From contig JAQGEQ010000062.1 of the NCBI GenBank assembly GCA_034620365.1, forward strand, positions 124,001-188,000: a stretch of 64,000 nt of DNA, in the 5' to 3' direction. Under the pieces are notes generated by a model. The model was not told the DNA's origin, did no database searches, and saw only the letters and a list, made by a program, of their open reading frames with translations. The number at the start of each line of letters is the position of its first letter. Position 1 is the first letter of the stretch. Shown piece after piece: positions 1-64,000 of the stretch. The DNA is from Pegea sp. RAD2-039. Lineage: Eukaryota; Chordata; Thaliacea; Salpida; Salpidae. Position numbers and translations under genes: made by a program.

Positions 1-1790
1 TTTCAAGATGGTTGTAGGTACTCAATTTGACAATTATTGTAAAAATAAATGAAACGAAGGAATGAAACTGGCATCGCTTTTTGTTAACATTAATTCAAAT
101 TACAAATAATTCATTCATCATAAAACTAATTTTAGTTAAACTTTTAACAGAGTAACTAAACCTTTCATCTTTGCTTTATTTTGCAGCTTATAAAAAGAAG
201 ATTGGATTTACTGGTCAGTTGTTGATAGAACCGAAACCAAAAGAACCAACCAGACACCAATACGATTATGGTAGAACCATTTGTTCAATTCTGTTATAAT
301 TAATATCTAGTTTATAAATGTTACTAAATTAATAAAACTTTTTTGTTTAGTTTTGCAAATAGATATCATCTTAAGACTAGATTAAGAAAATAGATTTAAC
401 TTGTGATGATGATGATGATGATGATGATGATATTTCAATTTTTATAAAATTATTAAAAAGATTTACCGAAAAAATTGAAAAACTTATTAAATCATCTTTC
501 TATATCTCAGTTTCAAATTTATTCAAATAAATTATAAATGCTAAAAGGACTTTTAACCAGCTCAAATATTATGATTAAAATTCCAAACCAGTAATTTTTT
601 CTTAGAAAACATCGACATCATGGTATATGGATTTGATATTTCTTAACTTTGAAAATTTTTATAAAAACTTAAAGAACTTTTTAGTTTTCCACTTTTATCG
701 AAACTTTTAATTTCATTGAATTAAACTGGATGCATAAAATAGAAACTATTTAGTTTTTATCGTTTATTTTAAGCTGGTTGCTAAAAAGTTTTAAAATACA
801 AAAATTGTTTTTCAGATGCTCAAACAGTTATTGCATTTCTAAAAACTTATGGATTAGATAAAGACTTTAAAGTAAAAACAAACTTTTGTTTGATTATATT
901 AAGAAATCTTAGATTTAATTGTTACAACAATTTAATAAAAATATTTTCAAATTATTGAAAGTTGAATAAACATTTTATGAATAGTTGAACATTGAACCAA
1001 ATCATACCACCTTAGCTGGTCACTCTCATGAACACGATGTAGTTATCTCATCAGCTTATAACATGCTAGGATCCATTGATTCTAATACAGGGTCACCTGA
1101 TCTTGGCTGGGACACAGATCAGTTTCCAATGTGTCTTAAAGATGCTACAATGATCATGAAAGTAAGCTCATTGATTCAAAAGTTTGATTTAAATAATTAT
1201 CTAAAGTTGTAGTTTGTAATCAGACTTTATATTGCAGGCAGTAATTGATCAAGGAGGTATTTCTCCTGGAGGTCTTAACTTCGATTGTAAAGTACGAAGA
1301 GAGTCTACTGATGTTGTTGATATGTTGATTTCTCATATTGGTGCCATGGACTGTTTTGCAAAAGCTCTTCGAATAGCAGCAAAGATAACCGCAGATGGAG
1401 TTATGGACAAGCTGAAGGAGGTTTTTATTGAATATTTTTTCAATTAATAATTTAGTTCGAGAATTTCTACCAAAAATATCTTATTTATTATGATTGATTG
1501 AAGATTAAAATATTTAGTAACTATAGTAACGATATCTTACAATATAATGATAAAATTATAAGTTAATCAACAGTCATCCTAGAAATCTTTTCAAGATAAT
1601 GACTTCAAATAACTCATTTATTTTACAGAATCGTTATTCGACCTTCAAATCAGATCTTGGATACAAAATCAAACAGGGAACTGCTTCCTTAGAAGATTGT
1701 GAATCTTACATCAGTAAAAATGGTAATCCAAAAGCTACATCAGGCCAACAAGAGAAATATGAAACAATTCTCAATCGATATCTTTTTTAA
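1..1790 (+). CDS. Xylose isomerase, C-terminal half (5' end outside window)
   Basis: Converts D-xylose to D-xylulose (and D-glucose to D-fructose) with two divalent metal ions. Exons are 1-17, 187-270, 816-871, 985-1161, 1238-1420 and 1629-1790. Phases join without a stop and give 225 residues, about half of the usual 430-470. The conserved blocks occur in family order: [45 protein letters not shown] and [11 protein letters not shown]. These contain the metal-binding Glu, His and Asp residues of the TIM-barrel active site. The end, [13 protein letters not shown], matches the usual C-terminus. A possible poly(A) signal AATAAA lies at 1872. The split-exon structure argues against bacterial contamination. 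The family is rare in animals. Identification is strong; enzyme activity is inferred from retained residues. Confidence 0.93.
404..431. repeat. (GAT)n microsatellite in xylose isomerase intron
   Basis: About nine tandem GAT triplets lie inside the second visible intron of the xylose isomerase gene. It is a simple length-variable tract with no coding role. Confidence 0.9.
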
Positions 1791-2685
1791 AAAATCAACT
1801 GATATTCAACTGCTTCGAAATTCATTTCATCTTGCGTTGAAATCTCGACTACTTCAGTTGAACAAACCAGCAATAAATAAAAGAATCAATAACTACAATT
1901 TTTATGTCACATATCTGTTAAGACCTTTTTAAACATTATGTTTTGATTTGTCTTTAATTGAATATAAATATATAAATTATTTACAATTTTATATATTTAT
2001 TTGTATCTTGTTGAAAATGAACTGATGAACCATGAGTTATACAAGTTAAAGAACTTTTGATAAAATAATTAAATAAAATTAAATTTTTTAAAATCTGTAT
2101 TTCTACAAGAGTTTATTTTAGCACAAGTCTGCTGCATCTTCAAATACTAATTGAAGCTTTTACTATCCAGAACTTCATAAGTTTTTTAAAGAGTTACAGT
2201 TTGTTAGACACAAGCAGCACCATCAGTTATTTTACAAATTTGAAAAGTTATAATAAGTTTTGTAAAACGTTCTTATAAACTATTAAAGATTAAATTAAAC
2301 AAAAATTACATTAAATAAAATTTTTCTACAAAAAATACATTTTCTATAAGCTAACTACTGCTAGGTACAAAAATAAACATTCAACTATTTGGGGGAATTT
2401 ATAAACTAATTCCTTGATAGGTGCTTTGGTGATTCAAGCAGACTATACCTTCGACCACAAAACACAATATATGAAAGGCAAGTTGCTGTTGTTTGTCAAA
2501 AAGTTTTTTAGTCAACGTCTACTAGCTTCTTTAAGTATCTACCTATAAAAGTTCAACCCAGTATCACTGATATTATTAAATGAAGTCTTTATCTATCTTT
2601 TAAACATAAAGATTTTGCAAATAATCAGTATGTTGAATTTATTCAACGAAATTTCATTCAATTAAAGATCTGATCTGAAAAAGCT
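1791..2685. other. Intergenic spacer between convergent genes
   Basis: This holds the 3' untranslated regions of two convergent genes. A reverse-strand AATAAA (TTTATT at 2638-2643) lies about 43 bases beyond the stop of the minus-strand lectin gene and is a plausible poly(A) signal. No exon with splice signals and homology was seen. Confidence 0.5.
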
Positions 2686-5600
2686 CTAGCGAGTGAAAAT
2701 AAGCACACTTGAGGTAGTGTGGTCTGCATCTCTTCCTAAAAAGTCTTCTGTAGCATTTGAAGAAGAAAATTCTGGAAACATTGAAAAAATTCAGGTTAGA
2801 AACTAGTAATCTAAACGCTTTTTCAACCTGGGAAATCTCCACAAGGAGTTGAAGTTGAATTATTTTCACTGAATCTATATTGACCAAGACAGAAACGAGA
2901 TATAAAACATGTTGACCTAAAAATTGTTGAAAAAATTATTTTTTGAAAATATTCTTTCAAAAGAAGAAATTGAAAATCAATTAAATTGTATTAAAATATC
3001 TTACAAACAATCATTTTATAAACAAAACTTACTTGATCCCTGTGCACAGGGCATTAACATTTCCATTTAAATCAGTTGGCCGGAATTGTAAATAACCTGG
3101 CTCAATGTAAGGAAGATCTGCTTGATTAAATCCTTCCATAATTGATCTATCATCACCTTTCAAGTAACTCACAGGAACTACAAGACTACTATTTTTTTTG
3201 GAACAAGACAAATCTATTTCAATCGTAAAAAGATAATTTATAATTTAATCAGAAATATGATTTTACCTAAGTACTGCAGGTTATTCGTCAAACTCATTGC
3301 TATTTCAACTATCTTATGAGCGATCCTATCCAAGACTGGCAAATCTAATTTGATGCCCATTGTTCTATGAATAAAATATCAGAATTTAAATTAAATAAAA
3401 TTCCTCTTTCACATCGAGAAAAATAAAAACTAAAAGTTCTCAAAAAAAATAATTTAAAGATTTAGACTGAAGATACTCACCTAACAATACAAAGCTTTTT
3501 ATATGGCAGTTTTGTTACTTACTCATAATATTGTGATATCATCATGTAACCTAATAAAACTCTTTCGGTGTTTCCATCAACCAAGACACTATTTGATAGC
3601 GAATCTGTTTGTGAACTCCATGATGATCTCCTAAAATTTCCAGTTCTTGAGTTCCAGAGCTGTTAATGTCTTTTATTTGTAATATTTTCAATAATTTTTT
3701 TCTTATTAATAACTAAACAGTAATATTTGATTTGTTGTTTACAGTTTAATATGTTTGCATCAATAAATAATTCAGTTTTAACATGAATAGTCAACAACAC
3801 AGAGAGTAAAGGTTAATCTGAATGTCAACACGATTTTATTTTCAACTTTTATATTCAGAAAATAGAAAAGAATCGAATTGCAACTATTTTTTTGCTTTAA
3901 TTTTTTCATTTTGGTTTTAAAACTGATTTATAAACTTAATTATTTGCTAACCGTTTCACTGCTACAGTAGAAATAAACTTCTGCAATTGAAGGGTCATCA
4001 ACATCATAGACATTATAAAGATCGTATTCACATGTGATGCCGTGCATAGTAATAGAATTATGATTAGAAGCATGAAGACCCTCTCCATCGGCTCCGGTTC
4101 CAGATTGAACCTAAAAGTTTAAACAAAATCATAATTAAGCAGTTTGATAACAAATATTCAAGATTTGATACTCGAAGTCCAAAGGAGTTATCAGTGTTTT
4201 GTTGCTCTCCAACCCACATCATAGTAACAAAAGGATGGATCATTTGACTATACAACTCAAAGTTTTGTTCAAAGTTTCTACACAATAAAAATTCATAGAG
4301 TTTTTTGGAATAAATTTAATCAATCAAAATATTGTTTGCTAAAAATGCTTAAAAGAAAAAAAAAGCTTCTATATTACCGAATATACTTTCCATATTCGAT
4401 TCTCGTCCAATCATTTCCATTATAAGTATACGAAACCTGAATAAGAACAATTTAGCCATCGATTTTGGTTTAACTGCTTTAATCTTAAAGTAAACAATTT
4501 CAACTTTTACAAACAATTTCATTTTGAAATGGTCACAAATCTTCTTTTAATACAAATGTAAACTTTAATCATCTTATATAAGATAAAACTTTAATTAGTA
4601 AAGACAAGTTTTTAACTTTTAATCTGATAAAAAGAATTCTTCAGCACCCTAGACCACCAACAGACTAAATGTTAGTTTACAAGAAATGTTTTTTCTTGTA
4701 TTAGTGTTGTAGACTGTTTTACTGGTCATGAAACTAAATCGATACAAATGAGTTCTTTATTAAAATATTGTATCGTACAGCGAACTCGAATCAGAGTTTT
4801 TGATTAGAAAGTAGAGTTTTTACATGAAGGTTATCAAGTATAAGGAATTTAAAAAATTTTAAAGGAAGTAATTAATTTTTAGAAAAGGTTTATACCTTAT
4901 TTCCAACATCATACATATCGTTTCCTCCGTCTACGATTTCAGTATAACCTATACTTTCTTTATCGTATGTAAATTCGTAAAAGTTTGGTATCAACGTTGC
5001 TATGCTTGTAATATTAGGAACTACGCTTTCAAACCAAGTTTGAAATGTTACAATATCCTCTGTTATCAAACAAAAGTCATAAGAATTCATCTAATGATCA
5101 ACTAAACTTCTAAATACCATCTAATGTTTGTGTAATATCCAAAGTATAATGTTTCTGATATAAAGTTTGTAAATTTCCCCCAAATTGAGAGAGAAAATTG
5201 TTGTCAGTGTAATATTGGAAAGTTGATGCACTGTCCCAATCTTGTGGAAGAGTGTTCGAGGGCACATGCCAAACCATCAAATTTTCAGCCTGATCAAAAA
5301 AATATGTAGGTCACGTGATTCAATTAAAAGATTCAATTATGAATAGATAAAGAAGTTGGTTACTTGGATGTCTGAGTAAGCAATACTCTTATAATCTCCT
5401 GATGTAGCTGCTTCAATGTGTCCGAATGTTAAAAAGTTTTCCCAAGATTTCATAGCTGAAATAAGACGTTTTATTTTAATGAAGAGAGTTAATAAATGGG
5501 CCACATACGAGGTCCATTTGGTGATTGGTTCCCGGACCAGTTGTCACCAGAAGTACATTTTCCATCTGGGTTATTCTCGTGGACACTTGCCACTAAGGTC

Positions 5601-6438
5601 CAACCACCACCAGCCTTTGTCAAGTCACAATACACCTGAAAGATTGAAGGTTAGGAATTATTTGTTTGAAGATTTGACGAATTTAAAAGTTTGTAAAAGA
5701 ACAAACCTGAGTAGTTTGTTTTGTTGCATCTGATCTGATTGTATAAATCCCAGATCTCGAAGAACTTTTTCTGATTTCTAAACATGATGACGGCAAACGA
5801 CGAGTAGGTTTACTTTCAACTATAAATATAAGTTTACGACTTGATTAGGTTGTATAGTTGAAATGTTAACATATTTCGATTGTTTTAAGAAGATTCAAGA
5901 ATTTATTTATCATTCTATTCTAATATAACAGTTGTTTGGTACAGTTGGGGCCTAACTTGGGGCTAGAAATCCGCGGTTTCCTTGAGATCCAGATGTACCT
6001 CGTTGACCCTTTATAAGAATATATGATTATAACCAATTTAAATAAAATAATTCATCGAGTTATTGAAATACATCTTACTGGTTTTCCTCGGCTTCCTGAA
6101 GGACCTGTCTCTCCAATGGGCCCTTTAATATTTCTGAAGAAATTGTTAGTCTGAGAAAATTAATATTTATTAATCTTTTGAATATTTAAATAATAAACTG
6201 ATATTAAAAATCAAAGTTCAAGTATAGAACAAAAAACCCATCATTTAAATTTAAAATGTTTTAAATAAATAAAAGATATTAGATACGAGTCTCTCACTGT
6301 TTGTGAAGGAGCTTGAAATGTAGATGAAAGAGTCTCATCAAAACACATACATCCACATTCACCTATATCTGTCTGGTTCCCAAACCCCAAAACATATTCA
6401 ATAGTCAGAAGCAGAATAAAAAGTTTAAACTTCATCAT
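2686..6438 (-). CDS. Secreted collagen-intelectin lectin with nested insert, proximal paralog
   Basis: A 615-residue secreted protein. Exons from 5' to 3' are 6298-6438, 6079-6150, 5957-6008, 5707-5819, 5509-5635, 5364-5455, 5118-5289, 4896-5059, 4378-4436, 4172-4277, 3952-4110, 3523-3659, 3267-3364, 3033-3213, 2828-2916 and 2686-2771. Order of parts: signal peptide (about 1-19), CGCMC, collagen-like Gly-X-Y triplets (about 56-85), then an intelectin-type fibrinogen-like domain. Intelectin hallmarks are SSCLEI, GGGWTLVASVHEN, FGHIEAATSGDYK, SDIQAENLMVWHVP and YQKHYTL. Residues 257-497 are an insert with IVDGGNDMYDVGN and MMWVGE. The intelectin fold then resumes (VPVSYLKG, YLQFRPTDLNG, CGDF) and ends in SSVLIFTR, like the intelectin C-terminus. 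Intelectins bind microbial glycans through calcium; the ligand His region here reads STCFISRFC, so binding is uncertain. Its tandem partner lies at 8474-11657. Confidence 0.88.
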
Positions 6439-8473
6439 CTAAATCTTATTTAAATTAGTAAAGCTTTTTTGGGAGTTTTAGTAATTTAAAAATACGATTA
6501 TTTTCTGACAAATGCGTAAAATACAACGAGTTCATTTTAAAACTCGCTTTGAAAACATTTTTATCATTAATTTTTGTCTAATTAATAAACTTTTTAACCT
6601 AAAATCTAGTTATCTGTAAGATATAAATTCTTATTTCAAAAAAAGTCTGGTATTTAAAAATATTCTGAAAGTTGAATATAAACTAGATCATAGAAAATTT
6701 AAAAGAAAAAATAGAAAAAAACAACTGTTTTTGCTGTTTTTAGCATACCTAGGAAGCCTAAACCATTTGTTTACACAAATGTCTCTGTTAATGGAAACAA
6801 ATATTGCATCAAATTTAACAGTAAATCATTAATAAAAATCTTATCAACAATTTAATCTTTTTTTTTTTCAAAATTTCATGAAATTTAGTGATTAGTCTAC
6901 AGTAGTGTACAAACAACAACTTATGTGTAGAGCTCAATAAGTAAAGAAATTGTCTTTCCATCTCTACTTTCAATTCCAACAATAGATTCAACTACATATA
7001 TTTATTCCAACATTTTTTCAGAAAGATTTATTATTGTGGAATTCTTTTTGAATATCCAGGAATTAATGATCATCAAACGGATGGTTATGGATCCAAAAAA
7101 TCATCTTAGGAATTTCTAAGTTGTTTTTCGCTAAATGTTGCTCCCTAATAAGTTAAGATCTGGAAATGATGAAAAGAGAACTCCTGCTAAAGTTGATTCT
7201 TTGATCTTTCTTCTGAAAAAGAAACAAAGTTTTGCTGAAAGGAGATTATTTGAAGCCCTATTCTGTTTAAATGTTGAAACTTTTTAGTTTATTTCTTCAT
7301 ATTTCTTCATATTTCTAATGATAGCTTAAATCTAACATAAGGATAAAATTTATTTTATTTCTAATAGAAACTTCTTAGCAGAATTATTTTATTAATTCAG
7401 ACTCAACAACTTTACTGATATTTAAGAATCGTTTAGGTGCCATGCTGCAGCTAACTTTTGTAATTCAGAAAGTTTACAAGCTCAAAATCTAACATTTGAT
7501 TAAAATATAATCTTTCATTTGTCTAAAAACTCGCTAAAAATTGATGATAGAAAATTGAAACTGTTCAAATTTCTGTTCATCACCTTTTAAAGACACTAAA
7601 ATAATATCTCAACTACTTCTAATTATTCTATATCAAAATAATTTGCATTTTTAATTATACTTGACTTAATAATTTTGCTTATTCATTTAATGACTTAATA
7701 CATGACTAAGGTTTACAGATATATTTTTTATTTTTCTAAAGTTGTTTTTAACGTTTTATATAAAAACATGTTTTTGAACCTTCTAATATTTTTTCATGAA
7801 CTATATCATAAAACTCTTAAAAAGCTTGATTAGTCCAATCGTTTAAAATAGTTGTATTGTGAATATTAGTTAAAAGAAAACATTTGTTTTTGTTTTATTA
7901 GTTTTGGGGTTAATTAATGTCAGAACACATCATTTATATTTAGTTTTTGTAGTTAATGATGCTAATCAGAAATTAGCAAAATGATATTTTATGATCAGAA
8001 GTAATATGATTTAAACATTACAACAAACAGCCGCGATAGATTCTACTCTGACTGTTTAATCTGTGCTTCTACTTGTAAAGAAACATAAGTTATTCTCTCT
8101 GGCTTAATTTACACTCAAACATTATAATAATTGCGATAAACTAAAATGAAAGCTTTAAAAAAGACTAACGTTAATAAACTGAAAAGTACAAACTTTTAAT
8201 AACATTAAATATTTAATTTTAATTTTGAACATATTTAAATATTTAATACTGATTCCTGACAAAATGTGTTTTGGCGATTATTCATAAACTTTTCAAAACC
8301 TAAATTTTAAATCAATTATTTTGTAAAAACTAACAAACCTGAAAACTGGTGAAATAGCAAGTTGAGAAAAATCAACAATTCAATTTATATTTGCATTTTC
8401 TTAACGAATAAACAACAATTTTGAAAATTAAACAAAAAATCAAATAATTATTGGAACATTTCAAAGAAGACAA
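6439..8473. other. AT-rich spacer between the two lectin genes
   Basis: About 2 kb separates the two lectin paralogs and should contain the promoter of the proximal copy and the 3' end of the distal copy. I found no exon, RNA gene or clear regulatory element. Confidence 0.4.
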
Positions 8474-11400
8474 TTATTTTGCAAATATCAAAATTGTAAA
8501 ATTTGAATTTAAAGCATAATGCTCTGAAGGTGAAAACATATTGCTAGAAACCGCTGCCTCTACTGCTCCTGATGGTAAGGCTGTAGCTGTCTCTGTAGTT
8601 GACCTAATTGGCATATGGAACCTTGGTGTGACTGTTGGAATAGGTCTAGGACCAGGTCCAGGTCTCGGACCAGGTCTCGGACCAGGTCTTGGACCAGGTC
8701 CAGGATCAGGTCTAGGTTCAGGTCTATTGATATTTGAAAAGTGTACGCTGTTGCTTGGACCAAATGGTGCTGGCTCTATAGAAAAAAGGTTTTTTATACT
8801 TCAGCTGAGACAAAATCACAAATATATTTTTAGAAAGAAATAAGGTATTAACTTGGGAAATCTCCACAATCAGTATAAAGTCTGTCATTTAAGCGATCTC
8901 CAACCATAGATAAACTTCCAAGACACACTCTCCCAGGATCACAAGTTACTCTAGTTGTTGGATGAAAGAAAATTGGAAAAGTTTTAACAATTGTTAGTCT
9001 ACCTGACTCCAGGACAAAATGCATAAGTATCACCATTGAAACTAGTTGGTCGGAATTGTATATAACCTGCTTCCACGTTTTTACGAGTAACTTCAGGTAG
9101 AGTTCCAAGCATGGATTGAGAGGTTCCTTTAAGGAAGTTTACTGGAACTGAAAGACTTTCACTTCCGTCTCCACAAGAAATATCTTTCAACAAAATTCGA
9201 AATGAAAATAAATCAAATCATTAATGAGAACATTACATCTTTTTGGTCTGATTGAATGCATAGCTGCCATTAATGTTCGTAAACTTCCTTCAACTTCATG
9301 AGGAGACATTCTGACACTATTACCTCTGTAACGTCAGTCATTAGCTTAACTTTCTCCTTTTACCATTTGTAGTACTAACGCAAAAAAGTTTGAAAGCAGC
9401 ATATATCCCATCATTACATTTTGTGGATTATGTGATGTATACACAGCATTTTGAAGATTATCTGTCGAAGAACTCCACAAGTCAGTTTCAAATGAGCCAG
9501 CAGTTGAATTCCACCTCTAAGAGACGAGCAAATAAATTCCTTATTGAATAAATAAACAAACTAACAGGACTGCTACAGCTGAAGTAAAGCTCTCCGATAG
9601 CAGGATCTGTTGTATCATATGTAGAGAAGAACTTGTAATTACAACGAAGGTCGCTGACATAAACAGAACCATCGAATGAATCATATTGACCCGTACCATC
9701 TGCTCCAGTATTTGATTGCACCTGTCAATCAAAATTTTAACAAATGAAAAAATCAATTTTTCTTATTTACTTTGATTCCAAAGTCAGCAACAGTTCCAGA
9801 TGGATTACCAATCCACATCAGAAAGAGAAAAGGCGTATCAACAAATGAAACTATTTCAGTTTCCGAACTGAAGTCTCTGCAATCATTAATTCATTTTACT
9901 GACACAATTATATTAGTAACTCCTTACAGGTATCGTTTTCCGTATGTGACTCGATTATAGTTGTCGCGACCGACAGAGTAATGTATCTACAAAAATTATG
10001 TCTACAGATAAGTTTAAAAATTGATCTTAAAATTTTTACAATGTTGCCTCCGTCATACATATCATCACCTCCATCGGTTATTGCCATTTCATCAACAGAG
10101 ACAGCATAAGTATAAAAATTTGGAATATCATTACGTATACTTTGAAGGACTGTATGTAGAGATGAAGCGGATATCCATTCATTTATTAAACTTGAAATTT
10201 CTGAAATCTCAAACTATCCAATTATTTTCAGAACAGAGATTTTGGCTTCATCACCTTTTGGTGTTTGTGGTTCCAAAGTGTAATATTTCTGATATAAAGT
10301 TTGTAAATTTCCCCCAAATCGAGAAAGAAAATTGTTGTCAGTGTAATATTGAAAAGTTGATGCACTGTCCCAATCTTGTGGAAGAGTGTTCGAGGGCACA
10401 TGCCAAACCATCAAATTTTCAGCCTGATCAAAAAATATGTAGGTCACGTGATTCAAGTAATCGAAGTCTTACCAAATATCCCCAATAAGCAATACTCTTA
10501 TAATCTCCTGATGTAGCTGCTTCAATGTGTCCGAACGTTAAAAAGTTTTCCCAAGATTTCATAGCTGAAATAAGATGTTTTATTTTAATGAAGAGAGTTA
10601 ATAAATGGGCCACATACGAGGTCCATTTGGTGATTGGTTCCCGGACCAGTTGTCACCAGAAGTACATTTTCCATCTGGGTTATTCTCGTGGACACTTGCC
10701 ACTAAGGTCCAACCACCACCAGCCTTTGTCAAGTCACAATACACCTGAAAGATTGAAATGTTTATTTTTTTGAAGAGATAAATTCCTATGAAGTGACTTC
10801 AGTTGCTTTGTTGGTTCCTTTCAGATGAAGAGTATAAACACCAGATTGGTTTGTTGTCTTTAATATTTCCTTACAAGATGCTGGAAACCTCTTTTTACCA
10901 CTTAAAAAATCTGAAATATGAAAAATATGAGATGTAAGTTGGTTGATTGAATTTGTGTTTACCTTTAGATGGTTGTCCTCTGGGACCAGTGACACCAGTA
11001 GGTCCAACTTCTCCCTGTTTAATAATTAAAGTTGACAAACTGTAATCTTTACTCGAGTGATTACTACAGAACTGTTTTATACGATGTAACGGTTATTTAT
11101 TATATTTTCTGAGGAGTATACGCGCTAATATCAAAGTATTTATTTGCTTCAAAGCTTCTGTGGGTAACATTTATCCACTAATAGATGGCCAAAAACTTTT
11201 TTGTATAATTAGAGCTTAGTTACTATTGATGGATTACTTTAAAAGTTAAGTTCTTATTTGAAGCTGTATTTTCAACACATGATGTATCAGTCAAGTACTC
11301 TCAAAATATAAAGTAAAAATACTAAGATCATACTCTTTCTCCAAAATTTCCTTGAAGTCCTTGTGAACCACGGATTCCTTTGATGTTTTGAAAGAACTCA

Positions 11401-11657
11401 TTTTTCTGTAATTTGGTATAAAATTTTCAGAAATATTCAAATTAAAACTTTTTTCATATAACTAAAAAATTGATAAAAATCTTTAAACAGAACACAGAAC
11501 ACTTTACCGATTTTTTAGGAGCAAGAAACTGGGAAGAGAGTGTTTGATCCTGATCATTTCGACACATACATCCACATTTGCTAACATCCAAACTATTACT
11601 AACTACTAATTCAGTTGTAATTAAAAGAAGAATTATAATTTTCAAATCATTCTTCAT
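8474..11657 (-). CDS. Secreted collagen-intelectin lectin with nested insert, distal paralog with Pro/Gly/Arg tail
   Basis: A 687-residue paralog of the gene at 2686-6438, with 16 exons: 11508-11657, 11334-11405, 10963-11014, 10798-10910, 10618-10744, 10473-10564, 10255-10423, 10040-10200, 9928-9986, 9771-9876, 9566-9721, 9380-9516, 9237-9325, 9003-9183, 8853-8950 and 8474-8775. Most exons have exactly the same length as in the partner, which confirms the model, including an unusual GTCACT donor after 10798. Parts: signal peptide, CGCMC, collagen-like GIRGSQGLQGNFGERGEVG stretch, SCKEI, GGGWTLVASVHEN, an insert at about 259-494 with ITDGGDDMYDGGN and LMWIGNPSG, then VPVNFLKG, YIQFRPTSFNG and DCGDF. 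Residues 588-687 form a tail of PGPRPGPR repeats that replaces the final intelectin strand (VLIFTR) of the partner. Calcium and glycan ligand residues of mammalian intelectin are not clearly kept (CDPGRVC). Confidence 0.87.
8640..8725 (-). repeat. Short tandem repeats encoding Pro-Gly-Pro-Arg tail
   Basis: Imperfect 6-12 bp units in the last exon of the distal lectin encode alternating Pro, Gly and Arg. The other two frames on both strands are also open because the units are multiples of three, which yields spurious ORFs. Confidence 0.75.
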
Positions 11658-14486
11658 GTTTATATTCTATCAGATAGAAATCCTATTAAAACAAATCATC
11701 AATAAGTTCTTAACTGATTTTCACTTCTTCTTTTTCTAGTGAAAATTTCTACTCAAGAAATTAAATAAAAGTAATTTAAAAATAAAGAAATGATATTTCT
11801 AAAATCAGAAAAACAAAATAATATTTTTATGTGATCAGCACTGTACTTTGTCTACTTAAAAACTTAACTAAGTTTTCAAGCATATCACAGAAATATGTTT
11901 ACATTTCTGGTTGATTTTGAAAATAATTAATCATTAATACTTGATACGCCAATAATTAAATTTTCATTTTTTTGAGATAATTGGGTTATTTGAATCATAA
12001 TAACTTTAAGTTTTTAGTTTGTAAATAATTCATGATTCCCTAATATTTGCCTGAAATTACCTTATGAAATAAAACGTTTTATTTGATATATCATTTATCA
12101 ATCTTTAATTTAATAATAATTATGCTCATTTAAATAAAAAGTTCGTTATTAACAAGCCGCAACCAAAATGTTTAAGTTTACCAAAAAAGTTTAACTTTTT
12201 CTGATATGGTAACAAAAATGTTAATCACAAATTACTTTTGTTGTTGATGATGATATTCAGTTATTAGTAAACCAACAAATATTTTGTGTCAATTAATTCA
12301 TTTCTAAATCACTTCAATCACACATAATGATAATATCACTTTGTGTTAATCAGAGCAATTTTTTCTCATATCTCACAACTATTACTTGGAACCAGCTGTC
12401 ATCAGACATTGTCATGTCGGAGTCGCTCGCGTTGTTCAAGAAGAAGTTGAAGCGTTATAATATTACCAACATTGTCATATAAAAACATTCTATGTAATTG
12501 TTCATTGTGATATATTTTGGAGACTACTGAAATGCCATGTGTTACATCTTTTACTTTCTATATTTGTATCTTAATTATATATAATATCTATTATCATATA
12601 TAATATTAGTTGTGAGAATGTATGTAAATGAGAAATGCTCTTTTCAGGCACCCTCCTTTGCATTTATTGTAATTAATAAATATACTTCTTTTTAAAGAAA
12701 GGATGAAGACAATCTGATTCTCACAGTAAAAACTGTTTACTATTTTTTCTTATTTTTTAATAAGCTTTTGATAAAACTTGCAAAAGAATATTTTCAATGA
12801 AATCATTTTTTAAGAGGCAAATTCTCCTTAATCGGATAAACGGATTACGAAGTTTAAATTCTATGATAAATTTTTGCTGGAGAAACCATTTTGAACAATC
12901 AAATCTCTGTTAATTTTTACAATAAATCTAAAATACGGGATATTTTGATTTACTCAAATAACAATTTCAAGTTAAACTTAATAATTTAAACAAAATTTGT
13001 TTACTATTAAATCTAGACTATGGACTTGTAAATAAACATCCTTATTAGTTGAGTTAGTATGTTTTTGTTAGATTTTAACTTATTCACCTAAATTATTCTT
13101 AATTTACAGCTATTTACACCTTATAATCAATCTATAGAATTTAACAAGGTTGTTTTTTCAGGAGTAATGAAAGTTTTACTAAAACCTTCAAACTTCTTAT
13201 TTATTCGAACAAATTATTTTGTTTTTAATGAATTATGTTTTAAAATTGCTTTTTTTGATTTGAAAAGTGTTTTCAGAAACTTCATGTAATAAGTAAATTA
13301 TTATTGTTTGTTAAATTAAATATTCAAATTCAGTATCAATGTTTTGTAAAGTTCTTTCAGTAAATAATCTGAGATACGTTGGAAATTTGATTCCAAGGCG
13401 GTTCTATACATTGATGATTCTTAAGATAAAAAGATAATTAATTCATTTATTTTGTGATTATATACGAATTAATTGAGAGAAAATATTCGTTAATAAATTT
13501 TATAACTACACATCGTGTTTCATACATAAATGAAATCAATTGAAGATCATGTAATAGTTTACAACGATTGGTTCTCTAACTTTTAGTGATTTATAGAGTA
13601 TTAAAAGCATTCCAATCTGATGACAACAAATTTAGTTTAAAATTCGATTTCAAGTAAGAGATTTTTTAATTGGTCAAAAAAGAGTTCAATCTATTTGCTT
13701 CTTGATATTAATTGTAGATCTTAAATATAAAAAGTTAAACTTTTAAGCAAAAACAAAATCTACAATTACAATAAAAATAGTAAATTTAGAATGCTTCAAA
13801 TATCTTGAGATTTTATAAGATTTAAATAGTTTAAAGTATTTTCTCCATTTCCTTTTATTATAAAACCACTAAAAGTAACTCTTAAAATTTCGTCTATAAT
13901 AACTCCAAAACGCTTTAAATTGTTGCCAAGCTTATCTATTCAACTTTGAACAAGCCTTCTTTAACGAGCTTACTACTTGATAATCGAAGTAGAACAAGAA
14001 ATCAAATTTAAACAAAACAAACAAACGTTGTTTTCCGAGTAACTAGTTTTTATGTGAATTCAAGAGAATTGAACAAATATAAAGACAAAAATACTTTGAA
14101 AAACTTTTGAGAGAAAATTGATAAACGATCATTTTAAAGTACTTGAAAATCGTTTTTCTCAAATTTAAATGATAGGATCACGGTTATATAATTTAGTTAG
14201 ATAATAAATGTTTAAGGGTTTCAAGTAAAGTTGTGATTAGATCTCAGTTATGTTCACTTTTACTTATTTTCAAGAAACTTTTGCAAAATTTTTTGTTGGT
14301 TTTTAACAAGTAGTAGTTCCTGTTATAAGTCAAGTCAAATTTTTTCAAATATTTTCAGATTTTAATTTGTATTCAAGGAAAGTTTTGAATTAATCTTTTT
14401 TTCATGAGCTTTCAGTCTAGTATCAAATTTAGTTTTCAAAAAATATTTTAGTTGATTTTCATTTGTTGATTGAAACCAAAGTAGAA
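11658..14486. other. AT-rich intergenic region containing a LINE remnant
   Basis: This separates divergent genes and should hold both promoters. Apart from the retrotransposon 3' end at 12331-12686 I saw no gene or RNA. Confidence 0.4.
12331..12686 (+). mobile_element. Truncated non-LTR retrotransposon 3' end (LINE-like)
   Basis: An open stretch to a stop at 12480-12482 reads as the C-terminus of a LINE reverse-transcriptase polyprotein. It has TWNQLSSDIVMSESLALFKK followed by basic residues, the familiar WNxLP...SLxxFKxxLK pattern. The following untranslated part, with GTGTTACATCTTTTACTTTC and GCTCTTTTCAGGCACCCTC, recurs on the opposite strand at 23118-23291, showing a dispersed family. The element is 5'-truncated with no full reverse transcriptase. 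Assignment to a clade is not possible from this piece. Confidence 0.65.
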
Positions 14487-17056
14487 ATGACTGAACATTT
14501 GATTAAGTCCCACCAAAGACCAAGACCATTTAGTACCTCACACAATCGTAAAGCAAACTTCGCAAATCTTGGATTGAATCGAGAACTGAACAAGAAGTTG
14601 AATACTTTAAGGCGAGAAAGAGGATGTAAAGATGAATTCATGAAAAGACAAATTGATTCGTTGAAGACAGAAATCATTGACCGGCAAAGAGAATTAGAAG
14701 AAATGAGAATTGAAAGAAATCTTTTAAAGACAGGATTTTCTACCAGACCAGTTTCACGAGCTCCTAATAATCGAGTAAGTCTAAGACGTCAAAATAGTTT
14801 TTAAATACACGATATCAAATACATTTGTTTCAAACTTGTTTTTTTAATAAGCTGCAAACGTTGAAATAAGCTTCAATTTCACATATTTGCTTTCATCTAT
14901 TTTCATGAAAATTTTCTTAAAAGTTGTTTTGAAGTCATTGAGTTGGTTTTAGTGATGCTATTGATGTTTGTATTTACGTCGATTTTATCGCGGATTATTT
15001 ATACCAAGCAATTAATCATGAGATAACCAAGATAACACTTATTCTCTGTTAAAAATGCACGTATCTAAGAAGCTCTAATTAAAACTCCTTTAATAAATAA
15101 AAGTCTTTTCAAAAATTCTTTAAGAAAGTTTACCGAATCAACAATCAGGTAATCTTCAACTTAACATAATTCAATTCAATTATCACCAAATAGTTGCTGT
15201 CAAGTGTTGTAGCTGAAGTTTTTAAGAGCAAAACAAACTTAAGGATGTTTATTGAAGTTACCTCAAAGATGTTTGTATCAAAACTTACTGAAATTATTCT
15301 AATTAATTTTTGAATTGTTTTTGTAAATCTATCTTTTAATGAAAAATTTTTCTACTTTTCAAAATTTTCATTTAATTTTTATCAATTAGTAATTTTTTTA
15401 ATTTTAAAAGAAGTTCACTTATAAAAATAAATGTATTTATTGATACAAATCAGATTAAAATATAATTAATTAAAAACTAAACACAAAACTGTTTAAAAAT
15501 TTGGTTGCTTATTCCATTTAAAAGTTTGATTTTTATTTATAATAATTAAAGATTTCCAACAAAGTTTATTTTCAAATATTTTGCTAATCATTATGTAAAC
15601 GTTCAAACATTTAAAAATTGGAAGTTATAGTGCTAATACAACTCCATGTAATTTGTAACACTGATTTAGTTTAGCTGTAGTTATAAACGTTTATTTTATC
15701 ACAGGATACTAAACAAATTTAACGAACATTTTATTTTATAATTGTTTAAATATTTATCAAAATTTCAGCCCGTGCACTCACCATCATCTAGTTCCAGCTT
15801 TTCAACTTGTAATGTTTTCCATTCATCAAGCTTCTGCTCTGGCCACCGACCAAGTTATTATTCAGTTTTACAAATACCAAGTAAACTAAACTTCAGTGCT
15901 TGCTGTGATTAATTACTTGATACTTTTGTTAAATCTATTTACTTTTAACTGTTTCATTTTTTTTTTGTTAAAATTGTGTAAAAATTGGGTTGATTTTAAA
16001 GGAGTTTTTGTAAACTTAAAAAAATGAAAACCGAATAAGTTCAGAGTTTAATCAAAGTATTTCTCACATAACTGAGTTTGTCATATTGGATCAAACAAAA
16101 GTTATTTTTACAGCAGATGATAGCAGTAATATCTCATCATCAGTAAATCAGAAGACTTCTCGTCCAAGAACAGCTCCTCCACCAACTAAGAAGCGACAAA
16201 TTACATTTGTAGGAAGCTGGTTGAGTCATGAGAGTAAGTTGACTTTTTATTCAGATTTTAGATTTTGTCAAAAGGTTAAAACAACTGAATCTGAATTAGA
16301 TTTTTTTTTATTAAATTGTAGAGATATGAAAATCAAAACTGTTTTATTAGTTAATAAAAATCAAGAATTTATTTTATTGCAAATATTTTCTAAAAACACT
16401 TAATAATCGTTGCCAACAAACTGCAACTTACAGGTTTTGAAGAAGTTGTTTTATTACTTCCAAATTAATGAACTATTTGCTGTTTATGAATATTTTAATT
16501 GTTTTTAACTATAACTTGTCAAAATTGTCAAAATAACTTTTGCGTTAGTTAAGCTTTTGAAAAAGTTTAATTTTCCAGTCTTCGAAATCTTACTTTTACA
16601 ACTAAATTTATTATTTGAATTAAACTAATTTTTTCTGCATTTCCACTGAAGATACAAAATAATTTCTTCGATAAAAATCTTTCCACAAAAATTCTAAAAA
16701 ATGAAAGTTGAACAAATATTTAAGTAAGGTTTAATCTCCTAATTAAAATCATTTACTAATTTGAATTTTTTTTTATATAATTCTGATTAAACAATTCTTT
16801 TATTAAATACTATTTGATTATCTCTGTAAGAAGCTGTTTAGTTATAGATTTGAAAAGATTTTATTATTTGCTTTTAGCTTTGCACACTATTTAAAGCTCC
16901 AAAAAAGATTAAAGAAATAAAATTATCAATTGATAATATTCATTTTTATATATTTATTTATTTTGAAGTTCTATTACTTCATTTATTCATTGGATGATAT
17001 TATATTGCAAATTTATAAATAATTTTTCAGGACGCCTTTCAAAGAACATCACGTAA
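14487..17056 (+). CDS. Small coiled-coil protein of unknown function
   Basis: Exons 14487-14774, 15769-15880, 16114-16233 and 17031-17056 join in phase to give 181 residues. The N-terminal part is basic. Residues about 30-85 are rich in Glu, Lys, Arg and Leu with heptad-like spacing (LNRELNKKLNTLRRE, IDRQRELEEMRIERNLLKT), predicting a coiled coil. Residues about 97-135 are Ser-rich and low complexity. A basic-proline stretch (RPRTAPPPTKKRQ) precedes a short end, TFVGSWLSHERRLSKNIT. I do not recognise the family. The consistent splice phases and good donor and acceptor sites support a real gene. A further 5' exon cannot be excluded, because the first exon is open upstream of the chosen Met. 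Could be cytoskeletal or ciliary, but that is a guess. Confidence 0.65.
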
Positions 17057-17728
17057 TTGATGTAAAGAAGATGGAACAAATACAAGAAACCTTCTTTTTT
17101 TAGCTAAGAATTTCAAACAGCTTTTTGAAGTATTCATTAAATTAAAGAAATAATTTGCAAATAAAACTTCTTCCTCTGAATACTTTTTCAAGTTTTGCTC
17201 ATAAAAATATCACTAGAATTGAAAATTCTTCTTTTGAAATACATTTTTTACTAAGTTTTCTGTGAATATATCTGGAAATATTTATGGTAATCAAACTTGA
17301 TCTATAAATACATTTCAATCAGTTTATCCAAAAAGCTGATTTTGAATAAAACTAGAATATTCAACTAAAATCATAAAATAACTTTTTGTTAACTTTCCAG
17401 AAAATGGTTTTTCTTTAACTTTATCATTCCAGAAATGTATTCCTAATTATCTATTAGATTTGTACAAACTATAAGCTGAGGACACACAACTTTATTAAAA
17501 ATAGTTTTATTTGGAATATTTTTTCTTAAACTTTGATTAAGACGAGACACACATTAGAAATATATTCATAAAATATTTTCAATTTTTATATATTTTGAAA
17601 CATCAATAAATATTATAATTTAAACTTTATTTTGATAGTTTCAAATGTTTCTGAAATCATATTTTAATTTCAGTCTATTATCAATTATTTACTATAGTCA
17701 CTTTCAGATTAAGTCTCATGAGAGACCA
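17057..17728. other. Spacer between convergent genes
   Basis: AT-rich 3' flanks of the coiled-coil gene and the SSU72-like gene. A reverse AATAAA (TTTATT near 17627) could serve the minus-strand gene. Nothing else was seen. Confidence 0.4.
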
Positions 17729-18949
17729 CTAATTCATCTGCTTCAAACTCTTCTTCATTTTGCTTGTCATTAATTTTTTTCTTGCTTGTTCAAATATAGA
17801 GCCAGGGATATAGTCTTCTGATCTGTTGCTTAAGTTTTTGTAGGCATAGACATTGTATGAAAGAACATAACCTTCGCTTTTGCAAGTTTCATTGAATACA
17901 TTAACATATGATTTGATGTGATAGGAATTTCCATCACAATCTTGTACCTAGGTTTATACAAAATGACAAATTACTTTCCAATTAAATATTATAAAAAAAT
18001 GTTGTTTGTCTGTTAGTAATTGGTGTTCTGTAAGTTATGTATGATTTTGTTGCCCAGATAAAATAAATAAGTGAACCAATTTTTTAGTTCCTTTAGTCAC
18101 CTTTAATGAATCTATAAAAACTGTTTTATCTTAATAATTAAACTTATTTTTGAATATTTTACGCTGAATGCTATGAAATAATAGTTTTGGTGAATGTGTA
18201 AGCAAAAACAAACACTTACCAGTTCACACAGCACAGCAGCATGTTGGGCGGCATCTCTTATTAAACTTAAATCATATTTAAGAGGCAAATAAAGCAATTG
18301 GATGTCATTTTGAAGTTGACTTTTTCGGTTCTGTAAATCTGTAAAAAAATTATAATTGTTTTTTTTTTGGCCAGCTTCTACTGCGAACATATACGACAAA
18401 ATATTATAATATTAGCATCAAAAAATTGTATAAATTTTGTTTTTGAAACTCAAATAATATTATACAAAAGCTTACCATCTAAAACTAGTAATTTGCTGTT
18501 ATAATCTAGTATAAGTATGACATCAAAATCAAGTTTGGAGTTTTGAAATAATTCGGGATGCTTCTTTATTTCCATATTTTTTTCTAACATTTCCAAGACT
18601 GTTGTGTTTCTATAGCTAAAAATAAATTTTAAGTTAAACCACTAATAGATTAAAACTTAGTTTTCTGGTTTTTGAAACTTACAAATTCATGTTCAGTTCA
18701 GTAAGATGGTTGTAAATAACGGAATAATCAGTTGTAAAAGGAAATCTCACTGGATTTGTTTCACCAGGTAATATAATCTCATTATTTGTTCCGTAAGATC
18801 TTACATCTAAATTGAGTTCTCTGCAATTTTTATGTTTAAAACTAAATATCGGTTGATGAGTAAGTTTACCTCATCATTCTGTGTACACAAATACTTTTAT
18901 TAACATTATCTTCACAAACGACAGCAAATCTCAGTTTCTTCACTTGCAT
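17729..18949 (-). CDS. SSU72-like phosphatase homologue with altered catalytic loop
   Basis: Exons 18870-18949, 18683-18820, 18476-18609, 18220-18338 and 17729-17947 give 229 residues (vertebrate SSU72 is about 194). SSU72 dephosphorylates Ser5 and Ser7 of the RNA polymerase II C-terminal domain in the nucleus. Matching blocks: N-terminal LRFAVVCEDNVNKS against the family's VAVVCSSNQNRS, LDVRSYGT, LPGETNPVRFPFTTDY, the MLEKN...I...PELFQN block, and VLCEL near the end. The nucleophile Cys12 is kept, but the CX5R arginine is Lys18, so normal catalysis is doubtful. After VLCEL the last exon encodes a 73-residue end unlike canonical SSU72. It is either a diverged paralog or a pseudophosphatase. 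The intact frame and spacing argue against a dead gene. Confidence 0.82.
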
Positions 18950-21081
18950 TGTTCAAAAAGCTTTTAAGATAACAGTATTGATAAATTTTTATTTAATATT
19001 CTGAAAGTAAAATTTCTGTTAGAAAGGTTGCATAAAATGATGAAAATGTAAAACAAAAAGTGAAAAAAATCTATTATCCAAAGTATCTATCAGACAATCT
19101 ACAAATGCCTTTAAAAGTTTGCAATCAAACGCCAATCTGAAAAATATAATTTTGTTTTTAGAAAAATGTAGAAATATTATTATTACTTGATATACAGAAA
19201 TACAAACTCTTGATAACAGAATATAATAATTTTCTGCTCTCTGTAAATTAACATTTTCTGCCTGAACCAACTTTTGTATTCACTTAATAAGCAGTCAGAG
19301 ATATTTACTAACAGAGAAAAATGTTGAGTATTTCGATGGTCGAAATGACTTCTTACAAACTGAAAACTAAATTCTAGAAAAATATTCATCATTTCGAATT
19401 AATTTGTAAGTATTTTATGAAAAGAGCAAGGCAGTAAGTAATTTTTATAATTTTGATTTCAGTTTAATGATGATCTAAAAACAAACAAACTGGAAGCTTT
19501 TTAACCAATGAGGCAGTTTTATATTTTTATAGATTATGATTTTTTATAAACTTTTGTTCAATGTGACAAACTTATTGAGAAAATTAACTTGATTAAAAAC
19601 CCATGCAGTATTTAAACTAGTCAAAGAAATTTGAAACTCTAAATACCATTTGATGCATAGAAATATATTTCTTAATGTGATGGAAAAAATTATAAAAAGT
19701 TTTAAAATATAGTTAATTGTTAAAAATTTTCTCTTTGTATAAAATACTATGAAAGGGGGAAACATTAAACTGAAATTTTATTGTAAATTTAACTTACCTA
19801 AATATGAAATATTAATTCAACTTTACCTCATAACATTTGGTAAATTTTTGTAAAGTTTCTAGGATAATAAGGAATTTAACAAGCTGTTGTACCTTATGAA
19901 TTAACCTGATAGGTTTTTTTGAGTAACTTACCACTACCATGAAAGTAGGCACTGTGTGACACACTAGTAGCGACCGCTATCACCAAGTAGATGCAAGCAA
20001 GATAACTTCAAAAAACAAAGATTAATTCTGTGGTGATGGAGAGCTTTTTCAAAGTGATGATTTGACCAAATTTCAAGATTTTTGAAAACGTTACATTCTA
20101 AGTGAATTACAAATAATTTTAATCATAAAAGCAACTCGAACTGGAATAAAAAAATTGTTGATTAAAAATAAAAGTTATAATTTTGTTATGGGAAAATTTA
20201 GGAGTTCTCAACTACAGAAGGAAAATTCTCGAGTAAGTTAGGCTTCAAAGTACTGAAACATGAAGCTACAGATGATTTGATAACTGCTAGCACTAGATTG
20301 TTTATGTTTGACTAACTGAACCCTATATACAAAAAGCTCAAGTTGCTCGTTCCTGTAATTGATGAATGCAAAAAGAACATGGTCGATGGTTTTGATCAGA
20401 AACGGCAATGTGCCTCGGGATATATTCTAGGCACATATGCAAGGAAGGAACACACGAATAGATGCTTTGTATACAATATTAAGAAAGGATATTGCAATCT
20501 GAGCTAGCACCCTTGTTTTTATACTATTTTATGGCTAAAGCACAAATTTGCGAATATAAACTTTAATAAGTTACATTTTATTATATGCTTATCCACAAAA
20601 ATGAAAGCACCTTGCTTAGATTTAAAGAAGTTGACTTACAACAAACTTTGTAGGTTAGAAAATGGAACTTTAAACTTACTAAGAGTTTACTTCTGAAGTT
20701 ATAAGTTAGAATGACGATTTTACTCAACTAGAAAATTAGCAAATTTTTATACTTGTGATTTGAACTAAAGTTGTTTGTATCCAAATAAAAAGTCCTTATC
20801 GTTTAGTTGCAAGCATTTAATTTATCAATACTTTATTTAAAAATTACTCCCATAAATTATAAATAATCTACATAAGATAACAGATACAATTAAAGGATGC
20901 TTTCAAATATAAACAAAAGTGTCAAAATGAGCACAAAAAAGTAACAAATAAATATTCCACCTGAATTATTCCGCAACTATAAAAGTAATTACCTAATTTT
21001 TAAGGAAAATTCAAAGTTGGTGCCTCTAACAATATAGATGATAATTTTTTCTTGTAAAAATGAAGGTATTTTTAATCCAAA
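18950..21081. other. Spacer between SSU72-like and MIA40 genes
   Basis: About 2.1 kb, mostly AT-rich. A short GC-richer island at about 19929-20005 stands out and is followed by less AT-rich sequence to about 20520; these may be remnants of dispersed repeats. Short ORFs here show no homology or splice context. Confidence 0.4.
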
Positions 21082-21893
21082 TCACTTGTTTGTCTGTTCA
21101 TTAGATTTTATAGGCTCCTTAGTAACTTCAGAGACATTAGCAGATGTGTTTGTAGGTGGAGTTTGGGGTGAAGTAGTTGGGGCAGAAGCATTATCCTCCT
21201 CTGGTCGATAGATCTTTTTAAATCGATTCATACATTCTTCCCAACTAACAAACAAGCTGTAACATTTTTCTTGAAAGAGATTATCATCATGTTTATAATC
21301 AGCAAAACATTTAAAAGATTCTCTAAAACTTGGCCCACAAGGTCCATTAGGCATATTACCAAGACAAGGACAGTCCCAATTTATATCACCATTTGGAAGA
21401 ATTGCACCTTAAGAGCAAAAATTATGTAAAAAATGAAGTCTAATCTTATTAAACTAAGATATAATTCCAATAATTAAAGTTAAGTTATTAATGGTCAATA
21501 ATATGTTATTTACTTTTTATTTTTTTAGCTTAGAAATTATAGTTTTATTTTAATCAAAATTAGTTTTTTCTCACAAAGTTATTAAAAGTTTTTGTTGGTC
21601 TGATTAAATAAACAAACCTTGGTTGCTTGTATCAATATCATTTGGATCATCAGGGCCAAGTTCCACTTTACTAGGAGACAACAAATATTCTTCTGTAGCA
21701 AAGATTATTTTGTCCTTTCCTAGATATAAACTAATCACTTCAATAAATGATAAAATTTGATAAAATTAAAAAAAATATTATTTAAACTTCATTGTTAAAA
21801 ATATTATTAATTATGAGATAAAACAAAATTAAACTATAATTATAGAAAATAATAAAAACAATTTTACAAACCTTTAGATATACAATATGACAT
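21082..21893 (-). CDS. CHCHD4: CHCHD4/MIA40 mitochondrial intermembrane-space oxidoreductase
   Basis: Exons 21872-21893, 21618-21719 and 21082-21407 give 149 residues. MIA40 is the import receptor and disulfide carrier of the mitochondrial intermembrane space. It oxidises twin-CX9C and CX3C substrates and is re-oxidised by ALR/Erv1. The start MSYC plus GKDKIIFATEE and DDPND match the vertebrate N-terminus closely. ILPNGDINWDCPCLG carries the redox-active CPC. The twin CX9C helices are C-GPSFRESFK-C and C-YSLFVSWEE-C. The C-terminal 35 residues are Thr, Pro and Ser-rich instead of the Glu-rich vertebrate tail. All essential cysteines are present, so function is expected to be conserved. Confidence 0.97.
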
Positions 21894-24800
21894 TTTATGA
21901 AACCAAATTTGTTAATTTAAAGTCAAAATCCAGAAAATCTTAAGAATATTCTTATTTATAGCTCTAAAAACATAAAATTATATTTTAGACTATATTGTTA
22001 AATCAGATATAAATACTAGTAAAAGATTCATTTTTTAATTATAAAACCGAAAAGCTTTGAACCTCTTAAAAAAATTATCTAAAAAATTATTTAAGTTTTG
22101 TAAAGTTTATTTCCAATTCTTATAATAAATATTTATAAAAATTCAGTTATATAAATCATTCAAAATATTGAAAGTTTATAATTTAATAATTTATCTAATA
22201 AATAAATTAAATAATAAATTAATAAATAAAAACTAGAACCAAATGCTATCATTTTTGTAAAAAAAATTTAGATATAAATAAAAATCTAATAATTGTAAAA
22301 TGATTTTCTATTTACAAAAAAGATTAAATTGAATTAATTGATTATAAAAAAAATATCATCTATTAATATCAGCTTCATTTTGAACATTTAAGAATATTTT
22401 TTAAATGCTTAAGCTGAGAATAAATTAACAAAATGAAAAAACTTGTTTCTTAAAATCATAAATAATTAAAATATTTTTACATTTTATTAATATATTAAAG
22501 ACAAAAACTTAACTATGATTTTACATTTCTAAGTGACCTTGAGTGGAAACCTGTAGAAAAGTTTCTTCGGTAGAAACTACTGGTGATTTAACCTTAGAGA
22601 TTTCTAAAACATGTTTTGATAGTGTTTCAGATGGTAAATGTAATAATCATGTACTACAAAATGGCTTTTTGCCGATTTTGCTTATTTTCCATCTACTTCG
22701 TTTTTTGTTCAATCAAAATTAAAACTGAAAAATGTGAATTTTTCAAAGAAAATTGAGATGGTGTTGATAACTTTGTAGGTAATCTTGATTTTTATAACAG
22801 AATCCCTTATCTTGTGAGTGATTAAGCTATCTCAACACCTAAAAATGGAAATCAAGTCGGTTATTTAAATTTAATAATCTTTAATAATTTGTTGATAACA
22901 ACGTTGAGCTAAAAATAATTTTGCAAATAAATCTTGCGTTTTAGACAAGAACTCTATAACTGTTTCAAGTATACTTATATAAACTTGTTACCTTAAAAAT
23001 GAAAGTTTGTTAATATCAAATTTATTTTCAAAGCTAATTTAATCCCAAAAATAAGGATTAAATTCACATTACTAATATTTAAATTTATGTATGTTTTATT
23101 TATCCAAAAATCATGATTATTTATTTATTACAATAAATGCAAAAGAGGGTGCCTGAAAAGAGCACCTCTCGCTAACACACACTTTCACAAATAACATCTA
23201 TTTAGTCAAAAATATAGAAAGTAAAAGATGTAACACATGGTATTTCGATATCACTCAAAGCATATAACAGTGAATAATTACATGGAATGTTAATAATAAT
23301 CAATTTGATTATCAATTTGAGAGTGTTCCTACTGCATCATCTCTTGTGTGCAATTAAAGATTCTTCTACTTGAAAAATATAATTATTACCGACATAATGA
23401 TAATGAAAGATTGAAATTTTTGTAAATTCTTAACTGAGTTGACCTTACATCTTCTAAAGCAAATGCCTCATTGAGTTTTTTTGAGTCGGATCAATCATTC
23501 CTTGTTACGAAGAAATACCTCACAAATATTTAAAATCAAATGTTCTTCTAGTTTTTAAATAAAAAAGAAGAAAATATTTTTAAACAGTTAAGATGCTAAT
23601 TGAATCCAAATTAATTCGGATCATACAACAAAAGAAGACTATGAAGCTTTTAGCATCATTACAGTTTTTGCAAACTAATTAAAGTTTGAATATCTTATTA
23701 ATATAAGAATCAAATATAGTTGTAGATAAGACACACATAGAAAAATAATCGATTTATTTATGTGAATATTATAAAAGAGTATTATCGTTGTGACATATTC
23801 ATAAAAACGCAGAACAATTTAAAAGAAGTTAAATTGATTTAATAATAAGTCAGTGAAGTGTGTTTATACCTTTTGTTTGCTAATTGAAAGCCGACGCTGT
23901 AAACAAAAAAAAGAAAACACAAAAAGTTCAAGGCTGTATGGTCACCGAAAAATCTCAATGCCACCTCTATAAAGAACTTGTTTAGAAGTTAAGTTCAAAT
24001 ATTAGAGTTTGTATCTTCATTCTGATTAAAAAATACGACTTTAGTTTTCAGACTATTTATTAATTGGATATTATTTAAATTTATTCAAATGGTTTAAATA
24101 ACTTGATAAGAAAAGAAAGTTCTAAACTTGAATAAAAAAACTTTTTAGAACTTAAAGTTCTACAATCATCAAATCATTAACTACACTGCTAAAAAAAACT
24201 TTATTTCCAAATTTAATACTTTGTAATAATTTCAAAGTTGGTGAAAGACATTTACTTTAGGTGATCGAAACGATGAATCCCTGAGCGTCAAGCTGTGTCC
24301 TTTCGATGAGGAGGTTTCAGAGTCTTTCTGTATTAAAGAATCTTTTGCGAATTGAAGTATTAAGTCACAAACATATCTTCCTAAAGAAAAATGAAGTAAT
24401 TTCAATTTATACCTTCTTTATAATTTGTAATTTCTTCTGTTACTATTTCTTGGTACATCTATTATTTATATTTCTTCTTATTGCTTTTTTATTTTCTTCG
24501 GAATTAAGATTTAAAGGAATGTTTCAACATAAGGGTTTTATGATGTAAAACTTTATATAAAATAAATGAAAACTTACTAAAATATATAGATTTCTGCGGT
24601 TATATCTTGTAAAAATTGATTTAATTGAAAATTACAGCTATTAATATCTCATATCGAATTTTTTTAGTGAGTATTAAAAACCATTAAATATGACAAACAC
24701 AGATAAATTTGAATGGTCATATGCTATATTAATAATTTTATTTTATTTATTGACCACTTACATGTGATTTTTTGTAATATTTTCTCCCTTTATTTAAAAG

Positions 24801-26284
24801 TTCAATCTAACCATTTAACTAAATGTTAGCAACGATATCCCAAATTTGGCATAAGCTGTAATTGTCTTAGGAATTAAAAGCCGACATTTGTCACAAGATG
24901 GCGCTGTATATAGTTTGCTAAATTAAGTCGGCATATTGGTTAATGATACTAGTTAAAGATTTGCTTATTGGATGCATTGATGTCTCTTCTTGTTACTTTA
25001 ACTTTTGATGATTTTCTTTAATTTAAAAAGATATTTTAACATTAGCAATTTTATCTTCATCAAGGTTGAAAAAAATACTTTTTCTAGTTGTTATAGTTAA
25101 AAAAATTTGAATTGTTAATCAGTAATCAATACTAATTACCTTTTCTAAAGTTGAAGAAGTTTATAATGTTTTTGGAGAATTGTTTATAACTTTTAAAACA
25201 CATTTTTTTACTACTAACCATTTCAAAGCAATATTTTAATTAGTTAGTATTATATAATACATGTTTCTTATTATTTAATTGATTATTATATTAATTAATG
25301 AACTTGTATAATAAACATTTAATAATTGATGTGATATTCTTGTATTTATTAATATTACACCATTATTTTTTAATGTAAACCTTATTTGTAAGTTATGACG
25401 TAATCATTTGATATGTTTTTATCCTGAAGTTGATTTTGTTTATTGTTTTTATTTTGTAGTTTGATTTAGTATTTTTTTTAGTATTTTGTTTTTGAAATTT
25501 GAGAAACTTTCTTTCCTTTTTTTCTTATGTAATTATCTGATTTCTGACTAAATACTTATTTCTCTCTCTATAAATAATTCAATTTCTTCTTAATGTTTTT
25601 AGTATCATTTTATATAATTAATTAATTGTTTTTATGAAACATTTTTCTAGAAATTTATTTTTGTAATTTCTTTAAGATTAAATAAGAATTATGAAAATTT
25701 ATTTTGACTAAATTTTAATAAACTATAAAAATTTTTCCAGATTAGAATCCTTATATCACTTATGAAAGTAAGACAATTTTTTAAGATGATATATATTTCA
25801 TTTTAAGTAATATTTTTGTACTTATTTAACCACTGTTGATACAATAGTTCCAAACTTATTTTCTTAGTTAGTAAAGGTTAATTTTCAAATTAGTTTTCAT
25901 AACTATATTACTTCAAATATAATTAACAATTCTTTTTGCTTTAGCATTTGTTAGTCTTATAAAAGGCTCATGGCCTAGTTCACATTTTCAAGATTCAATA
26001 TTTTTTTAAAAGTTCACACAATATCTCATATTGAATATCATTTAATTGAAGTAAGTTTATTTGAGTTACTTTCCTCTAAACTCTTTTCATTTTCTTCATT
26101 TTTCTTTTAATTTATATCTAGCTTATTTCAATTTAGTTTATTTAATTGTTAATTATTCAAATAAGTTATAAAATAATTAAGTTTTTTATAGAGTTTAGAG
26201 ACTAATTACCAATTATATCTTTTAAATAAGATGTAAACAAAGATTATTTGAATTTGTTCATTAAACTTCTAGATTAAATCCAAT
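21894..26284. other. AT-rich intergenic region
   Basis: About 4.4 kb between divergent MIA40 and MAST genes. It contains a LINE 3' remnant on the minus strand (23118-23291). At about 24880-24935 a 6-bp inverted repeat (GCCGAC...GTCGGC) flanks an AAGATGGCGCT motif. No exon was supported. Confidence 0.4.
23118..23291 (-). mobile_element. Truncated non-LTR retrotransposon 3' end, second copy
   Basis: Reverse-complement match to the tail of the element at 12331-12686. It shares GTGTTACATCTTTTACTTTC, GCTCTTTTCAGGCACCCTCT and GCATTTATTGTAAT. Only the 3' untranslated tail is present, typical of 5'-truncated LINE insertions. Confidence 0.65.
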
Positions 26285-29200
26285 ATGACAACTAATATTG
26301 ACTCTGTTGAAAATGAAGTAAATAAACCAATTCCAGATGCTACTGAAACAAAAAAGGTAAAAAAATTTGTTGTTCTCAAAATATTTAATTAAATTGATAT
26401 TCTAGAATGAGATGTCATTGCTTTCCCCACCATCTTTAAAGATTGTGTCTCCTGTTGGAATAAGACCTTCAATTTCACGTCAGTTTTCTGAACAAGTAAC
26501 AATACGTCGTCGAGATAGCATCAAATGCATCAAACAACGTAATTACAACTTGTTATGATTTAAATACTTGTAATGTTTATGTAAGTAAATGATGACATCA
26601 AATTGTTGATGAATAGAACGAAGTAGTTGTACTTCCTTTATCGAGACTGAATCAAATCTTCTTCGGATGAAGAACAGAAACCTGAACAATTCAGATCCAT
26701 CATTAAATTCATCATTTGTAAGTTTTCAATTAAATCACTTGCATCCACAAGACATCATTTCTTCTTTAGAGAGATCTAATCTTGAACAAACAGGGAACCA
26801 ATAACCAACCACCGATGTAAGTTCTTATTTAGCTTTGACCCATTTGACCTTTAACCCCTTTCAGGGCAACGTCATCTGCAATAGCTCGAAGCAGCAGCTA
26901 CTTAGCTTACCCTCAAGCACCATGTAGACCTTTATCACCTGCAATCAGTATGTGACGTCATCAGTGACGTCATCATAACCTATTTGTTGCAGATCAAACT
27001 GTAGATGGAAACCAGAGTCCCAACACTTTATCACCAGCTAGTGGAACGCCCCAGTTTATGTTTGGAGCAGCTCCGTCACACACTGTTGTCACGCCAACCG
27101 TCAATCGATCTTTTATTCACGCGCTTGATACGTCGAGACGTTGGTCTCTTGCTTCTCTGCCCTCTAGTGGTTACGGCACCAACACTCCATCATCAGTTTT
27201 ATCTTCATCCAACTCTTCATCTCAGGTTAGCTTCATCTGCTTCTCTATCGCGTAGTGTGACGTCATAGAGCGCGTTGACAACAACGCGTGTCGTTTGAGT
27301 AGTAGCGGAAACTTTCATTTTCATTTATTGTTTCAAATATTCGGTCGTCACGCTTCAGTGACTTCTGGAAACTTTTTTTTTCATCTTCAAATTTTAATGA
27401 AATCAAATTTGTATCTGAAAAAGAAGTTTTCTATTTTTTCACTTCTTATGTAACAACTGAATATTTGAATAATAAAAGTTTAAACAAATAAATCTCGATT
27501 GTAAACTCATAAAAACAAACTTTCTTCTTCATCTTGTTTGATTGATTTGAAATTTACTTTCAGGATCATCTTCATCAACTCCTAGGAGGTCTTCACCAGA
27601 CTTTCAACGACTTCTCAATCTCCAACAACAAGTACAGTTCCACCGAAAACATTCATGAAGGTTTCATCAACTTTATTTATTATTCATAAATTTGCCAAAC
27701 AAAAAACTTATTGATTTGAGACAGTAAAATGACATTTGAGATATTTGTACACAGGTGTCCGTAACATCAAAATCCGACCTAGATCGCGAAGTTTAAGTCC
27801 AACACGTCACGCTGCTAGTTACCAATCAGAAGTGATGTTGTTGAATCATGTGTATCATGAAAGATTCCCGAAAGCAATTACTCAGATGGAAGATCAATTA
27901 GAGGTGAAGTCACTTCAATCAATTCTATTTGTAATAAAAGCGCGCGTGTTCAAACGCTTTTTTATTTCACATCACCTTCACCTCTACCTCATTTACATAA
28001 TCCAACATCTTCATTAAAGTCCTGATCTTTCAACTACATCTTCTACTTCAAATTTTTTTAAACTTTTTTGGGGTCAACTTTAACTTCTCGACCAACAACA
28101 CCACGACAAATATTTAGTGGATTTAGGTGCTTAAGAGTCGCGTGCTTCTAGTAGTTACTTGGATGCTCACAAAAACTAAATCCAGTAATCTTCAGAGTCT
28201 ACTCCGATCTAAGGAAGACACAACTCTCATTTCGTGTCCTTATCCGGCTTGGAATTTTGTTCAAAAACAAACAGTGGAGATGGTTAAAGAATGTTTGAAG
28301 AAATCTCAAGATAAGACACTCAGTGTTAATTACTTTTACGAAATACTTTCAAGTTTATCGAATTTAATGACTGAGGTACTTTTTCCTCCCTATTAATCGC
28401 CCCATTTTCAACTTGTGCCCTTGTCTAGGCGACCGAGAAGTCTGGAGGCTCAACTTATTCACCTGTAGTGAAGTTGGTGAAGAAATTGATGATGATAATC
28501 GCCAGACCGTCTCGATTACTTGAGTGTTTGGTGAGTTGTTGATCCCTACATCCAATCATGATCCCTATATCCAACCATGATCCCTGCATCCAACCATGAT
28601 CCCTACATCCAATCATGATCCCTGCATCCAACCATGATCCCTGCATCCAATCATGATCCCTGCATCCAATCATGATCCCTGCATCCACTCATGATCCCTG
28701 CATCCAATCATGATCCCTGCATTCAATCATGATCCCTGCATCCAACCATGATCCCTGCATCCAATCATGATCCCTGCATCCAACCATGATCCCTGCATCC
28801 AATCATGATCCCTGCATCCAATCATGATCCCTGCATCCAACCATGATCCCTGCATCCACTTATGATCCCTGCATCCAGGAGTTTTCCCCGGAGGACTACT
28901 ACAAAGTGATTAGTGACGCGGAGGATGAAGCAAAGAAGAAGAGCTTCATCTCGAACGAGATCCCGCACTACATCCTCACCAAACTCGGGATCACAAACTC
29001 CGGGGACTCTGAGAACTTCCGATCTGAACCCGAACCAACCGCTTCACAACTCGAAGTAAGTAGCGAGTGAGACGCGAGCTGATGACGTCATCATCACGTG
29101 ACAGATGAGAGCGAAGGAGGATGCTAGTGAGGTGACTGCAGATGACTTCCAAACCATCAAATTGATCAGCAACGGTGCTTACGGGTAAGTTGATGACGTC

Positions 29201-32200
29201 ATCGACACGCGATTGTTCACGTCGTCTTGTCATCAGCGCTGTACATCTTGTACGTCACATCGAGACACGTCAACGCTACGCACTCAAGCGTATCAACAAA
29301 CAAAATCTAGGGTTACGTAATCAAATCGAACAAGTGAGTCTTTGGGATTCAATTTTGGAAGATTGAAAACGCGCGATGTTTTGATGTAGGTGTTCTGTGA
29401 ACGCGATATCCTCACATTCGTCGAGAATCCATTTGTTGTGTCCTTGTATTGCTCTTTTCAAACCCAACATCATCTCTGTATGGTTCTCGAATACGTTGAA
29501 GGTGGTGATGTCGCTTCTCTTCTTAAAGTAAATTTATCGCGCTTATGACGTCATTACCGCTAACCCTGGGCCACATTTAGAACTTGGGAATTCTGCCCGG
29601 CTACCTGGCCCAACAGTACTTTGCTGAAACTGTCCTGGCTCTCGAATATCTTCACTTTTACGGAATTATTCATCGCGACTTGAAGCCCGACAAGTGAGTT
29701 GATGACGTCACTTCTACCGCTGATGACGTCATCGACATTTACAGTTTACTCATCACTGCCCTGGGCCACATCAAGCTGACCGATTTTGGTCTGTCCAAAG
29801 TTGGTTTGATGTCGAGGACAACTAATTTGTACGAGACCTATTTGGACCGGTCCCAGCAGTTTGTTGATGGACAGGTTAATGGGACACCTCAATATATTGC
29901 TCCAGAGGTCATTGTCAACTCTGGATATGGGGCACCTGTAGACTGGTGGTCAGCGGGCATTTGTCTCTACGAGTTTCTGGTCGGGGTAGTTCCGTTTTTC
30001 GGGGACACGCCCGATGAGCTGTTTGGACAAGTGATGACCGGTAAGTGACGTGAAGTGTTTCGGTGGTTACGTCATCGATGACGTCATCATAGAGGATCTA
30101 GTGTGGCCGGATGCAGATGATGAAGGTAGTGTTCCTCCTATTGCTATAGATATCGTGACGAAATTACTCAACCGTGACCCGGTGGCACGATTAGGTAGTC
30201 ATGGAGCTATTGAGGTAAGTGTGGACCACTGACCACTAATTGTGGACCACTAACCACTGTCCTACAGGTCAAGAACCATCCTTATTTTACTTCACTTCAT
30301 TGGGACCAATTGTTGAGACAAAAAGCTGAATTTGTTCCTCAACTTGATAATGAAGAAGATACCAGCTACTTCGACAGTAAGTCCACCTGTCCCCCAACCA
30401 CCTGCCCCCAACCACCTGTCCCCCAACCACCTGTCCCCCAACCACCTATCCCCCGACCACCTGTCCCCCAACCACTTGTCCCCCAACCACTTGTCCCCCA
30501 TCTACCTGTCCTCCGACCACCTGTCCCCCAACCACCTGTCCCCCAACCACTTGTCCCCCAACCACCTGTCCCCCAACCACCTGTCCCCCAACCACCTATC
30601 CCCCGACCACCTGTCCCCCGATGTCCCCCACCTGTCCCCCAACCACTTGTCCCCCATCTACCTGTCCACCAACCATTTGTCTCCCATCTACTTGTCCACC
30701 ATCTACTTGTCCACCATCTACTTGTCCACCATCTACTTGTCCACCATCTACCTGTCCACCATCTACTTGTCCACCAACCACCTGTCCACCATCTACTTGT
30801 CCACCAACCACCTGTCCACCATCTACTTGTCCACCAACCACCTGTCCACCAACCACTTGTCCACCAACCACCTGTCCCCCAACCACCTGTCCCCCAACCA
30901 CTTGTCCACCCTCTACTTGTCCACCATCTACTTGTCCACCATCTACTTGTCCACCAACCACTTGTCCCCCAACCACCTGTCCCCCAACCACCTGTCCCCC
31001 AACCACCTGTCCACCAACCACCTCTCCCCCAACCACCTGTCCCCCAACCACCTGTCCCCCATCTACCTGTCCACCAACCACTTGTCCCCCAACCACTTGT
31101 CCACCCTCTACTTGTCCCCCATCTACCTGTCCACCAACCATTTGTCTCCCATCTACTTGTCCACTGACCAACTTTTCTGCAGCGCGAAGTGACCGCTACA
31201 ACCACAACGATTTTGATACGTCATCTCTAACTACGTCACTCGACAACTCGACTCTGAACGACGCGCTTCGCGGTTTCACTTCCTGCAATCACAAGTACTC
31301 ACAAGTAAGTGATGACGTCATCACTTCCGCTATGATAACGTCACAATTACGTCATAGAGTCTTCAATCGTGCCGGAAGTTGAAGCTGACTTCGAAATTGT
31401 AAGTTGAAAATCCAGAAGTTGATCTTTTACTGATCTTCATCTTCAGATCAACATCGGAGACTTGCTCTTCATCTGATCCTGTACAACTTCCTTCTTTCTC
31501 ATCGGATCCTTTCATCTACAAACCGCCAGATGACGCTATCAAATGTGACGTCATCAGTGACGCTATCAAATGTGACGTCATCAGTGACGCACGCCGAACT
31601 CGATCAGGAGGAAGTTCCTTGACATCAGAAGATTTTGAACCTCCTCTTACGTCAACACCGCGATCGAAGCCACGTCATCGGAAGCAACCGGAAGCTGGTG
31701 AACTTGGTGGCATCCGCAAATCTCGAAGTATGTCCGCAGACAGTCCCATACTCCATGAAGATCCGGTCCCGAAACCACCAGTTCCTACTATGACGTCATC
31801 AATCGCGCCACGGAAGCCAGCTGAACACGCGATTCTTCGACGTCTGTCGTCACACTCATCAACTGGATCTCTACATCATCTCACAACTGTTCAAGCTGCG
31901 CGACGTCACTCACATCTTCTTCACGATACTAGCGAGTATGACGTCACGATGACGTCATCACTGAAACCAGCAGTGGTAGGTGATTTGTGTGTGACGTAAT
32001 CAGTCAGTGACGTCATCGTATCGCGACAGGATTCACATGAACTACTTCATCGTCGATTACACGCGACACATTCGGCGTCACGTGGTGAATCGCGACGTTC
32101 GCGATCATTCAAACGGAACATCATCAAATCATCGAGTGCTTCATCGTTACAAGTGAGATCGGAAATAATTTGAAATTTGGCCGGATTTTAAAGTCGAAAT

Positions 32201-33708
32201 GTCGGCAGTTAATCATTCCGTCAATCGAAGATACTCTTCCAACATCTCCACTTGCAAGCCCGCGATCACATCATCATACCGCGATCCGTATCTCTAATCC
32301 CAGTTCACGAGACTCTTCTCCAGGAAGATCATTCTCACCTGTTCAAGGTTCCCCTCGCCCCACTATTACGCTCGATTCCAATCAACTCGTAAATGGACTT
32401 GGATTCAAATCCAAGGCAATCCCTGTCTACATCGGGACGCGATCTCGCTCTTTTGTGCTTCATCATATCGTCACGGTCAGTGATCATCTTCATCTCACTC
32501 TTCGCGAGTCTTATGACGTCATCACAGGATGTGGACCCGGATGGTCAGGCTTACGCGAGTGGACTTCGAGTTCGTGACCTCATCACTCATATCAACGGTG
32601 AGGTGGTCCAGGGACTTCTTCACACTGACGTCATGAAGTTACTACATCGTTCACGTCAGAAGGTGACGTCATCACATCAGCGACGCGCGCGCTCACTCGT
32701 GTTGTTGTAGATTGTGTTGCTAGCGGTACCAATCAGCAGCACGACTATTTTCATGGGTAAACGCGATGTAAAACGCGGTCGATCGCGATTGCTTCGATTG
32801 AAGAAGAAGCGATACGCGTCGCGTTCATCGTCGTCACTAGGTGGCGCTTCAGTAGACACCGTTGTGGCGCCATCTAGTGTCTACCTTCATCACTTCTACA
32901 CACATCGGACTCCATCGCTTAAACGAAGATCTTCTGTGTTACGTCACACACGAAGCAACGGTGATTTGATGACGTCAGTGTCGATGTGATGACGTCATTT
33001 GATGTATGACAGATATGCGAGGAAAATCTCCTTTGTTATCATCTTCGAGAACAATCACAAATAAATCTTCATCTTTAGAAGTTGATCTTTCAGGATGTAA
33101 GAACTCTTTATCAAAGAGCGTTGATCTTGGATCTTCATCTCACGTGAGAGTCCTTCTCAACCTCCAACTTCCTCGTCATCTCTTTCTGATCTTCAGGAAT
33201 CCTCCGTCTTCAGAAGATGTTCTTCGGGATCTGATCCCAATATATCTTTCAAGAGTCCCAACAGCTCCTCTGAGATCACATCCGAGTCCAGTGACGTCAC
33301 AACCGATTGTCATCAGCCTACATCGCGACCTTTCTCACTACAGGTTCTCGATGACGTCACAACTACGTCACTGATGACGTCATCTTCATATATTGTAGTG
33401 TATCCCTCAGAAGATGGTGAGGACACGAAATAGTAATCGGAGGAAATCTGTGGGACAGATCCCATTGTCTCCGCTCGCGCGAATCTCTTCTTCCATCGTT
33501 GAACCTCTCGTTGATCGCGCTCCTTCTGATTCAGATTCGAATCTCGGCGAGAATTCCGTCATCAACAATAAGGTCGGTGCCCCATACGCCCCAAGGACCC
33601 AACTCACTTCATCTTCTTCATCAGCCGACCTCCGTGATCAGCAAACAGAAGAGCCGAACAAAGTTTCTCAAAAGTCTTATCAAGTTACCCAAGCATGACG
33701 AAGACTAG
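26285..33708 (+). CDS. MAST: Microtubule-associated serine/threonine (MAST) kinase
   Basis: A 28-exon gene of about 1449 residues. Exons: 26285-26356, 26406-26538, 26617-26717, 26794-26816, 26865-26947, 26993-27225, 27564-27660, 27755-27903, 28196-28375, 28429-28530, 28879-29055, 29105-29184, 29237-29333, 29390-29527, 29581-29693, 29745-30040, 30093-30214, 30268-30376, 31183-31304, 31358-31398, 31447-31975, 32030-32152, 32209-32475, 32528-32662, 32711-32960, 33013-33143, 33197-33343 and 33399-33698. The MAST-specific pre-kinase region ([20 protein letters not shown]) spans about 185-440. The AGC kinase is at about 463-737 with Lys494, HRDLKPDN at 586 and DFG at 606. It is followed by QKAEFVPQL...DTSYFD and a PDZ domain near 1085-1185 ([19 protein letters not shown]). 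All catalytic residues are present. The C-terminus is uncertain: reading through stops at 33698, while splicing a 52-bp intron (33573-33624) ends in a basic tail at 33708. Human MASTs link PTEN, microtubules and signalling. Confidence 0.95.
28542..28878. repeat. 19-bp minisatellite filling MAST intron 10
   Basis: Seventeen full copies and one partial copy of ATCCCTGCATCCAATCATG with C/T variants. The array occupies nearly the whole intron (28531-28878). The last partial copy mutates to GCATCCAG and supplies the splice acceptor AG at 28877-28878. Confidence 0.95.
30382..31166. repeat. 15-bp minisatellite filling MAST intron 18
   Basis: About 52 copies of a 15-bp unit alternating between CCCCCAACCACCTGT and CCACCATCTACTTGT types. 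They lie inside the intron 30377-31182, which splits TSYFDTRSDRY of the MAST protein. Because the unit is a multiple of three without stops, long repetitive ORFs appear in several frames on both strands. These are not genes. Confidence 0.95.
31535..31588 (+). repeat. In-frame 27-bp coding duplication in MAST
   Basis: Two perfect tandem copies of a 27-bp unit inside exon 21 add nine residues (AIKCDVISD). Each copy carries one TGACGTCA octamer. Perfect identity suggests a recent event. Confidence 0.9.
32835..32879. promoter_or_regulatory. Pair of opposed CTCF-like core motifs in MAST exon
   Basis: CACTAGGTGGCGC on the plus strand (32835-32847) faces GCGCCATCTAGTG (32867-32879), whose reverse complement is CACTAGATGGCGC. 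Both match the CTCF core consensus (CCASYAGRKGGC) in its central positions. They are inside coding sequence of exon 25. Binding is unproven and CTCF presence in this organism is unknown. Confidence 0.35.
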
Positions 33709-36501
33709 ATGCTGTGACGTCATCGACTGTCCACAAACTCCGGGACCTGTCCCATTTCTCATTCTTTTCATTAAATTTTCAACTTTTCAAATGTCACTCG
33801 CGAGTGATGACGTCATCGATTTCATGACGTCATCGGTTTCATTTCTCGCTGCTTGTAGCGGTTTCTTTATTGTTGTATCTTCTTTTGTAGTTGATGCTGG
33901 TGTTTTCAGGATCTCTATGTGTCTTCCTCCGAGGAAGACTTGATCTTCACATTAAAGATGACTTTTTATTTTTTTTTTGTAGAAATCTTCTTTTTCTTTT
34001 TTCAATTTTAAAAATTTTAATTTCGTTTTTTTTTCTTCAACTTTTTTTTTAAGTTTTTATTTTTTTGCAAATTTAAATGAATCATTTTTCAAATCGTAAT
34101 AAAAACTATCAGATGCTCTTAAGTAGAAGAAAATTTTTTGAATATTTAACTGATTTGTCACTTCCATCAAAATCTAATTGAAAATCAAATAATTCGGAAC
34201 TTTCAACATTACTTTTTCACAAGAAACTTATTTTGAAGTAAATACTTTTTAATTATCGATTAAAGCTTACAATTTCATCAAGATACTTGCTTCAGTGGCT
34301 TTAAATCGATTTATTTTAATTACCAGCAGCTTGAAGAGTTTGTAAAATTTTATTTATTAATTTTAAAGTTTTTCTTATAAAAGAAATTTGAATTTTTCAT
34401 CAGAAATTAAATGAACTTTTCTGTAGAATTTCAAGAAATCGTCAAAAAATTTTTTGTGGTTTTCAATAAATTTGTTAATTGAAATACGACTCGCTAGGTG
34501 GCGTTGTTTACTTAAAGTATCTTATATTTGATTTCATAAAAGTCTTTGATATAAAACATATTATGTTTTTAAATAATTCGACAAATAAGGCAAACACTTC
34601 ATCAGAATTATTTAAGAAAATCAGATAATCTTTCTAACAAATATCTTCTAATTACTGATCATGAAAATTTTGGAAGGTTTGTGAGTCATATAAAGGATAA
34701 AATACTTTTTAAGATATTAAAGTACCTTTGTATATTAATTTCTTCTATTTTTTTAAAACTAAATCGACCATAATAATCGATTATTCGTCGGACTTAAAAA
34801 CAACTGAAACTAATTTCCATTTTTCAAAATATTATTTTCAATTTTGTAAAAACTTGAAAAAAAATCAAAATATTTTATTTAATACTTATCCAATTTATAA
34901 TTATTTTGTTTAATCAATTTCAAACATATCGATAATGATTTACATATTATTTCTAGAAACATAAAAATAGTTAATATTTGCTGAAGTAAAAACGGAAACC
35001 AAATTAATTTTCTGTTTTTAATTCAATAAATGAAGAAATTCAAAATTTATTTTTAGATTCAAATAACTTACAAACTTTTATCAACTTTATATCCAACTGA
35101 TGTTTGTTAAATTTAATAAAACTTTTTATATTTTTAAGTTTCCTAAATAAACAAGAATATTTTTATTTGTATTTTAATAGAACTGATATTTAATAAATAT
35201 TGCAAAAGTCACTTTTAAAAACTAAATGAATATTTTGTAAATAGATTGAATAAGGATAAAGCTTCCAATTACAATTAAAATAAATAAACTAATGTTTTAA
35301 GTTTGTTTCCACAAGTTTAAAATAAATCAGAATTATAAAATTAATAAAATAAATAAAACGTTCGTTAATTTTGTGGTTAGTTTTTAAAATAGATTTAAAA
35401 ATAAAATCGTTTAAAAATCTTACTTATCATCTGCAAACACTTATTTAACGTGAAGCAATTTCAAAAACTTTTAAGTTGTAAGAACTTTATATTTCTAATA
35501 TATCTTATCTACTCGTTTAATAATTTTTTATTTATTTGTTCCGGTGTATACATATCTCTTACAGATGTTTTACATTAAACCTTATCAAATCTTATGATTT
35601 GAACATTCATATTTTCTATATAAGCTCTTCTAAAACTGTTGATAAATAACTTTTTATTTTATGATATCAAGACCTTCTACTTTATGTAGCATCATCTCTT
35701 GTTGTTTAGAATTAGTAAAAAAAACTTATTTTCAAACTTAAACTTTCTTTTAATATCTTTTTTAGTCATAACAAATTAAACTTTTGGCTTTATGTTTAAA
35801 TTTTTTTAATTTTATTTTAATGATATAAACTATTGCAAAAAAAAAAGGCTTCAATTTTTTGAAATAATGAATTACTTGATAAATTATAAAAATGTATTTT
35901 CATTGAAGTACAAATTTAAAAGTTAATTTTGAAGATTCTAAGCGTAAAGATTATTTCTGAGTTTGTTTTATGCTTTCAGCCAAAATTATCAATTCGATGC
36001 ATTTTCAGGAATCAGTCAACCGTGAAAATTTAATTTTGTTTTACGGGTCATTTGAGTTTGTTCAAGTTAGAAAAAATTTAAGTTTATGAAACGAAAATTT
36101 AGTTTTAAAATCATTTAAAACAAAAATAAATTTATTCTTTCATAATAATTAAAAGATTACATTTTTTATTCATTTTTTTATATTTAATTTTTACATTAAC
36201 CACTTTCTTAAATGAATTATTCAACTTTAAACATCTTTAATTATTGTAATTTACAATTGAAAATATCAAACAGTTTTATTAATATAAAATTTATATAAAA
36301 AACGATTTCTTTGAATTTTAATTTAATTATTAGATAAATTTTCTTCAACTTTTTAAAGACTTTTTATTTATTCTCTTATTTGTTTATTGGATTACTTTTT
36401 ATTTAATTTTATTATTAATTATTTATTAAAAAACGTGATTTGAATAAATCTTGAAATAAATAACTTTTTAGAAATTTGTCAAATAATTTTTATTTCTAAG
36501 A
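33709..36501. other. Intergenic spacer downstream of MAST
   Basis: The GC-richer DNA typical of the MAST locus ends abruptly near 33950 and gives way to very AT-rich sequence with long T tracts. A CTAGGTGGCGTTG motif lies at 34494-34506. No exon was supported. Confidence 0.4.
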
Positions 36502-39500
36502 ATGAAAGTTCTTATTGCTGTTGATGAAAGTAAAGTTGCTGAAAAAACTTTTGATTGTAAGATACTTAAGTCTACTTTCTATTTCTTATAAACTAACAGT
36601 TTTTGTCATATTCAAATTTAACTTAATTAAAATATAGAATAGTTTTTAATTGGAAAAAATTTCTTAAAAACAATAATTAAATAATTTTGTTAAACTGAAA
36701 AACAAAAGAAGGTATCTTAAATAATTTTGTAGATAATTAATAAAATTTCTGAAATGTTATTTTTATGTTTTATAAAAATAGCATTTGGTTAAAAAAGAAA
36801 TTTTTTAAGAAAAAAATTTAAATTTAAGATATTGTGGTTTTTTACTGTTGTTGGTTAATAGCGTAACTTTTATCGAACATACAAATGATTGAACCTGAAA
36901 AACTACTCGGCCTTATTTGCCAGAGGGCTTAGACTCGAATTCTTTTATTATTATATTCACTTTATATAAAATATAGATCTCTAAGTTGTTAATTTTAAAT
37001 AAATAAATTAAAAAAAAAACAATTCTTTGAATAATATCTTAAGATTTACTGAAGTTTCTAGGGAGGTCTAGTTGTGGGTGGTCGGGTTTGAAAGTTTTTA
37101 AAGAACTCAGTAAAACCCTTTAACTGAATCTCATATATTTCAGGGTATTTGGAAAATATGCACAAAGACATAAACGAAGTAGTATGTGTTTATATGGCTG
37201 TTCAACCTTATATACCTCTATTTGAAAGAGGTAAGTTGTTTTAAGATATGATAAAGATAAAGTTATTTGTTCAAACGATTGTTCTGATATTCAAGAAAGT
37301 GTTCTATTGTTAGAAGTTGTTAAATTATAATTATTTAAAACAGAAATTATAGTAAATAAGAAAAAATGTGATGTAAGTTTTGTAGACAAAGAAATAGTTA
37401 TTCAAAAAAACACTATTTTTCAGTAAACTTTTCAAAATATAATAAAAGTTTTTATATTTATTGATGTAGTTGAAAATTGCGAAGCTTTGATTACAAACAA
37501 ACAGTAATTAAAAAGTAAAGTTTAAATAAATTGAAAATAAATTTATGGTGAAGTGGGTTCAAACATTTTCAAAGTTAAAAAATTCATTTTTATCAACTTA
37601 TAAAAATTATCAGTGTTTTTCTCTTCTTAATTTCACTGTAATTAAATTGTTGACTTTTTTCAATTGATATGTTTATAATGATTTATTTTTTACAGTTGAA
37701 CTATTTTTTATTCTCAACAATTTTTCAACAACAGACTAATTAATTTTTTACTTTTGTTGATTCTATAAATTTAAAACAATTTGAATCTTGTAGGTGAAAA
37801 AAAATGATTCGACTTTTAAAACCATTTTAGTTCAAAAAACAAATTTTTATTTAATTTATTAATTTTTCAAATCTATAAATCAAAACCTGTTTATGAATAT
37901 TAATGTCGTTTTTTAAGATTCAATCGATAAAAAAAGTCATCTTAAAAAACTGCAATCTCTTACAAAAGTTGAACAAACAAAATTATTTAATACTAAGATA
38001 CTTTTTTGTAACATCTTAAAAAATGTTGAACAAAACCACAATATTTTTATCCAAATGAAATATTTGAAGACATGTGACAATTATTCATGGTTATATTTTT
38101 TAATTTCTCATATTTCATCATAGTTTACTTTAGTTAAACTCAATTAACCTTTGGTTTAAATAAAACAATTATTCTTGTTATTGGATAAAACATGTTGAAT
38201 TACAAATGTTTCTTAGTCATTGTAATTTGCAATTTATAAAGATAATTTTCTATATCTCTTCAATAAAACATTTAAATCAAACTTGTTAATTTTGTTGAGT
38301 ATAAATGAAATATATATTTTCAAAAGGTTTAAAACAAACTATTAAATTATTCTATAAGCACATTTTGGTTTATTATCCAAAACTCTTGTTGCTTTAATTT
38401 CGAAACGGTTTTTAAAGTTTATTTTATATCGATCTAAAAATTATTTTATTAATTCGATAAAATTTAAAATTTTCTAATTTTTTGGTCCTTAAAATTGTAT
38501 TTTTAACTTTAGAATAGAAAAAAATTAACTTTTTCAAATTCTTTAGAGTTTCTAAAAGTTGTTTTTTCAAATGAGTATTTCAATCTATATATTCTGAAAT
38601 TAATAATCTTTTAAGTAGATGCATCGACGAAAACTGAACAAATTTCTTCTATTCTGACTGAAGCTAAAAATAAAGTTCAGTTTTTAAAAGAAAAATACTC
38701 AAAAAAATGCAAAGACAAAAAAGTAAGTAGAAAATCTGAAGTTTTTAATTAAATTACTTCAAAATTTAATCAAAGTATGAATTGAATTGGTTTATTAAAT
38801 GATGCAAACATTAACTTATAATCTAAAAGTAGTAGAACAAGTACTATATGCAATTGAGTTAAAATATTGTTCAAGACATTATCTGATCTCATCTTTACCT
38901 GAAAAGTTTTTTAGAAAATATTTTAAGCTGATATAATTGAGATTGTAGATTTCTTCATCTCAATTTCTAGAAACTTTATTTTTACACTTGTTAAAAGGTT
39001 TTGAAAAATAAAACTTTTTAATAAAAGAGTTTTTAACAACCTGAATCCTACGCAAGACTTGTTTTTAGTTTTGCAAGTTAGTCAGAACACTTATTGAATT
39101 AGTTAATTTGAAAGATAGATAATAATTTGATTTTTCTTGATTTGATAAATATAAATTTCAGAATTAAAAAGATGAATTTTCTGTTTCTAGTAGCTCACTA
39201 CCTATATATCACACTTACAACAGAAACAGCTGAACTTTGTGTAAACTCATCAAAAATATTTTCATATTTTAAACTACTCAACAAGTTTTTGTGTTTTCAA
39301 ATTCATCATGATCAATGTTATTATGATCAATTTTAAATTAAAATATTGGAGCATTTCAGTTTACTCTAAACCTCGCAAAAACTATTGAGAAAGACACAGA
39401 AAGTTATTTAGACTCATATGATTTCAAACAATTTATAAATGAAGATCTACAAAATTTGTCATAAATTTAATTCTATTTTCTGCTCTTTAAATGAAAGCTT

Positions 39501-39714
39501 TCATCTCAAACAGATTAATCACAAGATTTTCTTCCAACTATTTGATGGTCAACCTGCAAATGGAATTCTTCAAGTTTCACAGAAAGAAAAAGCTGATGTT
39601 ATTGTTGTTGGTTCCAGAGGAATGGGAAGAATCAGAAGGACTGTTTTGGGATCTGTTAGTGATTATATTATCCATCACTCAAATTTGCCTGTTCTTATTT
39701 GCCCTGTTAACTAG
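36502..39714 (+). CDS. Universal stress protein (UspA family)
   Basis: Exons 36502-36556, 37144-37230, 38619-38722 and 39514-39714 give 148 residues, the normal length of a single USP domain. It begins MKVLIAVDESKVAEKTFDWY and continues VVCVYMAV, matching the first strand and helix of the fold. The last exon has DGQPANGILQVS, KADVIVVGSRGMG, RTVLGSVSDYIIHHSNLPVL and a C-terminal ICPVN. The ATP-binding pattern G-2X-G-9X-G-S is intact in GSRGMGRIRRTVLGS, so it is probably an ATP-binding USP. The protein is cytosolic, with a presumed role in stress tolerance. Metazoan USPs occur in many invertebrates and are absent from vertebrates. AATAAA at 39737 is a plausible poly(A) signal. Confidence 0.95.
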
Positions 39715-41046
39715 GCAAAGTTGAAAAAGTAACAAAAATAAAAGTCACAACTGAATAAAAAAAAGAGTTTTTTGTTAGATTGTGGAAAAGAATTTAAAAA
39801 TGATGTAAAAAAAATTTAAAAAGATTATCCATTGTACCATAAATAGAAAATAACCAAAGAAATCGACGAAAGTTTATAAAATTTTAACTGATTTCTAAAC
39901 AAATTTTATTTGTATATTAAACATAATAGATGATTAAAGTCATGGTTTGATCTTTGAGGTTAATTAGCAAAAAGTTTAAATGATTATTCGAAATATCAGT
40001 ATTACAGCACAGTAGCTGTTGAAATATTCGTGGCTGGTATATCTGAAGTAACAAGGCTACTATTATATGACGTAAGCTAAACTACCCTAGGCTATATTAA
40101 TCTTGTTCAAGCATATGAAGACGCTTTATAACTATACAAATAAAAGTACTAAACAAATTGTGTAGTTTGCTTCTTATACTGAATTTCACTCATTTCTAAA
40201 TTGAATTATGATAAGATAGTTTCAGAGCGTTGTTAGTACTAAAAATATCTCAATAAAACTTCTTATATTTTAACATAAAACTATTTGTTCTAAATTTACC
40301 AAATATATGAAAATGTATCAATCATTTAAAGCATATTTAAACTTAAACGAAATAATGTTTAAGATGTAAAACTTGACTTAGAATAGTGATCAACTTACAT
40401 AAAAAAAATCATCATCTGATGCTAGTTTCGCCACTTTAGATTTGCAGCAAGCTAAATTTAAAAAGCTTCTAAGAAAATTAAACTGAAAGCCTCAGTTTAA
40501 TTCAGTGTGACTGAATTTTTTAAATTAATGTATCTCAGCATCACCTGAAGCAGGTCTTTACAAATTGAAATCATTACAATTGTAATTTATTAATAAAAAC
40601 TGATATAACAGGTAGTAAAAGATTTTTGTATTTGAAATCTAATCAAGTAAGATTTTTTATCAGTGATTTTCAACATCCAATTTAATTATAATTTAAAATT
40701 GTCAAATGTTTCCAACTCCAAAAAGTGAAATGATGAAATACAGCAAATATTGAACAAAAACATAAAACATTTCGACTAATCTTCAAACTGATATCTTTGT
40801 ATAGTACTAGGTACCATAACTAAACAAATTTTGATGAAAGTTTTTATGAAATTGTTAAGTATCAAAACTTTTGTTAGGAAGAGAAATGAAATCAGTTCTA
40901 CACAGTAATGACGATATACCTACAATAAAATCCCAAGATTAAAAATTCACTCAAACATTTTGATTAATCCGAACACAAGTTAAATTTCCACAAAAGTTTC
41001 ACGAGACTTTAATTAGAGACTTCAAACTACTTAATGTTGGTACTTT
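39715..41046. other. Spacer between convergent USP and bZIP genes
   Basis: AT-rich, with 3' untranslated sequence on both sides. No gene was seen. Confidence 0.4.
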
Positions 41047-44000
41047 TTAGGGTTTTGCTTCAACTGCTTTACGTTTTAATCGAAGTTTTAATGGTAATTG
41101 ACATTCATCAGTAGCCAGATTTTTATGAATGGAGCTCACATACATCATTTGAGAACTTTCATCGTAATTATAGAATGGTGAAGTTCCAGGTGACGTGGTT
41201 GAACCAATACTACCGCTGGAGTAAAAACGTTGTAGCTGTTGTTGTTGGAGTTTGTATCTTTCATGTTCTTTCATTGCTAACTGGAAAACATCGAGTGGTT
41301 TATATAAAGAAGGATGATTATGAAATAGAAGTTGATGAAGTTTGCTTTTAATCTTGTGATGTAGATTAAATCTTAAATATTTTCTTACTTTAGATTCAGA
41401 GCTTTGTTCAATCGAGTCTTTTCGATGTTGACGAAGATCAAGAGGAAATACATTTGAGATATTAGATACATAAGGAGGAAAAACAGAATCCGATCTCATG
41501 ATTCCACTCATAAGAGCTTGATAATCCAATTGAGAATAAGTCATGTTTCCGGCTTGAAGATGTTTGATGAAATCGTTGTTGTTGATCACAGAAGGATAAG
41601 AATTTGATCTTAAAACAGCTTCTGATGGACTTGGAGATGTACTAGGAATCAATAAAGAGTTCTTATAAACTGAATCTTGATCTTGAGATGAATTGCTTCT
41701 GGATCCAGCTGTAAATTATAGATGAGTATGACGTCACTAAGAGCGCGATTCTCAAACCTGATTTGATGATCACTTTAGCGCTAGTATCTCCACAAGAATT
41801 AGTGAAGATGCGCGATTTAAAATCATCGATCTTTGTATGTTGATTGTCGATATCTGATTGGAAAACTCCATCTGAAAGTTCTTCTGTTACAAACTGTCTT
41901 TTGTGTTGCTATGACGTCACTCACGTGATATCTTGCACTCATTTTCATCAGGTACTTCCCCGTATTTGATCTTGATCGTCCACAACTGAGTTTTTAACTT
42001 TTTATTCTCTTCTGTTAACTGCATTACTCTTTTTTCCATCATCATATCATTCAAGCGTCTCTTTTCACGTGACCTTCTCGCTGCTTCGTTGTTCTTTCGT
42101 CGTTTCTTCCAATATTCGTTTCCGTCGTAGTCAGCTACAGAATTCTGAAATAGAAAATTTATTTTAACGCTTTGGTTTTTTTCAATTTATGTTTCAGATA
42201 AGTTTTGTAGAAATCTGAAAAAGTAGGTCATTTGACTTTATCATGTTCTAATCCTTCCAGCTCATTTAAGAGGTATTTGATGGTTTGTAAAAAGACTTAT
42301 CTGAAGAAATGTACTTCAGAACTCTGAAAATCGTTATCAATAAAAACGGCAGATTTCGATGCTTCAAAAAAATATGAAATTTCTTGACTAAGTTTCAATG
42401 TTTAAATTTAAAAGTTTTCCTGAAAATATTTTGTAAGAATCTGTCATCTAATTAAAATGTCTTTCTGATTCTTTACTAAATATCTTCCTATAAAGCTTTT
42501 TATCGGCATTTCAGTCTGTTTCCCAGAATTTAATCATTTCAGCTTAATGTTATCTACTTGTAATTTGGTGATGCTTATCTTTACACACTAAATTTTGTGG
42601 CGTAAAAAAGACTTCAATTTGAAGTGAAAAGAAAATATAGAAACTAGATGGAATGATTTGCCGTCTTGTCGGTCGAGGAAACTTTTCTTAATTGAACAAG
42701 AAAGCTTTTACAGTTTAATAGTCAAAGTTTTGACAAAATAATTTTTGTTGGTTTGTCAGAACTGTGTTTTTGAGACTTTTTTAAAAAGTTATTTGAACAA
42801 CTTTTGATTAGTTTTAGTTTCTCCACATTTTCCACTTTCATTATCTTTGTTTAAAGTAAAAACGATTTCAAAATTGTAAAAACTTCTCAAAAAAACCTGT
42901 TTATGAGTTTATAGAAAACGAAAACCACGAATGGATTTAAACTGAAATGAAGAATAAAAGACACGAATTTCTAAGAAACGTAAGTTTACCACTAGCATAG
43001 GACAATAAAAACTTTTGAATAACTTTAAAGAAAAAGCTGGACGTTTTTTACAGTTAAATATTAAACAACAAAAGCACCAAAGTATTTGAAGTTAAATTCT
43101 AGGTTTTTTAGAACAATCTCTAATCTTATCTGTGAGATCTGTAGTTACTTATTAAAATAATCCTAATTGTAATTTAATCTTGATCATTAAATTAAAATGA
43201 AAAGTTTTATGCATTCGACTAAATGCTTAAATAAAATTGAAATTGAAGTACTGGTGATGCAGATGTAAATAACATTAATTTAGTTTACTTTTAATACAAC
43301 CAAAAGATTATATTAAAAACATCTTTAGACTTTATTGTTTAAAGGTGCTAAAGACTTGCATGCTTTTAATCAAGATAGAAAATTGTTTTGAGGACTCTTG
43401 ATTCAAGATAAAGTTCTTAAATGACCAAATTTTAGAGTTTTGTTGAATAGTACAATTTTTACTTAAAAAGTACAGACAAGTTTTATAATAAAATATTTTC
43501 TTTTTTTGTTGATGTAATTCCCGTTATGTAAATACAACTTCTGCTTATTCCAATTAAATTATGGAAGCAGGCTATCTAACTCAATTGAACCAGACATTGT
43601 AGAAGTCACATTTCGAAGTAAATGTAATTACTTGACCTTCAGTGGCAATATTCAGCGTGTACCATCAAAAGCAGTTTCTCAAGCAATAATTTAGAATGTA
43701 TTTTGTAAATTCAAAGCTTTTACAGTTGGTGGTTTTTGGATATAAAGTTTGTAAAATGCTAAAAATAATCAAAATCTTAAGTTTGGTTTGATGCTAATAA
43801 AAATTCATTATTTTATCGTTAAAGCTTCAATCGATAAAACTAAAAATTGAATAGTAAGAAAATTCACAACTAATAAAATAGATAAAAAATGGTTTTGGTA
43901 AAATCGACCTTTTTGAATCATAAAATGCGATTGATAAGTTGCCGCTAGCAACAAAATGCTTTCTTTTCCTAGAAATAAGTCGAATTACCGGTTTTTTAAT

Positions 44001-44446
44001 GCACTTATCAGATTCGTTATCAGAATACGAGTTTTGAGTTTCTTAACATTTAGTTAACAACGAGTAAAAGTAGTAACAAACACGAGTGTTGAAAAGTATA
44101 TTAAACATATGATCTTATATTTACTCTTCATACAAAGATTCAGACATCATAACACCATACAACGGATGTTACGAGCCTTTAATCAAGATTCAATTATTTT
44201 TTCAACATTAGCTAGCGAGACATTTGCTAATAAAGTGATCTGAGACGATCCAACAAAGCTTCTATTTTCAATAGAGACATACGAAATTAGTAATTTCATT
44301 TAGCTCAGTGTAAACTTGATAAATATTATATATATTAGTGTTTGATAGATCAAATATAGAAATAAATTCAAGGTTTTTACTTCGATGTCCAATTTCCGAT
44401 TGTCAGTGTTAAGATTGATATCTTGGATTTCATTTCTGCTTGTCAT
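41047..44446 (-). CDS. NFIL3/vrille-like bZIP transcription factor
   Basis: Exons 44381-44446, 41925-42144, 41758-41883 and 41047-41708 give 357 residues. The basic region is [20 protein letters not shown] at about 32-51, followed by RLND and a leucine zipper of about five heptads ([14 protein letters not shown]). The KNNEAA(K/R)[10 protein letters not shown] signature is characteristic of NFIL3/E4BP4 and Drosophila vrille, bZIP repressors that bind TTACGTAA-type sites in circadian and developmental control. The C-terminal 220 residues are Ser-rich with a short poly-Gln (QQQQ). They end in a conserved-looking basic stretch ([16 protein letters not shown]). The second intron uses donor GTGAGT, which sets the phase. 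A PAR-bZIP assignment is less likely because of the REKRRLND form. Confidence 0.9.
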
Positions 44447-47400
44447 TTTTGCAAATGTTTGATTTAAATCCTAAAGAAATTTGTCAGAAAATTTAAGATT
44501 TAATAATTTCAAAAAATAAATTTTCCAAAACTATATAGAAACACAAAATTTAAAAAGAATTAAATTTGTTTCTTTATTAACTGTTTTATATAACTTTTGA
44601 TAATTCAAATAATCCTAATGATAAGTTTCAAGACTTTAATAAAGCTCTTATTAACGAAAAAACTCCTTAAATATACTTCTTTATAAATCTGACATATTAA
44701 CATTCAAACTCCTTGTATACATCTTTGTCAAAATGATTTTTCTCTCTTGATAAACATTTAAAAGTTGACATCTAACTAAGTAGTCTTCACAACTATTAGC
44801 TTTCAACGCTATCAGATACGAGTACATGAAAAAGCAAAGAAAAAAACCTTCTCTTTTTTTAATTGAACCTTCGGGCAAAAAAATTTCTAAGAATTGTTCA
44901 AATTCAGTTATTTTTCGCAGAAGAGTTTTCTGTTTACGTTTATTAATCTACTTCAAGCTTTTTTGACTAGTTTTGTAGGATAAAGATAAATTTAATATTT
45001 TTAGAAGTTTAGAAAAGTTTATTTTTTGTGGCGGGGGTTCTATTTGGAAATGGGTCTAAGATAAATATTTTTTTTTTAATTATTAAACAACTAAACAATC
45101 TACTTATATTAAAAGTTTTATCAAAAAATTTATAATTATTTCAAAAATTTAAATTAAATAAATATAGAAATTAGATTGATTATTTGCAACAATTTTGGAA
45201 AAATCCAAATTTTAAAAAGTTCAAATTCTTCTTTTTCTTAATTATTTGATAAATTATTTTAAAAAGGAATTTTTAAATCTTTATTTTCTACTTTAATTCC
45301 TCTTAAATTAATCGATTAAATTTTCGTTTTTCTTCAATTTGTATTTTAAAAGTTGTTTTTTGAATTCATTTAAAATATTTTCAACTTTTATTTACAATTT
45401 TTTGTTATTTGATATTTATAAAAATCAAAATATTATTTGGTAAATATCACATAAAATATTTTTCACTTCAAATATACATTTTATTATTATAATGATAATC
45501 AATAATTTTACTGCAGAATATAAACTTAAATCATTTTATTTTATAAAATATTTTTAATGAAATCGCATTTTTAGTTGATAAAGTAGAATTTATTTTTCAA
45601 TCTTCTAATATCCTACAAGTCTCATTAATATGATTAGAATACAAAATTACAAAACAAATCCGTGAAAAACCTGTAGTTAATATATCATTCTCTAAACTAT
45701 AATACTTAATATTTAAACATTAAAATCTATTTATAGATAATAAGGTTTTTGAATACCCACTTTTCTAATTTTAAGCAACAAACGACTTTTCTTGTTTTAA
45801 TTTTTTTAATGTTGAAGATTTACATCAGCGGCAAAAACATCAATGAACACATTTTACAAAATCTTCTATTGATTTACAAATTATCAAAATAGAAAGAATT
45901 GAATTTATTCTTTACCGCATTGCAAATTGTTTTTTATATTTAGCATATGAACATACAAACTCAATTTTAATTTAAGAGTATTTAAAAACGTTGAACTGTT
46001 TTGTGCTTTTTGAGAAAATTATTTTAAATGACAAATTAATAATTTGAAAATGAATAAAAATCTTTTAAAATGGAATATTCTATTTCTATTTTTCTTAATT
46101 TTGATGAATAAATCATTTGATTTTATAATTTCAATATTTCCAGTTAAATACTAAAAAAGCTTTTTCAATACTTGGTTTGATAAATTCATAAATCATTTTT
46201 TTATTTTCTAACTTTTAAAACAGAAATGAACTTTTCCAAGCATTGATTTTTTAGTGTTTCACACTTTTTATAAATTAAATATATTTATAAGTTTTCTATT
46301 TTTCTACAATTAATCATAAGATTCACTGTAAGAAGACATTTGAAAAAAGTTTTTCTTTATCATCTTTGAAAAACAATATTTAAAGTATTTTAATTGAATG
46401 GAAATAATAAATTTTAGAACTAATATTGCAGCAAAAATCAATTTTTATGCAGAAGTTTTCATAAAATCAAATATACTTTTATTTAAAGAAAGCGTTTTGA
46501 GTTTTAAGTATTACAATATTCATTCCTTCAACACAAAAGTCACCTTACTGGTTTAATAAGCTTAATTTTGAGGTATTTTAAATATTTATTTCGTGTTAAC
46601 TCTAAACACATAGTGCTTAAAATAGCACAAGATTAGTGTTTGGCTCACAAGTTATATTTGTTAATTTGATATTAAAAATATGATAATAAAATCTGTTATA
46701 TTTACCACAAATAAATTGATGTAAAATTTCGGTTTTAAAAATAAATTTTAAGATATTCAAGTTGTGTTTAAGATTTCCAAAATAAGTAGAAACGAAAATG
46801 CCTTGAATCTTAAAACTAATATTTTTAAAGATTTACAAAACTACTTACTGCAATATCAAAAAGAACTTAATTTGTATTTAGCAATAAACTTATCAAAATG
46901 GTTATCATCATTTCAAAAACATATTTTTGTATATATACTTGTTTTAGAATGTTCATTATTAGTTTATGAATGAAATGAAATTCAGTATTTTAAAGATGAA
47001 ACATAAAGATGAAAAATAAAAGAAGTTACCTGCTTAGGCAGTTTACATCTACCTTTATTACTTTAAAGAGAAAGTAATATTAACAGAGTTATCAAGACTC
47101 AACATACAAATAAAAAAGTATCAAAAATACAAAACAAACTAAAAGGAGGTTTGCTATAAAAAACAAGAAAGAAAATGTCTTTAAGAAAAATAAGTTTTAG
47201 AAATTCTTAGAATGATTTGTCAATTTTTACGAATTTAAAGTAAATGAAAATGAAATAATTAAAAGCAAGAATATAGAAACTGCAAAGAAATTTTGTGTCT
47301 TTGTGTTATCAGATGAATGAATCAACATTTTGTATATAATGATCTAAACAAGTTTTATCTTTTCTGAAAAAGCTCAAATCTTTCAGGAACTAATTTCAGG

Positions 47401-50400
47401 GATTCTGATTCTTTAGAACTCCTGAAAAGTTTCTGGAAAGATTTATACGTTTATTGGAGATGTTTGTGTTTGATAGTTGGCTTTTACAGCAGAATTCTTA
47501 AAATATTTTTTCTCGTCCAGTCCTCTTTAAAAACTTGAAAATTTTTTGTTAGATATTTAAGTTATTGCAGCTTAAAATATTTAAAAATTGTTGGTTTTTG
47601 TGGCTAAATATTTTGTAAGTTTAAAAGGTAACTGAAAATATTATTAATCATCTGTTTTTAAAAAAATTAAAAATATTTTCTCGAAAAATAATTCATTTTT
47701 TTTATTTAAAAGGAATTTAATTTTATAGAAGAAATGTTTTAATAACTAAGTTAGTAAAGAATTGAATTAAATGTTTTTTTAGTAATTCATTTCATCAATA
47801 AATAGTTTGAAGAAGACATTCGTAACTTTAGCTACAAGTCTGGGAGTTTCCTTCGTGTTGTTATTTGAAACTTTAATTTTTTAAAGTGAGCAGATTACAA
47901 AATGAAAGTTCAGTTGGACTTTATTACAAAAAAATTAATCAAAAATTGCTTTGTAATTTATCAAAAAATCTGATATTTTATGTAACTATTTCCTATATCA
48001 ACTAATTTAATTGTAAACTGAAGAACACATCGACAATTCTATTAATAATTGTCTATTTCAAAATTTCGACAATTATGATTACTTGAAGTATCAAACAGAA
48101 CTACTTTGAGTATTTCGAAAGATTGAAATTATTATGTAAATGTTGGTGTAACTGAAAAGTAAGTCTGTACTTTTCTTGGAAACGTTTTTTGGGGAATTCA
48201 ATATTGTTTTTATTTAAACAAATAATTTCAGATTCTTTGTAGGATGTTTTTATCATCGGAAATTACTTGATATATTTTATATATCGTTTTTTGTATAACT
48301 TTTTCTAAAGTTATTACCTTATTTTTAAAGATTTTTTACTTCATTAATAAATCTTGGTATTTTCTTTAAAACAATTTTTCTAAAACTTTAAAATTGATGT
48401 TAAGTATTTCAGAGAATTTTCAGTTTTACACTTTTTTATAAAATAAAGGAAATCTACTTTTGATTTAAAAAGTGAAAACATTTATATAACACTAAAACTT
48501 TTGGACTATTAAATCATAAAAATAACATTTAAGGTGTCTTCTTCTTAAATAAAAACTTTTACAAAAAATAGATTACCTTATACCACAATTACATATCAAA
48601 TGTTAGAAGTAATTTTCTTTTTAATAAACAGTAACCATGTTAAATGCCACAACCTAAAAGACCTCATCAGTAAGATCAAGTTGACATCTATTGTACATAT
48701 TTTAACATGTAACTAAGAAATAGTTGATTGCTTACAGTTTTATCATGTTACTCATTTGTTAATACAAATTTCTAGTAATGTTGAAAGTATGATATTCGAA
48801 ATAACCAATATCTTTTACCTCGATTAATTTAATTTACTCTAAGTCAAATTTATTGTTAGATTTAGTTTTTATTAACTCATATTTCATCTAGTTGTGAAAT
48901 CAGCTACTACTACAGCCATCCAAAACACCAAAAGTATCAAATATTCAGACTTCATATTCTCTAAAACACATTAACAAGATCTACTTACATAATAAAACGT
49001 ATTTTTGTCAAAATTTTAGAATACATTTTCTAACATGTTACGTTATTGAACATAACTTTACATTAATAAGACATTATATTTTGAAAAAAAAAACATTTTT
49101 TTTCTGTAAAAAACTTTAGGCTGAAATTTATTAAACTCAGATTAACTTTAAAACAAAATATAGAATTGTTTAACTTTTTTCTCTAAAAATGAAATTGTAG
49201 AATAATTGCCATGTAATGAAGCTATTTATAAATAAGTCTTTTTTTAATATAATTTCACGTTTGTTTGGTTTCAGCAAATTAATTTTAATATTTACAAATG
49301 CCAAAGTTTTAGTTAAAAATGATTTATTATCTTCTTTAATTAAAGAAAACTATTGAAGAAAAATTTCTGAATTAAAAATAAATTTTTTTAGTTTTTAGAG
49401 TGTGGTTTGTTGTTGATATGAAAAACTAGATACTTTCTACAAGATATTGAAAGGTTATGAAGAGTTTGTACTACAAGTTCGCTTTAGAGTCATGGAGTTA
49501 TAAACAATAAATCAATAAACAAATAAAAAGAAGAAAATGATTTTTAAAATATTATCTCTTTTATTAATTTAAATCTTTGAAGAAAGTTAAAGGAAGGATT
49601 TGTGTAAAGTGAAACGAGGTATTTATAGATCTTAAGAACAATTATATTTTAAAAGTTGAAAACGATTCTAATTACAATTTACTTTTAATAATTAATTGAT
49701 TTACAAATTGTTTCTCTCGTGATGAAATATTTTTTTCGTTTTATGCCAAATATTTAACATCCAAATGTTCAAACTTTATAAGATTTTTTAAGAAGTCGAA
49801 TTTTATAGTTTTTCACTGAAATTGAAGTAAATCTATTCAAGGAATTTACATGTTTGCTTCATGAAGGGTTTTCATCAATTCATCATTAGTTTGTCAATCA
49901 CCATGAAAAAATATAATCAGCATTTAGATACAAAAATGAAATTTATAAAGACTCAAGTTTCTAAATAACACTAAAGTTTTTATCCACATCAAAAAGTTTT
50001 TTAAACTGAGGTAATTCTTGGTTAACAAATTACATAAAAAGAAACTAATTTTCAATCAAGTGGTTACATTTCAGTAGAAGTTCGAAACAACGCAAATATT
50101 TGCTTCAAATTTTTCTCTAAAATTTTTATAATTTTCTTCAATTTGAACTGATTTCTAGACATTAATATAAAGTTAAAAAGTAATTTAAATTATTTGAATT
50201 AAAGTTGCTTAAAGCTAAAACAGCAATATTTTAAACATCAAAAAAACTTATTAAGTTCATCTGTTGATTACAAAAACTTAGCATTGATTAAGATTTCTTA
50301 TCTTATTTAAGGTATAAATCAAATTAGAATAATTTGGTGAACTTCTAATCTGTAAAGTTCTTTCGCCGAAATCAGCAGTTTCGCTAAAAGATATACACAG

Positions 50401-53400
50401 TCACAAGATGAGATGGAAAAACTCAATAATTTTCAAATGTGAAGTATTATTTTGCTGAGTCTGAAAATTGGCCGACTTTTGAATATCATTAAAAAGCCGA
50501 ATCTAAAACGGACTTTAAAAGTTTTTTCACATAATCAAGAAAAGTTTAAAGTATCTTAAGTTTAAGACCTTTTTTGGCACTTTTGCAAAATGGAATTTAA
50601 AAATAGAAATATTTTGTTTTAAATCTGTAAAATGTTAATATTTATTCAATTATAATTTTTCTCATTCTTACTTATTTTCTGTTCTAAAGTGGTTACAACT
50701 GATACGATGTGGTTAGATTTTGTAGTTTTTGAAAACTTACTCTATATTTGCTTTTCAGTTAGCATACAAATGAAAGCAGATAGCATCTATATGAAAAAAG
50801 TTTGCTCTAAATTATTTTACAATTGAAACTTTTATCAAAGTTCTTCAAACTGTAAAATGATAATATTTGAATTAGTATAAAAACAGAAATTACAAAACGT
50901 AAAAATATCTTAATCACAATTAATTAATACCTTAAATATTTAGCATGTTTCACAATTTTCATAACTTTTTATATTCCATTTTTATTAACCATAGTTTAAG
51001 CTTGTTAATTTCCAAGAAAGCAACACAATGGTTCAACAACAACCAAAAAGACAAGACAACATTTCTACTATTGTGCGGTGTTTTTTGCATATTTTCTATA
51101 TTAATCACAAACTTATCTGTGTAAAGGAAATAAAATATTCTTCTTCTGTCGTTTTCTTGTGATGTATATTCTTGTACATATTTTCTTTAACATAATTAAA
51201 TAACATAATTTTAACTTCAATAATGTAGTTTTTATTTTGTAAAAGTATTTTATTATTTTAACTCACAAGGAATATTTCATAAATAGTTAATTAATGTTTT
51301 TATTTAAAAAATTAGTTTATACTTTTTAGTGTTATAAGAAACATTAAAATATTTTGTAAAAGAAAAACAGTTAGAGCATATGACAAAAAATGGGTGTTGT
51401 TTCTATTTTATTGAATAAAACTATTTGAAGAAATATAATTGAAATTTGTTGGTAAAGCGTATATTAAAAATACTTTTTGAAATATTTTAGAGTAAACTAA
51501 AAGGTTATGAGATTTAGTTTTGATTAAAAATACTTTTAGAAATTAGGAAGTGTTTTTCAATGTTTTAAAAAATCAAAAAAACGTTTTTAAATTAAATTAT
51601 AAAGCTAATTATATTTCAATCTCTTTTAGCTAAGTATTAAATTTTTGGCTACAACTTTAAATAATCTAAAAGTTTTAATTAATTTTTTATAAAACGTTTT
51701 ATTATTAAGACTGTAACAAAAAGTTTTGCTGTTGCAAAAGTTTTTCAGGAAAATTTGATGCGATTTTTAAGGAAACATGAATTTAATTTTATTAATATTT
51801 TTGCACTATTGCCTTCTTTGTATATTGGGTCAACTTAATAATTTCAAAGTTTCCTAAGATATATTTTCTGACAAAATTTTGTTTTTATTGCAATCAAGTT
51901 TGTGTAAAAAGTTTACCTGATAATTTATTACAAATTTTAATAATCTAAGATAATGATTATCCTTGGTGGTTGAAGGTTTTTAAAAAACCTTCGGTAAAGC
52001 TATAATGTTGGTAAAACAAGTAGGTCTTAAAAATGTATTTCAAACTGAATGATAAAGTTTGCATATATTTACTAAACCAACTTTCAATTACACCAATTTC
52101 TTTAACAACAGTTATCGTTACTTGTTTAATGTATTTAGGAATTTGTGATAAACTTTTGTATTTTGTATAAACTTTTTGTGATTCTAATTTAAGTATCACA
52201 GTAGATCTCGAATCACTTTTGACTTCTTTTTGAAACTTGTCGATGCAAAACTGTATAAATGCCAAAAAATTAAATTTATTAAATTAGTTTTACTATAATC
52301 ATTTTAAAATCATTAGAAAAAGCAAGAATGGAACTATGTGGAACAAATTTTTACTTAGCATTTTAACTATATTTTTTCAATACCATAAAATACCAACTGA
52401 TATACAGATTAAGGAGATATAATTTTTACATTTTAATTTCAAAACGATTCAGTCTCATATTTTCATATTTATCATATTTATATTTTGATAAATATTTTAA
52501 AAATTGAGTTTTTTAGTTTTGCAGAATGAGTATAAAGTAGATAGAATACTAAACACTTTATTGATATGATAACTAATAACGAAACTTCATATAAAAAAAA
52601 CTTTATAAAATATTTCTGAGTTTAAATATTTTTAGATATAAGTAACTTCATTAAAAGTATTTTTTTCAAGTTACTATAGATATTGAATTAAGAACGAACA
52701 AAATGTTTTATTTTATTTTACAAATTTTGTAATAATCCAAAATATCCTGTAATGTAACTACAGACGCTATTTGTAAGATAGAGTTATTAAAAAACAAGAT
52801 TATTTATTTTATTATTCAAAATTTAACCATTTGATTATTATTTTATTCTAAAAAGGTTATTAACAATTTATCTATTAAAACTAATTATTTAATTATTTGC
52901 TTATACCAAATTTTTTCAGTTGTTTTTTTTTCAAAGTTTGTAAATTTCAAAATATAACTTTGTTATTTTTTAGATGTAAATTTATTAAAATTAGAATTAA
53001 AATAGTTCTTGAAAAGTTTAGACGTAATTTTGTAGAAAGATTTTACCTCTAATATATAGCTGTCTATATGAACTAACAATATTGATTAAAAAGTTTCTAT
53101 CTTTTTATATATTCTTTTTATTTTAGTTGCTGTCTGTAGAATTAGATGAAAAAATTTTAGAATTTTGTTATGTGAAATTTATACTTGTTCTTTTACTTAT
53201 GGTTTATATTTTTATTAAAATGATTCTAATGAAAATTTTGCGGGAAAATAAAAGAGAATAATTATATAAATTAAGTGAATTTAATAAAAATACAACAAAG
53301 CTAAAATAAAAATAACTTTAAACTTTTAATCTCATGATATTTGTTAAATATGAAAAATTTGGTTTTAAGAAATTATTTAAAACTAACATTTAAAAAAACA

Positions 53401-53494
53401 ACTTTTTCTGAAGCTTTCATAAAAATCTTTCAACATTTATTACTTGAAAATAAAAGTTACAAACCCCTTTTTTTTAATTTGATAAAAGTTTATA
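44447..53494. other. 9-kb AT-rich gene desert
   Basis: No exon, RNA gene or dispersed repeat could be supported between the divergent bZIP and tandem-C2 genes. ORFs at 44681-44878, 46764-46973 and 51957-52265 have no recognisable homology or codon signature. The region should contain the promoters of both neighbours and may carry bZIP cis-regulatory elements. Confidence 0.4.
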
Positions 53495-56365
53495 ATGGGA
53501 AGCGGTTTTTCTTCAAGAAAAACAGTTCCTCCTGCAGTTGATCAGATCAACATCTTTCATAAAAATGCTCTTGAAGTTAAGAAGAAATCCGAGGAAGATC
53601 TTAAAGAAGAAGAACATCAGATGTATTTAGTGAGTCATCAAAGCGTTTTTGAAACAAACTTCAAAATTTTTGAAATTTTTTCTTACCAGAAAAATTTGTC
53701 AAATTTAAAGACTGTTTTTAAGAAGTTGGATCCTGGAGTCTTGAATTACTCCGGAGAAATTGAAGGAGAATTAAAGATCTCTTATAAATTAGCAGAAAAT
53801 AATTCTATTCTTCTGGTTAAGGTTTGTAGAAACCAAATTTTTAGATAAATTATCATTTTATCACAGAAATAAATCATAATAATAAAACCATGGTTTAAAA
53901 TATAATAAATAATTTCATTTATTTTATGATTTTTTTTGGCAAAATAACTTGATAACTGAAAATAAATCTGTGAATAATTCGTTTACTTTTTGTGAAATTG
54001 AAATGTTTAAAAAATTCATTTATAAATTAAAGATTTTTTTAACAAATAATTTAAAAGATCATAAATAAAATGAAAAATTCCAAAATGATGACGAATTCTT
54101 GAAAACTAATATTTGTTTTGTTTTTATGAGAATATTTTGTAAACAAATTTCATTTCACAAACTTTATTGTTTTTTTGTTAAATTTCTTAGAATTACAAAA
54201 TAGTTTTGGGTTTCAGGTTATTTTAGCTCAGAATCTGACAGCAATTGATCTTAGTGGACAAGTTTCGAACCCATTTGTGAAGGTCAACTTTTTCTAATTT
54301 TTAAAGTCTCTGTTTTCATAATATCATTTTTCCATATTTCTAAGTATTTAGAGCAAATTTATCTAAAAAATACCTTATTTTTGTTTGGTGGTTTTTAAAA
54401 ATAGTACAAATGTTTGTGTACTAAATATGAATGTAATTTTTTCATAGATTTTGATTTAATCCTAAAAAATGACTTGTTTTCATTTCCACTTTCAGGTAAA
54501 CTTGCTACTTCCACAAGGACATAGATCTGATGCCATTGAAAATAGTTTTTCTACTAGAATAGTTCGAAACAGTCGAAATCCTGTTTTTAATGAAATTTTT
54601 TCATTTGAATGGAATGAGAACTTTAAAATGTCTAAGATTAGGTTTATTTCATTCTACTTATATAACCTCAAACAAATTTTTACAATTTAAAGCTATAAAA
54701 TTTGTTCCATTCCACAAGTTACAACCAAATACAAACAGATTCATTTAACTTTCATCCGATTTTTTTACATACTTATTATATAATATTATTAATTATTTAT
54801 TTATTAATTTCTTTTTTAAAAATATAATTTTTATTATTATTTTTTTAATATTTGAATAAAGTTTTATTAATATTTTAAATTTTTTGGGTGTTTTAAAAGT
54901 TTTTCAGTTTGGTCTTCTGACTCATCTGTTGATGATTTTATGGGAGAAAGCGAATTAATATTAGAGGAAGTGACGTCAGAACCAAATGTAGTTTGGATGA
55001 CTTTAAAACCTCAGGTATTTAAGTTTAAAAGGAAAACAAGTAACACATACTAACTAAAGTTTTTTAAACAATTAATAAAACTTAATTTTTTTGTAATTAT
55101 TCAGACTGACAAAGATATTGGTGGCTGTCTTCATTTCAGTATCAACTTTGAATTACCTCAAAATCTTTTTGTTTCAGTTTTAAAAGTTGATAAATTGACA
55201 AAAACTAAACCTTCCTTAAAACCGTAAGTTTTGAAGCTGATATCATCGATATCTTCAATATAATCAAGTTTTTATAATTTTAAAAGATTAAATTTTATGT
55301 TTAGATTATTTCCTTTTGAAGTTTCTAAATAATTTTTAGTTATGTACGACTTTATATTCCTGGGGTCCCTTATCTTCATAAGACCAACTCCAGCTCTTCC
55401 GATGATCCCTGTAATCCTTACTGGAATGAATGCTTTGAATTCCCAGTCACTAAAGAAGAATTTATAAAAAAGTATTTTTTTTTAAATTAATTTTAAAAAC
55501 ATCTTTTAATTTTTTTTTATCTTTTTATCTTCAGGAGTTTAGTGATAATTGTATCAGATGTAGAAGATGAATCAGCTTATTTAGGAGAAGTACATATTGA
55601 TCTGAATCCTCTCACAAACAGTCTTAAGATGCAGGGATCAAGTGAACTTCAAGATTTGGTTTGTGATAAAATACCAACAATTTTTGAAAAGCAAAAAAAT
55701 ATTTAGAAAAAAAAATTGTTGATAGAGGGCGAGTAAAGCGAAACAGAGTCGTTGGGCCAAATGTGTCTTGAAAGAAGAGTTTGAAGAAGCTTTAAACGCT
55801 CATGCATCTTTTAATTCACCCAATTTCTTATTTTCGAAAGTTGTGAACGGTTCATATAATCAGGTAGATGGCGCTGTTGAGTAGAAAAGTTGGTTGTAAT
55901 AAAACTTCTCGAGTCCTGAGATTGTTTGTTGTTAAACTCTTGATCATCGTGATGATGCGCTTTCATCATCTTTATCTTACTTTCTGCTCCGAATCACTTT
56001 GATCGTGTGCTGGGCGTGAACCTTGGAAAAATAAACTCAATGTAAAAACCACATGTCTTTACCAATTTCGATTTTTATCATCTAAGACTTTATCATCTTC
56101 TCTTCAGATTCTCATCTCGTTTAATCTTTCATTTTTATCCGAATATTTACAAAAATTAAGAAATCTTTTTTCACTTAACGATACGTGTCCAGCTGAGACC
56201 TCTACATCTTCAATCTACTCTTTGAAACATGATTAGCAACATCAACCTCAAATCTCATAAACCTAATAATTCAACATCTCTATTTTTTAGGCAATTTCTG
56301 TCCGAATTCCAAAAACTGAGGCATCACAACGCTTGAAGCTTGTAAATGGAGTCTTGCTCCATTAA
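53495..56365 (+). CDS. Tandem C2-domain protein with N-myristoylation signal
   Basis: Exons 53495-53821, 54217-54282, 54496-54641, 54900-55014, 55105-55223, 55340-55471, 55535-55658, 55726-55863 and 56291-56365 give 413 residues. The start MGSGFSSRK fits an N-myristoyltransferase site, suggesting membrane anchoring without a transmembrane helix. C2A begins near 85 (GEIEGELKISYKL, LTAIDLSGQVSNPFVKVNLL, NPVFNEIFSF, SVWSSDSSVDDFMGESELIL). C2B follows (GCLHFSINFEL, YVRLYIPGVPYLHKT, NPYWNECFEF, LVIIVSDVEDESAYLGEV). C2A keeps only part of the calcium-binding Asp set. C2B largely lacks it in loop 1, so calcium-independent lipid or protein binding is likely. It resembles synaptotagmin, Doc2 or TC2N-type tandem C2 proteins; the exact family is not settled. 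The exon at 54900 uses an acceptor AAAAG that fits the phase. Confidence 0.85.
53630..53689 (+). other. Possible 60-bp in-frame intron (exitron-like) in C2 gene
   Basis: Begins GTGAGT and ends with a pyrimidine-rich TTTTTTCTTACCAG. It is 60 bp, free of stops, and flanked by in-frame codons. Retention or removal would give 413- or 393-residue proteins. Confidence 0.55.
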
Positions 56366-59300
56366 ATTTCATCAACTCTTCAATTTCAAAGTCTTTATTT
56401 ACAGTAATCAAGTAGTAGAAGGCAGTTGATTACATTACTAATCATTATTAAGATTGATTAGAAAAGCGAATGTGATATTCTGGTATTATTGTAAAGCTTC
56501 AGATTTGTTTTTTCTGTTTACCCTGATTCATCATACTAACTATCCATGTCATCTTTTATTCCTCTGACTTCTTCCATCAAACTTTCTTTATTCTTACTTA
56601 TTCAAATCATTTATATATCAATTAATTACACTTTGTAGCAGCAATCTTTAGTTTCTTAAATAATTCTTCAGATATTTTTCAAGAAAGTGTTTAACATTTA
56701 TTTGAAACAGTTACATGTTTGTATCTATCAGAAGATTGCCCGGTAGTAGTTATTTCAGTTACGGATGATTTAAAGTTCAAATAGACATTGATTTTTCCCA
56801 CGACCGTCTATATATAACAGGCTTTCTTTGATGCTTTCCAAATGCTTGTCACTAACGCTATGATTGATTACAAGACATGTTGCCGTCGCCTTTTTAGCAA
56901 TTATGAAAATTTATACTTGCTTTTTTTAGTGATCAGAAGCTACAATTAATACAACTCTTTGTGATATTATAGACGCTCGCATTTCTAGTTTTGTCTTTTT
57001 TTCAAGTATCTATCTAATTAAAGAAATAAAACTTCTTTAAAATATTGATAAGGATCACCTTTAAATAAATTTGGTGAATTTAAATTCATATTAAATTTAT
57101 CTAGAAGGTAGCATTTAAAGGTTTCAAATGTATAAATATTAGATAATTCTGCTTAACTTACTGCCCACAAGAAATAAAATATTCATTATTCTTTACTAGA
57201 AGTTGTATCATTCTCTACTATATGTAACAAACTCTGTTTGTGAAATATGAACAGTTGTTGATAGCTAAAACAAACAGTGTTTAACTGAAACTTTGTAAAG
57301 AATTTAGAAATTGAATTTTGAGTAGTTTCGAAGAACAAACATTTAATTAGTAAATGGTCAAGTTGTTTAATAATTTTATCTGATTGAGCTTATGCTAAGT
57401 AAGCTTATTTTGGAAATAAAACCATTTTTATTATGTACACGAATAATTAACTTATATGATATATAGTTAACGCAAAAGTGTTTAATTTAGTATAACCAAA
57501 TTTATATAAAGATTATTTGGGTAAGTAACTAGATTCTGACAATCGAATGTTTCTTTTTAAGTAAATCGTTTTTAAAGGACTTTTTAGAGTTTATAGTTCA
57601 TGATAAAAGACCAAAGAAAGAAATGAAAAAGTAAAAAAAAATCCTTGAAATGTATGATAACTAGCTAAACTATTTTGTCAAGTTTGTGTCCTTCACTTTA
57701 ATGTATCATTCGTTAACTTAAAATTTCAAATTAAAGCTATAATATTATAAATTTTTGTATTTGAAAAACTCTAATAGTAAATAGATAATCAAATTTAGCT
57801 TCAAATAAATGGAATCTTATTTAATTTTAAACTTTTAAAAATTCTTTCTGATAATTTTACTTAATTAAATCTAAAGTAGCTCGTTAATAACACTATTTGC
57901 AAATTTAACTTGAAAATTATGCATCAAATATTTTAGTTTCCGTTTTTATATACTTTTAGTATTATCGAGTTGAAAATTTGGACTTAAATTTTATCCTGTT
58001 CGATTTTATCAATAATTTGAACTTAAGTTGTTTCTGTAAATCCAATTTTACAATATTTATGTCTCCCCACGCTTCAACATCTACAAAATCTCATATAAGA
58101 ATAAAAATTTGGCAAAAATTTAAATAAACTCAACATTGAAATAATGTAAGCTGGTAACAAGGAAATAAAACGGTTATTAGAAATTTATTTTGTTAACAAT
58201 TTCTAACAACCAGCTTTACAAAATTTTGGGTTTTAGCAATGGTTTAAGTTTCTGTTTCTTATGGGTTTTTTCTTAGTAGTTTGAAAACTAATGATTTTTG
58301 TTCCTTGGTTTTTTATTTACAAGTTATTTAACTGATAATAAATAGTAAACTTTAAATGATACTTAATAAACCTTCTATTTTATTTATTTTTTCAATGTAA
58401 TTATAAAAATCAATTCATTAAATATATTAATTTTTATTTTGATGGTTTATAATATTAATTATTAAAACAGATTATAACTAAATGTTGCAGTAACTTATAA
58501 ATGTTAAAATAAGCAAAGTCATTAGAAAGTTATAAGTTTTAAGACTGTCAACAATTTTGTTTATTAAAAGTAGTTAATGAAATTAGCTTAAAAATAAAAT
58601 TATATCTAGTATTTTGATATAAACAGATTAGTAATGTAGATAGACCTTTAACATTAAATAATTCATTCTTTACATGAAATTTTTATGGTTTCAAATTTTA
58701 TTTAATTTATCAACTATATGTTTTATGTGGAAGGTAGTCTACCACAGAATGTTATTCTTGTATTGCATAGTCAAGCGAGGCTTCAAGGTACTTGAAAATA
58801 AATTTAATTTTCTTACACTTACATTAAAATCGCATAAACTTAATGACTTTTCTTATTACTTCAAAAGTTTAATAAAGTCAGCATATAGATAAGATTATGA
58901 CTACCATTTTCAAAAAAAGCTGATCTAAATCTATTTTTAGTAATAGAAATTTTACATACTATAGTTTGAAGATTACAATAAAATTCTTAATGTTGTTAAA
59001 GTAAGCTTGTTAACAAACTAGAAGTTCTAGATTTTTGACCAATACTAAGTACAAAGACTTTAGTTGTAAAAACGTTTATTTAATAATAAACTAAAATTTT
59101 ATGAAAATGAAATCAACTTAAATCCATTTCAAGTAAAAAATGAAATATTATAAAATACTTTTTAAGATTTTAATTTTTTTTTTCTACAAATTAAACGATT
59201 TTTATTTTAGTTGTTTAATTAAATTAACTTTTTAATATTAATATATAATAATTATTAAGTTACACAACGCATTTCACTTTTGATACTAGCAAATTTTTAA

Positions 59301-60237
59301 TAAAAAACTTTACAACAAATCAACTTAATTAACTTTCCTAACTTCATAAGAACTATAAAACACTTTTAATTTTGAAATGTCGTTATTATGTAACAGCTTA
59401 ATAGAAAAAAGAAACTACTCTAAAGGCTGACAATCCATTTATACTTAGATTTTTTTTATCTAAATAGCTTTTTACAGAAGTGTAAAATGATGATTGCAAA
59501 GTTTTATCAACTTTTATTTTTCCAAGAACTTTATGAAAATGATAAAATTGACTACTAATGTTTTTCAAATTAGCTTTTAGTTGAATCTTAAAAATATACT
59601 TTTATCAGTTAATTTAGCTGTAAGCTAATACTTAGTATTTTATTTGTCTATAAATTATGTGCTCAAGTTGGAGTTCTTACTGATATGTTAATTAGAAGAA
59701 AGAAGACTAAATAATGTTAATTAAATAGAAAATTTTAATGAGTTGCTTAAAAATACAATAAAGAAATAAATAGTATTTCTTGTGTACAAAGCACAGGTTA
59801 ACTTTTAAAAACCTTCTTTTTGAATTGATAAGTTACTTCAAATAATATTTAAAAAACTTAAGAGCAATTTTATATAAAAATAATCACAACTGTTATTAAT
59901 TTCAACTTATTTTAATTTATTAACTTCATAAACGAATCAATATTGTTTTGTTTCTCAAAATTTACTAATAATTAAAACGTACTTAGCAAAATCGTATTTA
60001 ACAAACTAAATCAAAACGGAAAATAAATTACATTACACATTTGACAAATATTAAAAGAAAACTGTTTAGTGGTAATAATTTTTTCAATATTTAATCTAGT
60101 TTCTACTCTTGGGGCTAACAAAAATTTCAAGTAGTAAAATGAAAGTACAATTAACCAAATAATAAAAATATATAGTTAACATTTTTACCACATTAAAAAT
60201 GTCACATGGAAGAACAAAACTTTGTTTTATTGTTCGG
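56366..60237. other. AT-rich intergenic spacer
   Basis: 3' flanks of the tandem-C2 gene and the repeat-protein gene, which are convergent. TTTATT at 60226-60231 is a reverse poly(A) signal candidate just beyond the repeat-protein stop. No other feature was supported. Confidence 0.4.
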
Positions 60238-63200
60238 TTAAAACTTTTCTTCATCTTCTTCATTATCATCTTTTCGGACTTTCGATTCATTTACAACTTC
60301 AACATTTTGATTATAATCACTTTCTAAGTTATCCTCATCTTTAGCAGAAGATCTTCTTCTGAAGTTGTCTTCATCTTTAACAGAAGCTCTTCTTTCTAAG
60401 TTATCCTCATCTTTAGCAGAAGATCTTCTTCTGAAGTTGTCTTCATCTTTAACAGAAGCCCTTCTTTCTAAGTTATCCTCATCTTTAGCAGAAGATCTTC
60501 TTCTGAAGTTGTCTTCATCTTTAACAGAAGCTCTTCTTTCTAAGTTATCCTCATCTTTAGCAGAAGATCTTCTTCTGAAGTTGTCTTCATCTTTAACAGA
60601 AGCTCTTCTTTCTAAGTTATCCTCATCTTTAGCAGAAGATCTTCTTCTGAAGTTGTCTTCATCTTTAACAGAAGATCTTCTTTCTAAGTTATCCTCATCT
60701 TTAGCAGAAGATCTTCTTCTGAAGTTGTCTTCATCTTTAGCAGAAGATCTTCTTCTGAAGTTATCTTCATCCTTAGCAGAAGATCTTCTTTCTAAGTTAT
60801 CCTCATCTTTAACAGAAGCTCTTCTTTCTAAGTTATCTTCATCCTTAGCAGAAGATCTTCTTCTGAAGTTGTCTTCATCTTTAACAGAAGCTCTTCTTTC
60901 TAAGTTATCCTCATCTTTAGCAGAAGATCTTCTTCTGAAGTTGTCCTCATCTTTAGCAGAAGATCTTCTTCTGAAGTTATCTTCATCCTTAGCAGAAGAT
61001 CTTCTTTCTAAGTTATCCTCATCTTTAACAGAAGCTCTTCTTTCTAAGTTATCTTCATCCTTAGCAGAAGATCTTCTTCTGAAGTTGTCTTCATCTTTAA
61101 CAGAAGCTCTTCTTTCTAAGTTATCCTCATCTTTAGCAGAAGATCTTCTTCTGAAGTTATCTTCATCTTTAGCAGAAGATCTTCTTCTGAAGTTGTCTTC
61201 ATCTTTAGCAGAAGCTCTTCTTTCTAAGTTATCTTCATCCTTAGCAGAAGATCTTCTTCTGAAGTTGCCTTCATCTTTAATAGAAGCTCTTCTTTCTAAG
61301 TTATCTTCATCCTTAGCAGAAGATCTTCTTCTGAAGTTATCCTCATCTTTAACAGAAGCTCTTCTTTCTAAGTTATCTTCATCCTTAGCAGAAGATCTTC
61401 TTCTGAAGTTATCCTCATCTTTAGCAGAAGCTCTTCTTTCAAAGTTATCCTCATCTTTAGCAGAAGATCTTCTTTCAAAGTTATCTTCATCCTTAGCAGA
61501 AGATCTTCTTCTGAAGTTATCTACATCTTTAGCAGAAGATCTTCTTCTGAAGTTATCTTCATCTTTAACAGAAGATCTTCTTTTTAAGTTATCCTCATCT
61601 TTAGCAGAAGATCTTCTTTCAAAGTTGTCTTCATCTTTAGCAGAAGATCTTCTTTCAAAGTTATCTTCATCTTTAGCAGAAGATCTTCTTCTGAAGTTAT
61701 CTACATCTTTAGCAGAAGATCTTCTTCTAAAGTTATCTACATCTTTAGCAGAAGATCTTCTTCGGAAGTTATCTTCATCTTTAGCAGAAGATCTTCTTCT
61801 AAAGTTATCTACATCTTTAGTTGAAGACTTTCTTCTGAAGTTATCTTCATCTTTAACAGAAGCTCTTCTTTCTAAGTTATCCTCATCTTTAGCAGAAGAT
61901 CTTCTTCTGAAGTTATCTTCATCCTTAGCAGAAGATCTTCTTTCTAAGTTATCCTCATCTTTAGCAGAAGATCTTCTATCAAAGTTATCCTCATCTTTAG
62001 CAGAAGATCTTCTTCTGAAGTTATCTTCATCTTTAACAGAAGATCTTCTTTCAAAGTTATCCTCATCTTTAACAGAAGACTTTCTTCTGAAGTTATCCTC
62101 ATCTTTAGCAGAAGATCTTCTTCTGAAGTTATCTTCATCTTTAACAGAAGATCTTCTTTCAAAGTTATCCTCATCTTTAACAGAAGACTTTCTTCTGAAG
62201 TTATCCTCATCTTTAGCAGAAGATCTTCTTCTGAAGTTATCTTCATCTTTAACAGAAGATCTTCTTTCAAAGTTATCTTCATCTTTAGCAGAAGATCTTC
62301 TTCTGAAGTTATCTTCATCCTTAGCAGAAGATCTTTTTTCTAAGTTATCCTCATCTTTAGCAGAAGATCTTCTATCAAAGTTATCCTCATCTTTAGCAGA
62401 AGATCTTCTATCAAAGTTATCCTCATCTTTAACAGAAGATCTTCTTCTGAAGTTATCTTCATCCTTAGCAGAAGATCTTCTTTCAAAGTTATCCTCATCT
62501 TTGACAGAAGACTTTCTTCTGAAGTTATCCTCATCTTTAGCAGAAGATCTTCTTTCAAAGTTATCTTCATCTTTAGCAGAAGATCTTCTTCTGAAGTTGT
62601 CCTCATCTTTAGCAGAAGATCTTCTTCTGAAGTTGTCCTCATCTTTAGCAGAAGATCTTCTTCTGAAGTTATCTTCATCCTTAGCAGAAGATCTTCTTCT
62701 GAAGTCATCTTCATCCTTAGCAGAAGATCTTCTTTCAAAGTTATCCTCATCTTTAGCAGAAGATCTTCTTCTGAAGTTGTCCTCATCTTTAGCAGAAGAT
62801 CTTCTTCTGAAGTTATCTTCATCCTTAGCAGAAGATCTTCTTTCAAAGTTATCTTCATCTTTAGCAGAAGATCTTCTTCTGAAGTCATCTTCATCCTTAG
62901 CAGAAGATCTTCTTCTGAAGTCATCTTCATCATTTACAGAAGATCTTCTTTCAAAATCATCTTCATCTTTAATGGAAGATCTTCTACTGAAGTTATCTTC
63001 ATCTTTAAAGTAATAACTATTTTCAGAATTGTTAACATCATTAAAAGTTGAGGCGGTTGAACGAGTTGCCCCTGAACTCGAATCTGTCTCAATTCTGTGT
63101 TCTTTGAGACTAATACTGGATTGAGAACTTGAGTGGCAGTTTTCCAAACTTTTTTTGTACTTTTTGCTCGTGGTTGAAAGTGAAGAGCTAGATGCAGAAA

Positions 63201-63252
63201 GCCCTGAACTACTGCTATCTTTTGTATCTTCACCATAATCTCGTTCATAAAG
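60238..63252 (-). CDS. Last exon of a giant 12-residue-repeat protein (5' exons not seen)
   Basis: An open frame of 1004 codons plus stop, entered through a splice acceptor (TTATTCAG) at 63253. Residues 1-82 are Ser and Thr-rich. Residues 83-976 are about 74.5 tandem copies of KDEDNF(R/E)RRSS(A/V). The end is acidic (KVRKDDNEEDEEKF). Each unit couples an acidic patch to RRxS, the consensus for PKA and other basophilic kinases, so the exon could present over 70 phosphorylation sites on a disordered polyampholyte. Units alternate FRRRSSA and LERRASV forms toward the C-terminus, giving 24-residue higher-order repeats. No family is recognised. Upstream exons probably lie beyond the window or unrecognised within 63253-64000. 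The first Met inside this exon is not needed if the acceptor is used. Confidence 0.8.
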   Translation of the reverse strand, partial: LYERDYGEDTKDSSSSGLSASSSSLSTTSKKYKKSLENCHSSSQSSISLKEHRIETDSSSGATRSTASTFNDVNNSENSYYFKDEDNFSRRSSIKDEDDFERRSSVNDEDDFRRRSSAKDEDDFRRRSSAKDEDNFERRSSAKDEDNFRRRSSAKDEDNFRRRSSAKDEDNFERRSSAKDEDDFRRRSSAKDEDNFRRRSSAKDEDNFRRRSSAKDEDNFRRRSSAKDEDNFERRSSAKDEDNFRRKSSVKDEDNFERRSSAKDEDNFRRRSSVKDEDNFDRRSSAKDEDNFDRRSSAKDEDNLEKRSSAKDEDNFRRRSSAKDEDNFERRSSVKDEDNFRRRSSAKDEDNFRRKSSVKDEDNFERRSSVKDEDNFRRRSSAKDEDNFRRKSSVKDEDNFERRSSVKDEDNFRRRSSAKDEDNFDRRSSAKDEDNLERRSSAKDEDNFRRRSSAKDEDNLERRASVKDEDNFRRKSSTKDVDNFRRRSSAKDEDNFRRRSSAKDVDNFRRRSSAKDVDNFRRRSSAKDEDNFERRSSAKDEDNFERRSSAKDEDNLKRRSSVKDEDNFRRRSSAKDVDNFRRRSSAKDEDNFERRSSAKDEDNFERRASAKDEDNFRRRSSAKDEDNLERRASVKDEDNFRRRSSAKDEDNLERRASIKDEGNFRRRSSAKDEDNLERRASAKDEDNFRRRSSAKDEDNFRRRSSAKDEDNLERRASVKDEDNFRRRSSAKDEDNLERRASVKDEDNLERRSSAKDEDNFRRRSSAKDEDNFRRRSSAKDEDNLERRASVKDEDNFRRRSSAKDEDNLERRASVKDEDNLERRSSAKDEDNFRRRSSAKDEDNFRRRSSAKDEDNLERRSSVKDEDNFRRRSSAKDEDNLERRASVKDEDNFRRRSSAKDEDNLERRASVKDEDNFRRRSSAKDEDNLERRASVKDEDNFRRRSSAKDEDNLERRASVKDEDNFRRRSSAKDEDNLESDYNQNVEVVNESKVRKDDNEEDEEKF
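60325..63005. repeat. 36-bp coding minisatellite, about 74 copies
   Basis: Tandem 36-bp units on the minus strand encode the 12-residue repeat. Most contain the 12-bp palindrome AGAAGATCTTCT and many also contain CTTCTGAAG. Because the unit is a multiple of three and lacks antisense stops, the plus strand is open for 882 codons. Confidence 0.97.
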
Positions 63253-64000
63253 CTGAATAAATAATTTAAAATGTCAAATCATTTCAATTATTAGTGACCT
63301 AATCACAATTGCTTTATATTTTAAATTTAAATATTTAATCTAAAAATTAACCAAGGTTTCTGATAATACTTATTAAAAAATTCTTTTGAATAATATTGTT
63401 TTAGTCTGTTTAATTTGGAGTTTTACTTTTCAAATTTTCTATTTAAGAAATTCAGTTTCAGAAAATGCAAGACTTCGAAATTATGCTTTGTTAGAAACTA
63501 ATTGTTTACATTTTTAAGCTTCTAGAAAATCTTCCTTGAATTCGCAAGGAATAGAAATTTCTAAATTACAAATTATTAAACAAAAAATTGACACCGTTAC
63601 AATTACTTAACAAGGTTAGTTAATCTACTAGACATGGTGGTCTCTTGATATTTCTTTGTGTATCATCACTTCACCAAACAATAGTCTTATAAAATTTTTA
63701 AATTAAAACTTTGATCAAATTCATAAAAACAATCTTTTTTAAAAGAACTAAAGTAAAAACGCAGTAGGTTATGTAAACCAAATATTTAAAAAATCAAACT
63801 TAGTTTACAAATAAAAAAATTTTGATAAATTAGTAATTAGTTTTTAATGATTATTTCTATGAAGTAATTGAAAGTTTTTTGAAACTTTTTTTTAACTGGC
63901 TACTAAACTTTATGATTTACCAATCTGTGTGAAATTTGAAAATCTCAAAAATTTTCAAGCAAACATATTTGAATTGAAAACACAAAACCGTTCAGGCAAA
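63253..64000. other. Upstream intron of the repeat-protein gene, or flank
   Basis: AT-rich sequence upstream of the repeat exon. It starts with the intron that ends in TTATTCAG. I could not place a convincing upstream exon before the window ends. Confidence 0.4.

What the first reader, a model, noticed from the sequence alone, without database searches (positions are those of the whole stretch)
2686..11657. Intelectin domain split by a nested ~240-residue domain
Both lectins start a standard intelectin-type fibrinogen-like domain up to YQK(H/Y)YTL. Six exons (236 or 241 residues) with DGGxDMYDxGN, a (F)LMW(I/V)G-type strand and a WSSxTD block then follow, and the intelectin domain resumes at VPV(N/S)(Y/F)LKG...QFRPT...CGDF. 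In known intelectins these two halves are nearly contiguous. The insert boundaries coincide with introns, as expected for exon shuffling into a loop of a folded lectin. The combination with a CxCxC motif and a collagen-like stem suggests an oligomeric, possibly bifunctional pattern-recognition lectin that I have not seen described.
Basis: partly seen in the sequence, partly recalled or inferred. Interest (0 to 1): 0.8.

Follow-up and report, generated by a model that had tools for sequence, protein, structure and literature searches.

The report
Intelectin split by bacterial-type domain
A small animal's immune-type sugar-binding protein has been opened in the middle and carries a whole extra domain of a kind found in bacterial and phage-like proteins, while its original sugar-binding site has decayed, so the foreign-looking insert may be the new recognition head.

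The parts
2686..6438 (-). gene g1, 16 exons, 615 aa: signal peptide (by eye), CGCMC, 10 Gly-X-Y triplets, split intelectin with nested domain
5957..6438 (-). g1 exons 1-3: signal peptide, CGCMC, collagen-like stem
   Evidence: (PF01391 22.1 bits, under its 27.2 cut-off)
5118..5819 (-). g1 exons 4-7: first intelectin half; keeps structural calcium motif HENNPDGKCTSGD
   Evidence: (PF00147)
3267..5059 (-). g1 exons 8-13: nested 241-residue domain, flanked by phase 1 introns
2686..3213 (-). g1 exons 14-16: second intelectin half to ...SSVLIFTR stop; ligand-site residues not kept
8474..11657 (-). gene g2, 16 exons, 687 aa: same architecture
10963..11657 (-). g2 exons 1-3: signal peptide, CGCMC, collagen-like stem
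   Evidence: (PF01391 20.2 bits, under cut-off)
10255..10910 (-). g2 exons 4-7: first intelectin half
9237..10200 (-). g2 exons 8-13: nested 236-residue domain, flanked by phase 1 introns
8474..9183 (-). g2 exons 14-16: second intelectin half, with a Pro-rich PGPRPGPGPRP stretch between CGDF and the last strand FTILIFAK
5118..5635 (-). stretch of g1 (exons 5-7) nearly identical to g2 10255-10744: likely gene conversion
   Evidence: exon 5 127/127, intron 5 52/53, exon 6 83/91, exon 7 158/169; the other 13 exons 47-78%

Best explanation
These are secreted, probably oligomeric (N-terminal Cys cluster plus short collagen-like stem), intelectin-scaffold proteins of a small AT-rich animal, in which the loop between the two intelectin halves (about hITLN1 residues 191-198) was replaced, most simply once, through a symmetric 1-1 set of exons, by a complete ~240-residue domain of an unnamed family shared with large bacterial proteins and viral-contig proteins. 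The intelectin part still looks able to fold around its structural calcium but its ligand-binding calcium site has degenerated; the nested domain is displayed on the oligomer as the likely binding head, probably for a surface glycan. Shown: gene structure, one clade of inserts, family membership of the insert, loss of the ligand-site residues. Inferred: oligomer, glycan as ligand, transfer of the binding function to the insert, defence or adhesion role.
Against: No transcripts, no binding data. The PDB fold matches are near the background of 7-8 stated by the tool. With both conserved motifs masked the bacteria-only HMM gives only 4-11 bits. Ligand-site mapping uses an alignment that is loose near E274, W288 and Y297; g1 has a Glu two columns from E274. 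The spliced animal protein itself was not folded. No evidence that the bacterial or viral-contig domain binds sugar.
Confidence: 0.55

Rival explanations
1. Two working sites: the intelectin site binds one glycan and the nested domain another, giving a bifunctional recognition lectin.
For: Both halves of the intelectin scaffold are kept with a Cys after the insert, CGDF and the structural calcium motif; hItln2 and mItln2 show that the aromatic box can change and galactose still be bound (PMC12800186).
Against: Those lectins are described as keeping the calcium-coordinating residues; here E244 is N, N, S, D, E262 is S, G, S, S and H263 is R, R, S, S in g1, g2, C26, C101.
Confidence: 0.12
2. The insert is structural or a protein-interaction module (spacer, oligomer contact, anchoring in mucus, cuticle or egg coat) and not a glycan-binding head.
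For: Bacterial relatives sit as modules among Ig-like and repeat domains in large proteins and the family occurs in tandem arrays on C247; I know of no binding datum for any member.
Against: Strong conservation of acidic/Gly blocks IxDGGxDM(Y/F)D, GADxxG and DPS(I/V) across bacteria, a viral contig and the animal looks like a site rather than a spacer (inference).
Confidence: 0.22
3. Exons 8-13 are an alternatively spliced cassette: the animal makes both a plain intelectin and the insert form.
For: Skipping exons 8-13 keeps the frame in g1 and g2 with no internal stop (375 and 452 positions counting the terminal stop); flanking phases are 1-1 in all four genes.
Against: The ligand site is degenerate in all four genes, so a plain form would not be a canonical intelectin; no transcript data.
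Confidence: 0.1
4. Artefact: two half genes and an unrelated gene between them, or a decayed pseudogene.
For: Models are computed, not confirmed by RNA; a few donors are weak (GTCACT in g2 intron 4).
Against: Four loci on three contigs share exon order, flanking phases and open spliced frames although the inserts are at best 35-45% identical.
Confidence: 0.02

Closest known systems
Intelectins (X-type lectins; hITLN1 4WMQ/4WMY, XEEL 4WMO/4WN0, lamprey serum lectin 7E1E)
   Same: Both halves of the domain align, with GGGWTLVASVHEN, the HENxxxGxCTxGD structural calcium motif, QFR...C, CGDF and the last strand.
   Different: A ~240-residue domain nested between the halves; a collagen-like stem; ligand-site calcium residues not kept.
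Ficolins
   Same: N-terminal cysteines, short collagen-like run, C-terminal fibrinogen-related domain (ficolin layout recalled; here).
   Different: The fibrinogen-related domain is of intelectin type and is split by the insert; the PF01391 match is below its curated cut-off.
Placozoan intelectins
   Same: Invertebrate intelectin-like secreted proteins in gene clusters (PMC6321704, passages).
   Different: Mostly around 250 aa and said to lack collagen repeats; no nested domain in the passages seen.
Unnamed 'IxDGGxDM(Y/F)D' domain of bacterial and viral-contig proteins
   Same: Profile match to the insert over 204 columns.
   Different: In the bacterial and viral-contig loci examined it lies in uninterrupted frames, and neither intelectin half occurs in those 120 loci.

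Membership tests
Intelectin (X-type lectin) | Fibrinogen-related N-terminal half with VASVHEN...KCT.GD | tested here: met
   PF00147 30 and 30.4 bits over the 22-bit cut-off; PDB intelectins 4e-45
Intelectin (X-type lectin) | Intelectin-specific C-terminal half (QFR...ALC...CGDF...last strand) | tested here: met
   second collinear stretch, i-Evalue 3.8e-4 to 4wmq; alignment
Intelectin (X-type lectin) | Structural calcium motif HENXXXGXCTXGD | tested here: met
   g1 and g2 exact; C26 and C101 with T to S or N (motif from PMC9682848)
Intelectin (X-type lectin) | Ligand-site calcium residues (hITLN1 E244, E262, H263, E274) and aromatic box W288/Y297 | tested here: not met
   not kept in any of four genes (W288, Y297, E274 from PMC12800186; E244/E262/H263 inferred from lamprey residues in PMC9682848 and from recall); columns at E274 and beyond are loosely aligned
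Intelectin (X-type lectin) | Calcium-dependent glycan binding | not testable with these tools
   no assay
Ficolin-like (collagen stem plus FReD) | N-terminal Cys and collagen-like Gly-X-Y run | tested here: met
   CxCxC and 10, 10, 11, 11 triplets in the g1, g2, C26, C101 models; Pfam collagen 22.1 and 20.2 bits for g1 and g2, below the 27.2 cut-off
Ficolin-like (collagen stem plus FReD) | FReD of ficolin rather than intelectin type | tested here: not met
   best PDB matches are intelectins at 4e-45, then a lamprey lectin at 7e-42; angiopoietin-2 and fibrinogen at 1e-4 or weaker
IxDGGxDM(Y/F)D domain family (unnamed) | Three conserved blocks IxDGGxDM(Y/F)D..N, GADxxG, D(P/A)-(I/V) in order over ~200 residues | tested here: met
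Beta-sandwich (galactose-mutarotase-like, name recalled) domains of GH65/94/95/116 enzymes | Same fold at a Z clearly above background | tested here: inconclusive

The most novel reading that the evidence does not exclude
An animal lineage took a bacterial or phage surface/adhesion module, carried it through its own exons, and grafted it once into the loop of an intelectin; the intelectin's own ligand site then decayed and the microbial-type module became the recognition head of a collagen-stemmed immune lectin. The module family itself is undescribed in the libraries searched and may be a new class of binding domain across bacteria, phages and animals.
Probability: 0.3. Interest if true: 0.85.

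Novelty: new variant of a known kind. Interest (0 to 1): 0.64.

Why it matters
Known intelectins bind glycans through one calcium site. Here that site is gone in sequence and a complete foreign-type domain sits in the fold, which makes domain nesting, and not only point change, a possible way for innate lectins to change target. The insert also defines a large unnamed domain family in bacteria and environmental viral contigs, for which these animal lectins would give a secreted test case.

Tried and rejected
Insert as an orphan lineage-specific sequence: rejected, it has bacterial and viral-contig relatives. Insert as a known domain: no Pfam family at E up to 1 for the g1 and g2 inserts; for 46 bacterial members only weak or single rows (HYR 1.6e-4 in 1 of 46, all others 0.012 or weaker in 1-4 of 46; I take them for flanking modules or chance but did not check positions). 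NCBIfam was run on bacterial members only: three rows, 1 of 46 each, best 0.019. PHROGs: none for the C101 insert and the viral-contig domain, two rows at 0.042 and 0.072 for a C247 copy, none for the viral-contig protein; the g1 and g2 inserts were not run there. PDB by sequence: g2 insert best 0.17, bacterial profile best 0.054. Nested architecture in bacteria or viral contigs: no intelectin half in frames of 60 or more residues of 120 loci. Domain in cultured phages and plasmids: no match with one viral-contig and one bacterial query against phages and one bacterial query against plasmids. Species: size (105.7 Mb), 27.9% G+C in the window and short introns (30 of g1/g2, median 57) resemble monogonont rotifers (Brachionus plicatilis 106.9 Mb, 26.75% G+C, PMC11954553), but the rotifer spliced leader (PMC3795323) was not found with 0 or 3 mismatches, so the organism is left unnamed. 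Direction of transfer between bacteria and animal: not testable, no eukaryotic collection is held. Homology control against my reading: with motif 1 masked 14-25 bits, with both motifs masked 4-11 bits, so the single-profile evidence leans on the motifs; the profile-profile result is the stronger one. Fold kinship rests on the VIA second look alone; the Foldseek libraries pdb and viral could not be run, so no absence there is claimed.

Printed literature: searches with intelectin+rotifer, intelectin+invertebrate+domain architecture, intelectin/insertion/oikopleura, DGGNDMYD, intelectin/exocyclic/His263, intelectin/collagen-like/invertebrate/fibrinogen-related, rotifer/fibrinogen-related/lectin/innate immun. 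I saw listings only: 2 of 2, 7 of 9, 15 of 202, 0 of 0, 10 of 17, 12 of 35 and 10 of 409 papers. None of the titles or abstract starts shown names this architecture. Passages seen by word search, no paper read whole: PMC8878817 (rotifer lectins; 'intelectin' 0 times), PMC6321704, PMC11452194, PMC12800186, PMC9682848, PMC3795323, PMC11954553. The library holds open-licence papers only.
Full report
OBSERVATION. The window lies in a 105.7 Mb, 387-contig genome with introns; window G+C is 27.9%. On the minus strand two tandem genes were modelled exon by exon. g1 runs 6438-2686 and g2 11657-8474, 16 exons each, all GT-AG, 615 and 687 residues. Order: signal peptide (by eye), CGCMC, 10 Gly-X-Y triplets, first intelectin half (exons 4-7), insert (exons 8-13, 723 and 708 nt = 241 and 236 codons), second intelectin half (exons 14-16). 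Introns before exon 8 and before exon 14 are phase 1 in both genes. The human intelectin-1 chain 4wmq aligns in two collinear pieces, chain 28-183 and 192-305, to either side of the insert, so the insert replaces a loop of about eight residues (hITLN1 about 191-198; the offset of 7 is inferred from known residue numbers). The Cys just after the insert and CGDF are kept in all four genes.

HOW MANY. Searches of the whole genome with exons 5-7 of g1 and with both halves of the C101 gene return the same four loci: two in the window, C26 (about 627.7-624.8 kb, minus) and C101 (about 104.4-107.3 kb, plus). One search also lists C17 (E 0.012) and C12 (E 0.28); both fall in loci that the Pfam fibrinogen search finds too (which shows further fibrinogen-domain matches on C8, C121, C250, C39, C80 and C21), and I take these as ordinary FReDs without having modelled them. 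A spliced aligner written here modelled C26 and C101: both carry stem, first half, insert and second half, with phase 1 introns on both sides of the insert. The C26 model lacks a start and has a doubtful stretch at its beginning, and C101's exon 12/13 boundary differs from the others. So 4 of 4 intelectin loci found have the insert and none was found without it. The exon-wise search can miss diverged copies.

WHAT THE INSERT IS. No Pfam family at E up to 1 for the g1 and g2 inserts, no PHROGs row for the C101 insert, no PDB sequence below E 0.17 for the g2 insert. A viral-contig scan with the g2 insert gave one protein at 30% identity. An alignment of that protein with ten animal copies (A1) used on genome contigs gave 148 pattern stretches, 123 of them relatives, 80 fetched: Bacteroidota, Verrucomicrobiota, Planctomycetota, Acidobacteriota, cyanobacteria (Microseira, Okeania), Chloroflexota and others. 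The same alignment gave 40 relatives among 151 stretches in viral contigs. Because the scan patterns came from conserved motifs, the motif itself is not independent evidence; the rest of the domain is.

HOMOLOGY TESTS. A bacteria-only HMM (88 of 89 motif-centred segments) gives the inserts of g1, g2, C26 and C101 59.4, 52.7, 50.3 and 47.8 bits; 43 of 1000 shuffled inserts were reported, the best at 8.6; intelectin halves give nothing. With the DGGxDMYDxGN block masked: 25.3, 20.0, 22.4, 14.2 bits; with GADxxG masked too: 10.8, 4.0, 11.2, 8.3, close to noise. Profile to profile, 46 bacterial loci of the 80 fetched (A2) against nine animal copies (A3) give probability 99.3, E 7e-21, 204 columns from the first helix to the last; with my own match-column rule 145 columns, and the four nested inserts alone 99.0 over 203 columns; a reversed profile gives 0.3 and intelectin halves 0.1. 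One A3 row is a chimera of two neighbouring C247 copies; without it the probability is 99.2 over 143 columns. The strongest agreement is in the first 150 columns; the C-terminal part is weaker.

CONTEXT IN BACTERIA AND VIRAL CONTIGS. The 80 bacterial frames are 462 to 4051 residues, many cut by contig ends. Of six scanned with NCBIfam three carry a T9SS sorting tail over its cut-off; of six others scanned with Pfam two do (a third is below cut-off), with neighbours such as subtilase, matrixin, HYR, FG-GAP, thrombospondin type 3, Ig-like and SdrD_B domains. The other 68 were not scanned. Viral-contig copies sit in open frames of about 300-1300 residues; the first has the repeat style of a tail or fibre protein and lies near a family-B polymerase-like frame (my reading; PHROGs gave no name). 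No copy was found in cultured phage or plasmid records with the queries tried. Neither intelectin half occurs in the 120 bacterial and viral loci.

EVOLUTION. In a tree of 50 rows (9 animal copies; 27 of 80 bacterial, every third by score; 14 of 40 viral, by score, identical ones and L171 left out) the four nested inserts are one side of a branch (99/95) and all nine animal copies are one side (100/100); long branches were flagged. Without the chimeric row and the longest viral row the values are 98/92 and 100/99. Where the animal copies join the bacteria differs between the two trees and is left open. Most simply the insertion happened once, before the four genes split. The domain also occurs in two tandem clusters on contig C247 (about 35-47 kb and 376-389 kb): 12 matches to the first exon's part of the profile, 11 of them followed by later exons of the domain; three clear ones (about 381.5, 46.7 and 386.7 kb) show the exon phases 0,2,0,0,2 of exons 8-12 in g1, g2 and C26. 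No intelectin match lies on C247. These exons were therefore available as a module. Whether the animal got the domain from bacteria or phages, or the reverse, cannot be judged here.

FUNCTION. The structural calcium motif of intelectins, HENXXXGXCTXGD (PMC9682848, passages), is kept: HENNPDGKCTSGD in g1 and g2, HENNIKGKCSEGD in C26, HENNINGRCNVGD in C101. The ligand site is not: hITLN1 E244 is N, N, S, D; E262 is S, G, S, S; H263 is R, R, S, S; E274 is N, D, S, S (g1, g2, C26, C101, columns near E274 loose, g1 has a Glu two columns before). W288, Y297 and E274 are named as site residues in PMC12800186; E244, E262 and H263 are inferred from the lamprey residues Glu262, Glu281 and His282 and from recall of the human structure. 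The intelectin part therefore looks like a kept scaffold with a lost ligand site. Together with the Cys cluster and the collagen-like run, the simplest working model is an oligomer that displays the nested domain; that the domain binds glycans is inferred from its company, its fold hint and its conserved acidic blocks, and is not shown.

CAVEATS. No transcripts. Skipping exons 8-13 is in frame in g1 and g2, so a plain form is possible. Organism unnamed: size and composition fit monogonont rotifers (PMC11954553) but the rotifer spliced leader was not found. The rotifer lectin survey PMC8878817 does not use the word intelectin and describes the N-terminal regions of rotifer FReDs as lacking detectable domains (passages).

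Noticed in passing
window 5118-5635 versus 10255-10744 (minus): Exons 5-7 of the two genes are 91-100% identical (exon 5 127/127, intron 5 52/53), the other 13 exons 47-78%: a likely recent gene-conversion tract confined to the first intelectin half.
   Followed up: yes
window 985-1790 (+): 3' end of a xylose isomerase gene with introns (PDB xylose isomerases at 1e-40), uncommon in animals as far as I recall.
   Followed up: partly
window 60238-63273 (-): 1011-residue open frame made largely of about 37 copies of a 72-bp repeat (KDEDNFRRRSSA-type 12-mers).
   Followed up: no
window 28540-28877 and 30383-31162: GC-rich island with a 19-bp repeat (17.8 copies) and a 15-bp repeat (51.7 copies) open in several frames.
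   Followed up: no
window 8474-8775 (-): g2 alone of the four genes has a Pro-rich PGPRPGPGPRP stretch between CGDF and the last strand, in the region that holds W288/Y297 in human intelectin-1.
   Followed up: partly
G000 C247 about 35-47 kb and 376-389 kb (L036-L039): Two tandem arrays of the insert-type domain without intelectin; gaps of 0.3-0.4 kb between some copies suggest multi-domain genes.
   Followed up: partly
L132-L171 (viral contigs): The unnamed domain recurs in 40 environmental viral-contig loci but gave no match in cultured phage records with two queries; a candidate unannotated fibre module.
   Followed up: partly
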